NCBI RefSeq assembly: GCF_000230675.1
Contig: NZ_AGIK01000001.1
Coordinates: forward strand, 1,054,001 to 1,118,000
Reading direction: 5' to 3'
DNA from: Synechococcus sp. WH 8016
Lineage (GTDB): Bacteria > Cyanobacteriota > Cyanobacteriia > PCC-6307 > Cyanobiaceae
DNA: 64,000 nucleotides
Positions 1-64,000 of the stretch are shown here, piece by piece. The first letter of the stretch is position 1. The number at the start of each line of letters is the position of its first letter. The notes below the pieces were generated by a model. That model was not told the origin of the DNA, made no database searches, and saw nothing but the letters and a program-made list of their open reading frames with translations. A program made the position numbers and the translations under genes.

Positions 1-11
1 TTAAAACCCAG

Positions 12-740
12 TTAAACCGTAAGAGCTGCTGCCGCCATGCGAGCGATATCCCGGGAGCTGAAACCGATTTCGTTCAAGGCTTCCTGATAAGCGATCAAAA
101 AGTCTTCGATCAAATCTTCCTTTTCCATGTGCAGGACAGAAGCATCAGCAGCCACCTGCTCAAGCATCGAGCGAATCAGCGGAAGATTCACCTTGTTGGC
201 TTCCATCAACTCGTCGCGGCTTGCCTCGAAATTGGCCTTGAGCCACTCTTGTCCGTAGTTGAGGTGGGTGTATTCGTCCTTAACGACCCCCTCGGTAATT
301 TTGCGCGCGAAGGGGTCAGCAACAGGGATGTAGATGTGATAGGCCGAAATCGCGAAGGCCTCGATCAAGAGGGCCTGAATCAGCAGGCAGGTCACCACCT
401 TGCCCTCTTTGAGAGCGGATTGAAAATTGCCATGCAAAGGAGCAAAAAACTCCTGAGCGAAGGGCATATCAGCCACAACGTTGAGGTTTTTTGCACAGGC
501 GGTAAAGCCCTTCATGTGCTTCATTTCCATCTTCGCCAGCTTGGCGAGTTCCTCAGCCTGATCAGGGATCAGCGTGCCTAAGGAGATGTAATTGTCATGA
601 GCTTCCTGCTCACCTTCGATCACGATGGCGTTGATGCGGCTATAGGCATCCTTGTAAGCATCCGTCGTGAAATCAGGTAGCTCTGCCAAACCCTGCTGAT
701 CATCGAGCACAGCGACTGCTGTGGAGTCAAGGGTTGACAT
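12..740 (-). CDS. ado: Aldehyde deformylating oxygenase (alkane synthesis)
   Basis: Converts fatty aldehydes made by acyl-ACP reductase into alkanes or alkenes plus formate, using a ferritin-like di-iron centre. The 242-aa protein has the usual length. The six expected iron ligands are all visible: E44, E72, H75 (in MEMKHMK), E127, E156 and H159 (in DEYTH). A GGAAGAG ribosome-binding site lies just upstream of the ATG. The partner reductase usually lies beside this gene; here it would lie to the left, outside the window. The next gene upstream (creatininase family) is on the same strand after a 71-bp gap, so ado may have its own promoter. Assignment is very secure. Confidence 0.97.
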
Positions 741-811
741 GATTCTCTTCCGGTTATCAGCAATGCTGACGACTGTAACCAGTGTTCACCTCAACAGACG
801 TGCTTGAAGGG

Positions 812-1657
812 TCAGTTGACAACCGCAACAGGTTGAGAAGGGGGCCAATTACTGGCCAACAAACTGCCAAAGAGATTGGCCCAATGGCTCACCAGGCAGC
901 GTTCCAAGGCTTCCCCAAGTTCGGCACTGGCTGCGCGTGAATCACCGATCACACCACTGCTACTGAGGTCAGATGTCAGCCAGGCCGTAGGGGCCGCTCC
1001 TTCCAGGCTCCAACCAGGAGGTGGAGTGGCGAGAGAGGCGGGCTGGCGATGGTCACCGTCGACGGGACGAGCCTCCCCCACCAACCGCGGCTCAAGAGCC
1101 AGCATCAAACTGGTTTCAGCCTGCGCGGCATGCAATCCGCCCCGTAGCTCTTCCTCAGGAATCAACGCAGCCAAACCAGATACGCCACTCCACAAGAAGC
1201 AGGGAAGAACCGCCATAGATGGCGACTGAACACGAAGTTCCCTTGCCGCAGCCTGAAGCAATCCAATCTGCCCCCCATGGGCGTTGAACAACACCAAGCG
1301 CTTCACCCCTTGGGCACTCAACTGCGTTCCCACCTCGATGATCAGTTGGGTCAACAAGCCCGAGGACACGCTCAAGGTTCCAGGAAAGCCTGCATGCTCT
1401 GGAGAAAATCCAATGGATTGTGAGGGCAGGCTCCAAATCGGAGCATTTGCTGCGAGCTCTGACAACACAGAGGCGAGGATCCGCTCAGAAAACAGAGCAT
1501 CGGTGGCAAGAGGGAGATGGGGGCCGTGTTGTTCAAAAGCGCCCATCGGCCAAACCACGGTGGAACCGGATTGCTGTAAGGCTTTCTCCGCCTCTGGCCA
1601 ACTCAAGCTGTCCAAGCGCCGTGTGGCGGAAAGACCCAAGTGAGCTTGTGCAGTCAT
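812..1657 (-). CDS. Creatininase-family amidohydrolase
   Basis: Member of the creatininase/MftE-type metal amidohydrolase family, about 281 aa from the chosen ATG (MTAQAHLG). Family signatures are visible: WPMGAFEQHGPHLPLATD near residue 40 (a metal-binding Glu/His segment), the FSPEHAGFPGT segment, FNAHGGQ and GLHAAQAETS (Glu ligand). The frame stays open upstream to 1882, but that part overlaps the divergent S1 gene and lacks family similarity, so I rejected it. The true substrate in cyanobacteria is not evident; creatinine hydrolysis itself is unlikely to be the role. The gene is divergent from the S1-domain gene. Confidence 0.85.
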   Translation of the reverse strand: MTAQAHLGLSATRRLDSLSWPEAEKALQQSGSTVVWPMGAFEQHGPHLPLATDALFSERILASVLSELAANAPIWSLPSQSIGFSPEHAGFPGTLSVSSGLLTQLIIEVGTQLSAQGVKRLVLFNAHGGQIGLLQAAARELRVQSPSMAVLPCFLWSGVSGLAALIPEEELRGGLHAAQAETSLMLALEPRLVGEARPVDGDHRQPASLATPPPGWSLEGAAPTAWLTSDLSSSGVIGDSRAASAELGEALERCLVSHWANLFGSLLASNWPPSQPVAVVN

Positions 1658-1713
1658 CGGCCGACACGCCTCCCATTTGCTGCCAGACTGACTGATCGAG
1701 GACATTGAGACCC

Positions 1714-3015
1714 ATGGCGGGATCAGAAAGCCAACAATCCATGGACAGCAAAGGGCAAAGCCCGGCAGCTCAGCCTCCGCGCAAGCCCCTGCAGGTGATG
1801 CATATAAGTCGCAAAGACGAACAGGATCGCCTTCGGCGTGAGGCAGAAGAAGCGAGGACGGCCGCCGATGCCGCGATGGCACGGGCTGTTGAATTAGAGA
1901 AAGCGGCGCAAATCGCTCAAAACACCACGGCTAGGCCCCCCATGGCCCCAACGTCGTCGTCAACGGCGGCGGCAAAGCCATCAGTCGTTGACGACGACGA
2001 TTTGCGCTTTGGGACGGATGAGCTCAGTGGCATGAGCATGGCTGATCTTCTTGGCCCATCCGACTCCAATTCAAAATCCTCGAAATCCAGCCCACGGCCT
2101 GCCAAAGCCTCCAATCGAAGTGTCGACGACTTTGACTTTGACGAGGGTGCTTTCTTGGCAGCCCTCGATGCCAACGAGCCGGTGGGCACCACAGGAGAAG
2201 TGGTCACAGGAACCGTCATCGGGATGGAAAGCGATGGTGTCTATGTCGACATCGGGGGCAAAGCCCCGGGCTTCATGCCCAAGAACGAATGTGGTCTGGG
2301 AGTGATCACCAACCTCAAGGAAAGATTCCCCAAGGGCCTTGAGATTGAAGTATTGGTCACGCGGGAACAAAATGCTGATGGGATGGTCACCATCAGCTGC
2401 CGCGCGCTCGCCCTGCGTCAAAGCTGGGACAAGGTGAAGCAGCTTGAGAAAGAGGGCAGGGTTTCTCAAGTGAAAGTCACCGGTTTCAACCGTGGTGGTG
2501 TGACTTGCGATTTGGAGGGACTACGAGGCTTCATCCCCCGTTCCCAACTGCAGGATGGTGAAAACCACGAAGCATTGGTGGGCAAAACCTTGGGTGTGGC
2601 CTTCCTCGAGGTCAATTCTGAAACGCGGAAATTGGTCCTTTCCGAGAAGAGAGCTGCCACTGCCGCCCGTTTCTCAGAACTAGAGGTCGGACAACTGGTG
2701 GAGGGTCATGTGGCGGCGATCAAGCCCTATGGACTGTTCGTGGATCTCGGAGGGATCAGCGGACTTCTGCATCAATCAGCCATTACCGGAGGCAGCATGC
2801 GCTCGATGCGCGAAATCTTCGATCAAGGCGACGCTGTCAAAGCCTTAATCACGGAATTGGATCCTGGTCGCGGCCGAATCGCCCTGAACACAGCCATGTT
2901 GGAGGGACAACCTGGTGAATTACTTGTCGATAAAGACAAAGTGATGGCAGAAGCAACCGATCGAGCCAACAGGGCTCGTAACGTCCTGAAGCAACAGGAA
3001 CAATCAGCTGGATGA
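1714..3015 (+). CDS. S1-domain RNA-binding protein (ribosomal protein S1 homologue)
   Basis: Protein of about 433 aa with a charged, coiled-coil-like N-terminus (RKDEQDRLRREAEEA) and a Ser/Ala/Asp-rich linker. Three S1 RNA-binding repeats follow at roughly residues 160-230, 245-310 and 325-395 (for example GTVIGMESDGVYVDIGG and GHVAAIKPYGLFVDLGG). Cyanobacteria usually carry two S1-type proteins; this resembles the shorter second one (Rps1b-like) rather than the main ribosomal S1. It probably binds mRNA or the 30S subunit. Starts at ATG 1714 (GAGGA about 11 bp upstream) or ATG 1741 are both possible. It overlaps the next gene by 4 bp, implying translational coupling to the Tab2-family protein. 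Confidence 0.85.
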   Translation: MAGSESQQSMDSKGQSPAAQPPRKPLQVMHISRKDEQDRLRREAEEARTAADAAMARAVELEKAAQIAQNTTARPPMAPTSSSTAAAKPSVVDDDDLRFGTDELSGMSMADLLGPSDSNSKSSKSSPRPAKASNRSVDDFDFDEGAFLAALDANEPVGTTGEVVTGTVIGMESDGVYVDIGGKAPGFMPKNECGLGVITNLKERFPKGLEIEVLVTREQNADGMVTISCRALALRQSWDKVKQLEKEGRVSQVKVTGFNRGGVTCDLEGLRGFIPRSQLQDGENHEALVGKTLGVAFLEVNSETRKLVLSEKRAATAARFSELEVGQLVEGHVAAIKPYGLFVDLGGISGLLHQSAITGGSMRSMREIFDQGDAVKALITELDPGRGRIALNTAMLEGQPGELLVDKDKVMAEATDRANRARNVLKQQEQSAG

Positions 3016-3926
3016 TGTCCGCCGAACAGATCCAGAACGATGGGAGTGAACGTTCAAGCGGAATCCTTTCAGGCGACTGGGAACTCGATTTCTATTCCAG
3101 ACCGATCCTCGAGCCTGATGGGAAAAAACGTTGGGAGCTGCTGATCGTCAGCTCCCCCTGCGAAGGGACAACATCCAGTTTTCGCTTCGAAAAACGCTGT
3201 CCTGCGAGCAGTGTTAATTCCACCTGGTTAACTAGCGCTCTCACAGAAGCCATGGCGGCAGCTCAACAGCAAGGCTGGGCCGTTCCTCGAAAGCTGCGTT
3301 CTTGGAGAAGCTCCATGCGCACCATGGTTCAGAGAGCTGCCTCTGAACTGGGCCTCGAGATGGTTCCAAGCCGTCGCACCTATGCCCTATTCGATTGGAT
3401 CGCTGAGCGCGAACAGGATCTCTACCCCAAGGAAGAGGGGTACATGGCAGGTCCTCTTGCGCCCCCTCCTGTCCCGGTCAGCACGCCTCCTCGTCCGCTA
3501 CCTGAGTCCGTGCGGGGTGATGCCTGGAATTGGGCCGAACTTCCCGCCGCATCCCTGCGCGAAGCCACCGGATGGCCCATCGGATTCCGAGGCCTGCTCC
3601 CCGTTCCCAACACCATTAACGATGACCAAATCATCCCCGGCTTGCGCCTGTTCAGCCAAACCAGGGGATTAGCCCTCGCTGGACTGCTCGGTGGAATTGA
3701 ACCGGTTCGTCTCAGAGTGAGCGGCACCCAACTCCTCCTGGAGGCCGGTCAGGATGACTGTTGGCTTGTGAGCGATCTCAGCTCAGAGGAAGCCGTCCAC
3801 GTCTCAGCACTGATGACACAGGCAGCAGAGCATGCTGACGGTTTGCAGTTCATCGCTGTTCAAACCTCCCCAGACGCCGAGCGTTTTGAAGGGTTTTGGA
3901 TGCTGCGGGATCAAGCAGAACCATGA
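3012..3926 (+). CDS. Tab2/Atab2-family RNA-binding protein (DUF1092)
   Basis: This 304-aa protein belongs to the family whose chloroplast members (Tab2/Atab2) bind psaB/psbA-type mRNAs and promote translation of photosystem subunits. Typical features are the N-terminal WELDFYSRPILEPDGKKRWE segment and a conserved C-terminal half (WPIGFRGLLPVPNT, RGLALAGLLGGIEP). A Pro-rich linker sits near residues 150-165. It begins with ATGATG overlapping the S1-domain gene stop and itself overlaps pgeF by 4 bp. The coupling to an S1 RNA-binding gene fits a role in mRNA translation, which is inference from context and family. Confidence 0.85.
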   Translation: MMSAEQIQNDGSERSSGILSGDWELDFYSRPILEPDGKKRWELLIVSSPCEGTTSSFRFEKRCPASSVNSTWLTSALTEAMAAAQQQGWAVPRKLRSWRSSMRTMVQRAASELGLEMVPSRRTYALFDWIAEREQDLYPKEEGYMAGPLAPPPVPVSTPPRPLPESVRGDAWNWAELPAASLREATGWPIGFRGLLPVPNTINDDQIIPGLRLFSQTRGLALAGLLGGIEPVRLRVSGTQLLLEAGQDDCWLVSDLSSEEAVHVSALMTQAAEHADGLQFIAVQTSPDAERFEGFWMLRDQAEP

Positions 3927-4741
3927 CCACTGCTGCCGAACCATTCCGTCAGCCCGACAACCTGTTCAACACCCTGGAGCATTGGACATGGGTGGGCTGC
4001 TACGGCGGCTACTACCTCACCTCGGATGCGATGCAGGCCGCAGGGTTCGAACATGGATTTTTCACCCGTCTTTGGCAAAACCGAGGGCCTGATGCCTTAG
4101 CGGCCTATCTATCGGCTGGAGTGAGTGTCCATCGCCCCCAACAGGTTCACGGCAACCGAGTTCTGAATGCTGACGAAGCCAGCGCGTCTCCCTGGCCTGA
4201 GGCTGATGGTCTGGTGAGCAACCGTGGTGGCCAAAGTCTCTGGGTTTGCGGTGCCGATTGCACCCCCGTACTGCTTGCAGACCCCACGATTGGTCACGTC
4301 GCCGCTTGTCATGCAGGCTGGCGAGGGGTCGCCAGTGGCATTCTTCCTGCGGCCATTCGGCGTTTAACAACGCGAGGAGCGAAGCCGGAACAGCTGATTG
4401 TGGCCCTTGGTCCAGCCGTCAGTGGGGCTCTCTATCAGGTTGAGACAACCGTGGCGGAGCAGGTGGGACAAGCCCTCGATTCCGATCGTTCTCTCAAGCT
4501 CAGCGACATGGAAGCTCTGGGGATCCTTCTGCCCGATCCAGAGCCAAACAGGTGTCGCCTCGATATTCGTCTTGCCGCCCGTGAGCAACTGCAACGCTGC
4601 GGTATTCCAGATCAACAGATCAGTCTCTGCCCTCTCTGCACCGTTTCAGAGCCAAGCCTCTTCCACTCCTGGCGTCGCGATCAAGTGAAAGCGGTGCAGT
4701 GGAGCGGAATTGTTGGTCAAGCTGCGGACTCCTCAGAGTGA
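3923..4741 (+). CDS. pgeF: Peptidoglycan editing factor PgeF (YfiH/DUF152)
   Basis: YfiH-type copper/zinc enzyme of 272 aa, related to 'multicopper polyphenol oxidase' proteins. The family proofreads peptidoglycan precursors by removing L-Ser wrongly added in place of L-Ala, and may have purine nucleoside activity. Metal-site signatures are visible: QVHGNRV, WVCGADCTPVLLAD and HVAACHAGWRGVASG, followed by ALGPAVSGALYQV. The ATG at 3923 overlaps the stop of the upstream Tab2-family gene (ATGA), so the longer frame from 3896 is not needed. Its 3' end overlaps the convergent FAD dehydrogenase by 9 bp. Confidence 0.9.
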   Translation: MTTAAEPFRQPDNLFNTLEHWTWVGCYGGYYLTSDAMQAAGFEHGFFTRLWQNRGPDALAAYLSAGVSVHRPQQVHGNRVLNADEASASPWPEADGLVSNRGGQSLWVCGADCTPVLLADPTIGHVAACHAGWRGVASGILPAAIRRLTTRGAKPEQLIVALGPAVSGALYQVETTVAEQVGQALDSDRSLKLSDMEALGILLPDPEPNRCRLDIRLAAREQLQRCGIPDQQISLCPLCTVSEPSLFHSWRRDQVKAVQWSGIVGQAADSSE

Positions 4742-6412
4742 AGAACCCAGCCGCAAGCCCACAGCCTCTGCGACACGAATGCCATCAATCGCTGCTGAAA
4801 GAATCCCCCCCGCGTAGCCAGCCCCTTCGCCAGCAGGCGTGAGACCCAGCGTATTAATCGACTCGAAATGGTCGTCGCGAGGAATTCGCAGGGGAGACGA
4901 TGTGCGGGTTTCCACTGCTGTTAACAACGCATCGGGATGGTCATACCCTTTAATGCGACGAGCAAAGAGAGGCAAAGCTTCCTGCAATGCCGTCACCATC
5001 GGCATCGGCAAAAGGCTGCGTAAATCACTTGGTGACACGCCAGGTTGATAAGAAGCGCCGATGGCACCGAGTTCCGTTGTGGGCCGTCCGGCCAAGAAAT
5101 CCTGGAGCCGCTGCACCGGGGCGCTGTAATCAGCCCCCCCTAAAACAAACGCTTGTTGTTCCAGCGCCCGCTGGAAAGCAAGACCGGCCAAGGGATCCCC
5201 CGGCCAGGCGGCGTAGGCCGCCAAGTCCTCCTGCTCCACAGGAACAACCAAGGCTGCGTTGGCATTGCGCTCGTTGCGTGAATGCTGGCTCATGCCATTG
5301 GTCACCACCCGGCCCGTCTCGGACGTGGCTCCAACCACTAATCCGCCAGGGCACATGCAAAAGCTGTAAACACAGCGACCATTAGCCGCATGGTGAACGA
5401 GCTTGTATTCCGCGGCGCCGAGGAGGGGATGGCCTGCATTCAGCCCCCAGCGAGCTTCGTCGACCAACGCTTGGGGATGCTCAATGCGAAAGCCGACCGC
5501 AAAGGGCTTGGCTTCAAGCGCGACGCCAGCCTGCTGAAGCATCTGGAAGCTGTCTCGGGCTGAATGCCCTGGAGCCAACACCACCTGACGACAGGGCAAG
5601 GACGTCCCATCCGCCAAGGACAAGCCAACCACTCGCTGGGACTTCCCTGAAGCATGATCTGAACCAGGAGGTCCCGCGCAGGGTTCCAGCAAGAGCTGAT
5701 CCACCCGACTGCCGAAACGAACCTCCCCACCGAGCGCCTCGATTTTGGCCCGCAAGCCCCGCACCACCGTGGCCAATTTGAAGGTGCCGATATGGGGTCG
5801 GTGCTTCGTGAGAATCTCACGATTGGCACCACAGGCCACCAGTTCTTCCAGAACTTTGCAGCCGTAATGATCAGGATCACTGACCTGGCTATAAAGCTTC
5901 CCGTCCGAAAAGGTTCCGGCACCGCCCTCGCCAAACTGGGCATTGGATTCCGGATTGAACCCAGCGGTTCGGCGCCAAAATCCAAACGTATCCGCCGTTC
6001 GTTGTTTCACGGGCTGTCCCCGTTCGAGCAACAAGGGGCGAAACCCCATCTGAGCCAGAAGAAGAGCCGCAAAGTAACCACAGGGGCCAGCGCCGACCAC
6101 CACAGGCCGCTGCTCGGAGTGCCCGCCAATCCCTTCCGGGGCACGGGCGACATAGCGGTAATGAGTGTCTGGGGTTGGACGAAGTCTTCGATCGCCGTGC
6201 CTTCGGCGCATCAGCGCCGCCTCACCATCTAAGGCAACATCCACGGAATAAATCAGCTGAATGCGATCGCGACGACGGGCATCAACACTCCGCTTCACCA
6301 ACTGACAATCGAGAAGGCGCGCCCGTGGGATCTTGAGGTATCGCAGCACCGCTTGCTCCAGATCATCGGGGCCGTGATCCAGCGGAAGACGGAGCTCACT
6401 AAGACGCAACAC
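4733..6412 (-). CDS. FAD-dependent dehydrogenase (COG2509 type)
   Basis: Large flavoprotein of 559 aa. An N-terminal domain of about 90 aa carries basic residues (VKRSVDARRRDRIQ). It is followed by a Rossmann dinucleotide motif (VVVGAGPCGYFAALLLAQMG, about residues 105-125) and the segments FGEGGAGTFSDGKLYS, LAPGHSARDSF and GEGAGYAGGILSAAIDG near the C-terminus. These define the widely conserved COG2509 family of uncharacterised FAD dehydrogenases. Substrate unknown. It lies 5 bp downstream of the substrate-binding lipoprotein gene and probably ends the reverse operon that starts at ilvB. The first codon is probably the start GTG/ATG at 6412. Confidence 0.85.
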   Translation of the reverse strand: MLRLSELRLPLDHGPDDLEQAVLRYLKIPRARLLDCQLVKRSVDARRRDRIQLIYSVDVALDGEAALMRRRHGDRRLRPTPDTHYRYVARAPEGIGGHSEQRPVVVGAGPCGYFAALLLAQMGFRPLLLERGQPVKQRTADTFGFWRRTAGFNPESNAQFGEGGAGTFSDGKLYSQVSDPDHYGCKVLEELVACGANREILTKHRPHIGTFKLATVVRGLRAKIEALGGEVRFGSRVDQLLLEPCAGPPGSDHASGKSQRVVGLSLADGTSLPCRQVVLAPGHSARDSFQMLQQAGVALEAKPFAVGFRIEHPQALVDEARWGLNAGHPLLGAAEYKLVHHAANGRCVYSFCMCPGGLVVGATSETGRVVTNGMSQHSRNERNANAALVVPVEQEDLAAYAAWPGDPLAGLAFQRALEQQAFVLGGADYSAPVQRLQDFLAGRPTTELGAIGASYQPGVSPSDLRSLLPMPMVTALQEALPLFARRIKGYDHPDALLTAVETRTSSPLRIPRDDHFESINTLGLTPAGEGAGYAGGILSAAIDGIRVAEAVGLRLGSSL

Positions 6413-6417
6413 CGGCT

Positions 6418-7650
6418 TTAAAGGCTCCCATCACGATCAGCGCCCGACTGCGGAGCGATCAATCGCGTGGTTGCCGTTCCCGATGGGATCTGTCCGGGTC
6501 TCAAGGCCAGATCACTGGCAGCCCCTGCTAGACGAACGGGCTGACCTTGCTGGCGCAGAGCGATCGCCTCACACAAGGGCTGAACCTCAGCATCCGGATC
6601 AAGCCAACCGATGGGGTCACGGAGACCTTCCTCTGATACGGGCGCGGGCGCAAGCATGGACAGAGCCACAAGACGGGCCGCATCAAAACCAGAGGCCGCT
6701 AAGAGGTCAGGAGCCTGCCCCCAACGCTGCTGATAAGAGGCTGCGAAGGAAGACCAACCGGGACCATGCGCCGGTTGGTCAGGGATCAATTGTGCCCAAG
6801 GTTTTGGAGGCACGGCATCAAGACGGATCACGGGCATCAGCCAAATCCTCCCCGGTGTGGCAGGCGAAGCTCCCCTCAGCCGACCATCGGTCTGGGCTTG
6901 ATCCAAGAGCATCGCCAACCGACTAGAGGGATCAGCGGCCAGAGCAATGGCAGCAGGACGTTTCCAAGCCAGATCTTGGATCAATTGGTTCACCGCGGAG
7001 GCATCATCAGCGTTGACCTGCTGAACGAGGGCCTTCTCATAGGTTTCCACCTTGCCTCCCAGTTGCTTGAAAGCCTCCGTATAGGCATCCACCATCTCTG
7101 CAGCGCGATCAGCAGGATCGGCAACCACCATGATTCTTCGCCATCCCTGCGCCAGGGTGTCGGCAGCCAGTTGGTCGATTTCCGACTGCTGGGAAGGGCT
7201 TAAAGGATGCAGCAATCCCTGGGGATCAAGCGGCACCAATTGATTTAAAGACGCACCGCGCTGATAGGGAAGAATCACATTGATCTGGTGATCCTGGGCG
7301 AGTCGAGAAAAACGAGGCAGTTCCGTCGCAAACGGCGCAATCACTAAAGAACGGCTGGACCCTAGAAGGGGAGCCGGATCGTCATCGAGACCGACCGTGC
7401 GCCACTCCACAAGCGAGGGAGAAGATCCACAGGCTCGAACCTGCTCTTCCCCGAGAGCAAAACCTTGACGAAAAACCGCATGAGCAGGCTGATACCCATC
7501 TGACATGAGCGCAAGCACGGGGGCTCTTTCCTGCGTGCTAGCCGCGAGAGCTTGGCATCCCAGCAGGCTTGCCGCCACGATCAAACCATGACCGATGGGG
7601 AGACCTCTGAAGAGCTTCCCCCATCCCGAATCAGAAACACGGTCACTCAT
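6418..7650 (-). CDS. Type 1 periplasmic-binding-fold lipoprotein (Leu/Ile/Val-like)
   Basis: Protein of about 410 aa with a signal segment ending in a lipobox-like LLGC, followed by a region resembling the bilobal periplasmic-binding fold of LivK/LpoA-type proteins (PVLALMSDGYQPAHAVFRQGF, WRRIMVVADPADRAAEMVDAY, AAIALAADPSSRLAMLLDQA). It could bind an amino acid or act as a cell-envelope sensor; no cognate permease or ATPase is next to it. I chose ATG 7650 because GAGG sits about 5 bp upstream; an in-frame ATG at 7674 lacks this. It is followed closely by the FAD dehydrogenase gene. Function beyond the fold is unproven. Confidence 0.7.
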   Translation of the reverse strand: MSDRVSDSGWGKLFRGLPIGHGLIVAASLLGCQALAASTQERAPVLALMSDGYQPAHAVFRQGFALGEEQVRACGSSPSLVEWRTVGLDDDPAPLLGSSRSLVIAPFATELPRFSRLAQDHQINVILPYQRGASLNQLVPLDPQGLLHPLSPSQQSEIDQLAADTLAQGWRRIMVVADPADRAAEMVDAYTEAFKQLGGKVETYEKALVQQVNADDASAVNQLIQDLAWKRPAAIALAADPSSRLAMLLDQAQTDGRLRGASPATPGRIWLMPVIRLDAVPPKPWAQLIPDQPAHGPGWSSFAASYQQRWGQAPDLLAASGFDAARLVALSMLAPAPVSEEGLRDPIGWLDPDAEVQPLCEAIALRQQGQPVRLAGAASDLALRPGQIPSGTATTRLIAPQSGADRDGSL

Positions 7651-7698
7651 GGGGACCTCAGCTGGAGGGGTCATGAGAGAAAGGGTCTTTGTCGAAAT

Positions 7699-7917
7699 TT
7701 AGGGAGATGGATCCGTTTCGTCCTCTTTTGTCTCAGGATTTGTCGCTGGGATCAACAGGGCGAGCAAACCTGCTGCCAACAGCAGCCCTCCCAGTCCGAG
7801 AGCAAGGGATTGATTTTCTCCAGGCACATCACCCCAGACCGCCGTACTAAAAAAAGCGGCTGATAGAAGCAAGCAGGGCACCATCACGATGCCGGCCGCG
7901 AAGCGATTTTTTCCCAT
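7699..7917 (-). CDS. Small two-helix membrane protein
   Basis: Protein of 72 aa with two hydrophobic helices (about residues 8-29 and 37-58), a short loop containing GDVPGENQ between them, and an acidic tail (ETKEDETDP). It starts one base after the upstream nuclease-fold gene ends, so it is almost certainly translated as part of the ilvB operon. No family recognised. The hydrophobic layout and tight spacing support a real gene; the function is unknown. Confidence 0.65.
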   Translation of the reverse strand: MGKNRFAAGIVMVPCLLLSAAFFSTAVWGDVPGENQSLALGLGGLLLAAGLLALLIPATNPETKEDETDPSP

Positions 7918-7918
7918 C

Positions 7919-8347
7919 TCAGCCTGCGGGGCAACTTGAAGTCGCCAAACCGGTTTCTAGCAGGGAACCCCCAAGGTCCTGATCGGCATCGAGAGGGGTC
8001 ACGCGGGCAATCAAAACACCATCTTCATTTCCCTCCGGACGCAGGTTCACCCGTTTGCGTCGCGGCACGGATTTTTTCAAAAGATCGACAGCAGCCGCTT
8101 CATTGACAGGATCGACTGCAATACAAGCCAAACGAACGCTGTAATTGCGGTTGCTATCTCCAATCTGGAGAAGCGTGGACGAACGCACCTGTAACACTTC
8201 TGCGGCCAGCGATGGCAATGGTGAAACCACCAACACGACCAACAAGATCAGAAGACTGGAGCAAAAACGGATCACAGACTCGCTGCGCAAGCGCTGCAGA
8301 AACAGTGGTCGCTGGCTGGGAAGGCGAAAACATCCGGACATGATCAT
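7919..8347 (-). CDS. Secreted degenerate SNase-fold (thermonuclease-like) protein
   Basis: Protein of 142 aa with a hydrophobic signal peptide (LLILLVVLVVSPLPSLAA, cleavage near residue 49). The mature part follows the staphylococcal-nuclease pattern: VLQVRSSTLLQIGDSN..YSVRLACIAVDP, then AAAVDLLKKSVPRRKRVNLRP and LLETGLA near the C-terminus. The usual catalytic Asp/Glu/Arg constellation (RL.giDaPE, then the Glu/Arg pair) is not preserved, since VRLACIAVDP lacks the PE and the later motif is eroded. It is probably a binding domain rather than a nuclease. It overlaps ilvB by 4 bp (ATGA). Fold assignment is by pattern and moderate. Confidence 0.65.
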   Translation of the reverse strand: MIMSGCFRLPSQRPLFLQRLRSESVIRFCSSLLILLVVLVVSPLPSLAAEVLQVRSSTLLQIGDSNRNYSVRLACIAVDPVNEAAAVDLLKKSVPRRKRVNLRPEGNEDGVLIARVTPLDADQDLGGSLLETGLATSSCPAG

Positions 8348-10125
8348 CTGGAGTCCTGGGCCAACTCAGGATGGGAGGGAAGACCCACCATCTGCGCATT
8401 GCTGGCACCTGGTGGAACCATCGGATAGCAATTTTCTCCGCGCCTGACATGGACATCAATCAAGGTTGGACGAGGGGTCGCAAACGCTTCACTCAGCTTG
8501 CTGTGCAGATCATCTCGTTCGGTGATCTTGACGCCATCAACCCCAAAAGCCCTCGCTAAAGCACTGAAGTCAGGCATGCCATTGAGCATGTCGGATGCTG
8601 AATATCGCTCGTTGTAGAAGCTTTCCTGCCACTGCCGAACCATTCCCTGCCAGTGGTTATTCACAATCACAACTTTCACAGGGAGTGAATACTGCGCCAG
8701 GGTTCCAAGTTCCTGAATGTTCATCAGGATGCTTGCATCACCAGCAATGCAAACCACTTTCTGATCCGGGAACGCCACCTGCGCCCCGAGAGCCGCTGGC
8801 ATTCCAAATCCCATCGTTCCCAGCCCAGCACTGCTGATCCAACAACGCGGCCCATTGCGCAGGTACTGCGCAGCCCACATCTGATGTTGGCCTACATCGG
8901 TCGTGATGATGGCGTCACTGGCCAGATCCCGGACAGCCAACAACACTTCTTGCGGAAAGATCGCTCCCTCCTTGGCCGGGATGGTGAGCGGGTAAAGCTC
9001 CTTCCAGGTGTTGATCTGTTCCAACCAAGACGCGGTCCTCTGCTCGGCGGAATGCTGGAGACTCTGATCGACAAGCTTCGCCAGACCTAAACCCACATCA
9101 CCGAGAACGACCACATCGGGGCGCCTGTTTTTCCCCACCTCAGCAGGATCAATCTCAAAATGAATGACCTTGGCCTTGGGAGCAAATGTGTCGAGCTTGC
9201 CTGTCACCCGGTCATCAAAACGAGCCCCAACGGCGATCAATAGATCGCAGTCTGTGACTGCGAAATTGGCGTATGCCGTCCCATGCATCCCCAGCATGCC
9301 TAAGGCGAGAGGATGATTCTCGTCAAAAGCGCCCTTCCCCATCAACGTGGTGGTCACCGGGATCTGGAAGCGCTCCGCCAAGACTTGGAGGCTGTCATGG
9401 GCCCCTGCGCTCACCGCACCACCCCCGACGTAAAAGAGGGGACGACTCGATGCACGAATCAACGCAAGCGCCTCGTTCACCGCCTGAACCGAAGGCTGGG
9501 CTGGCTGCCTGAACCCAGGCGGATGGATCGATCCGGGTGGGACTGGGACGTAATCGAATTCTTCTTGACCGACATCTTTTGGGATATCAATCAGCACGGG
9601 GCCAGGGCGTCCTGACGAGGCGATCAGGAAAGCCTGTGCAACCACGGAAGCAAGATCAGCTGGGTCACGAACCACCCAGGAGTGCTTCACGATTGGCAAG
9701 GTGATGCCGAAGATATCTGTTTCCTGAAAAGCATCCGTGCCGATCGCTGGCCGAGGCACTTGCCCTGTAATCACCACCATGGGAACAGAGTCCATTTGGG
9801 CCGTGGCAATGCCCGTCACCAGATTGGTGGCTCCAGGGCCAGACGTTCCAAAACAAACGCCAACGCGACCCGTAGCACGGGCATAGGCATCGGCCGCATG
9901 GGTACCACCCTGCTCATGACGCACCAAAATGTGCTTCAGCCAGCCTTCGCTTTCGGCGATATGCAGAGCGTCATAGATCGGCAGGATCGCACCGCCCGGG
10001 TAGCCAAAAATGGTGTCGACGCCATGAAGCCTGAGGGCATTCATCAAGGCGTGGGCGCCGGTGATACGGCGTTGACCGTTCCAATCCAACGCATCCGCGG
10101 CCGTGGGAACGGATGTCAGGGTCAC
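8344..10125 (-). CDS. ilvB: Acetolactate synthase large subunit
   Basis: Thiamine-diphosphate enzyme of 593 aa that condenses pyruvate to acetolactate (or pyruvate plus 2-oxobutyrate) in Val/Leu/Ile synthesis. The N-terminal ThDP domain shows FGYPGGAILPIYDAL and VRHEQGGTHAADAYARATG with the catalytic Glu. The C-terminal ThDP-binding domain has GDASILMNIQELGTLAQY, NNHWQGMVRQWQ and the closing RGENCYPMVPPG segment. The start codon is GTG at 10125. It heads a reverse cluster that continues into the nuclease-fold gene with a 4-bp overlap. The regulatory small subunit ilvN is not in the window. Confidence 0.97.
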   Translation of the reverse strand: MTLTSVPTAADALDWNGQRRITGAHALMNALRLHGVDTIFGYPGGAILPIYDALHIAESEGWLKHILVRHEQGGTHAADAYARATGRVGVCFGTSGPGATNLVTGIATAQMDSVPMVVITGQVPRPAIGTDAFQETDIFGITLPIVKHSWVVRDPADLASVVAQAFLIASSGRPGPVLIDIPKDVGQEEFDYVPVPPGSIHPPGFRQPAQPSVQAVNEALALIRASSRPLFYVGGGAVSAGAHDSLQVLAERFQIPVTTTLMGKGAFDENHPLALGMLGMHGTAYANFAVTDCDLLIAVGARFDDRVTGKLDTFAPKAKVIHFEIDPAEVGKNRRPDVVVLGDVGLGLAKLVDQSLQHSAEQRTASWLEQINTWKELYPLTIPAKEGAIFPQEVLLAVRDLASDAIITTDVGQHQMWAAQYLRNGPRCWISSAGLGTMGFGMPAALGAQVAFPDQKVVCIAGDASILMNIQELGTLAQYSLPVKVVIVNNHWQGMVRQWQESFYNERYSASDMLNGMPDFSALARAFGVDGVKITERDDLHSKLSEAFATPRPTLIDVHVRRGENCYPMVPPGASNAQMVGLPSHPELAQDSR

Positions 10126-10185
10126 GGCTGCCTCACAGGGATCTGACCCTAAAGATTAAGTGGCCGTCTAACCAATTGGCACTGT

Positions 10186-11361
10186 TTAAAGCAAACCAAC
10201 AGCATGCAGTGGGCCATGGCCACTGATCAGCTCGAGAAGGAAGGCAGAAAAACCAACCATGGCCAAGCGTCCATTCCAAACTTCCGAGCTGTTGTTCCAA
10301 CCCCACTCCCACTTTTCCTGGGGATAGAGCTTCACGGTGGTGGGGAGTTCGGCCGCCTGGTCGAGATTCACCTCAGGCCCCTCAAGGCTGGCAACAACTA
10401 AATCAGCCAATCCAGCAATGAAAGGTGGATAGGTATCGAGGGCCCTCACCCGTCGGAAATTCACGACACCTGACTCGGTCGCGAGTTCGCGGTACTCAAT
10501 ATCAATTTCCTCGAGCGTTTCAATGTGCTCGCTCACAAAACTGATGGGAACCACCACGAGATCTTGCGTCTTCGCCCGGCCGAGATCTTCAAGGGCTTCC
10601 TCGGTGTAAGGCTTCAGCCATTCCACCGGCCCAACACGGCTTTGATAGGCCAGGGTGTGGGGATTGGAGTGACCAACAATGGCCTCCAATTCAGCCATGA
10701 TCAAAGCGGTGCAGGCTTCAATTTCCTGCTGATAGGGATCGCCGGCTTCTTCCACGTAGCTCTTCGGAACGCCATGGGCACTAAAAAAGATGTGCGCGTG
10801 TTCGACGTCGTCGCTGGCGCGGACCTGCTCGGCGATGAGCTCAGCCATCGAGCGCACATAGCCCGGATGGTCGTACCAACTACGAATACAACGCAAAGGC
10901 AACGCCTCAAAGCGTTCATCCATTTGGCGCAGGCGTTGCAGCTCCCGGAAGCTCGAGCCGCTGGTACTAATTGAAAAATGGGGATAGAGGGGAAGAACAA
11001 CCACCTCATCAATGCCATCAGCCTTGATATCAGCAACGGCCGACTCGGTAAACGGGTGCCAGTAGCGCATGGCCACATAGCTGGTCGCGTCCACTCCACG
11101 CTGGCGTAACAGGCTCTGAAGTTCTCGCGCTTGCTGCTCCGTGATTCGGCGAAGAGGAGAGCCTCCACCAATGGAGCGATAGGCCTCCTGCGATTTACTG
11201 CTGCGCAACGTGCTGATCAACCAAGCCAGCGGTTTTTGCAGAATCGGATTGGGCAGTCGAATTATCTCTGGATCTGCAAACAGGTTGTACAGAAAGGGGC
11301 CAACATCCTGAATCCGTTCTGGACCACCCAGATTGAGCAGAAGAATGCCAACCCGAGCCAT
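10186..11361 (-). CDS. hemH: Ferrochelatase with chlorophyll-binding-like C-terminal helix
   Basis: Inserts Fe2+ into protoporphyrin IX to make protoheme, the precursor of phycobilins. The 391-aa length and motifs ([72 protein letters not shown]) identify it. The last roughly 40 residues, joined by a linker, carry a CAB/HLIP-type motif ([20 protein letters not shown]). This tail is known from cyanobacterial and plastid ferrochelatases and can bind chlorophyll or regulate the enzyme and its dimerisation. The gene is divergent from the recombinase at 11434. Confidence 0.97.
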
Positions 11362-11433
11362 GGAAGTTTCTTTGTTTTGAGGGGTTGAGCGTAACTCCCA
11401 TCAACGTCATGGTGACGCTGTCTTTACAGGGTC

Positions 11434-12615
11434 ATGAACTTCGACACCGCGATCGCGGCCGCTAATGCGGCCTTGGCCGAGCAGGGCTGTGGTCTTCGTG
11501 TGGAGCGACGCGGGCAAAAACTCAATCTGCGTGGACGGCTGCCATGCCGTCAGCAACCCAACCAATGGAAAACCCAGCGCCTGAGTCTGGGACTGGTGGC
11601 CGACCTGAATGGGTTGAAAGAGGCGGAACGCATCGTGCAGCTTGTGGAGCTGCAATTGCACCGACAGCTTTTTGAATGGGACCAATGGTTACCGAAGCAA
11701 AAGGTTCAGCAGAACAACAACCCACCGGGCACATCCACCCCATTGGCCCACCCCCTAGAACGCGATCTAGAGACCTTTAAACAAGCATTTTTCGCCGACC
11801 CCCGGCGGCGGCGCTCCCCAGCGGGTAGCCGCACCACTTGGAGCGGGGCCTACCAGCCCTACCTCCGACGCCTCCAGGCCTTGGCTCTGGAACAGCACGC
11901 ATCCCTCACCCCTGACCTATTACTGCTGACCTTGAACAGCTATCCCGATGGAAGCCGAAGTCGCCAACAGTGTTCCACGGCCCTAGGAGCACTCGCCCGT
12001 CATCAAAACCTGCCGCTACCGGATGCCTGGCGTGCAGAAGCGGGGGGATACGGCCTGCACCGCGCTCGTTTTCGGCAGTTGCCCAGCGACCAGCAAATTT
12101 TGGAGGCCATGCTGCGCATTCCCAATCCGGGTTGGCGTCTTGTTTACGGACTGATGGCCACCTATGGACTGCGCAACCATGAAGTGTTTTTTACGGATGT
12201 CTCGGCTTTGGCGGAGGGAGGGGACAGGGTCATCCGCGTCCTTCCCACAACCAAAACCGGTGAGCATCAGGTTTGGCCCTTCCATCCAGAGTGGGTGGAC
12301 CGCTTCAACTTGACGCATCTCGCCTCAAAGGCCGCGGCCCTGCCGCCGGTTTGCACCGATTTGCGCCACACCACGCTCCAACAAGTTGGACGGCGTGTGG
12401 CAGAGCAGTTCAGGCGGTACGACGTTCCCCTTACGCCCTACGACCTTCGCCATGCCTGGGCTGTACGCACCATCCACATCGGACTTCCCGATACCGTTGC
12501 CGCCAGGATGATGGGACATTCCGTGGCGATCCACACCCGCACCTATCACCACTGGATCACCAGACGAGATCAGCAACAGGCCGTCGATGCAGCGCTAGCA
12601 AGGAGAGAAGCCTGA
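11434..12615 (+). CDS. Tyrosine-type site-specific recombinase (phage integrase family)
   Basis: Protein of 393 aa. The C-terminal catalytic domain shows the tyrosine-recombinase layout: the first Arg in TYGLRNHEVFF, the YDLRHAWAVR box (Tyr where His is usual before the second Arg), MMGHS, and the probable nucleophile Y371 in RTYHHW. The N-terminal part (to about residue 240) resembles a core-binding/SAM-like region. No phage genes, excisionase, tRNA target or direct repeats lie near it. It overlaps the methyltransferase gene by 1 bp, so it looks like a settled chromosomal gene rather than an active element. Target site unknown. Confidence 0.8.
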   Translation: MNFDTAIAAANAALAEQGCGLRVERRGQKLNLRGRLPCRQQPNQWKTQRLSLGLVADLNGLKEAERIVQLVELQLHRQLFEWDQWLPKQKVQQNNNPPGTSTPLAHPLERDLETFKQAFFADPRRRRSPAGSRTTWSGAYQPYLRRLQALALEQHASLTPDLLLLTLNSYPDGSRSRQQCSTALGALARHQNLPLPDAWRAEAGGYGLHRARFRQLPSDQQILEAMLRIPNPGWRLVYGLMATYGLRNHEVFFTDVSALAEGGDRVIRVLPTTKTGEHQVWPFHPEWVDRFNLTHLASKAAALPPVCTDLRHTTLQQVGRRVAEQFRRYDVPLTPYDLRHAWAVRTIHIGLPDTVAARMMGHSVAIHTRTYHHWITRRDQQQAVDAALARREA

Positions 12616-13280
12616 TGACATCCCCCCTTCGCCAACTGGCCTATCGCTATCGCTGGATTTATGACACCGTTACAGGGATCTCCGCGCTGAGTGTTGGAGG
12701 AGTCGACCAACTGCGCAGCCTTGGGCTCTCAGCGCTCGATCCCGTTCTGCCCAGGGGGGCCAAGGTGCTCGACTTCTGCTGTGGTTCAGGAGAGGCGGCA
12801 GCGCCATGGATCGAAGCCGGGTTTCAGGTCACGGGCCTCGATGTCTCACCCAAGGTCCTAGAACTCGCCGCCACCCGTCAGCCGCTCCTGACCTGCATTG
12901 AGGGGCTGGCAGAAGCTCCGCCCTGCGCACCAGCCAGCTTTGATGCCATTCAAATCAGCCTGGCGCTGCATGAATTCCCTCGCAAAGAACGCCAACAGGT
13001 GTTGCTGTCCTGTTTGGAATTGCTGAGACCAGGAGGCTGGCTGGTGGTGGTGGACCTCCACCCGGCTGGTCCATTTTTGAAACTTCCCCAACAACTGTTC
13101 TGCGCTTTGTTTGAGACGGAAACGGCCATGGCTTTGCTCGAGGACGACATCCCCAAGCAGTTGCGGGAGATCGGCTTTTGCAACGTTGAGCAGTCTGTGC
13201 TGGCCGGAGCGGCTCTCCAGCGCATCACAGCGCGCTGCCCTTCCAGCGGCATGCTGGAGACAACTGGGGAGATGTCATGA
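12615..13280 (+). CDS. Class I SAM-dependent methyltransferase
   Basis: Protein of 221 aa with methyltransferase motif I (KVLDFCCGSGEAAAPWIEAG) and the acidic end of strand 2 (VTGLDVSPKVLELA). Later segments typical of the fold follow (SFDAIQISLALHEFP, LRPGGWLVVVDLHPAG). The start ATG overlaps the recombinase stop (TGATG); the open frame upstream to 12273 lies inside the recombinase and is not needed. It overlaps cobO by 4 bp, so the three genes are probably co-transcribed. Substrate unknown; a UbiE/small-molecule type is more likely than a nucleic-acid methylase. Confidence 0.8.
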   Translation: MTSPLRQLAYRYRWIYDTVTGISALSVGGVDQLRSLGLSALDPVLPRGAKVLDFCCGSGEAAAPWIEAGFQVTGLDVSPKVLELAATRQPLLTCIEGLAEAPPCAPASFDAIQISLALHEFPRKERQQVLLSCLELLRPGGWLVVVDLHPAGPFLKLPQQLFCALFETETAMALLEDDIPKQLREIGFCNVEQSVLAGAALQRITARCPSSGMLETTGEMS

Positions 13281-13996
13281 GCTCGGATCCAACGTCAGCA
13301 GCAAAGTCATCGCCTGTGGACCCATCAGCCTTAGACCCATCAGCCTTGGACCAATCAGCCGAATCCCTGGGCATGGGCGGCGATTTGGCTCCAGAGAAAG
13401 ACGCCGATGCTTACCGAAAGCGCATGGCACGCCGTCAAGACGTGCAGCGCCAACGGGTGTCTGAACGCAGTGTTGAAAAGGGATTGGTCTTGGTCTTCAC
13501 CGGCCACGGCAAGGGCAAGACCACTGCGTCTCTTGGCTTGGCCTTACGGACCCTGGGGCACGGGCACCAGGTGGCTGTTGTCCAATTCATCAAAGGAGGC
13601 TGGGAGCCTGGAGAAGCCAAAGCACTGAAAGCCTTTGGAGATGCCTTGAGCTGGCATGCCCTGGGCGAGGGTTTCACCTGGGAAACCCAAGATCGAGAGC
13701 GTGATCGTCAGCTGGTGCAAGCGGCTTGGGAGACCTCGCTCTCTTACCTCAGAGACCCCAAACAAAAGCTGGTGGTGCTGGACGAGGTGAATGTGGCCTT
13801 GAAGCTTGGCTATCTCGAACTCGATCAAGTCCTGCAAGGCCTCGATGAACGGCCTGAGCTCACCCACGTTGCCCTCACCGGCAGAGGCGCCCCCGAAGGA
13901 CTGATTCAAAGATCCGATTTGGTGACGGAGATGTCCCTCGTCAAACACCCCTTCCGAGAACAGGGCGTCAAAGCTCAGCAAGGAATCGAGTTCTAA
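13277..13996 (+). CDS. cobO: Cob(I)yrinic acid a,c-diamide adenosyltransferase
   Basis: CobA/CobO/BtuR-type enzyme (239 aa) that transfers the adenosyl group from ATP to the corrinoid cobalt, forming adenosylcobalamin precursors. The P-loop VFTGHGKGKTTASLGLALR is at about residues 73-91, with VVQFIKGGWEPGE and LVVLDEVNVALKLGYL further on. The N-terminal 65 residues precede the enzyme core and contain three DPSAL-type pentapeptides. The C-terminus ends in QQGIEF at the edge of a second 15-bp repeat array that runs through the stop codon. It starts within the methyltransferase gene (4-bp overlap). Confident for function; the terminal extensions are the odd part. Confidence 0.93.
   Translation: MSSDPTSAAKSSPVDPSALDPSALDQSAESLGMGGDLAPEKDADAYRKRMARRQDVQRQRVSERSVEKGLVLVFTGHGKGKTTASLGLALRTLGHGHQVAVVQFIKGGWEPGEAKALKAFGDALSWHALGEGFTWETQDRERDRQLVQAAWETSLSYLRDPKQKLVVLDEVNVALKLGYLELDQVLQGLDERPELTHVALTGRGAPEGLIQRSDLVTEMSLVKHPFREQGVKAQQGIEF
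13319..13363 (+). repeat. 15-bp tandem repeat, three copies, inside cobO 5' end
   Basis: Three consecutive 15-bp units begin gacc(c/a)atcagcc at 13319, 13334 and 13349. The first two differ by one base and the third is diverged. The unit is a multiple of three, so it adds a pentapeptide (DPSAL, DPSAL, DQSAE) without breaking the frame. It probably arose by slippage. Confidence 0.85.
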
Positions 13997-14039
13997 GGAA
14001 TCGCTTTTTAAGGGATCGCGCTCTAAGGAATCGCGTTTG
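13980..14039. repeat. 15-bp tandem repeat, four copies, across the cobO stop
   Basis: Four units of the form aagg(a/g)atcg followed by six variable bases start at 13980, 13995, 14010 and 14025. The cobO stop TAA (13994-13996) lies at the junction of units 1 and 2. Because the period is 15, a single change removing that stop would extend the protein in a repeating frame. The array is unrelated in sequence to the 15-bp repeat at the start of cobO. Confidence 0.85.
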
Positions 14040-14165
14040 GAACGGGCCTTCCACAGTGATCTGGTTGCCCTACGCACCCATGCGCCAAGGCAACGTCAGA
14101 AGCGAATTAGCTTTCTCGACCCCCCAAGAACAGCCTTGCTACTGTCCTACAGACAAGGATGTTGA

Positions 14166-14873
14166 ATGGCCTACGCGCGTGCCCTCCTGAAGCTCAGCGG
14201 TGAAGCGCTGATGGGCAATCAGGGCTACGGAATCGATCCAGCAATTGTTCAGGCCATCGCCACCGATGTTGCCAAGGTTGTTGCCACTGGCACTCAATTG
14301 GCGATTGTTGTTGGCGGGGGAAACATTTTCAGAGGCTTGAAAGGTTCTGCCGCAGGCATGGATCGCGCCACCGCTGACTACGTCGGCATGCTCGCCACCG
14401 TGATGAATGCCATCACCCTGCAAGACGGACTGGAACGAGCCGGCATTCCCACTCGCGTCCAGACCGCCATTGAAATGCAAGAGGTCGCAGAGCCCTACAT
14501 CCGTAGGCGCGCGATGCGCCACCTAGAGAAAGGCCGGGTGGTCGTGTTTGGAGCAGGTTGTGGCAATCCCTTCTTCACCACCGACACCACGGCGGCTTTA
14601 CGGGCGGCCGAAATCAGCGCTGATGTGGTGTTCAAAGCCACCAAGGTTGACGGTGTGTACGACAAAGATCCCCATCAATTCCCCGATGCCGTTCGTTACG
14701 ACTCCTTGACCTTTCAACAGGTGCTCAGCGGAGAGCTCGCCGTGATGGACAGCACGGCCATCGCTCTTTGCAAAGACAACAATATTCCCATTGTTGTTTT
14801 CAATTTATTTGAACCTGGCAACATCGGCAGAGCCGTGGCCGGGGAACCCATCGGTTCTCGTATCAGCAACTAG
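14166..14873 (+). CDS. pyrH: UMP kinase
   Basis: Phosphorylates UMP to UDP with ATP; hexameric bacterial enzyme of the amino-acid kinase family. The 235 aa show the expected motifs: [56 protein letters not shown] and [16 protein letters not shown]. An AAGGA ribosome-binding site is 7 bp before the ATG. It is followed 8 bp later by frr, the classic pyrH-frr pair. The 169-bp gap upstream holds the cobO-end repeat array and probably the pyrH promoter. Confidence 0.97.
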
Positions 14874-14881
14874 TCATCGTC

Positions 14882-15430
14882 ATGTCGAACTCCGATCTCG
14901 AAGCCAACATGCGCAAGTCGGTGGAAGCCACCCAGCGCAACTTCAACACCATCCGTACCGGCCGAGCCAATCCTTCGTTATTGGATCGGATCAATGTCGA
15001 GTACTACGGCGCCGATACCCCCCTGAAATCACTCGCGTCTCTCTCCACTCCCGATTCGCAAACGATTGCCGTTCAACCCTTCGACATGGGATCTCTGGCA
15101 CTGATCGAAAAGGCAATCGCAACAAGTGACCTGGGCTTTACCCCAAACAATGACGGCAAGGTCATTCGCATCAACGTGCCACCACTCACAGAAGAACGAC
15201 GCAAAGAGTTCTGCAAACTTGCCGCTAAATACTCAGAGGAGGGAAAAGTGGCCTTGCGCAGCGTGCGCCGAGATGCCATCGACAAAATCAAGAAACAAGA
15301 GAAAGAGGGAGAATTATCAGAAGATCAAAGCCGAGATGAGCAAGATAAAGTTCAAAAAACAACCGACCGGTTCATCGCAGAACTTGAAAAACACTTAGCT
15401 GATAAAGAGGTTGAAATCCTCAAGGTTTGA
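14882..15430 (+). CDS. frr: Ribosome recycling factor
   Basis: Splits post-termination ribosomes together with EF-G. The length of 182 aa is standard. Typical segments are [65 protein letters not shown] and the helical C-terminus ([21 protein letters not shown]). It is downstream of pyrH and its stop overlaps the TTG start of the flavoprotein gene. Confidence 0.97.
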
Positions 15431-16557
15431 GCACCACTGACTTTGCTGTCATCGGAGCCGGTGCGGCCGGCTCCAGCGCGGCCTTCCACTTAGCCCGCTT
15501 AGGGCATCGCGTCACCATCCTGGAACGCGACCCATCAGAGCGAGTCAAGCCATGCGCTGGTGGGATGGCGGCCTCCGTTCAGCAGTGGTTCCCCTTCGAC
15601 CTTCAACCAGCTGTTGATGACGTCATTAAACAGGTTGATTTCAGCTGGTGTCTTACCGATCCCGTGGTCGCTGAACTTCCAGGCTCTGCACCCTTCTGGA
15701 TCGTCAAGCGTGAACGGCTCGACGCACTCTTGCTCGAGCAAGCGATCGCTTTAGGGGCAGAGCTGAAGCGACCCTTCGAGGTCACAAACCTTCAGCCGTC
15801 TGACAACCATTGGCTTGTTCACAGCAAAGACAATGAAGTGCTCGAGGCCAAAGCCGTGGTTCTGGCTGATGGCTCAGGTTCTCCCTGGCCCACACGCTTG
15901 GGGATCGGCCCACGAGATCTGCACATGGCCAAGACGCTCTCCGTTCGACTCGAAGGAATGGGGACCTTGCAACCAGGCACAGCGAGGTTTGAATTTGGGC
16001 TCGTCCACCATGGTTTCGCCTGGGCGTTCCCACTGGCGAACGGCATCAATGTGGGTGTTGGCACGTTTATTGGACGTCGGGCCAGTGACGCGGAAGCCGT
16101 GCTCGAACAACTCCTACCAGATCTGGGATTTGCCTCCACAGCCGGACTGCGACAGACCGCGGATTTAAGAGTTTGGAATGGCCACACACCTCTCCACGGC
16201 AAAGGGATCGTGGCAGTCGGTGATGCCGCATCGCTCTGCGACCCCTTCCTTGCCGAAGGCCTCAGGCCATCACTGATGAGCGGCTGCGAAGCAGCCGTGA
16301 GTCTCGATTCTTGGCTCAACGGAACTGAGCCTGACCTCTCCAACTACACAAAGCGCATGCGCGAACGCTGGGGTGATTCGATGGCTTGGGGGCGTCGCAT
16401 TGCTCAAGTGTTTTATCGCTTTCCAAACGTGGGCTATCAACTGGGAATCAAGCGCCCCACTGCCCCGCGGCGCATTGCCCAAATTCTCTCTGGTGAGATG
16501 GGCTACGGCGACATTGCCCAGAGGGTGATCCGCCGCTTGCTGCTGCAGAGAGGTTAA
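15427..16557 (+). CDS. Geranylgeranyl-reductase-family flavoprotein
   Basis: FAD-dependent oxidoreductase of 376 aa with an N-terminal Rossmann motif ([21 protein letters not shown], then E/D), the PCAGGMAAS segment characteristic of the geranylgeranyl reductase (ChlP-like) family, and [18 protein letters not shown] for FAD binding. Members reduce isoprenoid double bonds or act as halogenase-like monooxygenases; this one is probably a paralogue of ChlP rather than ChlP itself. The start is TTG at 15427, overlapping the frr stop codon (TTGA). Its stop overlaps the convergent photolyase-family stop by 3 bp. Confidence 0.82.
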
Positions 16558-18068
16558 AGATCAAGCGTGAGTTGTTGGGAATCATCAGGCGCAGGGTTTC
16601 GCCGTCGTCGACGGCGACCCGAACCCATCGGCGATAAGCCTGAACGTCTCGACCCGTGGCGCTGCTGAATGCCATCGGCGATGGCAGAAAACCCAGAGCG
16701 CTCCCTGATCGCCCAAATCCTCTGCTTCGCTTCCCGAGCCGCAAGCGCAGGTTCCACCATGGGCAGGGGGTAATCCACTCCAAGCTCAAGCCCGGCCTGG
16801 CGTTGCGCTGCCATCGATAACTTCCACGGCTCATGCACGTAGACATCAGGGACCAGATGGAGTTCAGGAAGCCAAGTGCGAATGAAGGCACCCTTCAAGT
16901 CATGGTCTTGCCCCTGTTTGATCGGGTTGTAGACCCGCACCGTATTGATGGCCGTGCTGCCTGACTGCATCTGGCACTGGCTCCAGTGGATCCCGGGCTC
17001 ATAGTCCACAAACTGTCGCGCCAGATGAAGGCCGCTATCTCGCCACGGCAACCAGAGGTGGTAGCTGGCAAACGACATCAACATCGCTCGCATCCTGAAG
17101 TTGATCCAACCGTGGGCCCGCAAGGCGCGCATGCAGGCATCCACGAAAGGCACTCCAGTCCTTCCCTCCGCCCAGGCGGCAAGCCGCTGATCATCAGCGC
17201 GGCGCAACCCCCGCATGAACGGATGAAAATCTTCGAATTCAATCGCTGGCTGCGCTTCAAGCTTTTGGATGAAGTGGCAATGCCAATGCAGGCGTGACTC
17301 AAAGCTGCTGATCCCACGGCCGCTAAAGCCACGGCTTGTTTGGATCACCTCCCGCATCGAGAGACACCCCCACGTGAGATAAGCCGAAAGACGCGAACAA
17401 CCAGTGAAGGCCGTATTTGGGCTGGAGATGGAGCGTGCATACCCGGGCGCGCGATGTTCGAGGAAATCGTTCAGCTCCAGCAAGGCCATGGAACGTCCGC
17501 CGCTTTGACGATGCGGGCATGGATCGGCCGCCAACGCCGGGTGGGGGCGCTCAGGAATGAGGCCAGCCTCAATCCCCTCAATGGATGGCAGTCCTAACGG
17601 GGAAGGCGTGATCGGCTCGGCCATCTGCGCTTCCCAGCGTTTGGCCCAACGATTGCGCGACCGCAGCCGGCGGATCACCCCAAATTGGGGGATCTCCTTC
17701 CAAGGGATCCCGTGCTGCCGGCACCAGCGGGCGACTCGTTGATCGCGCTGATACGTCCAACCATTTCCGGTTTCTTCATGGCTCCAGAGCCCATCAAGAC
17801 CAAATTGACGATGGGCCCGCTCGAACACCTCCAACACATCACCAGTGCGCACCAGCAACGGCTGGCCGAGCTGCGCAAGAGCGAGGCGCAAATCCAACAA
17901 CGACTCTCGGCAAAACAACCACTGCCGCTCGGAGGCGTCTGGCTGCTGCCACAACTCGGGCTCAACGACATAGAGCGGCAACACTGGCCCCCTGAGCAAA
18001 GCCTGCTGCAGGGGTTGGTGGTCCTTCACCCGCAGGTCTCGCTTGAACCAAACAAGCTGGAGCGCCAT
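16554..18068 (-). CDS. Cryptochrome/DNA photolyase family protein
   Basis: Protein of 504 aa from ATG 18068 (MALQLVWFKRDLR). It has an N-terminal photolyase alpha/beta domain (WFKRDLRVKDHQPLQQA, WSHEETGNGWTYQRD) and a C-terminal FAD-binding helical domain (GVPFVDACMRALRAHGWINFRMR, MLMSFASYHLWLPWRD). The late segment VYNPIKQGQDHDLKGAFIRTW replaces the usual photolyase RYFNP..Q..K.DP..EYIR, placing it in a less-studied subfamily. It may repair UV lesions or act as a light sensor. The frame upstream to 18212 is open but unlike the family and includes a direct repeat. Confidence 0.85.
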   Translation of the reverse strand: MALQLVWFKRDLRVKDHQPLQQALLRGPVLPLYVVEPELWQQPDASERQWLFCRESLLDLRLALAQLGQPLLVRTGDVLEVFERAHRQFGLDGLWSHEETGNGWTYQRDQRVARWCRQHGIPWKEIPQFGVIRRLRSRNRWAKRWEAQMAEPITPSPLGLPSIEGIEAGLIPERPHPALAADPCPHRQSGGRSMALLELNDFLEHRAPGYARSISSPNTAFTGCSRLSAYLTWGCLSMREVIQTSRGFSGRGISSFESRLHWHCHFIQKLEAQPAIEFEDFHPFMRGLRRADDQRLAAWAEGRTGVPFVDACMRALRAHGWINFRMRAMLMSFASYHLWLPWRDSGLHLARQFVDYEPGIHWSQCQMQSGSTAINTVRVYNPIKQGQDHDLKGAFIRTWLPELHLVPDVYVHEPWKLSMAAQRQAGLELGVDYPLPMVEPALAAREAKQRIWAIRERSGFSAIADGIQQRHGSRRSGLSPMGSGRRRRRRNPAPDDSQQLTLDL

Positions 18069-18147
18069 GGAAGCCACCCCCCGAAAGACCCGCTGAATGA
18101 CCCTAACGATTGCGTAGGAACGCAGCGAGCACTGTTGGCAGCCACTG

Positions 18148-18173
18148 TTGCAAGCTTCTGTTGCAAGCTTCTG
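18148..18173. repeat. Perfect 13-bp direct repeat upstream of photolyase gene
   Basis: The unit ttgcaagcttctg occurs twice head to tail at 18148-18160 and 18161-18173, about 80-105 bp before the photolyase-family start. The position suits either a slippage duplication or a pair of regulator sites. Confidence 0.7.
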
Positions 18174-18239
18174 AATTGGCACGCCTCCACTCCAAAGAGC
18201 AAAGGCGTGCATGCGGTCTGAAGCCTTAAACCAGCTTGA

Positions 18240-19412
18240 TCAAACAGCGGTTAAGGACAAGGCACCACCGAAACCCAAACGCACATCATCGGGGGTCAAA
18301 CGACCGTCATGATCTTGATCCAAGGCATCAAAGACCGCATCACTTCCCAACCATTCATCGCGGGTGATGCAGCCATCGCCGTTGAAATCGTTCAACAGGA
18401 AAATCTCTTGAACGGCATGGCTGAACGCTGAGCCACCCTCAATCTGAGCCAAACGGTGAGCAAGCTGCTGCTCGAGAGTTTCGATGGCCTTGCTGAAACC
18501 TTTGATGCCTTCGCTGAGCTTGTCCGTGGCCATTCGATCGTCGGCCATCATCGAAATGAAACGCTGCTGGTCAACGTTCATTCGCGCAGCGACAGGGGGG
18601 AGATTGGCAGGATCGAGCTTGCGAACCAACGAAGCATCACTACTGCGCAATTGATCCAGCAATTTCGGAGAAATGGTCAAGAGATCACAACCTGCCAGCT
18701 CGGTGATCTCATCGAGATTGCGAAAGCTCGCTCCCATAATTTCGGTTTTGTAGCCGTAGGTCTTGAAGTAGTTGAAGATGCTGGTAACTGAAATCACACC
18801 AGGATCTTCAGGACCTGGATAGGAATCGCGGCCTGTGTCGGCCTTGAACCAATCCAGAATCCGACCAACAAATGGCGAGATCAAGGTCACGTTTGCTTCA
18901 GCGCAGGCCACAGCCTGAGAAAAACCAAACAACAGGGTGAGGTTGCAATGGATGCCATCCTTCTCAAGAACTTCAGCCGCTTTGATCCCCTCCCACGTGG
19001 AGGCAATTTTGATCAAGACACGGTCGTTACTAATTCCTGAGTCGTTGTAAAGGCGGATGAGCTTCCGACCTTTTTCAATGGTGGCCTCGGTGTCGTAACT
19101 CAAGCGAGCATCAACCTCCGTTGAAACTCGGCCAGGCACAATTTTGAGAATTTCCTTTCCGAATATCACGCTGATTTCATCGAGTGCTTCATGCACCACT
19201 TGCTCCACCGGAGCACTCTCACCTAGAAGCCTGCGGGAGGAACGCAAGGCTTCATCAATGAGATTCTCATAGGCAGGAATCTGGGCTGCAGCAAGGATCA
19301 GGGAGGGATTGGTGGTCGCATCACGAGGAGTGAAACGCCTGATCGCCTCGAGATCACCCGTATCGGCCACCACCACTGTCATGGCGGAAAGCTGCTCAAG
19401 GAGGGTGGCCAT
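18240..19412 (-). CDS. tal: Transaldolase with C-terminal EF-hand pair
   Basis: Transfers dihydroxyacetone units between sugar phosphates in the pentose phosphate pathway. The first roughly 325 residues are a standard transaldolase: [30 protein letters not shown], and the Schiff-base Lys in [16 protein letters not shown]. The end (about 332-390) adds two EF-hand calcium loops, [12 protein letters not shown] (342-353) and [12 protein letters not shown] (365-376), both with the full 1,3,5,12 ligand set. This makes the 390-aa enzyme longer than non-cyanobacterial forms. It lies 54 bp downstream of ftsI on the same strand. Confidence 0.95.
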
Positions 19413-19466
19413 GGCGCACTTAAAAATCTATGAATTCAACGTAGCGACGATTTTCAAACTGACAGC

Positions 19467-21278
19467 TCAAGGAGGAGATGTGTCCGTTTGTGCAGATTTA
19501 ACCTGACCACTTGGTGGGATTTTTTCAATCACCAGCAGCCCATCAATGATGGATTTAGCCACAGGCAAAGCCACAGTTGAGCCATAGGCGTGGGCCCCTT
19601 GTGGTTCATCAACCACCACAAGCACCACATAGCGAGGGTCCTCAATCGGCAGCGTTGCGACAAAACTGCAAATCAAAGCCCCAGGGACATACACACCATT
19701 CACGGCCTTTTGCGCCGTTCCTGTTTTGCCGCCAATGCGATAACCAGGGGTGCGCACCCCCTTACCACTGCCTTTTTCCACCACAGATTCCATCCAATTC
19801 AGAACCGTGCGCGTGACCTCTGGGCGGAGCAAGGTCTGCCCCATGCGCTCTCCGCTCGGAGCCAAGGCATGACCGGCCCGCAAACCACGGGTGATGTGAG
19901 GGCTCACCAACCTCCCGCCATTCGCGATCAGTGCATGGAGTTGAACAAGCTTTAGAGGTGTCAGCGAGAAGCCCTGACCGAAGGCCGCGGTCGCTGGCTC
20001 GATGGGCTGTGTGGTGAATTGTTCCTTGGTCTTCAACTGACCTGCCACCGCCCCTGGAAGGTCTGTATCCGGCTTCGCATCGAGCCCAAGCCGACTTAAC
20101 CAGTCCCAGTAATTAGAGGGGCGCATTTTGCGCATCGCCTGGACCATGCCGACATTGCTTGACACCTGCAGCACGGTTGCAAAGTCCACCACCCCATTGC
20201 CCTTGCGGTCGTGGTTGCGAATCGGCCAGCCACCAATCGTGAGGGCGCCACTGTCGTAAACCGTCTCATTGGGTTGGATGACACCTTCCTGAAGCGCTAG
20301 TGCCAAATTGATTGGTTTAAAGGTCGATCCAGGTTCGTAGAGATCTTGAACAGACCATTCCCGAAAACGCTCTGGCTTGAAGTCCCAATAACGATTCGCG
20401 TCATAGGTGGGCGTTGAAGCCAGCGCCATTAATTCGCCATTGGTGACATCCATCACGATCGCCACCCCCTTTTTGGCTTTCCAGGTCTTGACCTGTGCCG
20501 TCAGCGCCTTTGCCGCCAGTTCTTGCAAGCGAGCATCCAAGGTGAGCTGCAATCTCAGGTCATCCCCAAAAAACACGCCCGGCGCCAGGTTGTCTGGCAA
20601 TGGGGTTCCATCGGCTCCGCGACGGAGACTTCGGGCCTGCTCGTGACGCTGCAGGTCATCGTCACGACTTTGTTCCAGACCCGCCTGGGGCTGACGCTCT
20701 TGGTTGAGGAAGCCAACAACATTGGCAAAGAGAGATCCCTGCGGATAGACGCGGTAGGGATAGGGCTCCAGATCGATGCCGCTGATTCCTAAGGAACGAA
20801 CGGTTGTCGCCGTTTCAGGGTCGACACCCTCAGCCAACTTGATGCCCGACGAGCTGTCTCCCATCCTTTTGTTGAGCTCGTCCGTGGAGAGAGCCAACAC
20901 CGGAGATAGGCGTGCAGCAACCTCTTTGCGGTCGCGAATGAGGGTCGGCTCGTCGCCAGGAAAGTTGAAGTACCGAGGATGAGCCCAAAGTCGATAGCGC
21001 TCCTCGTCTAAGGCCACAAGCCTGCCGTTGCGATCCACAATCGGCCGACGGCTGCCCAGGGGCTTGGTGCGTTGCGTTTGCACCACGCGGGCCCGCGCCT
21101 CCAACTCAGAGGCTTGAAAAATCTGTAGCCAAGCCATACGCCCGACCAATCCCACTAAGCCTGCACACAGCAGGACAAACACCACCTTCATGCGACCGGC
21201 GGGCACCGGCTCAAGACGAATCACCCTCCGTCGTTCGCGACGTGTTTTGGAGATCGAGCCTTGCCGGTTGGCTGGCAT
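19467..21278 (-). CDS. ftsI: Septal peptidoglycan transpeptidase (FtsI/PBP2 class B)
   Basis: Class B penicillin-binding protein that cross-links peptidoglycan at division. The 603 aa comprise a short basic cytoplasmic tail, one membrane helix (VVFVLLCAGLVGLVGRMAWL, about 31-50), a dimerisation domain (SRRPIVDRNGRLVA) and the transpeptidase with SxxK in EPGSTFKP, SxN in VSSNVG and KTG in RIGGKTGTAQK. All catalytic motifs are intact. A small single-pass protein gene lies 4 bp upstream, in the place ftsL occupies in other bacteria. Transaldolase follows. Confidence 0.95.
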   Translation of the reverse strand: MPANRQGSISKTRRERRRVIRLEPVPAGRMKVVFVLLCAGLVGLVGRMAWLQIFQASELEARARVVQTQRTKPLGSRRPIVDRNGRLVALDEERYRLWAHPRYFNFPGDEPTLIRDRKEVAARLSPVLALSTDELNKRMGDSSSGIKLAEGVDPETATTVRSLGISGIDLEPYPYRVYPQGSLFANVVGFLNQERQPQAGLEQSRDDDLQRHEQARSLRRGADGTPLPDNLAPGVFFGDDLRLQLTLDARLQELAAKALTAQVKTWKAKKGVAIVMDVTNGELMALASTPTYDANRYWDFKPERFREWSVQDLYEPGSTFKPINLALALQEGVIQPNETVYDSGALTIGGWPIRNHDRKGNGVVDFATVLQVSSNVGMVQAMRKMRPSNYWDWLSRLGLDAKPDTDLPGAVAGQLKTKEQFTTQPIEPATAAFGQGFSLTPLKLVQLHALIANGGRLVSPHITRGLRAGHALAPSGERMGQTLLRPEVTRTVLNWMESVVEKGSGKGVRTPGYRIGGKTGTAQKAVNGVYVPGALICSFVATLPIEDPRYVVLVVVDEPQGAHAYGSTVALPVAKSIIDGLLVIEKIPPSGQVKSAQTDTSPP

Positions 21279-21282
21279 CTGA

Positions 21283-21756
21283 TCAATACCCGTGATGAAT
21301 TGAACGATCCATCAAGGAGCCGATGAAAGCCAGATGATCGTGGGATCCAGCGGACGCCTCTTGATTAGGACGTTCGATGTACAGCAATTTTTCAGCGGTC
21401 GTCGGCACCATCGCCGTTGGCGTCTGGGTGCGATCGAGGAGATAGCGCTCAAGCATGGCAGTGGACTCCGTCAGTCGATGACCCACACCTCGCGTGTCCT
21501 CCAAGCGTTGAAAGGCGACCGTCCAGCGGTATTGCCAGTGAAGGGTGAGTCCACTGAGAGCCAAAACAGCGGTGAACACACCAATCAAACTGCCATCGGC
21601 GACACGATGAAGGCCAGCCAGCAGGGGCGAGCGGCGTGCAACACGCTTGGCAGACAGCGAACCCTGAATGAGCTCGAGGGCGCCAGTGGCTGAAACGTGT
21701 TCCTGTGGAGCAGGTTGAATTTGGGGAACCGCGACCACGTTGAACGAACAGGGCAA
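21283..21756 (-). CDS. Single-pass membrane protein, FtsL-like by position
   Basis: Protein of 157 aa with about 55 N-terminal residues, one membrane helix (GSLIGVFTAVLALSGLTLHW, about 55-74), then a helical stretch (AFQRLEDTRGVGHRLTESTAMLERYL) ending in a PT-rich tail. This bitopic layout plus a position 4 bp upstream of ftsI matches FtsL/DivIC-type division proteins, which are too diverged to identify by sequence alone. The role is an inference from topology and context; no family motif is recognised. Confidence 0.65.
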   Translation of the reverse strand: MPCSFNVVAVPQIQPAPQEHVSATGALELIQGSLSAKRVARRSPLLAGLHRVADGSLIGVFTAVLALSGLTLHWQYRWTVAFQRLEDTRGVGHRLTESTAMLERYLLDRTQTPTAMVPTTAEKLLYIERPNQEASAGSHDHLAFIGSLMDRSIHHGY

Positions 21757-21825
21757 TGCGCCAGTGAACCACCCGTATGGTCCGCCCGCAAGGCAGAGAT
21801 GTCTTACAGCATCAGGGAAATCATC

Positions 21826-23172
21826 TCAACTGCCAAGCAGGACAAGATTCAGGAAGGTGACACCGTTCCAGAGAGCATGCATCACCACACAGGGGAGGAG
21901 ACGACCACTGCTCAAACGCAGCAATGCCAACCCCAAACCAAGAACCAACAAGGGCAGCAATTCACCAATACTGAGGTGAGCAACCGCAAACACAAGGGCG
22001 CTACCGAACACGCTCCAACCCCGCCCGAACGAGCGACCTAAAACGGGCAACAACACCCCACGGAACACCGTTTCTTCAAACAGCGGGGCTAACACAACCG
22101 CGGTGATGGCCAACAGTGACAGGGCCAACGGATCCCTGCCGTTCAACACCATTTCCAGCAATGGATTGCTGCCTCCCTGATCCCCGATCAGGCGAGTCAT
22201 CAACCAACCGGTCAACACCACCGGTGGCATCACCATCAACCAGGCGCGACCACCCTGAAACAGAGCTGTCCACCATGGGCTCACCCGCCACTGCAGCCAA
22301 CCTCCTGCAGGCACCAGCCGTTGATCCAATCCATCCAGCTGGCTCTTGAGGATGAGCAACGGAGGCGTCGCCAAAGCGCAATACCCAATCAACACAGCCA
22401 CCGACTGGTTGAGAGGGGCCGCCATGCTGCGAGCCACCAAGGCTGAGAGAGGGGTCACAAGCAGTGGAACCAACACCTCGCCCAGCACCACAAAACCACC
22501 AGCGATCAGCAGCACCATGTCAACCAAGCCAAGGGGAGGGGCTTGCAGCTCAGGCCAGGAGGATTGCTTTCGGCGCACAAGCAACCAAAGCTGACGAACC
22601 AGCAGAAGAGAACCCAACAACAACGCCGCGAGCGGCATCAGTTCACTCAGAACAAGACGTCGAGCCGCAGCCGTGGCTGAAAAGCTTTCAACACAATCAG
22701 CCTCGGCCCCTCCCAGGGCCTGACACACCAGACGCCGCGTTAAGGGATCAGGGCTGTTGTCCGACAACAGGTCTTGGTCCTGAGAGGAGAGGTCACGGGG
22801 GAGAGGCTCGGTGGCCAGGCTCTCCTGAAGGGTCCGAAGCTTTGGGGTCTGGAGTGGAGTCTCCAGAAGGGTTTTGCGACGCTCCGGATCATTTTCGAGC
22901 GAGGCAAACAAGAGGGTTTGGCGATCGCTGAGACTGTCGAGAGGGGTGTCTCTCAACGTTTCAAGCAAGCTCTTGGCCGGATCTTGACCCACCAGCAGCG
23001 GTTTAAGCGCTGGCGTCAACACGGGATCGGCCAACAACGCCAGCTCCTGCTGCTCCAAGGACAAAGCTGGAGCCACAGAAGGTCGCCCGAGGCTGTCCAT
23101 CAAGCCGAGGAACCAAACGCTGCAAGCCAGCACCATCGAAACGACAGCCAAAAGGACTTTCCACTTGGGCAC
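21826..23172 (-). CDS. CPBP-family (CAAX/bacteriocin-processing) membrane protease
   Basis: Multi-pass protein of about 448 aa. The C-terminal Abi/CPBP domain has the paired motifs EETVFRGVLLP (EExxxR) and FAVAHLSIGE (FxxxH), with a final HALWN (HxxxN/B). An N-terminal helix (VLLAVVSMVLACSVWFLGL) is followed by a soluble region of about 150 aa without recognised domains, then several helices. The function may be processing of membrane proteins or peptides. The start is uncertain: GTG 23172 (VPKWKVLL) fits the helix, and an in-frame TTG lies a few codons upstream. The longer open frame would overlap the divergent phosphatase gene. Confidence 0.8.
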   Translation of the reverse strand: MPKWKVLLAVVSMVLACSVWFLGLMDSLGRPSVAPALSLEQQELALLADPVLTPALKPLLVGQDPAKSLLETLRDTPLDSLSDRQTLLFASLENDPERRKTLLETPLQTPKLRTLQESLATEPLPRDLSSQDQDLLSDNSPDPLTRRLVCQALGGAEADCVESFSATAAARRLVLSELMPLAALLLGSLLLVRQLWLLVRRKQSSWPELQAPPLGLVDMVLLIAGGFVVLGEVLVPLLVTPLSALVARSMAAPLNQSVAVLIGYCALATPPLLILKSQLDGLDQRLVPAGGWLQWRVSPWWTALFQGGRAWLMVMPPVVLTGWLMTRLIGDQGGSNPLLEMVLNGRDPLALSLLAITAVVLAPLFEETVFRGVLLPVLGRSFGRGWSVFGSALVFAVAHLSIGELLPLLVLGLGLALLRLSSGRLLPCVVMHALWNGVTFLNLVLLGS

Positions 23173-23302
23173 TGCGTTTGAACGTCCGTTCAGCGGGCTG
23201 GTCAACAGACGATGGGCAACTGCAAACGATTCTCTCCGGCGATGGGCTACCAACGGCCGATTTTGACCATTTCGGCGTCTGAACGGACCGTGCGCCCATA
23301 CG

Positions 23303-24658
23303 ATGACCGCGCCTTTCCCTCTTGTTGCGGTGTCACTGCGTCTCCTCCTGGTCCGCCACGGCCTGAGCAGCTTCAACGTTGAGCGCCGCATCCAAGGGCG
23401 TAATGATCTATCAACACTCACCGCGATCGGCGAAGACCAAGCGCGGCGCATAGGCATCGCCTTGGCCGACGTGCCGATTGATGCGGCCTACAGCTCACCG
23501 CTTCAACGGGCTGCCTCCACCACAGCCGGCGTGCTGAGCGTGCGACAAGACGGGCTGACTCCCGTGCTGGATGACGGACTCCTGGAAATCGATCTTGAGC
23601 CCTGGAGCGGACTCAGCGCCGATGAACGGGCCATCAAGGATCCAAAGGGCTACGCCACCTGGCGCCAACAACCGGAAGCCCTCGAACTCACCCGCGCTGA
23701 TGGCACGCGTTACCAACCGCTGCCCGAGTTGATGGTTCAGGCGCGTGCCTTTTTAAAAGGCCTGTTGGATCGGCATCCGGTCACCGGCGACGACACCGTT
23801 CTGGTCGTGGGTCACAACGCGATTCTGCGCTGCTTGATTCTGGTGTTGCTGGGCGAACCCCAAGGAGGCTTCAGACGGCTCCGCCTCGACAATGCATCCT
23901 TGTCTGTGTTCAACCTCTCACCAGGGCCTAACGGTTACCAAGTGCAGATCGAATGCTTGAACAGCATTGCCCACTTAGAACCAGCGCTGCCAGCCAAGGG
24001 CAGCCAGGCGCGTTTGATCCTGGTCCGCCACGGTGAAACGGATTGGAACCGGCAGGGGCGTTTCCAGGGACAGATTGATATTCCGCTCAATAGCAACGGC
24101 CATGCCCAAGCAGAGGCGGCTCGCTCCTTCCTCGAGGGGGTGACGCTGGATCGGGCCTACAGCAGCTCGATGTCTCGCCCCAAAGAAACCGCTGAGGGGA
24201 TTTTGAAATCGCACGCCGGCGTGCCGCTCACCGTGACGGATGGCCTGATGGAAATCGGTCACGGACTGTGGGAAGGGAAACTGGAATCCGAAATTCGAGA
24301 GGGCTGGGAGGCGTTGCTCCAAGCCTGGAAGGACGCTCCCGAAACCGTGCAAATGCCCGAAGGGGAAACCATTCAAGACGTCTGGGAACGCTCTGTGGCC
24401 TGTTGGAACGCGATCGCGGATGGGCTCGATCCGTCGGAGACAGCCTTAGTTGTGGCGCATGACGCCGTGAACAAAACAATCCTGTGTCATCTCTTAGGCC
24501 TTGCCCCCAAAAACATTTGGGCCGTGAAACAAGGCAACGGTGGCGTCACAGTGATCGACATGCCCGAAAATCCCAGCCAACCTGCAGTGGTGAGTTGCCT
24601 GAATCTCACGTCCCACCTCGGTGGGGTTCTGGATCGAACAGCAGCAGGAGCCCTGTGA
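23303..24658 (+). CDS. Tandem two-domain histidine phosphatase
   Basis: Protein of 451 aa made of two phosphoglycerate-mutase-like domains. Domain 1 (about 10-215) has LLLVRHGLSSFN with H19 and VLVVGHNAILRCL. Domain 2 (about 235-440) has LILVRHGETDWN with H243, YSSSMSRPKETAEGI and LVVAHDAVNKTILCHLLG. Both retain the phospho-accepting RHG and the distal His. Possible activities are phosphoserine, alpha-ribazole or sugar phosphate hydrolysis; sequence alone does not decide. It is followed 4 bp later by the dihydroorotase-like gene, so the two are probably co-transcribed. Confidence 0.88.
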   Translation: MTAPFPLVAVSLRLLLVRHGLSSFNVERRIQGRNDLSTLTAIGEDQARRIGIALADVPIDAAYSSPLQRAASTTAGVLSVRQDGLTPVLDDGLLEIDLEPWSGLSADERAIKDPKGYATWRQQPEALELTRADGTRYQPLPELMVQARAFLKGLLDRHPVTGDDTVLVVGHNAILRCLILVLLGEPQGGFRRLRLDNASLSVFNLSPGPNGYQVQIECLNSIAHLEPALPAKGSQARLILVRHGETDWNRQGRFQGQIDIPLNSNGHAQAEAARSFLEGVTLDRAYSSSMSRPKETAEGILKSHAGVPLTVTDGLMEIGHGLWEGKLESEIREGWEALLQAWKDAPETVQMPEGETIQDVWERSVACWNAIADGLDPSETALVVAHDAVNKTILCHLLGLAPKNIWAVKQGNGGVTVIDMPENPSQPAVVSCLNLTSHLGGVLDRTAAGAL

Positions 24659-24662
24659 ACCC

Positions 24663-25940
24663 ATGACTGAGACGATGCTGCTCGACCCGGTGCAAGTTCT
24701 CGTCGCCAGCGATCAGCCGCTCCAAGTAGGGAGTGCTGCTCTCTTTGAAGACGATCGTCTCATCGCTCTTGGAGACGAGGCAAGGGCGCGAGCCAGGGAG
24801 CGAGGTGTTTCGGGCCATGACCGGGGCCAGCAACTCCTGGCCCCCTGTCTTGTCGACCCACACTCGAGCCTTCCCCATCCATTTACAGGCAGCGGAGAAA
24901 CGCTCGAAACCCTCATCAACGCTGCAGGGAGAGCCGGTTATGGGCAGCTAGCCCTGCTTCCAAATGGTGAATCGGAACGGGACAGCCCAGAGCGCTTAAA
25001 GGGATTCCAGCCGAAAGATTGCGATCTCAAAGTGCATTTATGGGGAAGCTTCAGCCACCGCGGAGAAGGAGAACGCCTCAGCAGCCACGCTGATCTTCTT
25101 CAGGCAGGGGCTATCGGTCTCAGCGCTGGCGAGCAGATGCCGTCTGCCAACCTCATCGACCGCGCCCTGATGCTCGGAGAGATGGCTGGAGCCCCTGTGC
25201 TGATTGCACCCCATGACTCCAGCCTGCGTGGAGACGGAATGATCCGGGAAGGCGTGGAAACACTCCGAGCCGGGTGGCCTGCCGATCCAACCATCAGCGA
25301 AACACTGCCCATGGGGCAGCTCCTGGAATTGCAGCGCCGCCACGGCAAGCGCAAGCTTGTGCTCATGAATCTCTCCACCGCTGATGGCGTGGAGATGCTG
25401 AGCCACACGCCGTCACCAGCTCTGGCCACGGTGAGCTGGTGGCATCTCGTGCAGGATCGTTCCAAGCAAACAGCTGAAACAACCCAATGGTTTGTCACTC
25501 CATCCATTGGTGGAGAAGCCGATCGCAACGCCTTGATTGATGGCCTACGGGAAGGAACGATCAACGCCGTTGCTGTTCATGGCATGCCGCTCGACGATGA
25601 GGAGTGTCTTTTGCCTCCGGATCAACGTCCGAAAGGGCTATCCGGTCACCACCTCGTGCTGCCAACGCTCTGGAAACATCTCGTGATCGATTTGGGATGG
25701 AGTGTGAACCAACTGTGGCAAGCGCTCAGTTTTGGCCCGGCACGGTTGCTTGGACAGGACGAAGAACGACTCAGCATCGGAAGCAACCGCTGGTTGCTCT
25801 TCGATCCTGAGCAAACATGGGATCACACCCGTGACGCCCCCTACGCCCCAAAAGCTGCCAACCAGCCTTGGATCGGCGTCCCCATCCGAGGGCAAGTGGT
25901 GAGTTGTGGACTCAAGATCCCAACGAACCAAGCCGATTGA
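24663..25940 (+). CDS. Dihydroorotase-like protein lacking metal ligands
   Basis: Protein of 425 aa with the cyclic-amidohydrolase layout (LLAPCLVDPHSSLPHPF, AAGRAGYGQLALLPNG, LMNLSTADGVEML, and a C-terminal beta region ending in IPTNQAD). The signatures that bind zinc are altered: the first HxH is H-S-S, the His of the H-x-ST box is Asn (MNLSTADG), and the TDHAPH loop reads AVAVHGMPLDDEE. It is therefore likely a pseudoenzyme or scaffold, like the inactive PyrC' partners of aspartate transcarbamoylase. It starts 4 bp after the phosphatase gene. The 3' end overlaps the convergent lepB by 29 bp. Confidence 0.8.
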   Translation: MTETMLLDPVQVLVASDQPLQVGSAALFEDDRLIALGDEARARARERGVSGHDRGQQLLAPCLVDPHSSLPHPFTGSGETLETLINAAGRAGYGQLALLPNGESERDSPERLKGFQPKDCDLKVHLWGSFSHRGEGERLSSHADLLQAGAIGLSAGEQMPSANLIDRALMLGEMAGAPVLIAPHDSSLRGDGMIREGVETLRAGWPADPTISETLPMGQLLELQRRHGKRKLVLMNLSTADGVEMLSHTPSPALATVSWWHLVQDRSKQTAETTQWFVTPSIGGEADRNALIDGLREGTINAVAVHGMPLDDEECLLPPDQRPKGLSGHHLVLPTLWKHLVIDLGWSVNQLWQALSFGPARLLGQDEERLSIGSNRWLLFDPEQTWDHTRDAPYAPKAANQPWIGVPIRGQVVSCGLKIPTNQAD

Positions 25941-26685
25941 ATGGCCAGAAGCGCCAGACAGCACGACCAATAATCTGATCTTCAGGAAGGAAGGCCCCAC
26001 CCGGCCAATAACGCCCATCCCAGCTGTTGCTGCGGTTGTCACCAAGAACGAGGACCCGTCCCTCCGGGACCGTGGCGTTCAGGGTGCGGCAAAGGCTCAT
26101 CCCCCGCTTGTCTAGAGCGCAGTAATTGGTCACATAGGGCTCATCGAGAGCAACACCGTTGACTTGCACCTCTCCTCGGGGGTTCACCACCACCTGATCG
26201 CCCGCCACAGCCACAACCCGTTTGATGTAGGCATCACAAGCCGAATGACTGACTCCAGGAATCAGGCCAATCAAAGGGATATTGGCGAGAACGCATTGAA
26301 AAGGTGGGGGTGACGTCGTTGCACGCAAGGCAGGATCAAAGGCATAGGGGGAATTGAACACAACGATTTCTCCCCGCCGAGGTTTGCGGCCGCGGTAGGT
26401 GAGCTTCTCGACCAACAGACGATCTTGGATCTGCAAGCCAGGCAGCATCGAGCCTGAGGGAATAAAGCGTGCCTCGGCCAAATAGTGGCGGATCCCGAAA
26501 TAAAGAGCCACGGTGAAAAACAGCGGGCCCCAAAAATCCCAGAGCGGATGTCCAGAACCCCGTTCCTTTTTCAGATCCTGGTTGCGCTCCTGAAGAGGCT
26601 CGCTGCTGTTGGGTTGGTCGTCTTCAGACCGACTGTTGTGTTGCTTGTCTGCCAACAGGCACCTTGCTTCAATCCTGAAAATCAC
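25912..26685 (-). CDS. lepB: Signal peptidase I
   Basis: Removes Sec/Tat signal peptides on the outer face of the cytoplasmic (and thylakoid) membrane. The 257-aa protein has a polar N-terminus, one membrane helix (FWGPLFFTVALYFGIRHYL, about 51-69), the Ser nucleophile in FIPSGSMLPGL, the Lys base in YIKRVVAVAGD, and the LGDNRSNSWDGRYWPGG box. The start is uncertain: GTG 26685 or a TTG at 26655 (LADKQHNS), both giving the same helix. It overlaps the end of the dihydroorotase-like gene in convergent orientation. Confidence 0.95.
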   Translation of the reverse strand: MIFRIEARCLLADKQHNSRSEDDQPNSSEPLQERNQDLKKERGSGHPLWDFWGPLFFTVALYFGIRHYLAEARFIPSGSMLPGLQIQDRLLVEKLTYRGRKPRRGEIVVFNSPYAFDPALRATTSPPPFQCVLANIPLIGLIPGVSHSACDAYIKRVVAVAGDQVVVNPRGEVQVNGVALDEPYVTNYCALDKRGMSLCRTLNATVPEGRVLVLGDNRSNSWDGRYWPGGAFLPEDQIIGRAVWRFWPFNRLGSLGS

Positions 26686-26736
26686 GATAGGCGCGATCAG
26701 CCTGTGCTTCTAGCCTGAAACCAGGCACGGTGATCC

Positions 26737-28242
26737 ATGGTCCGACCCCGCTGGCAGGGCGTGAAACCCCGCACCATCCAATTGCTCTGGAATCGCTGGG
26801 ATCAGGCCTTAGCCCTGATCGCAGCGCTCAACTTGATCTGGGTGATTTTCGATGTCACCTACATTCCGCTGCGAAATTTCTGGCTGCAGAGAACGCTGTA
26901 TCCCCTCCCTTCGATCAACTTGGCCTTGCCACTGCCGTGGCTGCCAAACATCACCCCCCTTTACGACCCGCTGAAGGGCATCGCTGTTCACCCCGACACG
27001 ATGTCGTATGTCGAACATTTCCGCAGACTCGAGACAACCGCTTCAAAGCAGGGCATTAACAGTCCAGCCGCACGACAATTGCGGCTGGAATTGGTTGTTA
27101 AAAACAGCCAATTAGTGGATGAAAACCCGTTCATCAGCTCCGGGAATGTAGGCGCATTCGAAAAGCTCAAGAACCGTCTAAGAGCCCGAGCTGAGATGGA
27201 TTCAGCCAAACAAGCGGCGGCCCATCTTCTCAGCGACCGTTACTTGAGCAAGCACGACTGGGGCCAAGAACAGCAGTTTTGGAACACCAAAATTCTCCCG
27301 CTGGCGGAGACCAATTACTCACGCGGGATTGATGAAAACGGAATGCCAATCGACCTCTCCTGGCGGATCGACATACCGTTTCAAATCCTGTTCCTCTTGG
27401 ACATCCTGGTTCGCACCATTCGACTGAAACGCCGATTTCCCGCGATTGCCTGGAGAGACGCCTTACTCAGACGTTGGATTGACCTACCTCTCCTGATCCC
27501 CTTTTGGCGTCTGTTGCGCGTCGTTCCAGTCACAGAGCGTCTGTCCCGCGCTCAGCTTCTGAATCTTGAGCCCCTTCGAGCAGCTGTCAGTCGCGGCGTT
27601 GTCGCCGTCCTAGCGCTTGAACTGTTTGAAGTGATCACACTTCGTGTGCTGGATGCCATGCAAGGCATCGTGCGCTCGCCAAATCTGCCCGACAGGATTC
27701 TCCGGCTTTGTAGTCATCAATCTGTAGACAGCAGTGAAGAGCGAGAACTGGCAGAGCTGCTGCGACTCTGGCTGCCTCTGATCCTCACGCAGGTGGGGCC
27801 AGGGATGCGGCCACAACTCGTGGCCCTCTTTGGCCACGCCCTGCAGAGGAATCTGGATGGCCTGGTCTTGCCGGCACCGCTCAGGGAGCTCCCTGGCGTG
27901 CAAAAGGCGGAATCCGAGTTGAGTCGTCAGCTCGCCATGGGGATGGTGGATTCACTATTGGGGCTTTCAAAGAGCGCAGGCGACCAACTTGGCCAGAAAG
28001 ACCAAGTGCTCGAGGATCTAGGGATTCAAACGCTCGACCGTTTCTGGGAGGAGCTTGCACGCACCCTCGAACAAGGAGTTGTACTGGAAAGAAGCCAGGA
28101 ACTCTTGGTGGCGTTCCTCGAAGAATTCAAACGCACCAGCATGTTCCAACTTCACACCCAAGGTGGCGTGGACGAACTGATTACAGAGCTGGATGGACTC
28201 AACTTCAACCCAAAAGGGCCTGATTCCAATCCTCGAGCTTGA
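26737..28242 (+). CDS. Conserved cyanobacterial membrane protein of unknown function
   Basis: Protein of 501 aa with a first hydrophobic helix at about 24-42 (LALIAALNLIWVIFDVTYI) and a second near 221-232 (IPFQILFLLDILV) followed by basic residues (RTIRLKRRF). Amphipathic and helical segments follow (LPLLIPFWRLLRVVP, LEPLRAAVSRGVVAVLALE), and the C-terminal part of roughly 200 aa is soluble and helix-rich. The central segment loosely recalls the S4-S6 layout of ion-transport proteins (IDIPFQ.LF.LDI..R...RRF), but no selectivity filter is visible. It could be a regulated channel-like or sensor protein; I give no function. Confidence 0.75.
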   Translation: MVRPRWQGVKPRTIQLLWNRWDQALALIAALNLIWVIFDVTYIPLRNFWLQRTLYPLPSINLALPLPWLPNITPLYDPLKGIAVHPDTMSYVEHFRRLETTASKQGINSPAARQLRLELVVKNSQLVDENPFISSGNVGAFEKLKNRLRARAEMDSAKQAAAHLLSDRYLSKHDWGQEQQFWNTKILPLAETNYSRGIDENGMPIDLSWRIDIPFQILFLLDILVRTIRLKRRFPAIAWRDALLRRWIDLPLLIPFWRLLRVVPVTERLSRAQLLNLEPLRAAVSRGVVAVLALELFEVITLRVLDAMQGIVRSPNLPDRILRLCSHQSVDSSEERELAELLRLWLPLILTQVGPGMRPQLVALFGHALQRNLDGLVLPAPLRELPGVQKAESELSRQLAMGMVDSLLGLSKSAGDQLGQKDQVLEDLGIQTLDRFWEELARTLEQGVVLERSQELLVAFLEEFKRTSMFQLHTQGGVDELITELDGLNFNPKGPDSNPRA

Positions 28243-28573
28243 ATCCCACCAAAAAATCTCCGCTCGGCAATGCCACAAAAGGGCGTTTAATCAAACGCCC
28301 ATCCGCCGCCAAAGCCGCCAGTGCAGCATCGTCACTCATCGCTTTAACGACCTCTGCCCCAAGAGCCCGATAGCTCTGACCACTGGTGTTGAAGAGACGT
28401 TGACGACGTCCCAACCGATCAAAGGCAAGCGCGAGCTCCTCTTTTGAGGGAGGAGCTGTTGTGATGTCAACGACCTCGTAGGCCAGGTTGTTGGCATCAA
28501 GCCAAGCCAGGGCCTTACGGCAGGTGGAGCAGCGGGAGTAGCTGTAAACCTTGATGGTTGGAGCCAAGCTCAA
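28205..28573 (-). CDS. ArsC/Spx-family thioredoxin-fold protein
   Basis: Protein of 122 aa of the arsenate reductase/Spx family: N-terminal YSRCSTCRKALAWL (CxxC at about 16-19), then LFNTSGQSYRAL and the DGRLIKRPFVAL signature with the cis-Pro region. It may be a glutaredoxin-dependent reductase or an Spx-like redox regulator (MgsR-type); the two cysteines in CSTC fit either. It overlaps the ferredoxin gene start region by 4 bp (upstream) and the convergent membrane protein by 38 bp. Confidence 0.88.
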   Translation of the reverse strand: MSLAPTIKVYSYSRCSTCRKALAWLDANNLAYEVVDITTAPPSKEELALAFDRLGRRQRLFNTSGQSYRALGAEVVKAMSDDAALAALAADGRLIKRPFVALPSGDFLVGFKLEDWNQALLG

Positions 28574-28929
28574 CGTCCAAACAAGTTCTTCAAAGCGCCA
28601 AGCAGGCTATTTGAACCCTTGCCAACGCCTTCGTCAGGCCGAGTCCGAATGGTCACATCGCCATTCACACTGGTGCGGCAGCTCAAGCGATAGTTCGCAG
28701 GGCGATCAGAGAGGTACACCTCTTCCACATCACTTCGGGGGGAAAGGTTCTGGGCTCCTTCTAGAACCTCGATCACGCAGGTTCCGCACTGGCCAACCCC
28801 TCCACAATTGTTGAGGTTATTCAGGCCTTTGTAGGGATTGATCCCGGAGGAAAGCGCTGCTTTCCGTAAATTCGCTCCTTCGATGCAACCGACCTGTTGG
28901 CCTTCCTGCTCAAAACGGATGGTGGGCAC
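28570..28929 (-). CDS. Plant-type 2Fe-2S ferredoxin
   Basis: Protein of 119 aa with the plant-type cluster ligands in NNCGGVGQCGTCVIEV (C-x5-C-x2-C) and the fourth Cys in YRLSCRTSV. It has a C-terminal extension (about 25 aa, Gly/Ser then LLGALKNLFGR) beyond the usual fold. It is not the main photosynthetic ferredoxin (petF), whose spacing is C-x4-C-x2-C; it is closer to the divergent FdC/Fdx types used by specific redox partners. It is coupled to the ArsC/Spx-like gene by a 4-bp overlap, which suggests a shared redox role by context. Confidence 0.88.
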   Translation of the reverse strand: MPTIRFEQEGQQVGCIEGANLRKAALSSGINPYKGLNNLNNCGGVGQCGTCVIEVLEGAQNLSPRSDVEEVYLSDRPANYRLSCRTSVNGDVTIRTRPDEGVGKGSNSLLGALKNLFGR

Positions 28930-29035
28930 GGGTCGTTCACAATCTAGGCGCGAACCAACTTACAAGAAGTAAGGCCCTAATAGCGCTTCGATCACAGATC
29001 TTGCCGAGAAAAGCTGGATTCAGCACCCTGGGCCC

Positions 29036-29548
29036 TTAGCTACCGGCCGCTCGAATGCATGCCTCCAACAAGGGAGCGACGGCATCCGAATCACGCCAAC
29101 CCCCAATTGATATGACACGACCATCCATATTTTTGTATGTACGGAAAAACTCGGCCACATCCTCCAGCTGGCTGGGTGCAATTTGCTGGATGCTCTGAAT
29201 CCCTGCTTGCCGAGGGTCAGCGACGGGGACACACAGAATCTTGCCGTCGTAATGACCCGTGTCATCCATGTCGAGCACTCCGATCGGCCTGGCTTTGATC
29301 AAACAGCCCGCAAAAGTGGGTTCCGCCATGATGACCATGGCATCAAGAGGAGATCCATCCTCCGCAAGCGTGTTGGGAACAAATCCGTAATCAAAGGGGT
29401 AGCGAATCGATGGGTGAAGCACCCGATCCAGGGCCATCACGCCAACGTCTTCTGAAAACTCATATTTATTGCAACTACCCGCTGGAATCTCAACGATCAG
29501 ATTGAGTAGCCCCGGAGAGGGTGAAGGAGGCAGGGACCTCAGATCCAT
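29036..29548 (-). CDS. ppa: Family I inorganic pyrophosphatase with altered active site
   Basis: Soluble PPase homologue of 170 aa, the usual cyanobacterial size. Most active-site residues are in place: E20, K28 and E30 (EIPAGSCNKYE), R42, Y50, Y54, then MDDTGHYDGKILCVP. However, the universal DGDPLD box reads DGSPLD: the middle aspartate, which helps activate the nucleophilic water in E. coli and yeast enzymes, is Ser66. Activity may be lost or reduced. A second PPase gene at 47542 keeps the box intact. The 78-aa upstream gene overlaps its start by 59 bp. Confidence 0.9.
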   Translation of the reverse strand: MDLRSLPPSPSPGLLNLIVEIPAGSCNKYEFSEDVGVMALDRVLHPSIRYPFDYGFVPNTLAEDGSPLDAMVIMAEPTFAGCLIKARPIGVLDMDDTGHYDGKILCVPVADPRQAGIQSIQQIAPSQLEDVAEFFRTYKNMDGRVISIGGWRDSDAVAPLLEACIRAAGS

Positions 29549-29726
29549 GACGATCTTGCGCAGTGAGTGGTGTCAAAGAACCCATGGGAGGGCGATCGGT
29601 CAGCACAGCAGCCAACGGAATCCCAAGGCTGGTGAAAGCGAGGATGAACCCCAGAAAGGCAAGTGTTGGCGCAGCAACTTGAAACGACGGTTGCGGAGAA
29701 AATTCGCGGGCAGGCTCGGGGTCCAT
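29490..29726 (-). CDS. Small membrane protein overlapping ppa start
   Basis: Frame of 78 aa beginning MDPEPAREFSPQPS, with one hydrophobic helix (APTLAFLGFILAFTSLGIPLAAVL, about 19-42) and a polar C-terminus. The N-terminal charge followed by a clean helix looks like a genuine small membrane protein. The last 59 bp overlap the start of the pyrophosphatase gene on the same strand in another frame, so the pair may be translationally linked. No family is recognised. Confidence 0.5.
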   Translation of the reverse strand: MDPEPAREFSPQPSFQVAAPTLAFLGFILAFTSLGIPLAAVLTDRPPMGSLTPLTAQDRHGSEVPASFTLSGATQSDR

Positions 29727-29851
29727 TCAGACAGGATTAAGGACATCCGGCAGGGGAGGGAAGTACTCCTGTGCAAGCCATACCCAATGGCATGGATAGC
29801 TCCGGAAAGGCGTTATGAAGAAACTAAAGAGATTGTCGCACCATCCCAGCG

Positions 29852-30316
29852 CTAAGCGGCTGGACGCTCTTGTCGATCACGGCGCGCCGCCAGGTCAGAG
29901 GGAGCTGCGGGAAGGTCTTCCAGATGTGTTCTGATTTGGCGCAACTCTTCGAGAATGGCTCCTAAGACTTGCTGAGTCGCTGTCGAAGGAGAGTTGAGAA
30001 CTTCAACGGTGACCTCCTTGATCCTCAGGACATCCTTGGCAAAACGGGCAACCTCATTGGGATGAAAAAGGAGAGGATCCTTTTGATCACTGCGGTATTC
30101 AGGATTTAACTTTTTAGGGTTAAAAGGAGGATTTAAATTACGAACGTCAGTATTTGTATAACGATAAACAGAAGCCCTTGATCGATTTAAGGATTTTTGA
30201 ACATCATCGATAGCAACTAAAGCATCTGATTGAGCCATCACCGCATCAACATCTTTTTCGGATATCAAGGAATCTTCGGCAGCAGAAACAGGATCATTAA
30301 TCGACCTAGGAAACAT
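29852..30316 (-). CDS. Possible DNA-binding protein (helix-turn-helix-like)
   Basis: Protein of 154 aa. The middle (VAIDDVQKSLNRSRASVYRYTNTD) reads like a helix-turn-helix as in resolvase or MerR N-termini, followed by a segment in which positions are given to a binding site (FHPNEVARFAKDVL). The C-terminus (QQVLGAILEELRQIRTHLEDL) could be a coiled-coil dimerisation helix, then a Pro/Arg-rich tail. It is more AT-rich around the central part than its neighbours. It is probably a regulator; the target is unknown. Confidence 0.6.
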   Translation of the reverse strand: MFPRSINDPVSAAEDSLISEKDVDAVMAQSDALVAIDDVQKSLNRSRASVYRYTNTDVRNLNPPFNPKKLNPEYRSDQKDPLLFHPNEVARFAKDVLRIKEVTVEVLNSPSTATQQVLGAILEELRQIRTHLEDLPAAPSDLAARRDRQERPAA

Positions 30317-30463
30317 GAGACTGATTTAGGACGCGCTGGATTGGGCAGACAGTAGCAGCTGAGACTCAGGATGCCAGCGTCGTTCCAAGCGATCGGGACA
30401 CTTCCTGAAGCGACCTCTTTTTGCAGCGGTGGTAGCTTCCAATCTTGTTGATCATTGATCGCT

Positions 30464-32260
30464 ATGCGCGTCTCCCGCCTGATGCTGGTGACGCTGCGGG
30501 ATGTTCCCGCTGACGCCGAAATCGCCTCGCAACAATTGCTGATTCGTGGCGGATATATCCGACGCGTTGGCTCAGGAATCTATGCCTATCTCCCACTGAT
30601 GTGGAGGGTCCTTCAAAGGGTGATGAGAATCGTCAGGGAGGAGATGAATGAGATAGGGGCCCTTGAAACGTTGCTACCGCAACTTCAACCGGCCGAATTG
30701 TGGGAAAAAAGTGGCCGATGGCAGGGCTACACCGCCGGCGAGGGGATCATGTTCCACCTTGAAGATCGCCAGGAGCGCTCCCTTGGCCTAGGCCCCACCC
30801 ATGAAGAAGTCATTACGGAATTAGCCAGCGACCTCTTGAAGTCGTATCGCCAGCTCCCCGTCACCCTTTATCAAATTCAAAGCAAATTCAGGGACGAGAT
30901 TCGCCCACGCTTTGGCTTGATGCGAGGCCGTGAATTCATCATGAAGGATGCCTATTCCTTCCATGGCGATGAAGCAGATCTGGCAAGCATGTACGCGCAG
31001 ATGGAAAAGGCCTACACCCGGGTCTTCCAACGTTGCGGCCTGACGGCTGTCGGGGTGGATGCCGATAGTGGAGCCATCGGCGGCGCCGCATCCCAGGAAT
31101 TCATGGTGACGGCAGATGCTGGCGAAGATTTGATCCTCATCAGCCCTGATGGTGATTACGCAGCCAATCAAGAAAAAGCCATCTCGATCGCACCCCCTGC
31201 TCTGCCTTTACCAAGCGGGGAATCGCAGGTCATGTCCACTCCAGGGCAAATCACGATTGATGCGCTCTGCTCCGCCCAGTCGCTTGACCCCAGCCAAGTC
31301 ATCAAGGTTCTGCTTCTCCTCGCCAAGCTCGAATCTGGCGATGAACAGCCGGTTCTTGTTTGTCTCCGAGGAGACCAGGAACTCAACGAGGTGAAACTCG
31401 TGAATGCGCTCACACAACAGCTCGATAGCCCCGTTCTCGATCTCAGCCCGATCAATGCCGATCAGCTGAAATCTCAAGGACTGCAGCCATGGCCGTTTGG
31501 ATCGATCGGCCCTGACCTGTCTGATCAGCACCTCACGGGCGCGCGCAGCTGGCGAACGAAGTTTTACAAACTCGCCGATACAACAGCTGCCGAGCTCGAC
31601 CGTTTTGTCTGCGGAGCCAACACAAGCGACGAGCACCGTTGGGGCTGCACTTGGTCTGATCTCGGCACCATACCAGCGCTGGATCTCCGCAATGCCAGAG
31701 CAGGAGATCACTATGTCCACAGCCCAGAACAGAGCCTCGAAGAACGACGCGGGATCGAGGTGGGGCATATCTTTCAACTCGGTCGCAAGTACTCCCAATC
31801 CATGGGAGCTCAAATCACCACGAAAGAAGGCAAACAGCAGCACCTCTGGATGGGGTGTTACGGCATAGGAATCTCACGCCTTGCCCAGGCAGCCGTTGAG
31901 CAGCATCACGATGATGCTGGAGTGATCTGGCCGCTCAGCATTGCCCCTTTTCAGGTGATCGTGGTGGTAGCCAATGTTCAAGACGAGGTCCAAATGGGCC
32001 TTGGTGAAGAGATTTACAACGAGCTGCGGGCCGCGGGAATCGATGCCCTCCTGGACGATCGTGGAGAGCGGGCCGGCGTGAAATTTAAGGATGCCGATCT
32101 CATTGGAATCCCTTGGAGAGTTGTGGTTGGTCGCGCTGCCGCCGATGGGAAGGTGGAACTCGTGCAACGGTCGGAGAGGGACGCCAACGTTTTAAGTCGA
32201 GCCGAAGCCATCTCTTCCCTGCTTGAAGCGATCCCGACCGAGCTACGGGTCCAGCTCTGA
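30464..32260 (+). CDS. proS: Prolyl-tRNA synthetase
   Basis: Class II synthetase of about 598 aa. Motif 1 is near RGGYIRRVGSGIYAYLP, motif 2 includes KFRDEIRPRFGLMRGREFIMKDAYSFH, and motif 3 is GCYGIGISRLAQAAVEQ. An insertion (editing-like INS domain, about 220-400) lies between motifs 2 and 3, as in bacterial long-form ProRS. The C-terminal anticodon-binding domain ends at LRVQL. A TTG at 30455 precedes the ATG at 30464; I used the ATG (MRVSRLMLVTLRDVP), which fits the family. Confidence 0.97.
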   Translation: MRVSRLMLVTLRDVPADAEIASQQLLIRGGYIRRVGSGIYAYLPLMWRVLQRVMRIVREEMNEIGALETLLPQLQPAELWEKSGRWQGYTAGEGIMFHLEDRQERSLGLGPTHEEVITELASDLLKSYRQLPVTLYQIQSKFRDEIRPRFGLMRGREFIMKDAYSFHGDEADLASMYAQMEKAYTRVFQRCGLTAVGVDADSGAIGGAASQEFMVTADAGEDLILISPDGDYAANQEKAISIAPPALPLPSGESQVMSTPGQITIDALCSAQSLDPSQVIKVLLLLAKLESGDEQPVLVCLRGDQELNEVKLVNALTQQLDSPVLDLSPINADQLKSQGLQPWPFGSIGPDLSDQHLTGARSWRTKFYKLADTTAAELDRFVCGANTSDEHRWGCTWSDLGTIPALDLRNARAGDHYVHSPEQSLEERRGIEVGHIFQLGRKYSQSMGAQITTKEGKQQHLWMGCYGIGISRLAQAAVEQHHDDAGVIWPLSIAPFQVIVVVANVQDEVQMGLGEEIYNELRAAGIDALLDDRGERAGVKFKDADLIGIPWRVVVGRAAADGKVELVQRSERDANVLSRAEAISSLLEAIPTELRVQL

Positions 32261-32292
32261 CCCCGCGTAAAGTCCAGCAAATTTCCTTCGTC

Positions 32293-32715
32293 ATGATCGC
32301 CGTACTGAAACGCCTTACCAGCCGTCTAATCAATCTGAGCCTGGCCCTCTGTCTTGGGCTTTCCTTGCTCGTAACGGCCTGCGGAAACGAATCGTCCACG
32401 CTTAGCGGGGACTACGTCCAAGACACAGTCGCTGTTGCCCACACCATTCACGACACGTTGGCGTTGCCCCAGGACGCGGCGAATCGCCAAGAGGCTGAAG
32501 GAGAGGCTCGCGATTTGATCACCGACTACGTCTCTCGCTACAGAGCACGTCCCAAGGTGAACGGCTTGAGTTCTTTCACGACCATGCAGACGGCACTCAA
32601 CTCCTTGGCTGGTCACTACAACAACTACACCAACCGTCCCGTTCCCGATGCTCTGCGAGCCAGGATCGACAAGGAACTGGGCAAGGCCGAAAAAGCAGCC
32701 GTTCGCGGCACTTGA
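32293..32715 (+). CDS. psb27: Photosystem II assembly lipoprotein Psb27
   Basis: Lumenal lipoprotein that binds CP43 during PSII assembly and repair and keeps the manganese cluster site accessible. The 140-aa precursor has a hydrophobic signal (LSLALCLGLSLLVTACG) with the lipobox ending at the Cys. It continues with the Psb27 core (GDYVQDTVAVAHTIHDTL, EARDLITDYVSRYR, FTTMQTALNSLAGHYNNYTNRP). It follows proS by 32 bp and purA comes after it. Confidence 0.95.
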   Translation: MIAVLKRLTSRLINLSLALCLGLSLLVTACGNESSTLSGDYVQDTVAVAHTIHDTLALPQDAANRQEAEGEARDLITDYVSRYRARPKVNGLSSFTTMQTALNSLAGHYNNYTNRPVPDALRARIDKELGKAEKAAVRGT

Positions 32716-32739
32716 TCACAAAATCGAACAGCACTTTGA

Positions 32740-34119
<1,380 letters not shown>

Positions 34120-34191
34120 GCCCGCTCGCATCGCTGACGCAAAACAGCGATCCAGCGAACAGCCATACTCGCTGTACTACCGACAGCAGAG

Positions 34192-35205
34192 ATGTCCTCC
34201 ACTCCCCGGTTCAGCACCGCCAGTTCTCTCGACGTCGTAGGCATCGGTAACGCCATCGTCGACGTCTTGGTTCAAACCGAGGACCAATTTCTGAGCGATC
34301 ACAACCTCAGCAAGGGCAGCATGGCCCTTGTTGACGAGGACCAAGCCAAAAGCCTCTACGAAGCAAGCGGTCCAGGTCTCGAAACCTCTGGAGGTTCAGC
34401 CGCCAACACCCTGGCCGGTCTCGCTCAACTCGGGAGCAAGTCCGGGTTCATTGGTCGTGTTCGTGACGACCAACTAGGAACCATCTTTATCCACGACATC
34501 CGCTCTGTGGGCACCCGTTTTGAGACACCGGCTGCCGTGAGCGGTGCGAGTACGGCCCGTTGCCTCATCTTGGTCACCTCGGATGCCGAGCGCACCATGT
34601 GCACCTACCTCGGTGCCTCAACCCAACTGGATCCTGATGATCTCGATCTCTCCATGGTTCGCGACACCAAGGTTCTCTATCTCGAGGGCTACCTCTGGGA
34701 TAGCCCTGAGGCCAAAAAGGCTTTCATCACGGCGGCTGAAGCCTGCCGAGAAAGCGGCGGACAAGTCGCCCTCTCCCTCTCCGATGGTTTCTGCGTTGAC
34801 CGTCACCGTGAAAGCTTTCTCGAGCTTGTCGATGGACATGTCGATGTGCTCTTTGCCAATGAGGATGAGATCAAATCGTTGTACGGAGCCACAGACTTCG
34901 AGAGCGCACTTGAACAAGTGAAAGGTCGATGCAGCGTGGCCGTGCTGACCCGCAGTGTTCAAGGGTCTGTGGTGCTCTGCGGTGATCAACGCTGGGACAT
35001 CCCCTCCTACAAACTCGGCGATCTCGTCGACACCACAGGAGCGGGCGATCTCTATGCGGGTGGCTTCCTGCATGGCTACACCCATGACCTTCCCCTTGAT
35101 GTCTGCGGCAAAATGGGATCAATCTGTGCCGGACAGGTGGTGACCCAATTAGGGCCTCGCTCCAAGGTTTCCTTGCCTGATCTGATCGCTAAGCATCTGG
35201 ATTGA
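34192..35205 (+). CDS. PfkB-family carbohydrate/nucleoside kinase (adenosine-kinase-like)
   Basis: Protein of 337 aa with the ribokinase fold. N-terminal DVVGIGNAIVDVLV and the GGSAANTLAGLAQLG segment define the substrate site, and VDTTGAGDLYAGGF (with the catalytic Asp) is the C-terminal signature. The first segment (IGNAIVDV) is adenosine-kinase-like, and position just after purA would fit purine salvage, but sugar kinases also share it. The 3' end overlaps cutA by 17 bp in convergent orientation. Confidence 0.88.
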   Translation: MSSTPRFSTASSLDVVGIGNAIVDVLVQTEDQFLSDHNLSKGSMALVDEDQAKSLYEASGPGLETSGGSAANTLAGLAQLGSKSGFIGRVRDDQLGTIFIHDIRSVGTRFETPAAVSGASTARCLILVTSDAERTMCTYLGASTQLDPDDLDLSMVRDTKVLYLEGYLWDSPEAKKAFITAAEACRESGGQVALSLSDGFCVDRHRESFLELVDGHVDVLFANEDEIKSLYGATDFESALEQVKGRCSVAVLTRSVQGSVVLCGDQRWDIPSYKLGDLVDTTGAGDLYAGGFLHGYTHDLPLDVCGKMGSICAGQVVTQLGPRSKVSLPDLIAKHLD

Positions 35206-35521
35206 TCGACGCCGCGGCCCAAGCGCCGTAGGCGTGCGATGGCTGAGCCTGCCAATGCAGGATCTCAGGGGTGTCGTAGCTGTGAAGGGCCTCGATGGCC
35301 CCGAGCAGCGCGTTCAAACCGGGTGCCGTGGTCTTGATCAGAAGCTGCACTTCATTGGCATGTTCAACCCGCCCTTCCCAGCGGTAGCAAGACTGAATGG
35401 CCTGGAAGCTCACGCAAGCTGCTAGCTCACGGCTGATCAGCTGCTCAGCGAGTGCAGAGGCTTTCTGAACATCAGCCTCCGTGGTTAAAACCAACCACAA
35501 AGCCTCAGGACGTGGTGCCAT
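35189..35521 (-). CDS. cutA: CutA divalent-cation tolerance protein
   Basis: Trimeric PII-like ferredoxin-fold protein of 110 aa. Signature segments are LVLTTEADVQKASALAEQLI, ELAACVSFQAIQSCYRWEGRVEH, EVQLLIKTT and ALHSYDTPEILHW. The cysteines in AACVSFQAIQSCYRW match the copper-binding region described for CutA. It overlaps the cobK gene by 17 bp at its start and the PfkB gene by 17 bp at its end. Confidence 0.93.
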   Translation of the reverse strand: MAPRPEALWLVLTTEADVQKASALAEQLISRELAACVSFQAIQSCYRWEGRVEHANEVQLLIKTTAPGLNALLGAIEALHSYDTPEILHWQAQPSHAYGAWAAASINPDA

Positions 35522-36320
35522 TCAGATGCGTGAGAAGCTCGCCCACGCTATGCACAACAGCAACTTCAGCAATCGGTAGAGGTCGGCGGAGGAGCCACAA
35601 CCCCAGCCCCATCTCGATCGAAAGGCTCGCCCAGAGCGCCTCCGTCGCCCCCCCCGACTGCCTGCAGACCACGTCTGTGATCGCCCAGCGCCTGCAAAGC
35701 GCTGCTTCCAGGGCCCCTGGCTCGGGACCCTGCAGGGGTCGCACCACGGCCAGATGATCCGATGGAACGCGCGCTGCTGCCGCCTGAATCAGCGACATCG
35801 GCGAAGGAAGGACGCGAGCAAACACGGTGGCTCCTGCTTCACGCGCGACCCTCGCTGCTTCAACCAATTGGCGGGCGCCGAGGGCCAAAAGAAGGCGTCG
35901 CCCCGCTAACGACTGATCGGCAAGGTCCGCCATGGAGCTGAGCACAAAAGCCTTCCCCGAGGCCTCCATCCGCCGTTCGAACCGCACCAACCTCTGGCCC
36001 CAGCCCTTGCAAGCCTGGTTCAACTGGTCGCTAATCCTCAGCGCAAACGGGTGAGTGGCATCCACAACCCAATCCACAGGAATCGTCTGCAGCCATTGAG
36101 AAATCCCCTCTGAACCCCCGAGCGCACCCACGTGGATCCCTTCCAGCGGCATCCCCTGATAGGGCTGCGCAGCAGAGTCACTGACGACGCTGACATGGAC
36201 ATGCCAGCCCTTCGAGATCAGAACCGCCGCCAACCGCGGGCCATCACCCGTCCCTGCCAGCAACCAGACAGTCCCCTGGCGATTCTCCGGTCGGTGCATC
36301 AGGATGGCGCTCACCGTCAC
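35505..36320 (-). CDS. cobK: Precorrin-6A reductase
   Basis: CobK/CbiJ enzyme of the corrin branch, using NADPH. The 271 aa show TVWLLAGTGDGPRLAAVL near the N-terminus, WVVDATHPFALRISDQL (a family hallmark) and VVCRQSGGATEALWASL. This joins cobO in the window as part of the B12 pathway, consistent with B12 production in marine picocyanobacteria (pseudocobalamin). It is tightly spaced with cutA and divergent from ssb (8 bp between starts). Confidence 0.92.
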   Translation of the reverse strand: MTVSAILMHRPENRQGTVWLLAGTGDGPRLAAVLISKGWHVHVSVVSDSAAQPYQGMPLEGIHVGALGGSEGISQWLQTIPVDWVVDATHPFALRISDQLNQACKGWGQRLVRFERRMEASGKAFVLSSMADLADQSLAGRRLLLALGARQLVEAARVAREAGATVFARVLPSPMSLIQAAAARVPSDHLAVVRPLQGPEPGALEAALCRRWAITDVVCRQSGGATEALWASLSIEMGLGLWLLRRPLPIAEVAVVHSVGELLTHLNGTTS

Positions 36321-36328
36321 AGCTGAGA

Positions 36329-36811
36329 ATGAACCACTGCGTGCTCGAGGTGGATGTCCTTCAAGCTCCCACCCTGCGATACACCCAAGACAACCAAACG
36401 CCCATTGCTGAGATGGACGTTTCTTTTGATGCCCTCCGACCTGATGATCCCAAGGGGCAGTTGAAGGTGGTGGGATGGGGAAATCTTGCCCAGGACCTTC
36501 AAAATCGCGTGCAGGTAGGGCAGCGTCTCCTGATTGAGGGCCGACTGCGAATGAACACGGTTCCTCGTCAAGACGGCACCAAAGAGAAAAGAGCTGAGTT
36601 CACCCTTTCGCGACTCCATTCAGTGGGAGGGGCGGTCTCGAGCCAAGACCAGCCCCCAGTGGCTGCGCGCACTGCGCCAGCTCGCCCCGTACCAGCGCAA
36701 ACGCCCCAGTCTTCTCAAGCACCGAGCAAGCCAGCGGCGGCTGGGCAGGACTCAGCAGCTCAGTGGAACACCTCTCCCCTGGTTCCCGAGACCGACGACA
36801 TTCCTTTTTAA
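36329..36811 (+). CDS. ssb: Single-stranded DNA-binding protein
   Basis: SSB-family OB fold of 160 aa. N-terminal MNHCVLEVDVLQAPTLRYT, KVVGWGNLAQDLQNRVQVGQ and LIEGRLRMNT are followed by a Pro/Ala/Gln-rich linker. The C-terminal tail ends DDIPF, the acidic tip that recruits repair proteins. The start is only 8 bp from the divergent cobK start. Confidence 0.93.
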   Translation: MNHCVLEVDVLQAPTLRYTQDNQTPIAEMDVSFDALRPDDPKGQLKVVGWGNLAQDLQNRVQVGQRLLIEGRLRMNTVPRQDGTKEKRAEFTLSRLHSVGGAVSSQDQPPVAARTAPARPVPAQTPQSSQAPSKPAAAGQDSAAQWNTSPLVPETDDIPF

Positions 36812-36822
36812 CGCCAGCAAGC

Positions 36823-36844
36823 GCCAGAGTTTTCACTGGCTTTT
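36823..36844 (+). terminator. Possible hairpin after ssb
   Basis: GCCAG (36823-36827) and CTGGC (36836-36840) can pair around an 8-nt loop and are followed by TTTT. The stem is short and lies over the end of the reverse 64-aa gene, so its function is doubtful. Confidence 0.3.
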
Positions 36845-37027
36845 GTCAGAAAATTGTTCTGAAGCGCGCAACAGCAGCTGCCCCAGCTCTCGCTCCAGGG
36901 CCGCTAAATCCAGTCTTAATTCGGGCCAGCGGCCACGATCAATTTGTTCGAGCAGCCAAGCGCGATCCGTCTCCAGCTGAGCAATCAGCACACGGGTTTC
37001 TAGAGGCTGCTCGGACGGGTTGTTCAT
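36833..37027 (-). CDS. Small hypothetical protein
   Basis: Protein of 64 aa (MNNPSEQPLETRVLIAQL, then AWLLEQIDRGRWPELRLDLAALERELGQLL). It reads as one long amphipathic helix pair with no membrane segment. The start codon (ATG 37027) is close to the forward DUF2854 gene. The composition is coding-like, but the function is not apparent; a helical bundle or coiled-coil partner protein is likely. Confidence 0.6.
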   Translation of the reverse strand: MNNPSEQPLETRVLIAQLETDRAWLLEQIDRGRWPELRLDLAALERELGQLLLRASEQFSDKSQ

Positions 37028-37094
37028 GATTCTTGGACTCCTGCACCCATCCTGCAGCCCTCTTGGTCACAATGGCTTCAATGCACGGGCCCCC

Positions 37095-37661
37095 ATGAAC
37101 GAGCTCATTTCGCCCGGAAGTCTGATCACCATCGCTGGCGGTGTCCTCACCGTGGTTGGTGCTTTGGCCTACGGAGCTGGCAATGCCAATCTCAGCCTGC
37201 CCACCATCTTTTACGGAATTCCCATCTTTCTCGGGGGCCTCGCGCTCAAATCCTCTGAGCTTCCCCCAGCACGCCGGGTGACACCCAAACCACAATTTCG
37301 CGCAGAACGCGAGGCGGCGTCTCCAGAACTGGTCAAACTGCTTAATGACGTCACGCGCTGGCGCTATGGGCAGAAAGCACACCTCGAGAGCTCTCTTGAA
37401 GCACTGAAACTGTGGGATGAGGACAAGCCTTCTCAGCTCCTGGAAGTCGAAGAGATCTGCGGTGATGCTGGATATGGCTTAAGGATGCGCTTTGCTTGCG
37501 AAGCCGTGGGTCTCGAGCGTTGGCAAGAACGTCGCGAGCGCCTGGGACGCTTTTTTGCCAAAGGGCTTAAAGCGCAAATCATCCCGCTGGAAAACGATCA
37601 GCTGGATTTAACCCTGCTTCCCAAGAGTGAGGCCACGACAGGCGAGCATGGAGAGCCCTGA
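37095..37661 (+). CDS. DUF2854-family membrane protein
   Basis: Protein of 188 aa from ATG 37095 ([15 protein letters not shown]). Two hydrophobic segments ([19 protein letters not shown] and [15 protein letters not shown]) are followed by a soluble domain ([42 protein letters not shown]). This matches the DUF2854 family shared by cyanobacteria and chloroplasts, function unknown. The open frame extends upstream to 37020, but the ATG at 37095 fits the family start. argB follows 11 bp later. Confidence 0.82.
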
Positions 37662-37672
37662 GCACCTGCAGC

Positions 37673-38530
37673 ATGGATGATTCCCTCCGGGTCTCCGTCC
37701 TGAGCGAGGCCCTTCCCTACATCCAACGATTTGCTGGACGGAGAATCGTTGTCAAGTACGGCGGCGCGGCCATGGTCCACGCAGAGCTACGCGATGCGGT
37801 GTTTCGCGACATCGCCCTGCTGGCAAGTGTGGGAGTGCAACCCGTGGTGGTGCATGGCGGAGGCCCAGAGATCAACACCTGGCTCAAGCGGCTCGATATT
37901 CCCTCCGAGTTTCGCGACGGATTGCGGGTCACCGATGCCGACACGATGGACGTGGTGGAGATGGTGCTTGTCGGCCGAGTGAACAAACAGATCGTCAATG
38001 GACTCAACCGACTGGGAGCTTGCGCTGTAGGCCTCAGCGGTAGTGACGGCCGACTGGTGGAGGCACGTCCCTGGGGGGATGGAAATCATGGCTTGGTCGG
38101 CGACGTGGCACGGGTCAATCCCGATGTGTTGGAACCACTTCTGGCGCGGGGATACATTCCGGTGATTTCAAGCGTGGCTGCCAACCTGGAAGGGGAATCT
38201 CACAACATCAATGCCGACACGGTTGCTGGTGAGCTTGCCGCTGCACTGGAAGCGGAGAAATTGATTTTGCTGACGGACACCCAAGGAATCCTTCGTGATC
38301 GCGACAATCCCGACTCCTTGATCCAACAACTGAGGCTGTCCGAGGCTCGGCAATTGATTCACGAGGGCGTTGTGGCCGGTGGGATGACGCCCAAAACCGA
38401 ATGTTGCATCCGTGCCCTAGCTCAGGGGGTAGCGGCAGCGCACATCGTGGATGGTCGTGTCCCCCATGCCCTTCTCCTTGAAGTCTTCACCGATGCCGGC
38501 ATCGGAACGATGGTTCTCGGCCGCGGTTAA
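37673..38530 (+). CDS. argB: Acetylglutamate kinase
   Basis: Phosphorylates N-acetylglutamate, the controlled step of arginine synthesis and the target of PII signalling in cyanobacteria. The 285 aa show [55 protein letters not shown] and [13 protein letters not shown]. The C-terminal region has the hexamer/arginine-feedback features of plant-type enzymes ([16 protein letters not shown]). It is probably co-transcribed with the following DUF3153 gene (3-bp gap). Confidence 0.96.
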
Positions 38531-38533
38531 TCG

Positions 38534-39625
38534 ATGACCAATGCCATGGCAGCCGCAGAAGCCGCTCTGGAGCGTGGCGACTACGGCCAATGCATCGCCC
38601 TGCTGGAGCCCCTCGCAGAAGCCAACCCGATCAGCGACAGTCGAGGCGCTGAGATCCGCATGCTGATGGTCACAGCTTGGATGGGAAAGGGGGATGAAAA
38701 CAAGGCGCTGAGCACCTGCCGACTGCTCACCCGTTGCAAGGATCCAGATCTGCGCATCAGGGCGCGGCAATTGCTGGATGTGCTGGAAGCGCCAAGCCTG
38801 GAAAGACCTGCGAATTGGTCGATGCAATTGCCAACCTTGGAGATGGATCCGCGTGTTGGCAAACGATCCAAGTTGTTCAATCGCCGCAAACTGCCGCCGC
38901 CGCCGCCATCCCCTCCAACCGGTCCAACCCGTGCGCCAGCAGGCTTTGCATTGCTGGTGATCGCCGTGCTGGTGGGGCTCACGCTCTTGTTGAGCGGCTG
39001 CGTACGCATCACTGCAGACCTCAACCTCCCAGGACCAGACAGGGTGGAGATGGCTTGGACGATCGATAGCCGCAGTGGCCTCAACCTTCCATGGCAGGAC
39101 GCGTTCAGTCGTGAGCTGAGGGTGATGAATCTGCCGTGGAAGATTCGCAACGCAGGCCATGGTCACCTGGAGGTGAAGGCACCGACTCAAACCAGTGAAG
39201 ACGCCGCTGCACTCCTCAGCCAAACCGTGGAAGCAGCGGGACGCACGGCAGGCCTTTCATTGCCAGCACCCACCCTCCAGCTGACAGAGCGCAACTGGCT
39301 GGTGGGGCTTAAGCAGGAGCTACTTTTGGAACTCGATCTAAGCGCTCTTGAGAGCCTCAATGAGCTGCAAATCGCAATACGCCTTGGGGAGCAAGCGAGC
39401 TTGCGCAGCTTGCAAAGCAGCCCTGCCGTGGCAAGCAAAAATGCCAAGGGCGAGCTCATCTGGCCGCTCAGGATTGGCGTTCAGAATCGTTTGCAATGGA
39501 GTCAGTGGCGTTGGAGCCGGCTCGGATTGGGCGGTCTCGCGATCTTGGCGCTGCTCGTGTTGACGGCCAGCCTGCAACGGCTCCGATTGCTGATGGGTTT
39601 CGGCTACCCGGAATTACCGTCTTGA
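38534..39625 (+). CDS. DUF3153 membrane protein with N-terminal TPR-like region
   Basis: Protein of 363 aa. The N-terminal roughly 80 residues form a TPR-like helical pair (AEAALERGDYGQCIALLEPLAE, KALSTCRLLTR), then a Pro-rich linker. A membrane helix follows (ALLVIAVLVGLTLLLSGCVRI, about 138-158), resembling a lipobox context. A DUF3153-type periplasmic/lumenal domain comes next (ADLNLPGPDRVEMAWTIDSRSG), and a second helix near the C-terminus (GGLAILALLVLTASL). Function unknown. The TPR-like addition suggests a partner-binding role on the cytoplasmic side. Confidence 0.78.
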   Translation: MTNAMAAAEAALERGDYGQCIALLEPLAEANPISDSRGAEIRMLMVTAWMGKGDENKALSTCRLLTRCKDPDLRIRARQLLDVLEAPSLERPANWSMQLPTLEMDPRVGKRSKLFNRRKLPPPPPSPPTGPTRAPAGFALLVIAVLVGLTLLLSGCVRITADLNLPGPDRVEMAWTIDSRSGLNLPWQDAFSRELRVMNLPWKIRNAGHGHLEVKAPTQTSEDAAALLSQTVEAAGRTAGLSLPAPTLQLTERNWLVGLKQELLLELDLSALESLNELQIAIRLGEQASLRSLQSSPAVASKNAKGELIWPLRIGVQNRLQWSQWRWSRLGLGGLAILALLVLTASLQRLRLLMGFGYPELPS

Positions 39626-39627
39626 GT

Positions 39628-41919
39628 TCAGAGCTGCAGCGGGTCTGGATCAACAGCCAGGGCCACCCCACTGGGCAAGCCATCCCATAGAGAGCTGCCG
39701 GATGGCAAAGGCAAGGCCGAAGCTTGGGGCCCATGCAACAACAACTGCCAGCGGCTGCGACCAGCAACCCGTGCCACCGGAGCTGGAGCTGGACCGATGA
39801 GCTGCCAACCAGAGTCCTTGCAACCGGGTCGAAGCTGTTCCGCCAACACGGCAGCTGCCGTCGCCGTTGCGGATGCAGATGTCCCAGACAATCGCAACAC
39901 GCAAGCCCTGGCAAAGGGCACCAATCCAGCATCGCGTCGCTCCACGGCTTCCTCCTCCAGAAAACGCTCATAACGCCCATCCACTAAATGCAAAATCACC
40001 GGATGATCGGGGCTGTAGGTCTGAACGAGCACTTGCCCTGGACGCTCACCACGACCAGCCCTGCCAGCCAGTTGCAACAACAACTGAAGCGCCTGCTCCC
40101 CAGCGCGAAGATCGGGACGATGCAACAGGCCATCAGCCGCCAACACGGCCGCAAGCGTGACGCGCGGCAGGTCCATCCCTTTTGCCAACATTTGCGTCCC
40201 CACCAACACATCCGCTTCGCCAGCGGCAAATTGATCCAACAAGCGCCGATGGCCGTCGCGTCCCCCGGTGGTGTCCCGGTCAAAGCGCAGCAATCGCAGT
40301 CCTTCCAACTCAGACTCCAGCTGTTCCAAAACCCTTTGAGTCCCAGCGCCAAAGGGCTTAAAAGCCGTAGAACCACAGTGCCCGCAGCTCGTCGTCACCG
40401 GGGCTCGATGATCACACCAGTGGCAACGCAGCCACTGTTGAGCGGTGCTTTTCCCATGAACGGTTAGCGCCACATCGCAGTGGGGACACTGCATCACCTC
40501 CCCACAGCTTCGGCAGCTCAAAAACGTGCTGTATCCACGACGCGGTACCAAGACAACCGCCTGTTCCCCTTGTTCAGGAAGTTTCGACAAGCGATCCATG
40601 AGCGCCCTGCTGATTAAGCGGCGATGGCCATCGGCCAGCTCATGGCGCATGTCAATGATCTGCACCGGCGGCAAAGGCTGATCAGAGATGCGCTGTTGAA
40701 GCCGCGCTAAAGCCAGCGGACCGTCTGGAGCGAGCTGAATCCAGGTCTCAAGAGAGGGGGTGGCGCTACCCAGCAACACACGCCCTCCCTCCCGTTGCAC
40801 TCTCGCCATCGCCAGGTCACGGGCGTGATAGCAGGGCATCGGGGATTCCTGCTTGTAAGAGCTGTCATGCTCCTCGTCCAACACGATCAAACCCAGGGGG
40901 CTGAGCGGCAGAAAGATGGCTGAACGGGTGCCAACGATGACGAGCGGCCCCTCTGCTTCGAGGCTGTTGCGCCAGGTGCGTACCCGTTCCCGTTCCGTGC
41001 AACCGCTGTGATATTCGAGCACGCGTGACCCAAATCGACGTCGACAGCGATCGACCAGCTGGGGGATCAGACCAATTTCTGGTGTTAGCACCAACACATG
41101 CCGCCCTGCGGCCAACTCATCGGCAGCCAGCTGGAGATAGACCTCGGTCTTCCCTGAGCCGGTGATCCCCCAAAGCAGCACACCCCCACCTTCCGGCTGA
41201 TTTTTAAGGGTTTCGATCGCAATCGTCTGCTCGTCGGTAAGGGTTCTCGGCACTTCCATCTCCGAAACAACTCCCAGCGACGGCGGACTTGGTTGGGCAT
41301 CCGTAGCGAGACGCAACTCACGAACCAGCCGTTCCCGGCGCACCAGGGCTTGCACGATTCCTGATTGAAAGCCTGCCGCTACCAGGTCTCGCTGCCACGC
41401 TCCTCCCCCCAACTCCTGCAACTTGACCACCAAGCAGGCCTGCCGCGCCGGCAAATCAGCATCCAAACCAGCCTCCAAACCAGCGTTGCTATCAGGCAAC
41501 GACACCCACCACAGCCTGCGTTCCTTCACGCTGGCGACAACGCGCTGACCAAGCCAGCCGGGAGGAAGCGCTGCTTTCAGCATTCGAAACGGGCTGGTGT
41601 GGCAACGCTGCGCCATCTCCTCAAGCCACGATCTCCATGACTGTCCAACAGCAGCCTGTTGAAGGAGAGCCTCGACCGGCTGGAGCGCACGCTTTTCATC
41701 CACAGACGGCCTGCGGCAGGCCGTGACCAAACCCTGCATGCGACGACCACGAAGAGACACCTGAACCAGGTCCCCTAAACGGACATTCAGCTGCTTGCCA
41801 TCGCTGTAGGTGAAGGTGCGACCATCCCGCCCAGCCTCGAGCCAAACATCAACCACCACTGAAACTGGCGGCGGACGGACGGGATTTTTTGAAAAATCGG
41901 TTATTGGGGTTGCGTTCAT
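39628..41919 (-). CDS. priA: Primosomal protein N' (replication restart helicase)
   Basis: Superfamily 2 helicase of 763 aa that restarts stalled forks. The N-terminal DNA-binding domain (to about 230) is followed by Walker A (LLWGITGSGKTEVYLQ), the DEEH-type box (LIVLDEEHDSSYKQ) and GSATPSLET. Eight zinc-binding cysteines lie in CRSCGEVMQCPHCD and CHWCDHRAPVTTSCGHCGS. C-terminal helicase motifs are VLVGTQMLAKGMDLPRV and QLAGRAGRG. It starts at ATG 41919, with about 320 bp of non-coding DNA before the sigma-factor gene. Confidence 0.95.
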   Translation of the reverse strand: MNATPITDFSKNPVRPPPVSVVVDVWLEAGRDGRTFTYSDGKQLNVRLGDLVQVSLRGRRMQGLVTACRRPSVDEKRALQPVEALLQQAAVGQSWRSWLEEMAQRCHTSPFRMLKAALPPGWLGQRVVASVKERRLWWVSLPDSNAGLEAGLDADLPARQACLVVKLQELGGGAWQRDLVAAGFQSGIVQALVRRERLVRELRLATDAQPSPPSLGVVSEMEVPRTLTDEQTIAIETLKNQPEGGGVLLWGITGSGKTEVYLQLAADELAAGRHVLVLTPEIGLIPQLVDRCRRRFGSRVLEYHSGCTERERVRTWRNSLEAEGPLVIVGTRSAIFLPLSPLGLIVLDEEHDSSYKQESPMPCYHARDLAMARVQREGGRVLLGSATPSLETWIQLAPDGPLALARLQQRISDQPLPPVQIIDMRHELADGHRRLISRALMDRLSKLPEQGEQAVVLVPRRGYSTFLSCRSCGEVMQCPHCDVALTVHGKSTAQQWLRCHWCDHRAPVTTSCGHCGSTAFKPFGAGTQRVLEQLESELEGLRLLRFDRDTTGGRDGHRRLLDQFAAGEADVLVGTQMLAKGMDLPRVTLAAVLAADGLLHRPDLRAGEQALQLLLQLAGRAGRGERPGQVLVQTYSPDHPVILHLVDGRYERFLEEEAVERRDAGLVPFARACVLRLSGTSASATATAAAVLAEQLRPGCKDSGWQLIGPAPAPVARVAGRSRWQLLLHGPQASALPLPSGSSLWDGLPSGVALAVDPDPLQL

Positions 41920-42238
41920 GACACGTTTTTTTTAAAATAAAACTGTTGGACAGCTCAATAGCTGTTGTTGGAACCAGCAGAGTTCCTTCCAAAGGGAAGA
42001 TCCGAAGTTCGAGCCATGGGATTCCATGAAGCCGACCGGTCTGAGAATGCCCTTGACAGTTCTGCATCGGACCACTCCAGCTCTCTCAACTTTGCTTAAC
42101 GCTCCGCGTTTTTCTTTGCGCACCGTTTCTATGACGGGAAGGTGACGCCACAAAAGCAACGGCCTCCATCAGGCTGGTTGCCCTGACTGTTGATGACATT
42201 CGCCTCCTGTCCCGCTCTCTCCCTCGTTACTGACCGCC
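41920..42238. other. Intergenic region between priA and sigma factor gene
   Basis: Non-coding stretch of 319 bp between divergent priA and the principal-type sigma factor. It holds a T/A-rich run beside the priA start (about 41925-41942), a perfect inverted repeat at 41950-41965, and a TTGACA hexamer at 42053 without an acceptable -10 element 16-18 bp later. It probably contains promoters for both genes and a long 5' leader for the sigma gene. No small RNA or gene is recognised. Confidence 0.5.
41950..41965. promoter_or_regulatory. Perfect 6-bp inverted repeat near priA start
   Basis: ACAGCT and AGCTGT are separated by CAAT, 31-46 bp upstream of the priA ATG. It could be a short hairpin in the priA leader or a protein binding site. 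It is too short to assign to a named regulator. Confidence 0.35.
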
Positions 42239-43570
42239 ATGAGTCCTGCCGCGACCAAATTGGCACAGGCCAAAGCAAAACCAGCGCCTTCGATCGTGAT
42301 GCTGGCCGATGAAAAAGGTCAGCCAAAGCTGGTGAAGGCCAAAGCAAAGCCTGCCTCGAAAGCCAAAACCGCCACAAAAGCCAGCACGAAAACAAAAGCA
42401 AGCAAAACCAGCACAAAAGCCAAAACCAGCAAGGCCAGCAGCAAAGCAAAAGCCACCGCTCCTGCCGCCAACCTGGACACATCAGCTGATCAATTGCTGG
42501 CTGCGGCGGCGACAACCGCAACCGCGGTGAAAGCCACTGAAACGGCAGCTGCAAAGGCCAAAGATGCCAAAGCAGAAGCGAAAGCCAAGGTCTTAGCGAG
42601 CATCAAAGTTGGGCCTAAAGGCGTCTACACCGAAGACTCCATTCGGGTTTACCTGCAGGAAATCGGACGCATTCGCCTCCTGCGTCCGGACGAAGAGATT
42701 GAATTGGCTCGCAAAATTGCGGACCTGCTGCATCTCGAGGAACTAGCTGCGCAATTTGAGAGCGATAACGGCAAACTTCCTGACACCAAGGAATGGGCAG
42801 CACTGGTTGAGATGCCAGTGATCCGTTTCCGCAGACGGCTGATGCTCGGCCGACGCGCCAAAGAAAAAATGGTGCAATCGAACTTGCGCCTGGTGGTATC
42901 GATCGCCAAGAAATACATGAACCGAGGCCTGAGCTTTCAGGACCTCATTCAGGAAGGCAGCCTCGGTCTCATTCGTGCTGCAGAGAAATTCGATCATGAA
43001 AAGGGGTACAAGTTCTCGACCTATGCCACCTGGTGGATCCGTCAGGCGATCACCCGTGCCATTGCCGATCAGTCGCGAACCATCCGACTACCCGTTCACC
43101 TTTACGAGACCATTTCAAGGATCAAGAAAACCACCAAGGTTCTCAGCCAGGAATTTGGTCGCAAGCCAACAGAGGAAGAAATCGCTGAATCGATGGAAAT
43201 GACCATCGAAAAATTGCGATTTATCGCCAAGAGTGCACAGCTCCCAATCTCCCTCGAAACCCCCATCGGCAAAGAAGAGGATTCACGACTGGGCGACTTC
43301 ATCGAAGCCGACATCGAGAATCCAGAGCAAGATGTTGCCAAAAACCTTCTTCGAGAAGACCTTGAAGGAGTTCTTGCAACGCTGAGCCCCCGTGAGCGTG
43401 ATGTCCTACGTCTTCGCTATGGCCTTGACGATGGACGCATGAAAACATTGGAAGAGATTGGACAAATCTTTGATGTAACCCGCGAACGGATTCGTCAAAT
43501 TGAAGCCAAAGCTCTGCGGAAATTACGCCATCCCAACAGGAATGGAGTTCTGAAGGAATACATCAAATAG
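42239..43570 (+). CDS. rpoD: Principal-type sigma-70 factor with Lys/Ala-rich N-terminus
   Basis: Sigma factor of 443 aa. Residues from about 128 on are a complete sigma-70: region 1.2 ([19 protein letters not shown]), 2.1-2.4 ([43 protein letters not shown]), 3 ([14 protein letters not shown]) and 4.2 ([29 protein letters not shown]). The first roughly 115 residues are a low-complexity Lys/Ala/Thr/Ser tail resembling histone H1 C-termini, replacing region 1.1. The level of region 2-4 conservation suits the primary (group 1) factor; a group 2 paralogue cannot be excluded. It ends in a strong terminator. Confidence 0.93.
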
Positions 43571-43601
43571 CACGCCAAGCTTCAGCTGGCAGCTTGACCA
43601 T

Positions 43602-43626
43602 CCCCTGTCTTTGACAGGGGTTTTTT
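43602..43626 (+). terminator. Rho-independent terminator of the sigma factor gene
   Basis: Perfect 8-bp stem CCCCTGTC (43602-43609) and GACAGGGG (43613-43620), loop TTT, followed by TTTTTT (43621-43626). It lies 31 bp after the sigma factor stop codon. Confidence 0.93.
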
Positions 43627-43786
43627 AGTGCCCCACAGCAAAGCTCTCTCAACAGCCCACTGAAATCTATCCCAAATGCACACTCCCTTCAGTTAAACAC
43701 TATGAGCTAATCACTATCAATCAATCATACTTCCATCAACTCAACCCACAAAACCAATAACAAACAAGCAACGATCGATCAAACGA

Positions 43787-44143
43787 ATGGACAGCAACAT
43801 TAGAAACTCATCCAGTGATTTCCTGGCAGCTCTGGAGTCACTGAAGAAAGCAAGACTTGTGACCCATGCCTTCATGACGCATGACCACCAATTCAAGGGC
43901 CTAACGGAAGCCGAACAAAACAGCTTGCACAACAACATCACGCCATTCTTCAATGCAATCTTTGAGATCGAAGACAGAATTTTGGCCTGGTATCGCGAAT
44001 TTCATCCAGATCTCACAGACGATGACGACTTAATCGAGTCAATCGAAAAGGAACTTGACTACGAAACACTTCTTTCCGAAAAAGGGAAATTAGACCTAGA
44101 AAAACTTTTCAAAGAGAATTCCGATATTGGCACCCATAGCTAA
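43787..44143 (+). CDS. Hypothetical acidic protein
   Basis: Protein of 118 aa, all-helical in appearance: SSDFLAALESLKKARLVTHAF, TPFFNAIFEIEDRILAWYREF, and an acidic end (DDDDLIESIEKELDYETL). No membrane segment or signal peptide. It is preceded by a 160-bp AT-rich gap after the sigma-factor terminator, and the flanking DNA is visibly more AT-rich than most of the window. It is probably strain-variable. Function unknown. Confidence 0.65.
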   Translation: MDSNIRNSSSDFLAALESLKKARLVTHAFMTHDHQFKGLTEAEQNSLHNNITPFFNAIFEIEDRILAWYREFHPDLTDDDDLIESIEKELDYETLLSEKGKLDLEKLFKENSDIGTHS

Positions 44144-44249
44144 GAAAGCGACAAGCCATTCGAGCTTGAACACTTAAGCTTAAAATTCAAAATTAAAATT
44201 CCAGGGCTTGAGATTCAACGCTCGTCCATAAACGATTATGAATATCAGC

Positions 44250-44705
44250 TTATGCCTCATCCTCGATGCATTCGGTGAATTCTTGAAAAGCCCGTTTCAA
44301 TCGTTCCACAGGAGTTTCTGAAGGCGGACACTCTTGAGATGTGTTGCGTGCATAGACCTGAAGAAGCCGAGGATCAGGATCAAGAATGGAGGCCACGGCG
44401 GCTTTATAAACCACAACATTTTTTTGTGACGTCAGGCCCTCTAGATAAGGCTGCAATTCCCACGGCTGATCAGAGCTGGTTTGAATCACACTGAGTGGAC
44501 GTATCAATTGGTATGCCCGTTCACCATCTGGATCGGTTGTATTCCTCAGCCGCGCCATCAAGACACCGCCGCTGCTTAACAGAATCAATTTGATCGTGCC
44601 CTCATTCAAAAGCGGCAAAAAAGGGAGGACCTCCTTGGCCGACGTTGCCTGATCCAGAGCAGGCAGACCGTCCTTACGAACTCCGTTAACCACAGGCCCT
44701 GGCAT
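44250..44705 (-). CDS. Conserved hypothetical protein
   Basis: Protein of 151 aa with a beta-rich middle (EGTIKLILLSSGGVLMARLRN, RAYQLIRPLSVIQ) and a C-terminal acidic helix (VERLKRAFQEFTECIEDEA). It includes KNVVVYKAAVASILDPDPRLLQVYAR, which recalls small cyanobacterial DUFs. No signal or membrane helix. It is divergent from hemC, with 137 bp between the starts holding the hemC promoter region. Function unknown. Confidence 0.7.
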   Translation of the reverse strand: MPGPVVNGVRKDGLPALDQATSAKEVLPFLPLLNEGTIKLILLSSGGVLMARLRNTTDPDGERAYQLIRPLSVIQTSSDQPWELQPYLEGLTSQKNVVVYKAAVASILDPDPRLLQVYARNTSQECPPSETPVERLKRAFQEFTECIEDEA

Positions 44706-44842
44706 GGCAATCGCTCATCTGTGTTGAATCGTAAAGCTGAGCGCCCTGACAAGGCGACTGAGAGGCATGCCAATTTTCATAGACATCCACGTGACAGCGG
44801 GGGGCACGTCTGCGTAATCTTGCGGACTGAAGTCTCTCAAAC

Positions 44843-45793
44843 ATGGCCCTCGAGCATCTGCGCATCGCCTCACGCCGCAGCCAGCTGGCCATGGTTCAGA
44901 CCAATTGGGTCAAAGCAGAACTTGAAAAAGCCCACCCCGGTCTCGACATTTCTGTTGAGGCCATGGCAACCCAGGGAGACAAAATCCTCGACGTTGCCCT
45001 AGCGAAGATCGGAGATAAGGGCTTATTCACCAAAGAGCTGGAAGCTCAAATGCTGGTGGGCCGTGCCGAGATCGCTGTTCACTCCCTCAAAGACCTCCCT
45101 ACAAATCTCCCCGAAGGGCTGATGCTGGGTTGCATCACCGAACGGGAAGACCCCGCCGATGCCTTAGTGGTGAACAGCAAAAATGCTGAGTACACACTGG
45201 AGACACTCCCAGAGGGTTCGGTTGTTGGAACGAGCTCGTTACGCCGCCTAGCCCAACTGCGCTACCACTACCCCCATCTTCAGTTCAAAGACGTTCGCGG
45301 GAACGTCATTACCCGACTTGAGAAACTCGACTCAGGCAATTACGACTGTTTGATCTTGGCCGCCGCTGGACTCAGCCGACTCGGCTTCGGCGATCGAATT
45401 CACCAAAGCATCCCCGGAAACATCTCTCTCCATGCGGTGGGTCAAGGAGCTTTAGGGATTGAATGCGTCTGCGATCGTCCCGAAGTGATGGAGCTGATTC
45501 AAGTGCTAAACCATCCACCAACCGCAGCTCGCTGCTTAGCGGAACGAGCCTTCCTGAGGGTGCTTGAGGGCGGTTGCCAAGTGCCCATCGGCGTAAACAC
45601 CCAAATTGAAGGTGACACCATCCAGCTCACGGGAATGGTGGCCAGCCTCGATGGCAAGCGGCTGATCCGTGACGAGCAGGCTGGCCCCATCGCCGATCCT
45701 GAAGCGGTGGGACGAGATCTCGCCCATAAGCTCAAAGATCAAGGAGCTGGCGAGATCCTTCAGGAGATTTTTGAACAGGAGCGGAGCCAGTGA
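44843..45793 (+). CDS. hemC: Porphobilinogen deaminase (hydroxymethylbilane synthase)
   Basis: Polymerises four porphobilinogens to hydroxymethylbilane, the shared precursor of heme, chlorophyll and B12. The 316 aa contain [50 protein letters not shown], and the dipyrromethane-cofactor Cys in [13 protein letters not shown]. All expected motifs are present. The L,D-transpeptidase gene is convergent downstream (9 bp). Confidence 0.97.
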
Positions 45794-45802
45794 TCGCTGG
45801 TT

Positions 45803-46345
45803 TCAACGCTTAATTTCCACTGCCATTCCCACTTCCACGTGGTCATACAGCTGCTGAACATGCGCATTCAACATGCGCACACAGCCGTTGGATACGGCTG
45901 CTCTGGTTTTGACCCAATGGGGCCAGGGAGTGCCATGAATACCAAATTGATTGGGTCCACTGCGCAGGAAGCCAATCCAGCGATGGCCCAATGGGCTGTT
46001 AGGTCCACGTTTGGGATGCAGCTTCCCTGACTTGGTGCTCTGGTACTGAGGATTCATCATCATGTTTTCGACCTTGAACACCCCAGAGGGTGTTGGGGTC
46101 TTGGGATCACCGATCGCCACGGGCCATGGGCCATGGGTCTGCCCCTGGCGCACAACACTGATTTGCCTGCGGCCCAGATCCAACACAACGCGACCCTCCA
46201 CTGGCGAACGAACAGCCATTGACACTTGGGTGGGCTGGAATGGGTTGGGCTGGGATCGAGACAGCGCTGGAGCCGCCACGAGAAGAGAGGAAGCGAGCAA
46301 CGCCACCGGGAGGCCAGGGACGCAAGCGGTGCATTTGAGACTCAT
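45803..46345 (-). CDS. L,D-transpeptidase (YkuD family), exported
   Basis: Protein of about 180 aa with a signal peptide (GLPVALLASSLLVAAPALS) and a YkuD catalytic domain. The lower part has FGIHGTPWPHWVKT (catalytic His) and AVSNGCVRMLNAHV (S-x-G-C-x-R, nucleophile Cys). It forms 3-3 peptidoglycan cross-links or attaches proteins. Either ATG 46345 or ATG 46405 could be the start; the shorter gives a more typical signal peptide. It works at the cell wall, as do pgeF and ftsI in this window. Confidence 0.88.
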   Translation of the reverse strand: MSLKCTACVPGLPVALLASSLLVAAPALSRSQPNPFQPTQVSMAVRSPVEGRVVLDLGRRQISVVRQGQTHGPWPVAIGDPKTPTPSGVFKVENMMMNPQYQSTKSGKLHPKRGPNSPLGHRWIGFLRSGPNQFGIHGTPWPHWVKTRAAVSNGCVRMLNAHVQQLYDHVEVGMAVEIKR

Positions 46346-46440
46346 GAGCAGACAGCCAAGACTCACTGGTCTCAACGTATGCACTGTGCGAAAAAAAAAC
46401 CGCACACTGCGAGCAGTGAAACCTTAAGGATTTAAGAAAT

Positions 46441-47451
46441 GTGCTAGCCAGACTCCAGAGCCTCCAAGCCGAAATGAAGCACCAACTGTCTTGGTCTGAA
46501 GGAGACGCAAATCTGTTCTTGCAAGCCATGCAGGAAGTGGGCTCCATGGGAGGCGTTGCAGAACTTGAGCCCATCACCCTGGAAATGATCGAATCCATTC
46601 AGAACTTTGTTCTGAAGTCGTCCATCGATCTGAACCACCTCGATGGCATTAAGCCAGCGGCTCTATCAGAGAAGATGGCCGATAAAAGCAAACGCGAACA
46701 ACTCCTTCAAATCCTGATTCTTCTGCCTTATGTAGATATGAAGGTCGACCCACGGATGGTGGCGATTGTGGATGATTTTGCCGAACATCTAGAGATTCAC
46801 CCCCAAACAATCAAAGACCTACATCGCGTTCGGGATAATCACTTAAAGCGACTTTTAATCGATTACGGACGCAGGAGCTTAGGCGAATTTCTGGGCCTCG
46901 ACTCAGCATCGAAAGTGATCAAAGGTGTCATCACAATGTTCCACCAAGCCATCGGTGATCGGGCTGTTTCTGAACGGTATCAACAATTAGAGACTTATCC
47001 AGAAGGCAGCCTTGGGCACACAGTTTTCCATTGGTACCGGGATAGGAATTGGGCACTACCGGGGGAGAAAAAAAGCACATCTGAATTCCTCCTAAATCAC
47101 GATTGCTGCCACATTCTTGGAGGATTCAATACAGATGTACAGGGAGAAATGAATGTGGCAGCCTTTCAGGCCGGGCTCTTTGACGATGGTTTTGGGTTTG
47201 AATCACTCTTAGAAGTAATTCTCGACTTTCATTTAGGAAAAGCCTTCAGTACGGTTGGAGATATCATTCCACCCTCCAGAGGAGCCTTCCATCCAAACGA
47301 TGCGATGGAAGGCTATGAGAAGGGACTGGCTTGCAACACTAACCTCATCAGAGATTTTAATTTCTGGTCAGAAGCCGATCAATCCGTTTCCAAACTACGA
47401 GAGAAATTCAATATTCCAGCCTCATCTGGACCTCTTTTAATTCAACCTTGA
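46441..47451 (+). CDS. TerB-like plus COQ4-like (HDxxHx11E) protein
   Basis: Protein of 336 aa starting at GTG (AAGGA 10 bp upstream); an in-frame ATG is at 46474. The middle (LLQILILLPYVDMKVDPRMVAIVDDFAEHLEI) resembles the helical TerB-type domain. Near residue 220 is HDCCHILGGFNTDVQGE: H220, D221, H224 and E236 give exactly HDxxHx11E, the metal-binding signature of the COQ4 family. COQ4 proteins act in ubiquinone biosynthesis, whereas cyanobacteria make plastoquinone, so the function here is open; a lipid- or quinone-binding role is possible. Confidence 0.75.
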   Translation: MLARLQSLQAEMKHQLSWSEGDANLFLQAMQEVGSMGGVAELEPITLEMIESIQNFVLKSSIDLNHLDGIKPAALSEKMADKSKREQLLQILILLPYVDMKVDPRMVAIVDDFAEHLEIHPQTIKDLHRVRDNHLKRLLIDYGRRSLGEFLGLDSASKVIKGVITMFHQAIGDRAVSERYQQLETYPEGSLGHTVFHWYRDRNWALPGEKKSTSEFLLNHDCCHILGGFNTDVQGEMNVAAFQAGLFDDGFGFESLLEVILDFHLGKAFSTVGDIIPPSRGAFHPNDAMEGYEKGLACNTNLIRDFNFWSEADQSVSKLREKFNIPASSGPLLIQP

Positions 47452-47462
47452 TCACCAATTCA

Positions 47463-47492
47463 CAATAAAAAAGCGGGGCATCACCCCGCTTT
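47463..47492 (-). terminator. Rho-independent terminator of the second pyrophosphatase gene
   Basis: Stem AAAGCGGGG (47470-47478) and CCCCGCTTT (47484-47492) around the loop CATCA. Read on the reverse strand, the hairpin is followed by a T-rich tract (TTTTTTATTG, 47463-47470 region), so it ends transcription of the reverse ppa gene at 47542. It may also serve the convergent forward COQ4-like gene, less strongly. Confidence 0.88.
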
Positions 47493-47541
47493 GACCTAAT
47501 CATGCAACAGGAGCGCTCTATTCAATAGAAGCGCTCTGATA

Positions 47542-48129
47542 TCAATCCACGAGTTTTGGATCAATCTCAGCAACATACCGAGCTTCACAGCTCTTGATGA
47601 TCTCTACGGCTTTTTCAGTGCCAAAGAATCCATTCACCGTGCAGGTGCCAGGCTTTTTCAGATCCTTGTAATGCTCCCAGTAGTAAGTAGTTTCCTTTTT
47701 CCATTGCTCACCAAGATCTTCGAAGCTCTTGATGTGATCAACACGCTTGTCATCTGCCAAAACGGCGATCACCTTGTCATCAACCTCACCACCATCATCA
47801 AAGGTCATGATGCCGATAATCCTTGCTTCCACGATCGAACCAGGAATTAAGGGTTCGGTCACGTTCACGATCTCAATATCGAGAGGATCTCCATCCTCAT
47901 CCCAAGTGCGAGGAATACAGCCATAGGCAAAGGGATAAGCCAGAGAGGAGTACCCAACCCGATCCAGCTTGAGATGGCCTGTTTCCGTAATGAGCTCGTA
48001 CTTGTTGATCGTGTTGGAGTTCAGCTCCACGATGGTGTTGAGGCGTAGCTCAGCCTCATCAGCAAAGGCCGGCAGCACATGAAGCAGGTTGGGCATGCTG
48101 CGGCTTGGAGCCTGGTCGAGATTGGCCAT
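47542..48129 (-). CDS. ppa: Family I inorganic pyrophosphatase, second copy
   Basis: Longer, divergent soluble PPase of 195 aa. All key residues checked are present: E35, K43 and E45 (NTINKYELI), R57 (LDRV), Y65 and Y69 (YPFAYG), and an intact D79-G-D81-P-L-D84 box. It has insertions (MTFDDGGEVDDKVIAV) and a long C-terminus (YWEHYKDLKKPGTCTVNGFFG) unlike the 170-aa copy at 29036; it resembles the eukaryote-like/long bacterial type. It is probably the main pyrophosphatase if the first is impaired. It has its own terminator. Confidence 0.92.
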   Translation of the reverse strand: MANLDQAPSRSMPNLLHVLPAFADEAELRLNTIVELNSNTINKYELITETGHLKLDRVGYSSLAYPFAYGCIPRTWDEDGDPLDIEIVNVTEPLIPGSIVEARIIGIMTFDDGGEVDDKVIAVLADDKRVDHIKSFEDLGEQWKKETTYYWEHYKDLKKPGTCTVNGFFGTEKAVEIIKSCEARYVAEIDPKLVD

Positions 48130-48219
48130 GGGAGAGGACGATCAGCGCCGGAATCCTACGGGGGCCCGACCCCCAACCCAAAGCACGTATCCGTACCACA
48201 TACGTAACGCTTACGTGCC

Positions 48220-49746
48220 TCAACTTTGCTTCGTAGCCAAAAGTTGCGCAAGTTTTTCTTCCAGGTAGCGCAAGAAGGGTTCAGAGGTCAGCTCCCGACC
48301 ACTCACGCTCTGCACCAATTGTTCCGCATTCATCGCCCGTCCGACGGGATGCACAGACTCCCTCAGCCAGGCCAGCAAGGGTGCAACGTCACCATTGCGA
48401 ACATGCTCCTCAGGAGAACCAATGGCAACGGCCATCGCCTCACTCAGCTGAGCACTGATCAGATGTCCGAGCAAATACGAGGGGAAGTATCCGAACAGTC
48501 CTTCGCTCCAATGCACATCCTGGAGGCAGCCCTCAGCATCGTTGGAGGGTGTCACGCCCAGAAGCTCCCTGTACTGCCGATTCCATTCAGCAGGGAGCTC
48601 CTCCACCGAAAGGCCTTGCTCGAGCAAAGCAATCTCTAGATCCGTTCGGATCAAAATATGCAAGCCGTAGCTGAGCTCATCGGCCTCGACCCGGTTCAAA
48701 CCAGGGGCCAACGGGTTCATCGCCCTCCAAAGAGCGTCTGCTGATGCGAGCGGAGCCCCGGCAGCCTCAAAATCCTGCCACCACTGCTGCGCGAACGGCC
48801 GACTTCTGGCAACCCGGTTTTCCCAAAACAACGATTGACTTTCATGCACGGCCATGGATGTCGCTTGCCCCAGAGGCCAAGCGAACCATTGATGCGACTG
48901 ATCAGGAAGGCCCTGCTCGTAGAGAGAGTGGCCCCATTCATGGGCTGTGGCCAAGAAACAGGAGAGCGGTTGCCCTGGAACGACTCTTGTCGTGATCCTG
49001 TAGTCGCTTGGACCAAGCGTGATCGAGAAGGGATGGGGGGATCGCGCCACACAGGTGATCGACGCATCCCGTCCCCAGGAGGTCAACAACCTGTCGCAGA
49101 GTTGTTGCTGTGCAGGTTCAGGAAGATCCCAACTGAGTTCTCGCTGACGTGGCTGCCCACCCGCTCGTTGCAACAATTCGGGCAAACGCTGCCGAAGTGG
49201 CGCAAACAAGGCCTGCAGACGCTTCAACGTGAGATCGGGCTCGAAGGGCTGAGCCAGGGTTTCCCAACAACTTCGCGGCTCTGAAAGCTGTCGCGCCTGT
49301 TCCTGGCGCAATCCAATCATGGTGCGCAAAGAGGGAGCAAACAAGCCGAAATCGGAGTCAGCCCTTGCTTGTTGCCAGTTGTTGTAACCCTCGGCTTTCG
49401 CCGTTGCCAACGCTGCCACCAACGCAGGATCTAAGGCCTGTTGCCTGGCCAGATCCTGTTCCAGCAAATCAAGATTTCGACCACAAGCGGCCTGCTCCGT
49501 CCTTGAAAGATCTGACTGGTTCCACTCGACACGGGCTTCCTGAATCAGCTCGGCGTACTCCCGAGAGCTCTGCCGGGAATGCAATTGAATCGCGAGGAGC
49601 GCCAACTGCTCTCCACGCCAGGAAGCCCCGCCAGAGGGCATGCGGGTGTTTTGATCCCAGTAAAGCGTGCTCGCAATGGAGCCAATGATTTTGGTCTGAT
49701 GCAGGTAATCGCCTAACCGATCCCAGGCCGTGGTCCTGGATCCCAT
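48220..49746 (-). CDS. Carboxypeptidase M32 (Taq type)
   Basis: Zinc metallocarboxypeptidase of 508 aa. The active site HEWGHSLYEQG (HExxH) is near residue 265, with the later FFWE..VARS-like segment (SLFWENRVARSRPF) and LHILIRTDLEIALLE downstream, as in the M32 family. The N-terminus (TKIIGSIASTLYWDQNTRMP) is also family-typical. It acts on peptides from the C-terminus in the cytoplasm. It lies 90 bp upstream of the second ppa on the same strand. Confidence 0.95.
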   Translation of the reverse strand: MGSRTTAWDRLGDYLHQTKIIGSIASTLYWDQNTRMPSGGASWRGEQLALLAIQLHSRQSSREYAELIQEARVEWNQSDLSRTEQAACGRNLDLLEQDLARQQALDPALVAALATAKAEGYNNWQQARADSDFGLFAPSLRTMIGLRQEQARQLSEPRSCWETLAQPFEPDLTLKRLQALFAPLRQRLPELLQRAGGQPRQRELSWDLPEPAQQQLCDRLLTSWGRDASITCVARSPHPFSITLGPSDYRITTRVVPGQPLSCFLATAHEWGHSLYEQGLPDQSHQWFAWPLGQATSMAVHESQSLFWENRVARSRPFAQQWWQDFEAAGAPLASADALWRAMNPLAPGLNRVEADELSYGLHILIRTDLEIALLEQGLSVEELPAEWNRQYRELLGVTPSNDAEGCLQDVHWSEGLFGYFPSYLLGHLISAQLSEAMAVAIGSPEEHVRNGDVAPLLAWLRESVHPVGRAMNAEQLVQSVSGRELTSEPFLRYLEEKLAQLLATKQS

Positions 49747-49852
49747 CTGGGCTCCAACGCTGATTGAACCCTATACAGCCCGGTGCTTTGAGGTGAAGAC
49801 ACCCACACATTTCAGCGATGCAAATTCACCAAACCCAGGGTGGTAATTGGGT

Positions 49853-50077
49853 TCAAGGCAGGGGTTGAATCTCCTCTTGCCTTCTATAGGCAGTGGGCAC
49901 AAGCACCAGAAACAACATCCACCAAGCCAAAATCACCAGGGTTATGGGAAGCGTGATCCAAAGGCGATGAAGAAACAGCCAGCTGCCAATCGAGATGACA
50001 CATCCCGTGAGCACGATGCTCCAGGGCTGACACCACCACGGTTTTAAGGACCAAAAAGCAACCGGCTGTTGATTCAC
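49853..50077 (-). CDS. DUF6737-like small membrane protein
   Basis: Protein of about 74 aa from GTG 50077 (VNQQPVAFW), or 94 aa from ATG 50137. Core LKPWWCQPWSIVLTGC is followed by two hydrophobic segments (VISIGSWLF and ITLPITLVILAWWMLFLVLV). The KPWWCQPWS motif is characteristic of a small cyanobacterial family (DUF6737). It lies 8 bp downstream of the first Cys-rich secreted protein gene, so the shorter start avoids overlap. Function unknown. Confidence 0.65.
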   Translation of the reverse strand: MNQQPVAFWSLKPWWCQPWSIVLTGCVISIGSWLFLHRLWITLPITLVILAWWMLFLVLVPTAYRRQEEIQPLP

Positions 50078-50085
50078 GTTCAGAC

Positions 50086-50319
50086 CTACTTTTTCCGGCA
50101 ATAACCAGCACCAACATTCATCCAACCGGAGGCGCAAGCTTCACCGTTTGTTGGCCTCATTTCATAGTAAATCGGTGATACGCAAGTGGTACCAAGAGTA
50201 TTCACATAACCCAAGGGACACTGATTGTGACCCTTTGCTTTCGGGATCTTTTTCTGCGCTAAGGCGTCGGTGGGTGCGACCAAAGACAACAACACCCCAA
50301 GGGCAAACAAACGAACCAT
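50086..50319 (-). CDS. Secreted four-Cys protein, copy A
   Basis: Small protein of about 77 aa from ATG 50319 (in-frame ATG at 50370 also possible), with a signal peptide (RLFALGVLLSLVAPTDALA). The mature part has the motif C-P-L-G-Y-V..L..x..C, a second Cys (EAC) and GWMNVGAGYCRK. It is paralogous to copy B just upstream: same CPLGYV start, Cys spacing and GYCRK ending. Probably disulfide-stabilised and exported to periplasm or surface. Function unknown. Confidence 0.75.
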   Translation of the reverse strand: MVRLFALGVLLSLVAPTDALAQKKIPKAKGHNQCPLGYVNTLGTTCVSPIYYEMRPTNGEACASGWMNVGAGYCRKK

Positions 50320-50320
50320 C

Positions 50321-50337
50321 AAAGTTGCAACAACTTT
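50321..50337. promoter_or_regulatory. Inverted repeat at start of copy A
   Basis: AAAGTTG (50321-50327) and CAACTTT (50331-50337) around CAA form a perfect 7-bp inverted repeat directly before ATG 50319. It may be an operator or leader hairpin, or coding sequence if the longer start at 50370 is used. Confidence 0.3.
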
Positions 50338-50379
50338 CGGCACCTTAGGGATGACATTGCTGGGAGGCAAAGCAACGAC

Positions 50380-50673
50380 TCATTGTTTGCGGCAATAGCC
50401 ACCTCCCACATCCACCCATCCGGATGGGCACGATCGGCCGTCGATGGCCTGGACCGTGTAGGTCATCATTCCAAGCGTGGTGCATTTGCCATTGAGCATG
50501 TCCACATAGCCCAAAGGACAACGGCTCTCGATCTTTTTGACGATTCGCTGCGCCGAGGCGGATGGGGCCTGACAGGCCCAGATCACAAGCGCTGCTGTGG
50601 GAAGGAGTGAGCTCACAACCCAGATCCGAACAGAGGACGAACGACCAAGCAAGGGGGCCATCGCCATGGGCAA
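50380..50673 (-). CDS. Secreted four-Cys protein, copy B
   Basis: Protein of 97 aa, or 93 aa from ATG 50661, with a hydrophobic signal (VSSLLPTAALVIWACQAPSASA, cleavage near residue 42). The mature part has CPLGYVDMLNGKC, GRSCPSGWV and VGGGYCRK. Cys spacing in the first half is identical to copy A (C-x11-C). The pair is head to tail on the same strand and looks like a recent tandem duplication. Function unknown; its divergent neighbour is the pterin dehydratase. Confidence 0.78.
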   Translation of the reverse strand: MPMAMAPLLGRSSSVRIWVVSSLLPTAALVIWACQAPSASAQRIVKKIESRCPLGYVDMLNGKCTTLGMMTYTVQAIDGRSCPSGWVDVGGGYCRKQ

Positions 50674-50758
50674 TCAAAACGCTCTAAAAGATTAGGTCGG
50701 TTCTCCCAGTGGATGGGCTCTGAACCAAACTTCAGACACCCAAGATCCGGTTTCATCC

Positions 50759-51058
50759 ATGTCAAAGCAAGCCGTTTTGCTCGATGACGCGGCACGGGAG
50801 AGCCTCTGCTCTGCTTGCCCTGCCTGGACCATCGCTGATGATGGACTGGAAAGAGAGTGGCGCTTCCCCTCCTTCGTTGAAGCCTTTGGCTTTATGACTC
50901 AGGTTGCACTCCTGGCCGAACGCGCCAATCACCATCCTGAGTGGAGCAATGTCTACAACCGTGTCACCATTCGGCTAACGACCCATGATCTTGGTGGACT
51001 GTCCAGCCGTGATGCCGACTTAGCACAAGCGATCGACTCCCTCCCCGCAACTTTTTAA
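50759..51058 (+). CDS. phhB: Pterin-4a-carbinolamine dehydratase
   Basis: PCD/DCoH-family protein of 99 aa: [36 protein letters not shown] contains the conserved HHPEW segment, followed by [19 protein letters not shown]. It dehydrates 4a-hydroxytetrahydropterins. In many bacteria it sits next to COG0523 GTPases, as here with an 8-bp gap, without a phenylalanine hydroxylase; that link is thought to relate to folate synthesis or metal homeostasis. Confidence 0.92.
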
Positions 51059-51066
51059 ATCCGGCC

Positions 51067-52137
51067 ATGTCAGCGACTGCTTCCAACCAGACCATTGAAA
51101 CCAACGGCACACCTGTCACCATTCTCACTGGATTTTTAGGGGCCGGAAAGACCACCCTTCTCAATCACATTCTCAGCAATCAAGACGGACTCAAAACGGC
51201 TGTTCTCGTGAATGAGTTTGGCGAGATTGGTATTGACAATGATCTTGTGGTGAGCACCAGCGCAGACATGGTGGAACTCAGCAATGGCTGCATCTGCTGC
51301 ACGATCAATGGTGAGTTATTGGAAGCCGTTGAAAAGATTCTGAAGCACCCAGATCCCTTGGATTATTTGGTTGTGGAGACCACAGGCCTTGCCGATCCAC
51401 TTCCTGTCGCAATGACATTTCTGGGCAGTGAATTAAGAGATCAGACGAGACTGGATTCGATCATCACCCTGATTGATGCTGAAAATTGCAATGACCGCGT
51501 TTTTGAAAGTGAAGTTGGGCGCTCCCAAATCATTTACGGAGACATCCTTCTCCTGAACAAAACTGATTTGGTGCCTAAAGAACGCGTTGAAGCGTTGGAA
51601 GAAAGCCTGCGCAGTATCAAGAAAGACGCCCGAATCCTCCATTCCGTCAAGGGAGAGGTTCCCTTGCCGCTGCTGATGAGTGTCGGATTGTTTGAAAGCG
51701 ATCGCATCGCAAACTCAGCCGATCACGACCACGGGCATGACCATCACGACCATGACCACGGTCATGACCATCACGGCCATGGGCACGCGCATCACGACCA
51801 TGACCATGAAAGCCATGCTGACCATCTCGACATCGAGGGCTATACCTCGCTGTCATTTAGTAGCGACGGACCCTTCTCCCTGCGCAAATTTCAAAACTTC
51901 CTCGACAACCAACTGCCCGAGAGCGTTTTTCGTGCCAAAGGCATCCTGTGGTTCAACGAAAGCGAAAAGCGCCATGTTTTTCACTTGGCTGGCAAACGCT
52001 TTTCTATCGATGACAGCGAGTGGGATGGCCAGCGCAAAAACCAGTTGGTGTTGATCGGCCAAGAGATGGACCACAGCACCCTGAGGAGGCAACTTCAAGC
52101 CTGCGTTGCCAAAGACGCCGGCAAGGGTTTTTCCTAA
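51067..52137 (+). CDS. COG0523 (CobW/ZNG1-like) GTPase with His-rich loop
   Basis: G3E-family GTPase of 356 aa. P-loop GFLGAGKTTLLNHIL (about 22-36), the CxCC metal-binding motif with C75, C77 and C78 (NGCICCTINGEL), and NKTDLVPKER for GTP specificity are all present. A His/Asp-rich loop at about 218-255 (HDHGHDHHDHDHG...) follows, then a C-terminal domain (LRKFQNFLDNQLP). It probably delivers or stores zinc or another metal for a client protein. Coupled to the pterin dehydratase upstream. Confidence 0.93.
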   Translation: MSATASNQTIETNGTPVTILTGFLGAGKTTLLNHILSNQDGLKTAVLVNEFGEIGIDNDLVVSTSADMVELSNGCICCTINGELLEAVEKILKHPDPLDYLVVETTGLADPLPVAMTFLGSELRDQTRLDSIITLIDAENCNDRVFESEVGRSQIIYGDILLLNKTDLVPKERVEALEESLRSIKKDARILHSVKGEVPLPLLMSVGLFESDRIANSADHDHGHDHHDHDHGHDHHGHGHAHHDHDHESHADHLDIEGYTSLSFSSDGPFSLRKFQNFLDNQLPESVFRAKGILWFNESEKRHVFHLAGKRFSIDDSEWDGQRKNQLVLIGQEMDHSTLRRQLQACVAKDAGKGFS

Positions 52138-52221
52138 ACCAATCCCCTTCACAGGTTTCGTTCAACCTGGATGTCGAAACCTAATCAAAGTGATTAGAGT
52201 TTCACCAGCTTTGAGTTGGCG

Positions 52222-52371
52222 ATGTTGGAACTCACCCTTCTCGGGACTGGTTTCATTTTGATTGGCATCGTTCTTTGGTACTCGGCCAACTCTGACGATG
52301 ACGACAACAGTGGCGGTGGCTTGATGGAGCCCGCACTCGTCCCGATCCCTGTTCGGAATCACCGCCTCTGA
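52222..52371 (+). CDS. Tiny single-helix membrane protein
   Basis: An ATG at 52222 opens a 49-aa frame: MLELTLLGTGFILIGIVLWY then an Asp/Asn/Gly-rich loop (SANSDDDDNSGGG) and a basic tail (VRNHRL). One clear membrane helix followed by an acidic linker looks like the many small membrane proteins of cyanobacteria. It sits 84 bp after the COG0523 gene. Real expression is unproven. Confidence 0.55.
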   Translation: MLELTLLGTGFILIGIVLWYSANSDDDDNSGGGLMEPALVPIPVRNHRL

Positions 52372-52376
52372 CGGCA

Positions 52377-52520
52377 TCATTTGAGCCCCCTTCCATCTCT
52401 CAGCCCAGGATTTTCATCGATGGGAGGCCTCAACCAACCAAGCCACTCTTGAGTACTGTTCTCAACAGGCTGGTTGTGCGAATGCAGGTCAATAGGAATC
52501 CATTCCGTCAACGGGGACAT
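52377..52520 (-). CDS. Small hypothetical protein (weak)
   Basis: 47-aa frame from ATG 52520 (MSPLTEWIPIDLHSHNQPVE, then STQEWLGWLRPPIDENPG). Trp/Pro-rich and coding-like, filling a 257-bp gap that otherwise has nothing recognisable. It is not related to neighbours, and only composition supports it. Confidence 0.3.
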   Translation of the reverse strand: MSPLTEWIPIDLHSHNQPVENSTQEWLGWLRPPIDENPGLRDGRGLK

Positions 52521-52628
52521 GACTGCATTCCCTTCTTGTGAAGGTCCCAGCCGTTGGCCTCGCTCCATTGGAATGGCTCCATTGCCATCGCTCGCTTGGT
52601 TGATCGCTGTGGTTGAGCGCTACCACTC

Positions 52629-54167
52629 ATGACAAGCAAGAGCTTGCAAAGCCAGTGGCAGCAGGGAAGGACCCTGTTGGCAACCTTGGCCTGCCTCCTC
52701 GCCGCGCTTGCGCTCTTTCCCCTGGGCGGATTAATTGGAGAGGGGGTCAGGGGCCTGCTTCTTGGCACGGCCAGTCTGGGAGCCGATGGTCTGATCCAAA
52801 TCCGGGGAACAACGCTCCTGCTGCTGGGAACCGCAAGTCTGGGGGCCATTCTTGGCTCAGCCAACGGCTGGCTTCTCGCCAATTGCCGCTTCCCCGGCCG
52901 ACGCCTTCTTCGGATTGCCCAGCTGCTCCCACTCGCCAGCCCTTCGTATCTCCTAGCGGCAACGCTGGTTGATCTGGGCAGCATCCATGGGATCCGAATT
53001 CATGGCCTGAGCTGGGGGGTGCTGATCATGGCCTTAAGCACCTATCCCTATGTTTTCCTGCTCAGCACTGAAAGCTTCAGCATCTGCGGTCGCCGGCAGC
53101 TTGAAGCCTGTCGATGCCTAGGCGTGGGGCCATGGGAAAGCTTTCGACGCATCGCTCTGCCGATGGCTCTCCCTGCCATCGGAGCCGGAATCGCTCTGAT
53201 GGGAATGGAGGTGGTCAACGAACTTGGGGCCGTCCAACTCCTGGGCATCCCCAGCCTTTCCGCTGGCATTCTCCAAGCCTGGCAACTCGAAGGGAACCCC
53301 GCAGGAGCGGTCGGACTTGCCCTCGTCACGCTGATCATCGTGACGGGACTGTTGATCGGCGAACGCAAACTGCGGCGTCGAAGCCGTCGATGGTCCGAAG
53401 GCCTCACAGGTGGAGAATCCCCGAATTGGACGCTCACCGGAACGAGAGCCTTGGCCGCTCAGGCCTTGGGGTTCATTCCACCGTTTCTCAGTCTTGGTAC
53501 ACCCTTGATCTGGGCCTGCTTGAACCTTGATCAACTTCAAACCGGCTTACAACCAGAGCTGTTGCTGTTGACCTTGCGCAGTCTTGGGCTCGCCCTCGCC
53601 GCGGCAGGTTTGGCCTTAGCAGCGGCCTTGCTCCTGGCGATCACAAAGCGCTGGACCACGGCCCCTTGGCTGCACAGCCTGACCTTTCTCGCGGGGCTCG
53701 GGTATGCGATCCCAGGGGCCGTCCTCGCTCTGGCCCTCCTCCTCATCGGTGGGCCCTGGCAGCTCTCACCCATCCTGCTGTTGCTTTGGGGCTACAGCGA
53801 TCGCTTCCTTGCCGTTGCCAAAGGGGGACTTGATGCCGGCTTGGAACGCATGTCACCCAGCCTGGACGAGGCAGCCACTGGCCTTGGCTGTCGCTGGCCG
53901 GATGTGCTCCGTCGCATTCACATTCCCCTGCTGCGGGGCCCGCTCGCGGTCGGTGCCCTGCTTGTCTTTGTGGACACGGTGAAGGAACTTCCGCTGACCT
54001 TCGCGCTTCGCCCCTTTGATTTCGACACCCTTTCCGTGCGCGTTTTTCAATATGCGAGCGACGAGCGGCTTGCGGCAGCGCTTTGGCCTGCCTTGATGAT
54101 CCTTGGACTCGGCCTCATTGCTGCAGCAGCCCTGGTGCCAGGCCTCGACCACACAACCGAGACTTAA
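52629..54167 (+). CDS. futB: Iron ABC transporter permease (FutB type)
   Basis: Membrane protein of 512 aa with two fused permease domains (about 60-240 and 320-505), about 12 helices, each with an EAA-like loop: ECRCLGVGPWESFRRIALP in the first and DEAATGLGCRWPDVLRRIHIP in the second. This arrangement is that of ferric-iron FbpB/FutB permeases, working with a FutA binding protein and FutC ATPase, which are not in the window. Its stop overlaps the convergent phytase-like gene by 4 bp. Confidence 0.9.
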   Translation: MTSKSLQSQWQQGRTLLATLACLLAALALFPLGGLIGEGVRGLLLGTASLGADGLIQIRGTTLLLLGTASLGAILGSANGWLLANCRFPGRRLLRIAQLLPLASPSYLLAATLVDLGSIHGIRIHGLSWGVLIMALSTYPYVFLLSTESFSICGRRQLEACRCLGVGPWESFRRIALPMALPAIGAGIALMGMEVVNELGAVQLLGIPSLSAGILQAWQLEGNPAGAVGLALVTLIIVTGLLIGERKLRRRSRRWSEGLTGGESPNWTLTGTRALAAQALGFIPPFLSLGTPLIWACLNLDQLQTGLQPELLLLTLRSLGLALAAAGLALAAALLLAITKRWTTAPWLHSLTFLAGLGYAIPGAVLALALLLIGGPWQLSPILLLLWGYSDRFLAVAKGGLDAGLERMSPSLDEAATGLGCRWPDVLRRIHIPLLRGPLAVGALLVFVDTVKELPLTFALRPFDFDTLSVRVFQYASDERLAAALWPALMILGLGLIAAAALVPGLDHTTET

Positions 54168-55195
54168 TTCTTCGGCAAAGAAAGGCAACCAGGGCTCCGG
54201 CGAGGAGCCAACAGTCCCACCAAATTGCGCTGAATCAGACTGAAATTATCGTCACTGACGATCACGAGAGTGCGACGCCCATCGTCAAGCTTTGGCCCCC
54301 AAGCCAGACCCTCCCAATTTTCGCGAGGCAGATCCTCACCCCTGAAATCCCAACCCATGATGGGCTGCAAAGCCAGCGGAGACTTGCGTTTAGGCCAAGA
54401 GAACAATTGGAGCCTGGAGGTCCATTGAAGGGGGCGATGACGACGAATCAGTGCCAACAGACCAGGGGGGCCTTCCAAGGCAAGAAGTTCGGACAATCCA
54501 ACGGTTTCTTCTGAATCGGTTTCTTCTGGATCTGAGACGCTGGAATCGAGAGGCAAGCGACCACGCTCTTCCATGACACCTTCCCGGTCCAAATGCGCTA
54601 GACGCACGCCATCCCTATCGCCGGCAGCAAGATCCTGAAGCAATGGAGACTCCGCTGCGATCAAGAGTCCACCATCGATGGAGCGCGTCAAAGACTCTGG
54701 CCCTTGATTCACCGCGAGTCCCTGACCAGGAAGAGCCATCCATGCAGGTGGCAGAGCCTTGGTCTCCAACAACCAGCCATTGCGAAGCGAAAAACGCTGA
54801 AGACGCGCCTGATGCCCTGCTTGACGACGCCCCTCGCTCACAATCCAAGCCCCATGATCGCCCGTAAGCACCAAACCCTCTGCATCTAACGAGGCAGAGA
54901 GGGGGGTTCCACTTTGATCTCGCAAAACCAAGCGGGGACCAACCTGCAGTTGACCTCCTGTTCGTAAGGGTTTTGCAAGCGGGCCCACCGGGAGCAAATA
55001 TCCCCGTGACGCATCACTCAGCAACCAAAGTCGATCATCCGATGCTTGGTAAGCCGCTGCGGAAAACCCTCCAAGGGACAGCCCGTTATCGGCCCGTTTT
55101 GGCAGTTCCCAAAGACGGATCAAAGCCCAACCAGCATCAAGCGGACAGGGCAACGCCTCCCAGCGAATTGGCAATTCAGGGAGAGGCCACACCAT
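54164..55195 (-). CDS. Esterase-like phytase-domain protein
   Basis: Protein of 343 aa of the phytase-like esterase family (beta-propeller; PF13449-like): LGGFSAAAYQASDDRLWLLSDASRGYL, LDAEGLVLTGDHGAWIVSEG, PESLTRSIDGGLLIAAES and the closing NWEGLAWGPKLDDGRRTLVIVSDDNF, which is the best signature. No clear signal peptide is visible at the N-terminus, so export is uncertain. It may hydrolyse phosphate or ester bonds. An acidic patch (DPEETDSEET) lies near residue 220. Next upstream is the flippase-like gene. Confidence 0.82.
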   Translation of the reverse strand: MVWPLPELPIRWEALPCPLDAGWALIRLWELPKRADNGLSLGGFSAAAYQASDDRLWLLSDASRGYLLPVGPLAKPLRTGGQLQVGPRLVLRDQSGTPLSASLDAEGLVLTGDHGAWIVSEGRRQAGHQARLQRFSLRNGWLLETKALPPAWMALPGQGLAVNQGPESLTRSIDGGLLIAAESPLLQDLAAGDRDGVRLAHLDREGVMEERGRLPLDSSVSDPEETDSEETVGLSELLALEGPPGLLALIRRHRPLQWTSRLQLFSWPKRKSPLALQPIMGWDFRGEDLPRENWEGLAWGPKLDDGRRTLVIVSDDNFSLIQRNLVGLLAPRRSPGCLSLPKN

Positions 55196-55207
55196 CAGAA
55201 CAGCCGA

Positions 55208-56143
55208 TCAAACGCGAAGCTTTGCCGTGACCCAGGCATCACCCTTCACAGCAGCGGCAGCGATCAGATCCGCCAAGGTGACGAGCAATCGGTAACTAAG
55301 GGCCACCGCAAGGAGGGGAGCCTCCGGCACAATCGTGCCGATACGAAATAACAGAACCACCTCAAACACCCCCAACCCTCCAGGAGCAGCAGGAACGACC
55401 AGACCTGCCGTCCAGGCAAGGGCAAAGGCCGCAAGCCAAAGGCCTAGGGGCTGCCCAGACACGAGTCCGAACGTTTGCAAGCAGCACCAAAACCCAGCAA
55501 ATCGACAGAGAACAAACAGCAGTTCGGAGAGGAGGGGCCACCAGGGGTACGACACTCGACCACTGCCCAGATCCTCATCCTCAATGGAGGTCGTCGTGCC
55601 TGGGTCCACTCGATTGAGCTGACGCAACTTGCTGGTCTCCAACCGTCGCAACAAAGGCTCCCGCCAACGTGGCAGCAGCAGCAGAGAAGGAAGAACGCAG
55701 AGCAACGCCAAACCGTTTTGGAACCCACCGAACGGCACCCAAAGCAACGCAGCAACGGCCATCACCATGGGCTCCATCAACACCGAAACCAAAGCCTTGC
55801 CGCCACCAAGATCAGGCCGGAGAGCACGAAAACGATCGAGGAAATGCCAGATGCCACCGGGCAAATATTTGAGCAAATTGCTTCGCAGATAGAGCGGCAC
55901 CAAGGCCAAGCGCTCCGGCTGATGTCCGAGCCAAATCACCAAGACCTTCCAAGCCAGGGCATTGACAACCAAGCTGAGCCAACTCAAACCAAGCCCCAAC
56001 AACAACCACCACCATCCCTGTCGGCTGATGGTGAGGGCACGCAATCCTGTGGCATGGCTCGCCAACGCCACGCCCACAAAGGCGAGGGTCAGCAGGGTGA
56101 TCCAAAGCCGTAAACCACCAGGAAAAGAAAGCCGTTTCAACAC
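55208..56143 (-). CDS. Flippase-like (LPG synthase TM domain) membrane protein
   Basis: Integral protein of 311 aa with about 8 helices: LRLWITLLTLAFVGVAL, GWWWLLLGLGLSWLSLVVNALAW, SNLLKYLPGGIWHFLDRFRAL (the conserved segment of this family), LGGGKALVSVLMEPMVMAVAALLW, and the PAAPGGLGVFEVVLLFR box. This is the UPF0104/lysylphosphatidylglycerol synthase TM-domain family, involved in lipid or polyprenyl export in various bacteria. It overlaps larC by 7 bp. Confidence 0.85.
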   Translation of the reverse strand: MLKRLSFPGGLRLWITLLTLAFVGVALASHATGLRALTISRQGWWWLLLGLGLSWLSLVVNALAWKVLVIWLGHQPERLALVPLYLRSNLLKYLPGGIWHFLDRFRALRPDLGGGKALVSVLMEPMVMAVAALLWVPFGGFQNGLALLCVLPSLLLLPRWREPLLRRLETSKLRQLNRVDPGTTTSIEDEDLGSGRVSYPWWPLLSELLFVLCRFAGFWCCLQTFGLVSGQPLGLWLAAFALAWTAGLVVPAAPGGLGVFEVVLLFRIGTIVPEAPLLAVALSYRLLVTLADLIAAAAVKGDAWVTAKLRV

Positions 56144-57348
56144 TGCCAGTCCTCCTCGGGCACAAAAGCAAGCGTCTCGCGAGACAGGCGCTCACGAAGC
56201 TCCATCACGGTGAGACCAGCCTCAGCAGAGACGCGCTGGAGCTCATCTTGCTCCCACTTCAAGGTGAAGGTCCCATCTGGACGGCGCGTCTGCTTAGCGC
56301 GAATCATCCCCCAAGGGGTGGTGCTAGTCCCACAACGACGGGGCAACACCCAGCGCCCCTGTTCTCGCTCCCTTAAGCCGATGGTTGGACTATGGCGCCA
56401 CCACACCTGCCGCAAGGCCGCAGCCTGATTTGGTGTTGTGAGGGCCATAACAGCAGTACCCGGCCTTTGCTTTTTCATCAAGACGGCTCCTTGAACCACG
56501 TCCAATGCACCAGCCAAACGCAAGTGCTGAGCCAGGCTTGCCAACTCTTCGGCCGTGGCATCATCAATCCAAGCCTCCTGCACCACAAGCTCCTGCCAAC
56601 CAGGCTCCGTTCTGGTCGCATCACGAATGCGCATCATGCGCAGCAAGTTGGGACGGTCCAAAGACCGATGGCCGAGGCCAATGCCAACGGCTTCAACCTC
56701 CATCCTGGAGGGACGATGAAAGTGATCTGCCAACACCGCCATCAAAGCCAGACCGGTGGGCGTGGTGAGCTCAGCCGCAGGGAAATTTTCCCCGGTGAGG
56801 AGCGGCAGCTGATGGCGCTTTGCCAATTCGAGAACCGCTGGCACTGGAACAGGCAACACCCCGTGGGCCGTCGTCACGCGTCCATGGCCTGCTGGGGGTG
56901 CTGTGCAATAAATCAAACCCGGGGAAAGGTGCTCAATTCCAGCGCAGACGCCGATCACATCCACCAAGCTGTCGATGGCCCCGATCTCATGGAAATGAAC
57001 CTGATCAGGAGCACAGCCGTGCACCGTGGCTTCCGCATCAGCCAGGGCCTGAAACACCTGCAAAACCTTGGCCTTTAGGGAAGGTGACAGCGAAGCGTCC
57101 GAGATCAACTGGCGTAAATCTGACCAGCGACGATGGGGTGGATTGGATTCCTCGCTCCTCACCGTGAGCCGAAGACCACGCAAGCCACCACTCTTCGATT
57201 CCTCCACATTGAGTGCATAGGCCTTGGCGAGGCCAAGCGCCTGCAAGGGCTGATGCACAACCGACTCCGGCACTCCTAAATCCAGGAGTGCCGACAACAA
57301 CATGTCCCCGGCAAGCCCCGTTGGACAATCAATGACCAGCGCACTCAT
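56137..57348 (-). CDS. larC: Nickel-pincer cofactor protein LarC
   Basis: 403-aa LarC (TIGR00299 family), which inserts nickel into the pyridinium pincer nucleotide used by lactate racemase and related enzymes. Segments: IDCPTGLAGDMLLSALLDLG, VHFHEIGAIDSLVDVIG, TAPPAGHGRVTTAHGVLPVP and TPTGLALMAVLADHF. It is one continuous gene here (in L. plantarum it is read by frameshift as LarC1/LarC2). No larA, larB or larE is in the window. It overlaps the M41-like gene by 4 bp and the flippase-like gene by 7 bp. Confidence 0.92.
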   Translation of the reverse strand: MSALVIDCPTGLAGDMLLSALLDLGVPESVVHQPLQALGLAKAYALNVEESKSGGLRGLRLTVRSEESNPPHRRWSDLRQLISDASLSPSLKAKVLQVFQALADAEATVHGCAPDQVHFHEIGAIDSLVDVIGVCAGIEHLSPGLIYCTAPPAGHGRVTTAHGVLPVPVPAVLELAKRHQLPLLTGENFPAAELTTPTGLALMAVLADHFHRPSRMEVEAVGIGLGHRSLDRPNLLRMMRIRDATRTEPGWQELVVQEAWIDDATAEELASLAQHLRLAGALDVVQGAVLMKKQRPGTAVMALTTPNQAAALRQVWWRHSPTIGLREREQGRWVLPRRCGTSTTPWGMIRAKQTRRPDGTFTLKWEQDELQRVSAEAGLTVMELRERLSRETLAFVPEEDWQC

Positions 57349-57983
57349 GCTGGCTCTGGTGGCATGCCGTCCAGCAACCGGTCGGCGATTGATTCAATCT
57401 CAGTGCGCCGCGAACGCAGAAGCTGCTCCACCTCCCGACGGGCCCGTCTTTGCTCGCGCTGAGCCGTGTCGACATCTTGTCCTGACACGCCCCAGATGCG
57501 TCCCAATAAAGCCCTGTCATCTTCACCACCTTGAGGGGGTCCCTCGAGCAATGTCTCTGCAGCCATCCCCGCCTGCAGGACGCGGCTCCAACGACGCAAG
57601 TCTTCCAGAGACAACCGGGCCCGGTCGGGCAGTGCAAATTCAGTGACACCGTTGCAGCGCAACCCTGCCTTCAGGCAGCCACGGGTTCCGACAAGAACCC
57701 TCTTGACCTCAAGATTTTCCTCTTGAGCCACCAACCAGTGACCTGCTTCGTGAAACGCGACTCTGCGCAATCTGTTGCGTCCGCCGGGCAGGGATTCCGC
57801 CAACAGGTGACCTCCCATCCCATTCAACTGAGCGGCATCCACGGTGAGGCCCAATAGGGCCCCTCCCAAGCCGAGAGCAATCCAAGCCGGCGACAGTCCG
57901 ATCAACGGTCCGAACACAGCCAATCCAGTGGCACTGGCCACCGCGACACCGGCCGTGGTGTTGAAGGTGGGGGAAGAGGGCAT
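57345..57983 (-). CDS. M41-like membrane metalloprotease without AAA domain
   Basis: Protein of 212 aa with two N-terminal hydrophobic segments (VAVASATGLAVFGPLIGL and AWIALGLGGALLGLTV) and a zinc-protease helix FHEAGHWLVAQEE (HEAGH). It continues as in the FtsH peptidase (ETLLEGPPQGGEDDRALLG, holding a possible third metal ligand, Glu/Asp). The ATPase domain of FtsH is absent. Similar short M41 homologues exist in cyanobacteria and plastids. It may degrade or clip a membrane substrate. Overlaps larC by 4 bp and the gene upstream by 1 bp. Confidence 0.82.
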   Translation of the reverse strand: MPSSPTFNTTAGVAVASATGLAVFGPLIGLSPAWIALGLGGALLGLTVDAAQLNGMGGHLLAESLPGGRNRLRRVAFHEAGHWLVAQEENLEVKRVLVGTRGCLKAGLRCNGVTEFALPDRARLSLEDLRRWSRVLQAGMAAETLLEGPPQGGEDDRALLGRIWGVSGQDVDTAQREQRRARREVEQLLRSRRTEIESIADRLLDGMPPEPA

Positions 57984-58639
57984 CAGGTCTTGGCAGGTCG
58001 GGAACGAGCGCCTCCCTTACGGGAACCCTCCCGCCCTTTTCCGCCTCGCGTCGGCATCGGTGCAATCACTTCCACAGCCTCTACGGCGAGGAGCTGTCCT
58101 TGACGTCGCACATCCAAACTGACGAAATGTCTTAGGTGCTCAAGGGGCAGCTCTCCAGTGAGCTGAACTTTGAACGGCAATGGGCGGAATCCGTCAGCGC
58201 GAGGCAGCTGCCGCACCTTCACCACAAGCTCATTGGCTTCTGGCTTGGTGAAAATCAATTCGCCGCGAATCGAGAAAAAATCGTCACCTTCGGGCAGTTG
58301 ATCCAACGCGTCCTGGGCCTCGGAGGCCTCGGCATCCGAGGTTTCAGCTGTCGCCAGCGTGCTCGGCTCCCAAATTCCTGCAATTTGAAGATGCAGCTGC
58401 TCAGACTCACGGCAGCGGGGGTAGACCACCCAAAGGTGGGGCGTTGTCATGTCGAGATGACGACGCATAAGGGTCAGCATCCTGCCAAGAACGACAGTCT
58501 CTAATTCATTGCCATCGGAATCAATCAAGACTCCCCGGGTCAACTGATCCTCGGATTCCGGTCGGTAGATACCCCTAACAACACCGATCGCCCGGTACTG
58601 GAGGGGTTCTGTAACCGGGGAAATCGGATGGTCGCGCAT
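57983..58639 (-). CDS. Conserved cyanobacterial protein of unknown function
   Basis: Protein of 218 aa: YRAIGVVRGIYRPESEDQLTRG at the N-terminus, PHLWVVYPRCRESEQLHLQIAGIW, an acidic spacer (ETSDAEASEAQDALDQLPEGDD), and FSIRGELIFTKPEANELVVKVRQ. It ends in a basic Gly/Arg/Lys tail (GGKGREGSRKGGARSRP), suited to RNA or nucleic-acid binding. It is predicted soluble and beta-rich. It shares its stop/start base with the M41-like gene. The function is unknown; a tail-mediated RNA interaction is inference only. Confidence 0.75.
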   Translation of the reverse strand: MRDHPISPVTEPLQYRAIGVVRGIYRPESEDQLTRGVLIDSDGNELETVVLGRMLTLMRRHLDMTTPHLWVVYPRCRESEQLHLQIAGIWEPSTLATAETSDAEASEAQDALDQLPEGDDFFSIRGELIFTKPEANELVVKVRQLPRADGFRPLPFKVQLTGELPLEHLRHFVSLDVRRQGQLLAVEAVEVIAPMPTRGGKGREGSRKGGARSRPAKT

Positions 58640-59539
58640 TGCTGTCAGTGGCTTCCATTTGCCTGTGATGACTCTAGCCAGCTCGAGGGATTCGATTCAG
58701 AGTGGTCCAAGCACTCCCCATGCAGATTGGCCGGCGCTAACCGACAACAGGCGTTTCGAAATCGATGGTTGATGGGGTTGGGACTTCCTTTGGCCCTGAT
58801 CACAGGCTGGTTTGTCGCCCAGTCACTCAATCAAAATCCAACGGGGAACCAGCAGACGAAGGCGCGAAAAGCCAAGGCACCAAAAGCCAAAGCGCAGAAA
58901 GCCAAGGCGCCGCAGGCCCTGGAGCCAGAGCAAAGGCTGGAGCGACTCGCCCTCTCCCATCCACGCGATTGGCGTTGGCGCTTGCTGCTGGCCCAAAGGA
59001 AGCTCCAAGGAGGGGATCGCGATGGCGCAAGGCGCGAGCTCATCACCCTTCAAGCCCTGTGGCCCAATCGGCCAGAGGTCCAAAACCTCCAACTGCTGTT
59101 GGATGTGGAAACAAAGCGTCAGGCCACCGCTTTGAAACAGACAAGCGATCGTTTCCAGCAAACCCCCAAAGGTCAAAGACTCTTGCTTGGATTGCGCTTA
59201 GCGGATCTGCAACGTCTCTCCGGACAAGACAATGCAGCCATAGCCACCTATCGCCTGATCGCCACAGAGTCTCCCAAGAGCATGCAGCCTTTGCTTGCCC
59301 TCGCCCTTCTCCATCGAGACAAGGGACAGAATCAGCAATCGCAACAGGTCCTGCTCAATGCCCGAAACAGACTTTCTGGCAGCAAACAGGACAAGCAAAC
59401 CCTCGATCAGTTAGCCGTGCGCTGGCAACTTGATTCCTTCCGAAACAGTGAGGACAGCACTGCAAAACGTCGTGAAAGCGTGCTGCTCCCTCCCACCCCT
59501 CCGACTAAGGCGTTGGCTGGGACGACTCCAGAGCCCTAA
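58628..59539 (+). CDS. Membrane-anchored TPR-like protein with KAKAP linker
   Basis: Protein of up to 303 aa, start uncertain (ATG 58628, a TTG at 58730, or ATG 58772). A membrane helix (WLMGLGLPLALITGWFVAQ, about 47-65) is followed by a Lys/Ala/Pro repeat (KARKAKAPKAKAQKAKAP). TPR-like helical pairs follow (LEPEQRLERLALSHPRDW, DRDGARRELITLQALWP, DNAAIATYRLIATESPKSMQPLLALALLHRD). It could organise a membrane complex. Its start overlaps the divergent gene if ATG 58628 is used; the 3' end overlaps the next reverse gene by 35 bp. Confidence 0.7.
   Translation: MVAHCCQWLPFACDDSSQLEGFDSEWSKHSPCRLAGANRQQAFRNRWLMGLGLPLALITGWFVAQSLNQNPTGNQQTKARKAKAPKAKAQKAKAPQALEPEQRLERLALSHPRDWRWRLLLAQRKLQGGDRDGARRELITLQALWPNRPEVQNLQLLLDVETKRQATALKQTSDRFQQTPKGQRLLLGLRLADLQRLSGQDNAAIATYRLIATESPKSMQPLLALALLHRDKGQNQQSQQVLLNARNRLSGSKQDKQTLDQLAVRWQLDSFRNSEDSTAKRRESVLLPPTPPTKALAGTTPEP
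58871..58915 (+). repeat. 15-bp period repeat coding KAKAP/KAKAQ
   Basis: The core gccaa(g/a)gc recurs at 58871, 58886 and 58901 with a 15-bp period, encoding the pentapeptide A-K-A-P/Q-K. It is in-frame and probably arose by slippage, as do the 15-bp repeats around cobO. Confidence 0.7.
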
Positions 59540-59810
59540 GGGCCGCATCAATGGCATCGGCAGGCGGTGTGGCGTCATTCATTGCATTCGCCCTGCGCAA
59601 CCGATTCATCAATTCCATGGGGTTGGTGGCATCAAGCACCGACTCCTGGTTTTTCTGGCCGGGCACGGTCTGGAACACGTCACGCTGCTGGGGAGACTGA
59701 TAGCCGCTACTCATCGGGCTTTCCTGAGCCAAGCCATCCAGGCAAGTGACCAGCGAAATAGCACTGATGAGCCCAAGCAGATGGGGTCGGAACGGGGTAA
59801 GCGATGGCAC
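59505..59810 (-). CDS. Small secreted hypothetical protein
   Basis: Protein of 101 aa with a signal-like hydrophobic stretch (LLGLISAISLVTCLDGLA, about 11-28; a Cys near 23 could hint at a lipoprotein but the box is not ideal) and a polar Gln/Pro/Asp-rich remainder (NPMELMNRLRRANAMND). It ends overlapping the TPR-like gene by 35 bp in convergent orientation. Function unknown. Confidence 0.6.
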   Translation of the reverse strand: MPSLTPFRPHLLGLISAISLVTCLDGLAQESPMSSGYQSPQQRDVFQTVPGQKNQESVLDATNPMELMNRLRRANAMNDATPPADAIDAALRALESSQPTP

Positions 59811-59870
59811 GTTCTCAGCTCCCAGATAACGGCCTGATGCTAAGGGTCACCTTTAGAAGCCGCATCATCC

Positions 59871-60695
59871 GTGCAAATCGCCAGCTGGAATGTCAATTCC
59901 GTGCGAACCCGACTGGATCATGTTCTGAATTGGCTTGAGCGCTCGGAAGCAGACCTGCTGGCATTGCAGGAAACCAAGGTGGATGATCCTCAATTCCCGC
60001 TAGAGCCTTTTCTCGAGAGGGGATATCAAGTTCAGATTCATGGACAGAAGGCCTACAACGGCGTTGCGCTGATTAGTCGCACCCCTCTGGACGATGTGCG
60101 CATGGGCTTCAGCGCAGAACTTGTGGACGACAGCGAAGCCGAGGAACTTGGTGCTCAAAAACGTGTGATCAGCGCTCTGATCGATGGCATTCGCGTGGTG
60201 AATTTGTACGTCCCCAATGGATCGAGTCTCAAATCGGACAAATACAGCTACAAACTCACCTGGCTGTCCTGTCTGGAGCGCTACCTAAAGGCCATCCAAA
60301 CCAGAGATGAACCGCTCTGCGTGGTGGGAGATTTCAACATCGGTCTTGAAGCGCGAGACCTCCCTGATCCCGATCGCTTATCCGGGGGGATCATGGCCTC
60401 CGATCGCGAACGCAACGCGTTGCGAGCAGCCTTAGGCCCCGATCTCCAGGACGCCTTTCGTCTGTTTGAGCCGAACAGCGGCCATTGGAGCTGGTGGGAT
60501 TACCGCAGTGGTGCTTGGGACCGAGACCGTGGCTGGCGAATCGATCACGTCTATCTCGATGAAACCCTTCGGGACGTCGCACGAAGCTGTTCGATCGATA
60601 AGCAAGAACGCGGACGGCTCCAACCCAGCGACCATGCACCTGTGATTGTTGACCTGGCCTGGGACTTGGAGGACGACGAAGAGGTTGAGGACTGA
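59871..60695 (+). CDS. xthA: Exodeoxyribonuclease III / AP endonuclease
   Basis: Repairs abasic sites and 3' blocked ends. The 274-aa protein has ASWNVNSVRTRLDHVLNWL (Asn), LALQETKVDDPQFP (catalytic Glu), VGDFNIGLEARDLPDP (Asp/Asn), DAFRLFEPNSGHWSWWDYRSGAWDRDRGWRIDHV and SDHAPVIVDL (Asp/His). All catalytic groups are in place. It starts at GTG (GTGCAAATCGCC). The glcD gene is convergent, 2 bp away. Confidence 0.96.
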   Translation: MQIASWNVNSVRTRLDHVLNWLERSEADLLALQETKVDDPQFPLEPFLERGYQVQIHGQKAYNGVALISRTPLDDVRMGFSAELVDDSEAEELGAQKRVISALIDGIRVVNLYVPNGSSLKSDKYSYKLTWLSCLERYLKAIQTRDEPLCVVGDFNIGLEARDLPDPDRLSGGIMASDRERNALRAALGPDLQDAFRLFEPNSGHWSWWDYRSGAWDRDRGWRIDHVYLDETLRDVARSCSIDKQERGRLQPSDHAPVIVDLAWDLEDDEEVED

Positions 60696-60697
60696 TT

Positions 60698-62170
60698 TCA
60701 GTAGACAATGGCTTCTTCAGGAAGCGATCGTCCTTCTGCCTGCAATTGCACGGACCGTCGCATCGACTCACCACAGGTTTGTGGAGTCGGAAAAATTTTT
60801 CCGGGATTGGCACGGCCAAGCGGATCAAAAGCCAGCCGAACCCATTGCATGCTGTCCAGATCTTCGGCGCTGAACATTTGGTCGAGAAAGCAGCGTTTAT
60901 CGCTGCCAACGCCGTGCTCACCACTGATGCTGCCGCCGACCTCCAGGCAAAGGTTCATGATCGCGCCTCCGAGGGCTTTCACCCGTTCATTCACACCCTG
61001 CTCTGAAGCCCGATACAAGATCAGCGGATGCAGGTTGCCATCACCGGCATGAAACACATTCGCCACCACCAATCCGTGCTCCGCACTGAGCTGATCAATG
61101 GCCTTGAGAACCCTTGGCAGAGCCGTGCGCGGGACCACACCGTCCTGGAGGTAATAGCTAGGGCATTGCCTGCCAAGCGCTGAAATGGCACTTTTACGCC
61201 CTTTCCATAGACGGGCCCGATCCTCTTCACTCCAGGCTTCCCGTATAGCGCCGGCCCCAGCCTCTCGACAAAGGGCGGTGGCGACCGTGACAGCTTGCTT
61301 GACCTCTGGTTGCTGGCCATCCAGCTCAATCAATAAAACCGCTCCTGCCTCCGGCGGATACTCCTCTTCTCCAAACGCTTCGTTCACCGCCTTGATGCAG
61401 GTCTGGTCCATGATTTCCAACCCAGCCGGCAACACCCCAGCGCGCGTGATCAAGCGCACAGCCTCTCCAGCCGCCTGCATGGAAGAGAAGTCGGCGAGCA
61501 ACACCGCTACCGCATCCGGGGCATGCAGCAAGCGAAGCGTGATCGCCGTAGCAATTCCAAGCGTGCCCTCACTTCCAATAAACACGCCCCGCAGATCCAG
61601 TTCAGCCGCATCGCACAACGCGCTGCCAAGGCGTGTGGGTGTGCCATCCGGCAGCACAACATCCAAGGCGAGCACATGGTTGCTGGTGACGCCGTACTTC
61701 AAGCAGTGCACGCCACCAGAATTTTCAGCCACATTGCCGCCGATGGTGCACACCACCTGACTGGAGGGATCTGGCGCGTAATAAAAGCCATCACCAACAA
61801 CCGCACGGCTCACCCAACTGTTGATCACACCGGGCTCCACCGTGATCGTCTGATTGGCGAGATCAATGTCAAGAATGCGACGCATGCGGCTGGTCACAAC
61901 CAACAGCGCGTCTTGCTCCACCAACGCACCACCGGAAAGCCCGGTACCACTCCCTCGAGCCACAAAGGGAATGCCCTGACGATGGCAACAGGCCAGGATT
62001 TGGGCCACCTGCTCAGCCGTTTCTGGCAACACCGCAAGCTTCGGCATGTGCCGGTCCATGGTGAGACCGTCACAGTCGTAAGACAACAATTCCTGGCGCC
62101 TTGCGACGACTGATTTCGACGGAAGGAACCCTCTCAATTCCCGCTCAAGCGCTGGCCAGTCGTAATTCAC
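60698..62170 (-). CDS. glcD: Glycolate dehydrogenase FAD subunit
   Basis: FAD-linked oxidase of about 490 aa (GTG 62170; an in-frame TTG at 62215 would add 15 aa) that oxidises photorespiratory glycolate to glyoxylate. Motifs: VPFVARGSGTGLSGGA (FAD-binding), DPSSQVVCTIGGNVAENSGGVHCLKYG, GSEGTLGIATAITLRLL, and the C-terminal GEHGVGSDKRCFL with DPLGRANPGKIFP. GlcE and GlcF partners are not nearby. Consistent with the glycolate route used by cyanobacteria. Confidence 0.93.
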   Translation of the reverse strand: MNYDWPALERELRGFLPSKSVVARRQELLSYDCDGLTMDRHMPKLAVLPETAEQVAQILACCHRQGIPFVARGSGTGLSGGALVEQDALLVVTSRMRRILDIDLANQTITVEPGVINSWVSRAVVGDGFYYAPDPSSQVVCTIGGNVAENSGGVHCLKYGVTSNHVLALDVVLPDGTPTRLGSALCDAAELDLRGVFIGSEGTLGIATAITLRLLHAPDAVAVLLADFSSMQAAGEAVRLITRAGVLPAGLEIMDQTCIKAVNEAFGEEEYPPEAGAVLLIELDGQQPEVKQAVTVATALCREAGAGAIREAWSEEDRARLWKGRKSAISALGRQCPSYYLQDGVVPRTALPRVLKAIDQLSAEHGLVVANVFHAGDGNLHPLILYRASEQGVNERVKALGGAIMNLCLEVGGSISGEHGVGSDKRCFLDQMFSAEDLDSMQWVRLAFDPLGRANPGKIFPTPQTCGESMRRSVQLQAEGRSLPEEAIVY

Positions 62171-62306
62171 GGATGACGTGCCGAACTTCAGCAACCTAGG
62201 CAGTTTTGTCAGCAATTCTTAGGCTTCAACTACATAAAAAACACATCGGGCCGTTCTTGGGTCAAGATGTTGCACGGTTTGCAATTGCCCATTGGCTCCC
62301 GTCCCC

Positions 62307-63608
62307 GTGACTGCTTCCACTCTGAACACCAGCCACTCCCAGGCCATTTTCAGTGCTGCCAAGGCTCTGATGCCTGGTGGCGTGAGCTCTCCGGTGCGCG
62401 CCTTCAAGTCGGTCGGCGGGCAGCCCATCGTGTTCGATCGGGTCAAAGGCCCTTACGCCTGGGATGTCGATGGCAATAAATATGTGGATTACATCGGCAG
62501 CTGGGGGCCAGCCATCTGCGGTCATGCCCATCCAGAGGTCATTAGTGCTCTTCAAGAGGCCATTGAGAAAGGCACCAGTTTTGGTGCTCCCTGCGCCTTA
62601 GAAAACACCCTGGCGGAGATGGTGATTGAAGCCGTCCCCAGCGTGGAAATGGTGCGCTTTGTGAACAGCGGCACCGAGGCCTGCATGTCCATGCTGCGCC
62701 TGATTCGCGCATTCACTGGGCGCGACAAGATCATCAAGTTCGAGGGCTGTTACCACGGCCATGCGGACATGTTCCTCGTCAAGGCTGGTTCCGGTGTGGC
62801 AACGCTCGGCCTACCCGATTCCCCCGGAGTACCACGGAGCACCACAGCCAACACGCTGACCGCTCCCTACAACGATTTGGAATCGGTCAAACAGCTCTTC
62901 GCTGAGAACCCCGACGCCATTGCCGGCGTCATTCTTGAGCCAATTGTTGGCAATGCTGGGTTCATCCAACCTGAGCCAGGATTTTTGGAGGGGTTGCGAG
63001 AACTCACCAAAGAAAACGGCGCACTTCTGGTCTTCGATGAAGTGATGACTGGTTTCCGCATCAGCTACGGAGGAGCTCAAGCTCATTTTGGAGTGACTCC
63101 AGATCTCACGACGATGGGGAAAGTGATTGGTGGAGGTTTGCCCGTTGGGGCCTATGGCGGTCGCAAAGACATCATGGAGATGGTGGCCCCAGCTGGTCCT
63201 ATGTATCAAGCAGGGACGCTGAGCGGCAATCCATTGGCGATGACGGCTGGGATCAAAACACTCGAGTTGCTCAAGCAGCCAGGAAGTTACGAGAAACTGA
63301 CTGCCACAACGGAACGCTTGATTCAAGGAATCCTCGATGCGGGCCGTGAGGCAGGGCTTCCGATCACCGGGGGCAGCGTTGGCGCCATGTTTGGTTTCTT
63401 CCTCTGTGAAGGTCCAGTTCGCAATTTCGAAGAAGCGAAAACAACCGATTCCGTTCGGTTTGGACAGCTGCATAGAGCGATGCTGGAACGCGGTGTTTAC
63501 CTTGCACCGTCGGCGTTTGAAGCGGGCTTCACGTCGCTTGCCCACTCCGATGAAGACATCGACGCGACCATCAAGGCATTCCGAGAAAGCTTCGCTGCAA
63601 TCGCCTGA
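62307..63608 (+). CDS. hemL: Glutamate-1-semialdehyde 2,1-aminomutase
   Basis: PLP enzyme making 5-aminolevulinate from glutamate-1-semialdehyde, the start of the tetrapyrrole pathway in cyanobacteria. The 433-aa form starts at GTG ([11 protein letters not shown]); an in-frame TTG at 62292 would add 5 residues. Conserved: [57 protein letters not shown] and [18 protein letters not shown] with the PLP-lysine. The porin gene begins 5 bp after its stop. Confidence 0.97.
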
Positions 63609-63613
63609 ATCAA

Positions 63614-64000
63614 GTGAAGATCACGGCTCTAAGTATCGCGAATGCGATGCTGAGCTTTGGTCTTTTGATGACTGAAGCACAGGCAAACGAAACGGAAACA
63701 TCTCAACCACCACCTGCTTGGGTTGATTTAACTCTGGATTTCACGGCCCAACCGGTGGTGGGAATTGCAGGAGGACTGGAACCATCAGCCAGCAGTTGGA
63801 TGCAACAAGTTGCGGCAGGACTCACCCTCGGCACTGGCCTGAACAAAAATCGCAGCAACTGGACAGGCTTCGATCACTGGCAAATACAGCTGGAACTGAA
63901 TCAGTTCACAGGTAATCCAAAACTCAATGAACAGCTAGGGACGGACTATCCGCTTCAAAGCTTGGTCAATCCAACTGGAACCTGGATCACACAAGCATCC
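63614..64000 (+). CDS. Outer-membrane carbohydrate-type porin (OprB-like), 5' part
   Basis: Partial gene running off the right edge, 129 codons. It starts at GTG 5 bp after hemL with a short signal peptide (ANAMLSFGLLMTEAQA). The mature start has WVDLTLDFTAQPVVGIAGG, then FDHWQIQLELNQFTGNP, consistent with the N-terminal beta-barrel segments of OprB/carbohydrate-selective porins found in marine Synechococcus. Without the remainder the subfamily is uncertain. Confidence 0.7.
   Translation, partial: MKITALSIANAMLSFGLLMTEAQANETETSQPPPAWVDLTLDFTAQPVVGIAGGLEPSASSWMQQVAAGLTLGTGLNKNRSNWTGFDHWQIQLELNQFTGNPKLNEQLGTDYPLQSLVNPTGTWITQAS

Follow-up and report, generated by a model that had tools for sequence, protein, structure and literature searches.

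What is a protein with the COQ4-type metal signature HDxxH-x11-E doing in a Synechococcus, presumably marine, that makes plastoquinone and not ubiquinone, and what does its additional N-terminal segment bring to it? The first-pass annotation of this locus saw an anomaly in such a site occurring in a plastoquinone maker, and proposed a lipid- or quinone-handling protein, or a family relative with a new role, carrying a TerB-like helical segment at its N-terminus. To our knowledge, most bacterial relatives of Coq4 have yet to be given a role. The chemistry of COQ4 itself was settled only recently (PMC7615680, PMC12938788).

In the window (i.e., the whole stretch of 64,000 nucleotides analysed here), the motif occurs in one of the 226 stop-to-stop segments that are 100 aa or longer, the focal ORF, where it reads HDCCHILGGFNTDVQGE and occupies residues 220-236 of a 336-aa protein (Table 1). 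Alone, this is weak evidence, because shuffling within segments yields the motif 0.095 times per window. Across relatives, the claim that a COQ4-type signature is present is borne out: the 44 distinct long ORFs gathered by phmmer whole-protein search, each of 300 aa or more and not picked by motif, all retain it. A shortened C-type copy of 236 aa in G028 has lost the motif's E through an in-frame deletion.

Table 1. Features of the focal gene and its borders, in window positions.
Feature	Position	Strand	Evidence or remark
L,D-transpeptidase (YkuD), left border of slot	45803..46405	-	Pfam PF03734; synteny
TerB-Coq4 two-domain protein, 336 aa	46441..47451	+	GTG start; alternative ATG at 46474
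TerB-like all-helical domain, residues about 13-134	46477..46842	+	hhalign 94.4; 2OU3 profile match; VIA-align Z 9.8 (2OU3), 9.6 (2H5N)
Coq4-like domain, residues about 112-327	46774..47421	+	VIA-align Z 11.1 (6E12), 9.8 (3MSQ); PDB profile E 1.3e-6, 1.3e-9
R144-R145, linking helix	46870..46875	+	invariant in 38/38 rows of A5
Predicted metal site HDCCH-x11-E (H220, D221, H224, E236)	47098..47148	+	metal role proposed from Alr8543 and COQ4
Probable inorganic pyrophosphatase (ppa), right border of slot	47542..48129	-	synteny

We compared the two halves of the protein with the Coq4 and TerB families by means of three alignments. A1 holds 32 distinct phmmer matches and excludes fragments (L013, L017), the split L027, the 236-aa L092, short Coq4s and close duplicates (L004, L005, L007, L009, L011, L077, L080, L082, L083, L088, L096, L097). 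A2 holds seven of the ten short Coq4s (L045, L050 and L052 excluded). A5 joins the window protein to 37 of 54 loci gathered by the pattern HD[CL][CVG]H[IV]L[GSC]G, leaving out L168 (which has an X) and 16 redundant, partial or decayed ones; as its rows were pattern-gathered, the invariance of H220, D221 and H224 in A5 holds by construction or nearly so, and the counts in the 44 long ORFs are unaffected.

Taken singly, the focal protein scores 16.3 bits against Pfam Coq4 (PF05019), below the gathering cut-off of 22.9, and its phmmer search of the PDB places 3MSQ (E 0.72) after an unrelated chain (E 0.65). At the family level, hhalign of the C halves of A1 against A2 gives a probability of 98.7 and a score of 107.3, as compared with 15.8 for the reversed alignment, 15.3 for the cross-control of the C half against TerB, and a maximum of 20.3 among column shuffles, which destroy helix periodicity and thus flatter both this result and the TerB result below (0/200 reach 107.3). 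The reversed-alignment controls and the PDB-wide profile search escape this weakness, and in the latter the 38-row profile of A5, run against all PDB sequences, puts 3MSQ first (E 1.3e-9) and 6E12 second (E 1.3e-6). A Pfam scan of the same 38 members (E<=0.01) finds Coq4 in 24, TerB in two and other families in none. The first-pass annotation had called for such a family comparison, and would have fallen on finding nothing in common with COQ4 beyond the short motif; the profiles show that the similarity does reach beyond it and, along with motif and fold, that the protein belongs to the Coq4 superfamily. The long class nonetheless differs from short Coq4s next to the site: R115, directly before HD, is invariant in the seven short Coq4s aligned, whereas the long class has no invariant arginine there, so that its active-site surroundings differ. 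In the linking helix, R144 is invariant in all 32 rows of A1 and R145 is not (both are in A5; Table 1).

Support extends to the N-terminal half. Residues 1-160 of the 32 long proteins, set against 26 of 28 cyanobacterial TerB domains (L105 and L125, which yielded no usable translation, excluded), reach an hhalign probability of 94.4 and a score of 48.5, with controls at 14.5 (shuffle maximum; 0/200 reach 48.5), 8.2 (reversed) and 15.5 (N half against Coq4). In the PDB-wide profile search, the TerB protein 2OU3 ranks third (E 0.0098), ahead of an unrelated ribosomal protein in fourth place (E 0.12). The family profile also matches separate ORFs of 242 aa (G087, E 2.6e-16) and 239 aa (G046, E 4.9e-16), both of which exceed the Pfam TerB cut-off, over profile positions 7-132 and 7-120 of 323, respectively. 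The focal protein alone gives no Pfam TerB (PF05099) match at E<=10 and stays below the gathering cut-off, the best score among ten members scanned being that of L152 (24.2 bits, where 24.4 are required). NCBIfam gave no match to the focal protein, and we read a Pfam HTH_60 match overlapping the TerB region (15.5 bits, cut-off 24.1) as a chance helical match.

What this half appears to have kept is the TerB fold and not most of the TerB acidic signature. Specifically, four acidic positions in two half-repeats, a signature we derived from the 26 TerB domains, are D, E, D and E in 25 or 26 of them; by a mapping that depends on one low-identity hhalign alignment, they correspond to G37, P44, D99 and M106 of the focal protein, of which only the third is acidic. 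Position 99 is D in 26 and E in six of the 38 members of A5.

The predicted structure agrees with this two-part reading. An AlphaFold2 model built on A5 (pLDDT 90.7, pTM 0.89) is all-helical, with no strand of three or more residues, and in VIA-align only 6E12, 3MSQ, 2OU3 and 2H5N reach Z>=8 (Z 9.6-11.1; Table 1), the next row, and the best outside Coq4 and TerB, standing at 4.7—although Z values under about 13 may reflect a common helical-bundle arrangement. Foldseek returns 3MSQ (E 4.6e-3), 6E12 (5.0e-3) and 2H5N (0.088) as its top three, none at E<=0.001. We take 2H5N, from Porphyromonas gingivalis, to be a TerB protein, deposited as of unknown function. The Coq4 structural match starts at residue 112, whereas the TerB matches start at residue 2 or 13 and continue into the Coq4 half; the linking-helix region is thus common to both halves, with the first helices of the Coq4-like domain overlapping the end of the TerB part. 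Profiles and model together show that both domains are real, i.e., a TerB-fold N-terminal part and a Coq4-fold C-terminal part, so that the TerB-like segment proposed at first pass stands and the structure prediction it had suggested comes out in favour of both folds.

The true start of the ORF may be the ATG at residue 12 rather than the GTG. Residues 1-10 of the model have pLDDT <50, alignments of distant orthologues begin only at residues 8-12, and the copy in G007 has a TAA immediately 5' of the matching ATG; pointing the other way, an AAGGA lies upstream of the GTG and is absent upstream of the ATG.

The protein is one of several. Of the four long copies in its own genome, one is interrupted by an in-frame TGA; the genome also has three short Coq4s that exceed the Pfam cut-off, among them one broken by an internal TAA. 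The TGA, in the paralogue at G000:C1:1126037-1126927 (L073:8864-9916), stands where relatives have W (FWMGEED) and is possibly a recent nonsense mutation or a sequencing error; the short copy with the TAA (G000:C3:155091-155531; L101) is probably decayed. Across the genus, 29 of 31 genomes have at least one match above the Pfam Coq4 cut-off, and Coq4-model matches per genome run up to 11 (in G013, at E<=1, with fragments and subthreshold matches included), a striking expansion. Because Coq4-family proteins are this common in the genus and both Coq4 structures returned by the PDB searches come from Nostoc, a COQ4-type site in a cyanobacterium is not the anomaly it was first held to be.

In a 74-row tree, the long and short classes split with SH-aLRT 99. 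The 14-row set that contains the focal protein consists wholly of Synechococcus or same-genus rows (SH-aLRT 100); this set and four Myxococcota or unassigned MAG rows form an 18-row fork with a support of only 88, which in turn joins B-type Synechococcus rows in a set of 23 (support 96). The tree is a quick one with long branches, so that its deep nodes are unsure, and some genes are present twice, from two collections. Of 132 pattern matches, 54 were confirmed, and they place further relatives in contigs of Reyranella, Binatota, Halieaceae and Synechococcus/Cyanobium; a good many of these come from MAGs, in which mis-binning is possible. The focal protein is placed in a TerB-Coq4 clade of several marine Synechococcus paralogues with Myxococcota and Reyranella relatives. 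One such paralogue, the C-type of Synechococcus WH7803 (L161:7878-10780), ends right before genes that by eye resemble Mrp-type antiporter subunits; the C-type paralogue in the window's own genome has another neighbour.

Carriage by phages or plasmids was considered and rejected: nothing among 50,697 phage records and 72,556 plasmids matched the focal protein, and searches of viral contigs with the focal protein or with the short Coq4 alignment gave no confirmed relative. Membership in a defence or phage family was likewise rejected, with no match in PADLOC or PHROGs. One uncultivated viral contig (IMGVR_UViG_3300009425_000043, L134:4659-5447, + strand) carries a short Coq4 of 262 aa with HDMIH-x11-E and a PF05019 score above the cut-off (26.2 bits), between a tail-fibre-like gene upstream and an HlyC-family acyltransferase gene downstream; it had no relatives in the 50,697 phage records.

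Within the genus, the gene occupies a slot between the transpeptidase and the pyrophosphatase (Table 1). Among 31 genomes, it is intact in 14 (G000, G002, G004-G007, G009, G010, G014, G016, G021, G022, G026, G030; the transpeptidase side of G002 and G016, both counted as intact, lies outside the stretch examined), frame-split or truncated in three (G013, G020, G024), and replaced by an empty slot in 12 (G001, G003, G008, G011, G012, G017-G019, G023, G025, G028, G029), that is, with no focal-type match at E<=1e-3 between the two neighbours, about 80-710 bases apart; G015 and G027 were not scored. In G008 and G012 (L216, L217), which are without the focal gene, a long lineage of B-type lies about 1.3 kb beyond the same pyrophosphatase, on its far side, and is about 37% identical to the focal type over residues 55-326. 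The dN/dS of intact copies is 0.073-0.158 (seven pairs), values that are approximate given dS of up to 1.0. Where it is intact, purifying selection acts on the gene, which is nevertheless optional in the genus. ORF clustering of 74 flanking loci and the window region found no conserved partner gene. As the flanking loci show Synechococcus core synteny and otherwise lineage-specific neighbours, we rejected an operon partner as a clue to function; the context is silent on it.

Could the protein nevertheless serve plastoquinone synthesis? UbiD acts in cyanobacterial plastoquinone synthesis and is found in 29 of the 31 genus genomes, including 24 of the 24 of good quality. Because UbiD is universal in good genomes, whereas 15 of 31 genomes have no focal gene or a decayed one, a role as a core plastoquinone enzyme is unlikely, and quinone handling in this sense, as entertained at first pass, is disfavoured. 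Beyond the genus, the family profile matches 15 of 292 cyanobacterial genomes at E<=1e-15, a strict threshold that makes these counts lower bounds: ten genomes have a match that covers at least 250 of 323 positions, one has a decayed copy only (G024) and four have the N-terminal part only. Of the family's 151 genomes, 83 lack a Pfam Coq4 match (E<=0.001), as do 40 of its 95 good-quality ones; at least G034, G144 and G171 among the 83 carry a long form, and the 20 of the 83 that were listed measure 1.3-2.4 Mb. Set against this distribution and the presence of UbiD, it is very improbable that the protein is a cyanobacterial counterpart of COQ4 that decarboxylates prenylated 4-hydroxybenzoate, even though superfamily membership and the intact site would fit, COQ4 is reported to perform this decarboxylation in eukaryotes (PMC7615680), and Slr0926, the cyanobacterial 4-hydroxybenzoate solanesyltransferase, is described as serving plastoquinone synthesis (PMC5159609).

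We favour, with moderate confidence, an accessory metal-dependent lipid enzyme, a stand-alone two-domain member of the Coq4 superfamily that would act on a lipid other than the plastoquinone precursor—the "family relative with a new role" of the first-pass annotation, and the one of its readings left standing. The analogy is with Alr8543, which holds Mg2+ at H120, D121, H124 and E136 together with oleic acid (PMC9774615), and with a reconstructed ancestral COQ4, reported as a Zn-dependent C1 decarboxylase that is inactivated by double mutations of the metal site (PMC7615680); on this analogy, a metal and a lipid should be bound side by side in the focal protein. In the Coq4 domain, H220, D221, H224 and E236 would coordinate a divalent metal next to a hydrophobic interhelix cleft that may take a prenyl or acyl lipid as in Alr8543. 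The metal would be used to act on the lipid head group, the closest known case of such chemistry being decarboxylation by COQ4. As for the TerB-fold half, it would most likely work as a lid, or as a surface on which a membrane or partner docks, rather than sense metal. The enzyme's substrate would probably be some accessory lipid, isoprenoid or aryl, and not the plastoquinone precursor attributed to UbiD.

Catalysis in this branch is not assured, because COQ4 itself was long viewed as a scaffold. It is possible, if rather unlikely, that the protein is a non-catalytic lipid-binding or scaffold protein, with both halves helical binding modules and the metal structural: the same was once proposed for yeast Coq4, the Alr8543 crystal holds its oleic acid (PMC9774615) and no consistent partner enzyme adjoins the gene. 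Against this, the four ligands are kept in every one of the long ORFs, and the equivalent residues are reported as required for COQ4 decarboxylation (PMC7615680). A TerB-type stress or metal-sensing protein with an accessory Coq4 part, for which the TerB-like profile and fold of the N-domain could speak, is a poor prospect considering that D99 alone is kept of TerB's four acidic positions, that the one TerB match in the genome (E<=0.001) lies far from the window, and that PADLOC gives no match. That the motif arose by chance in some unrelated helical protein, or that the gene is dead, is scarcely credible; the single-protein Coq4 score is below the Pfam cut-off, shuffled ORFs do give the motif at the rate stated above and orthologues have decayed in three genomes, but the family-level profile and structure tests and the low dN/dS all stand against it.

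The accessory lipid enzyme that we favour may have a wider, doubtful extension, which we offer tentatively: the TerB-Coq4 proteins could be an unrecognised branch of lipid metalloenzymes, with several old lines of paralogues in marine Synechococcus and moves between Synechococcus and Myxococcota. Such enzymes would make or rework a lipid of isoprenoid or aryl-acid type distinct from both ubiquinone and plastoquinone, and their TerB half would be repurposed as a dock for membrane or partner. A tractable genus holding several diverged Coq4-type proteins alongside UbiD makes a role other than quinone decarboxylation directly approachable, and the fusion ties a probable lipid enzyme to TerB, a fold with no clear function so far. 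Ordinary annotation likely overlooks the architecture because the Coq4 half scores under the Pfam cut-off, and the fusion was not found in titles and abstract openings of literature on Coq4, TerB or both.

Among known systems, a Coq4-family gene in the prochlorosin cluster of Synechococcus MITS9509, likewise a marine Synechococcus, resembles the focal gene by description; the figure legend concerned names it by domain only and leaves a TerB part unmentioned (PMC10783134). TerB itself (PF05099; 2OU3 of Nostoc punctiforme, 2H5N) shares the helical fold and is similar in profile along most of the domain's length, but the focal protein is without three of the four signature acidic residues and is fused to Coq4. 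Eukaryotic COQ4, the coenzyme Q C1 decarboxylase, has the metal motif at the same spacing (PMC9774615, PMC7615680), whereas the focal protein is set apart by UbiD in its host, an accessory distribution and the TerB fusion. Also close are Alr8543 of Nostoc sp. PCC 7120 (6E12, formerly 3KB4) and 3MSQ of Nostoc punctiforme, both PF05019, with which the focal protein shares the Coq4 fold over residues 112-327, HDxxH-x11-E, a GSLG-type turn before the site and a conserved LR near the C-terminus. Unlike them, it scores below the Pfam cut-off, is 16-20% identical (rmsd 5.4-5.7 A in VIA-align of the model), and has about 110 extra N-terminal residues that make up the TerB-like domain, a PG(E) loop before the site and R144-R145 in the linking helix. 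Coq4-family proteins in cyanobacteria are thus known, and the focal protein is a variant in which the Coq4-like part is joined to a TerB domain that has become degenerate.
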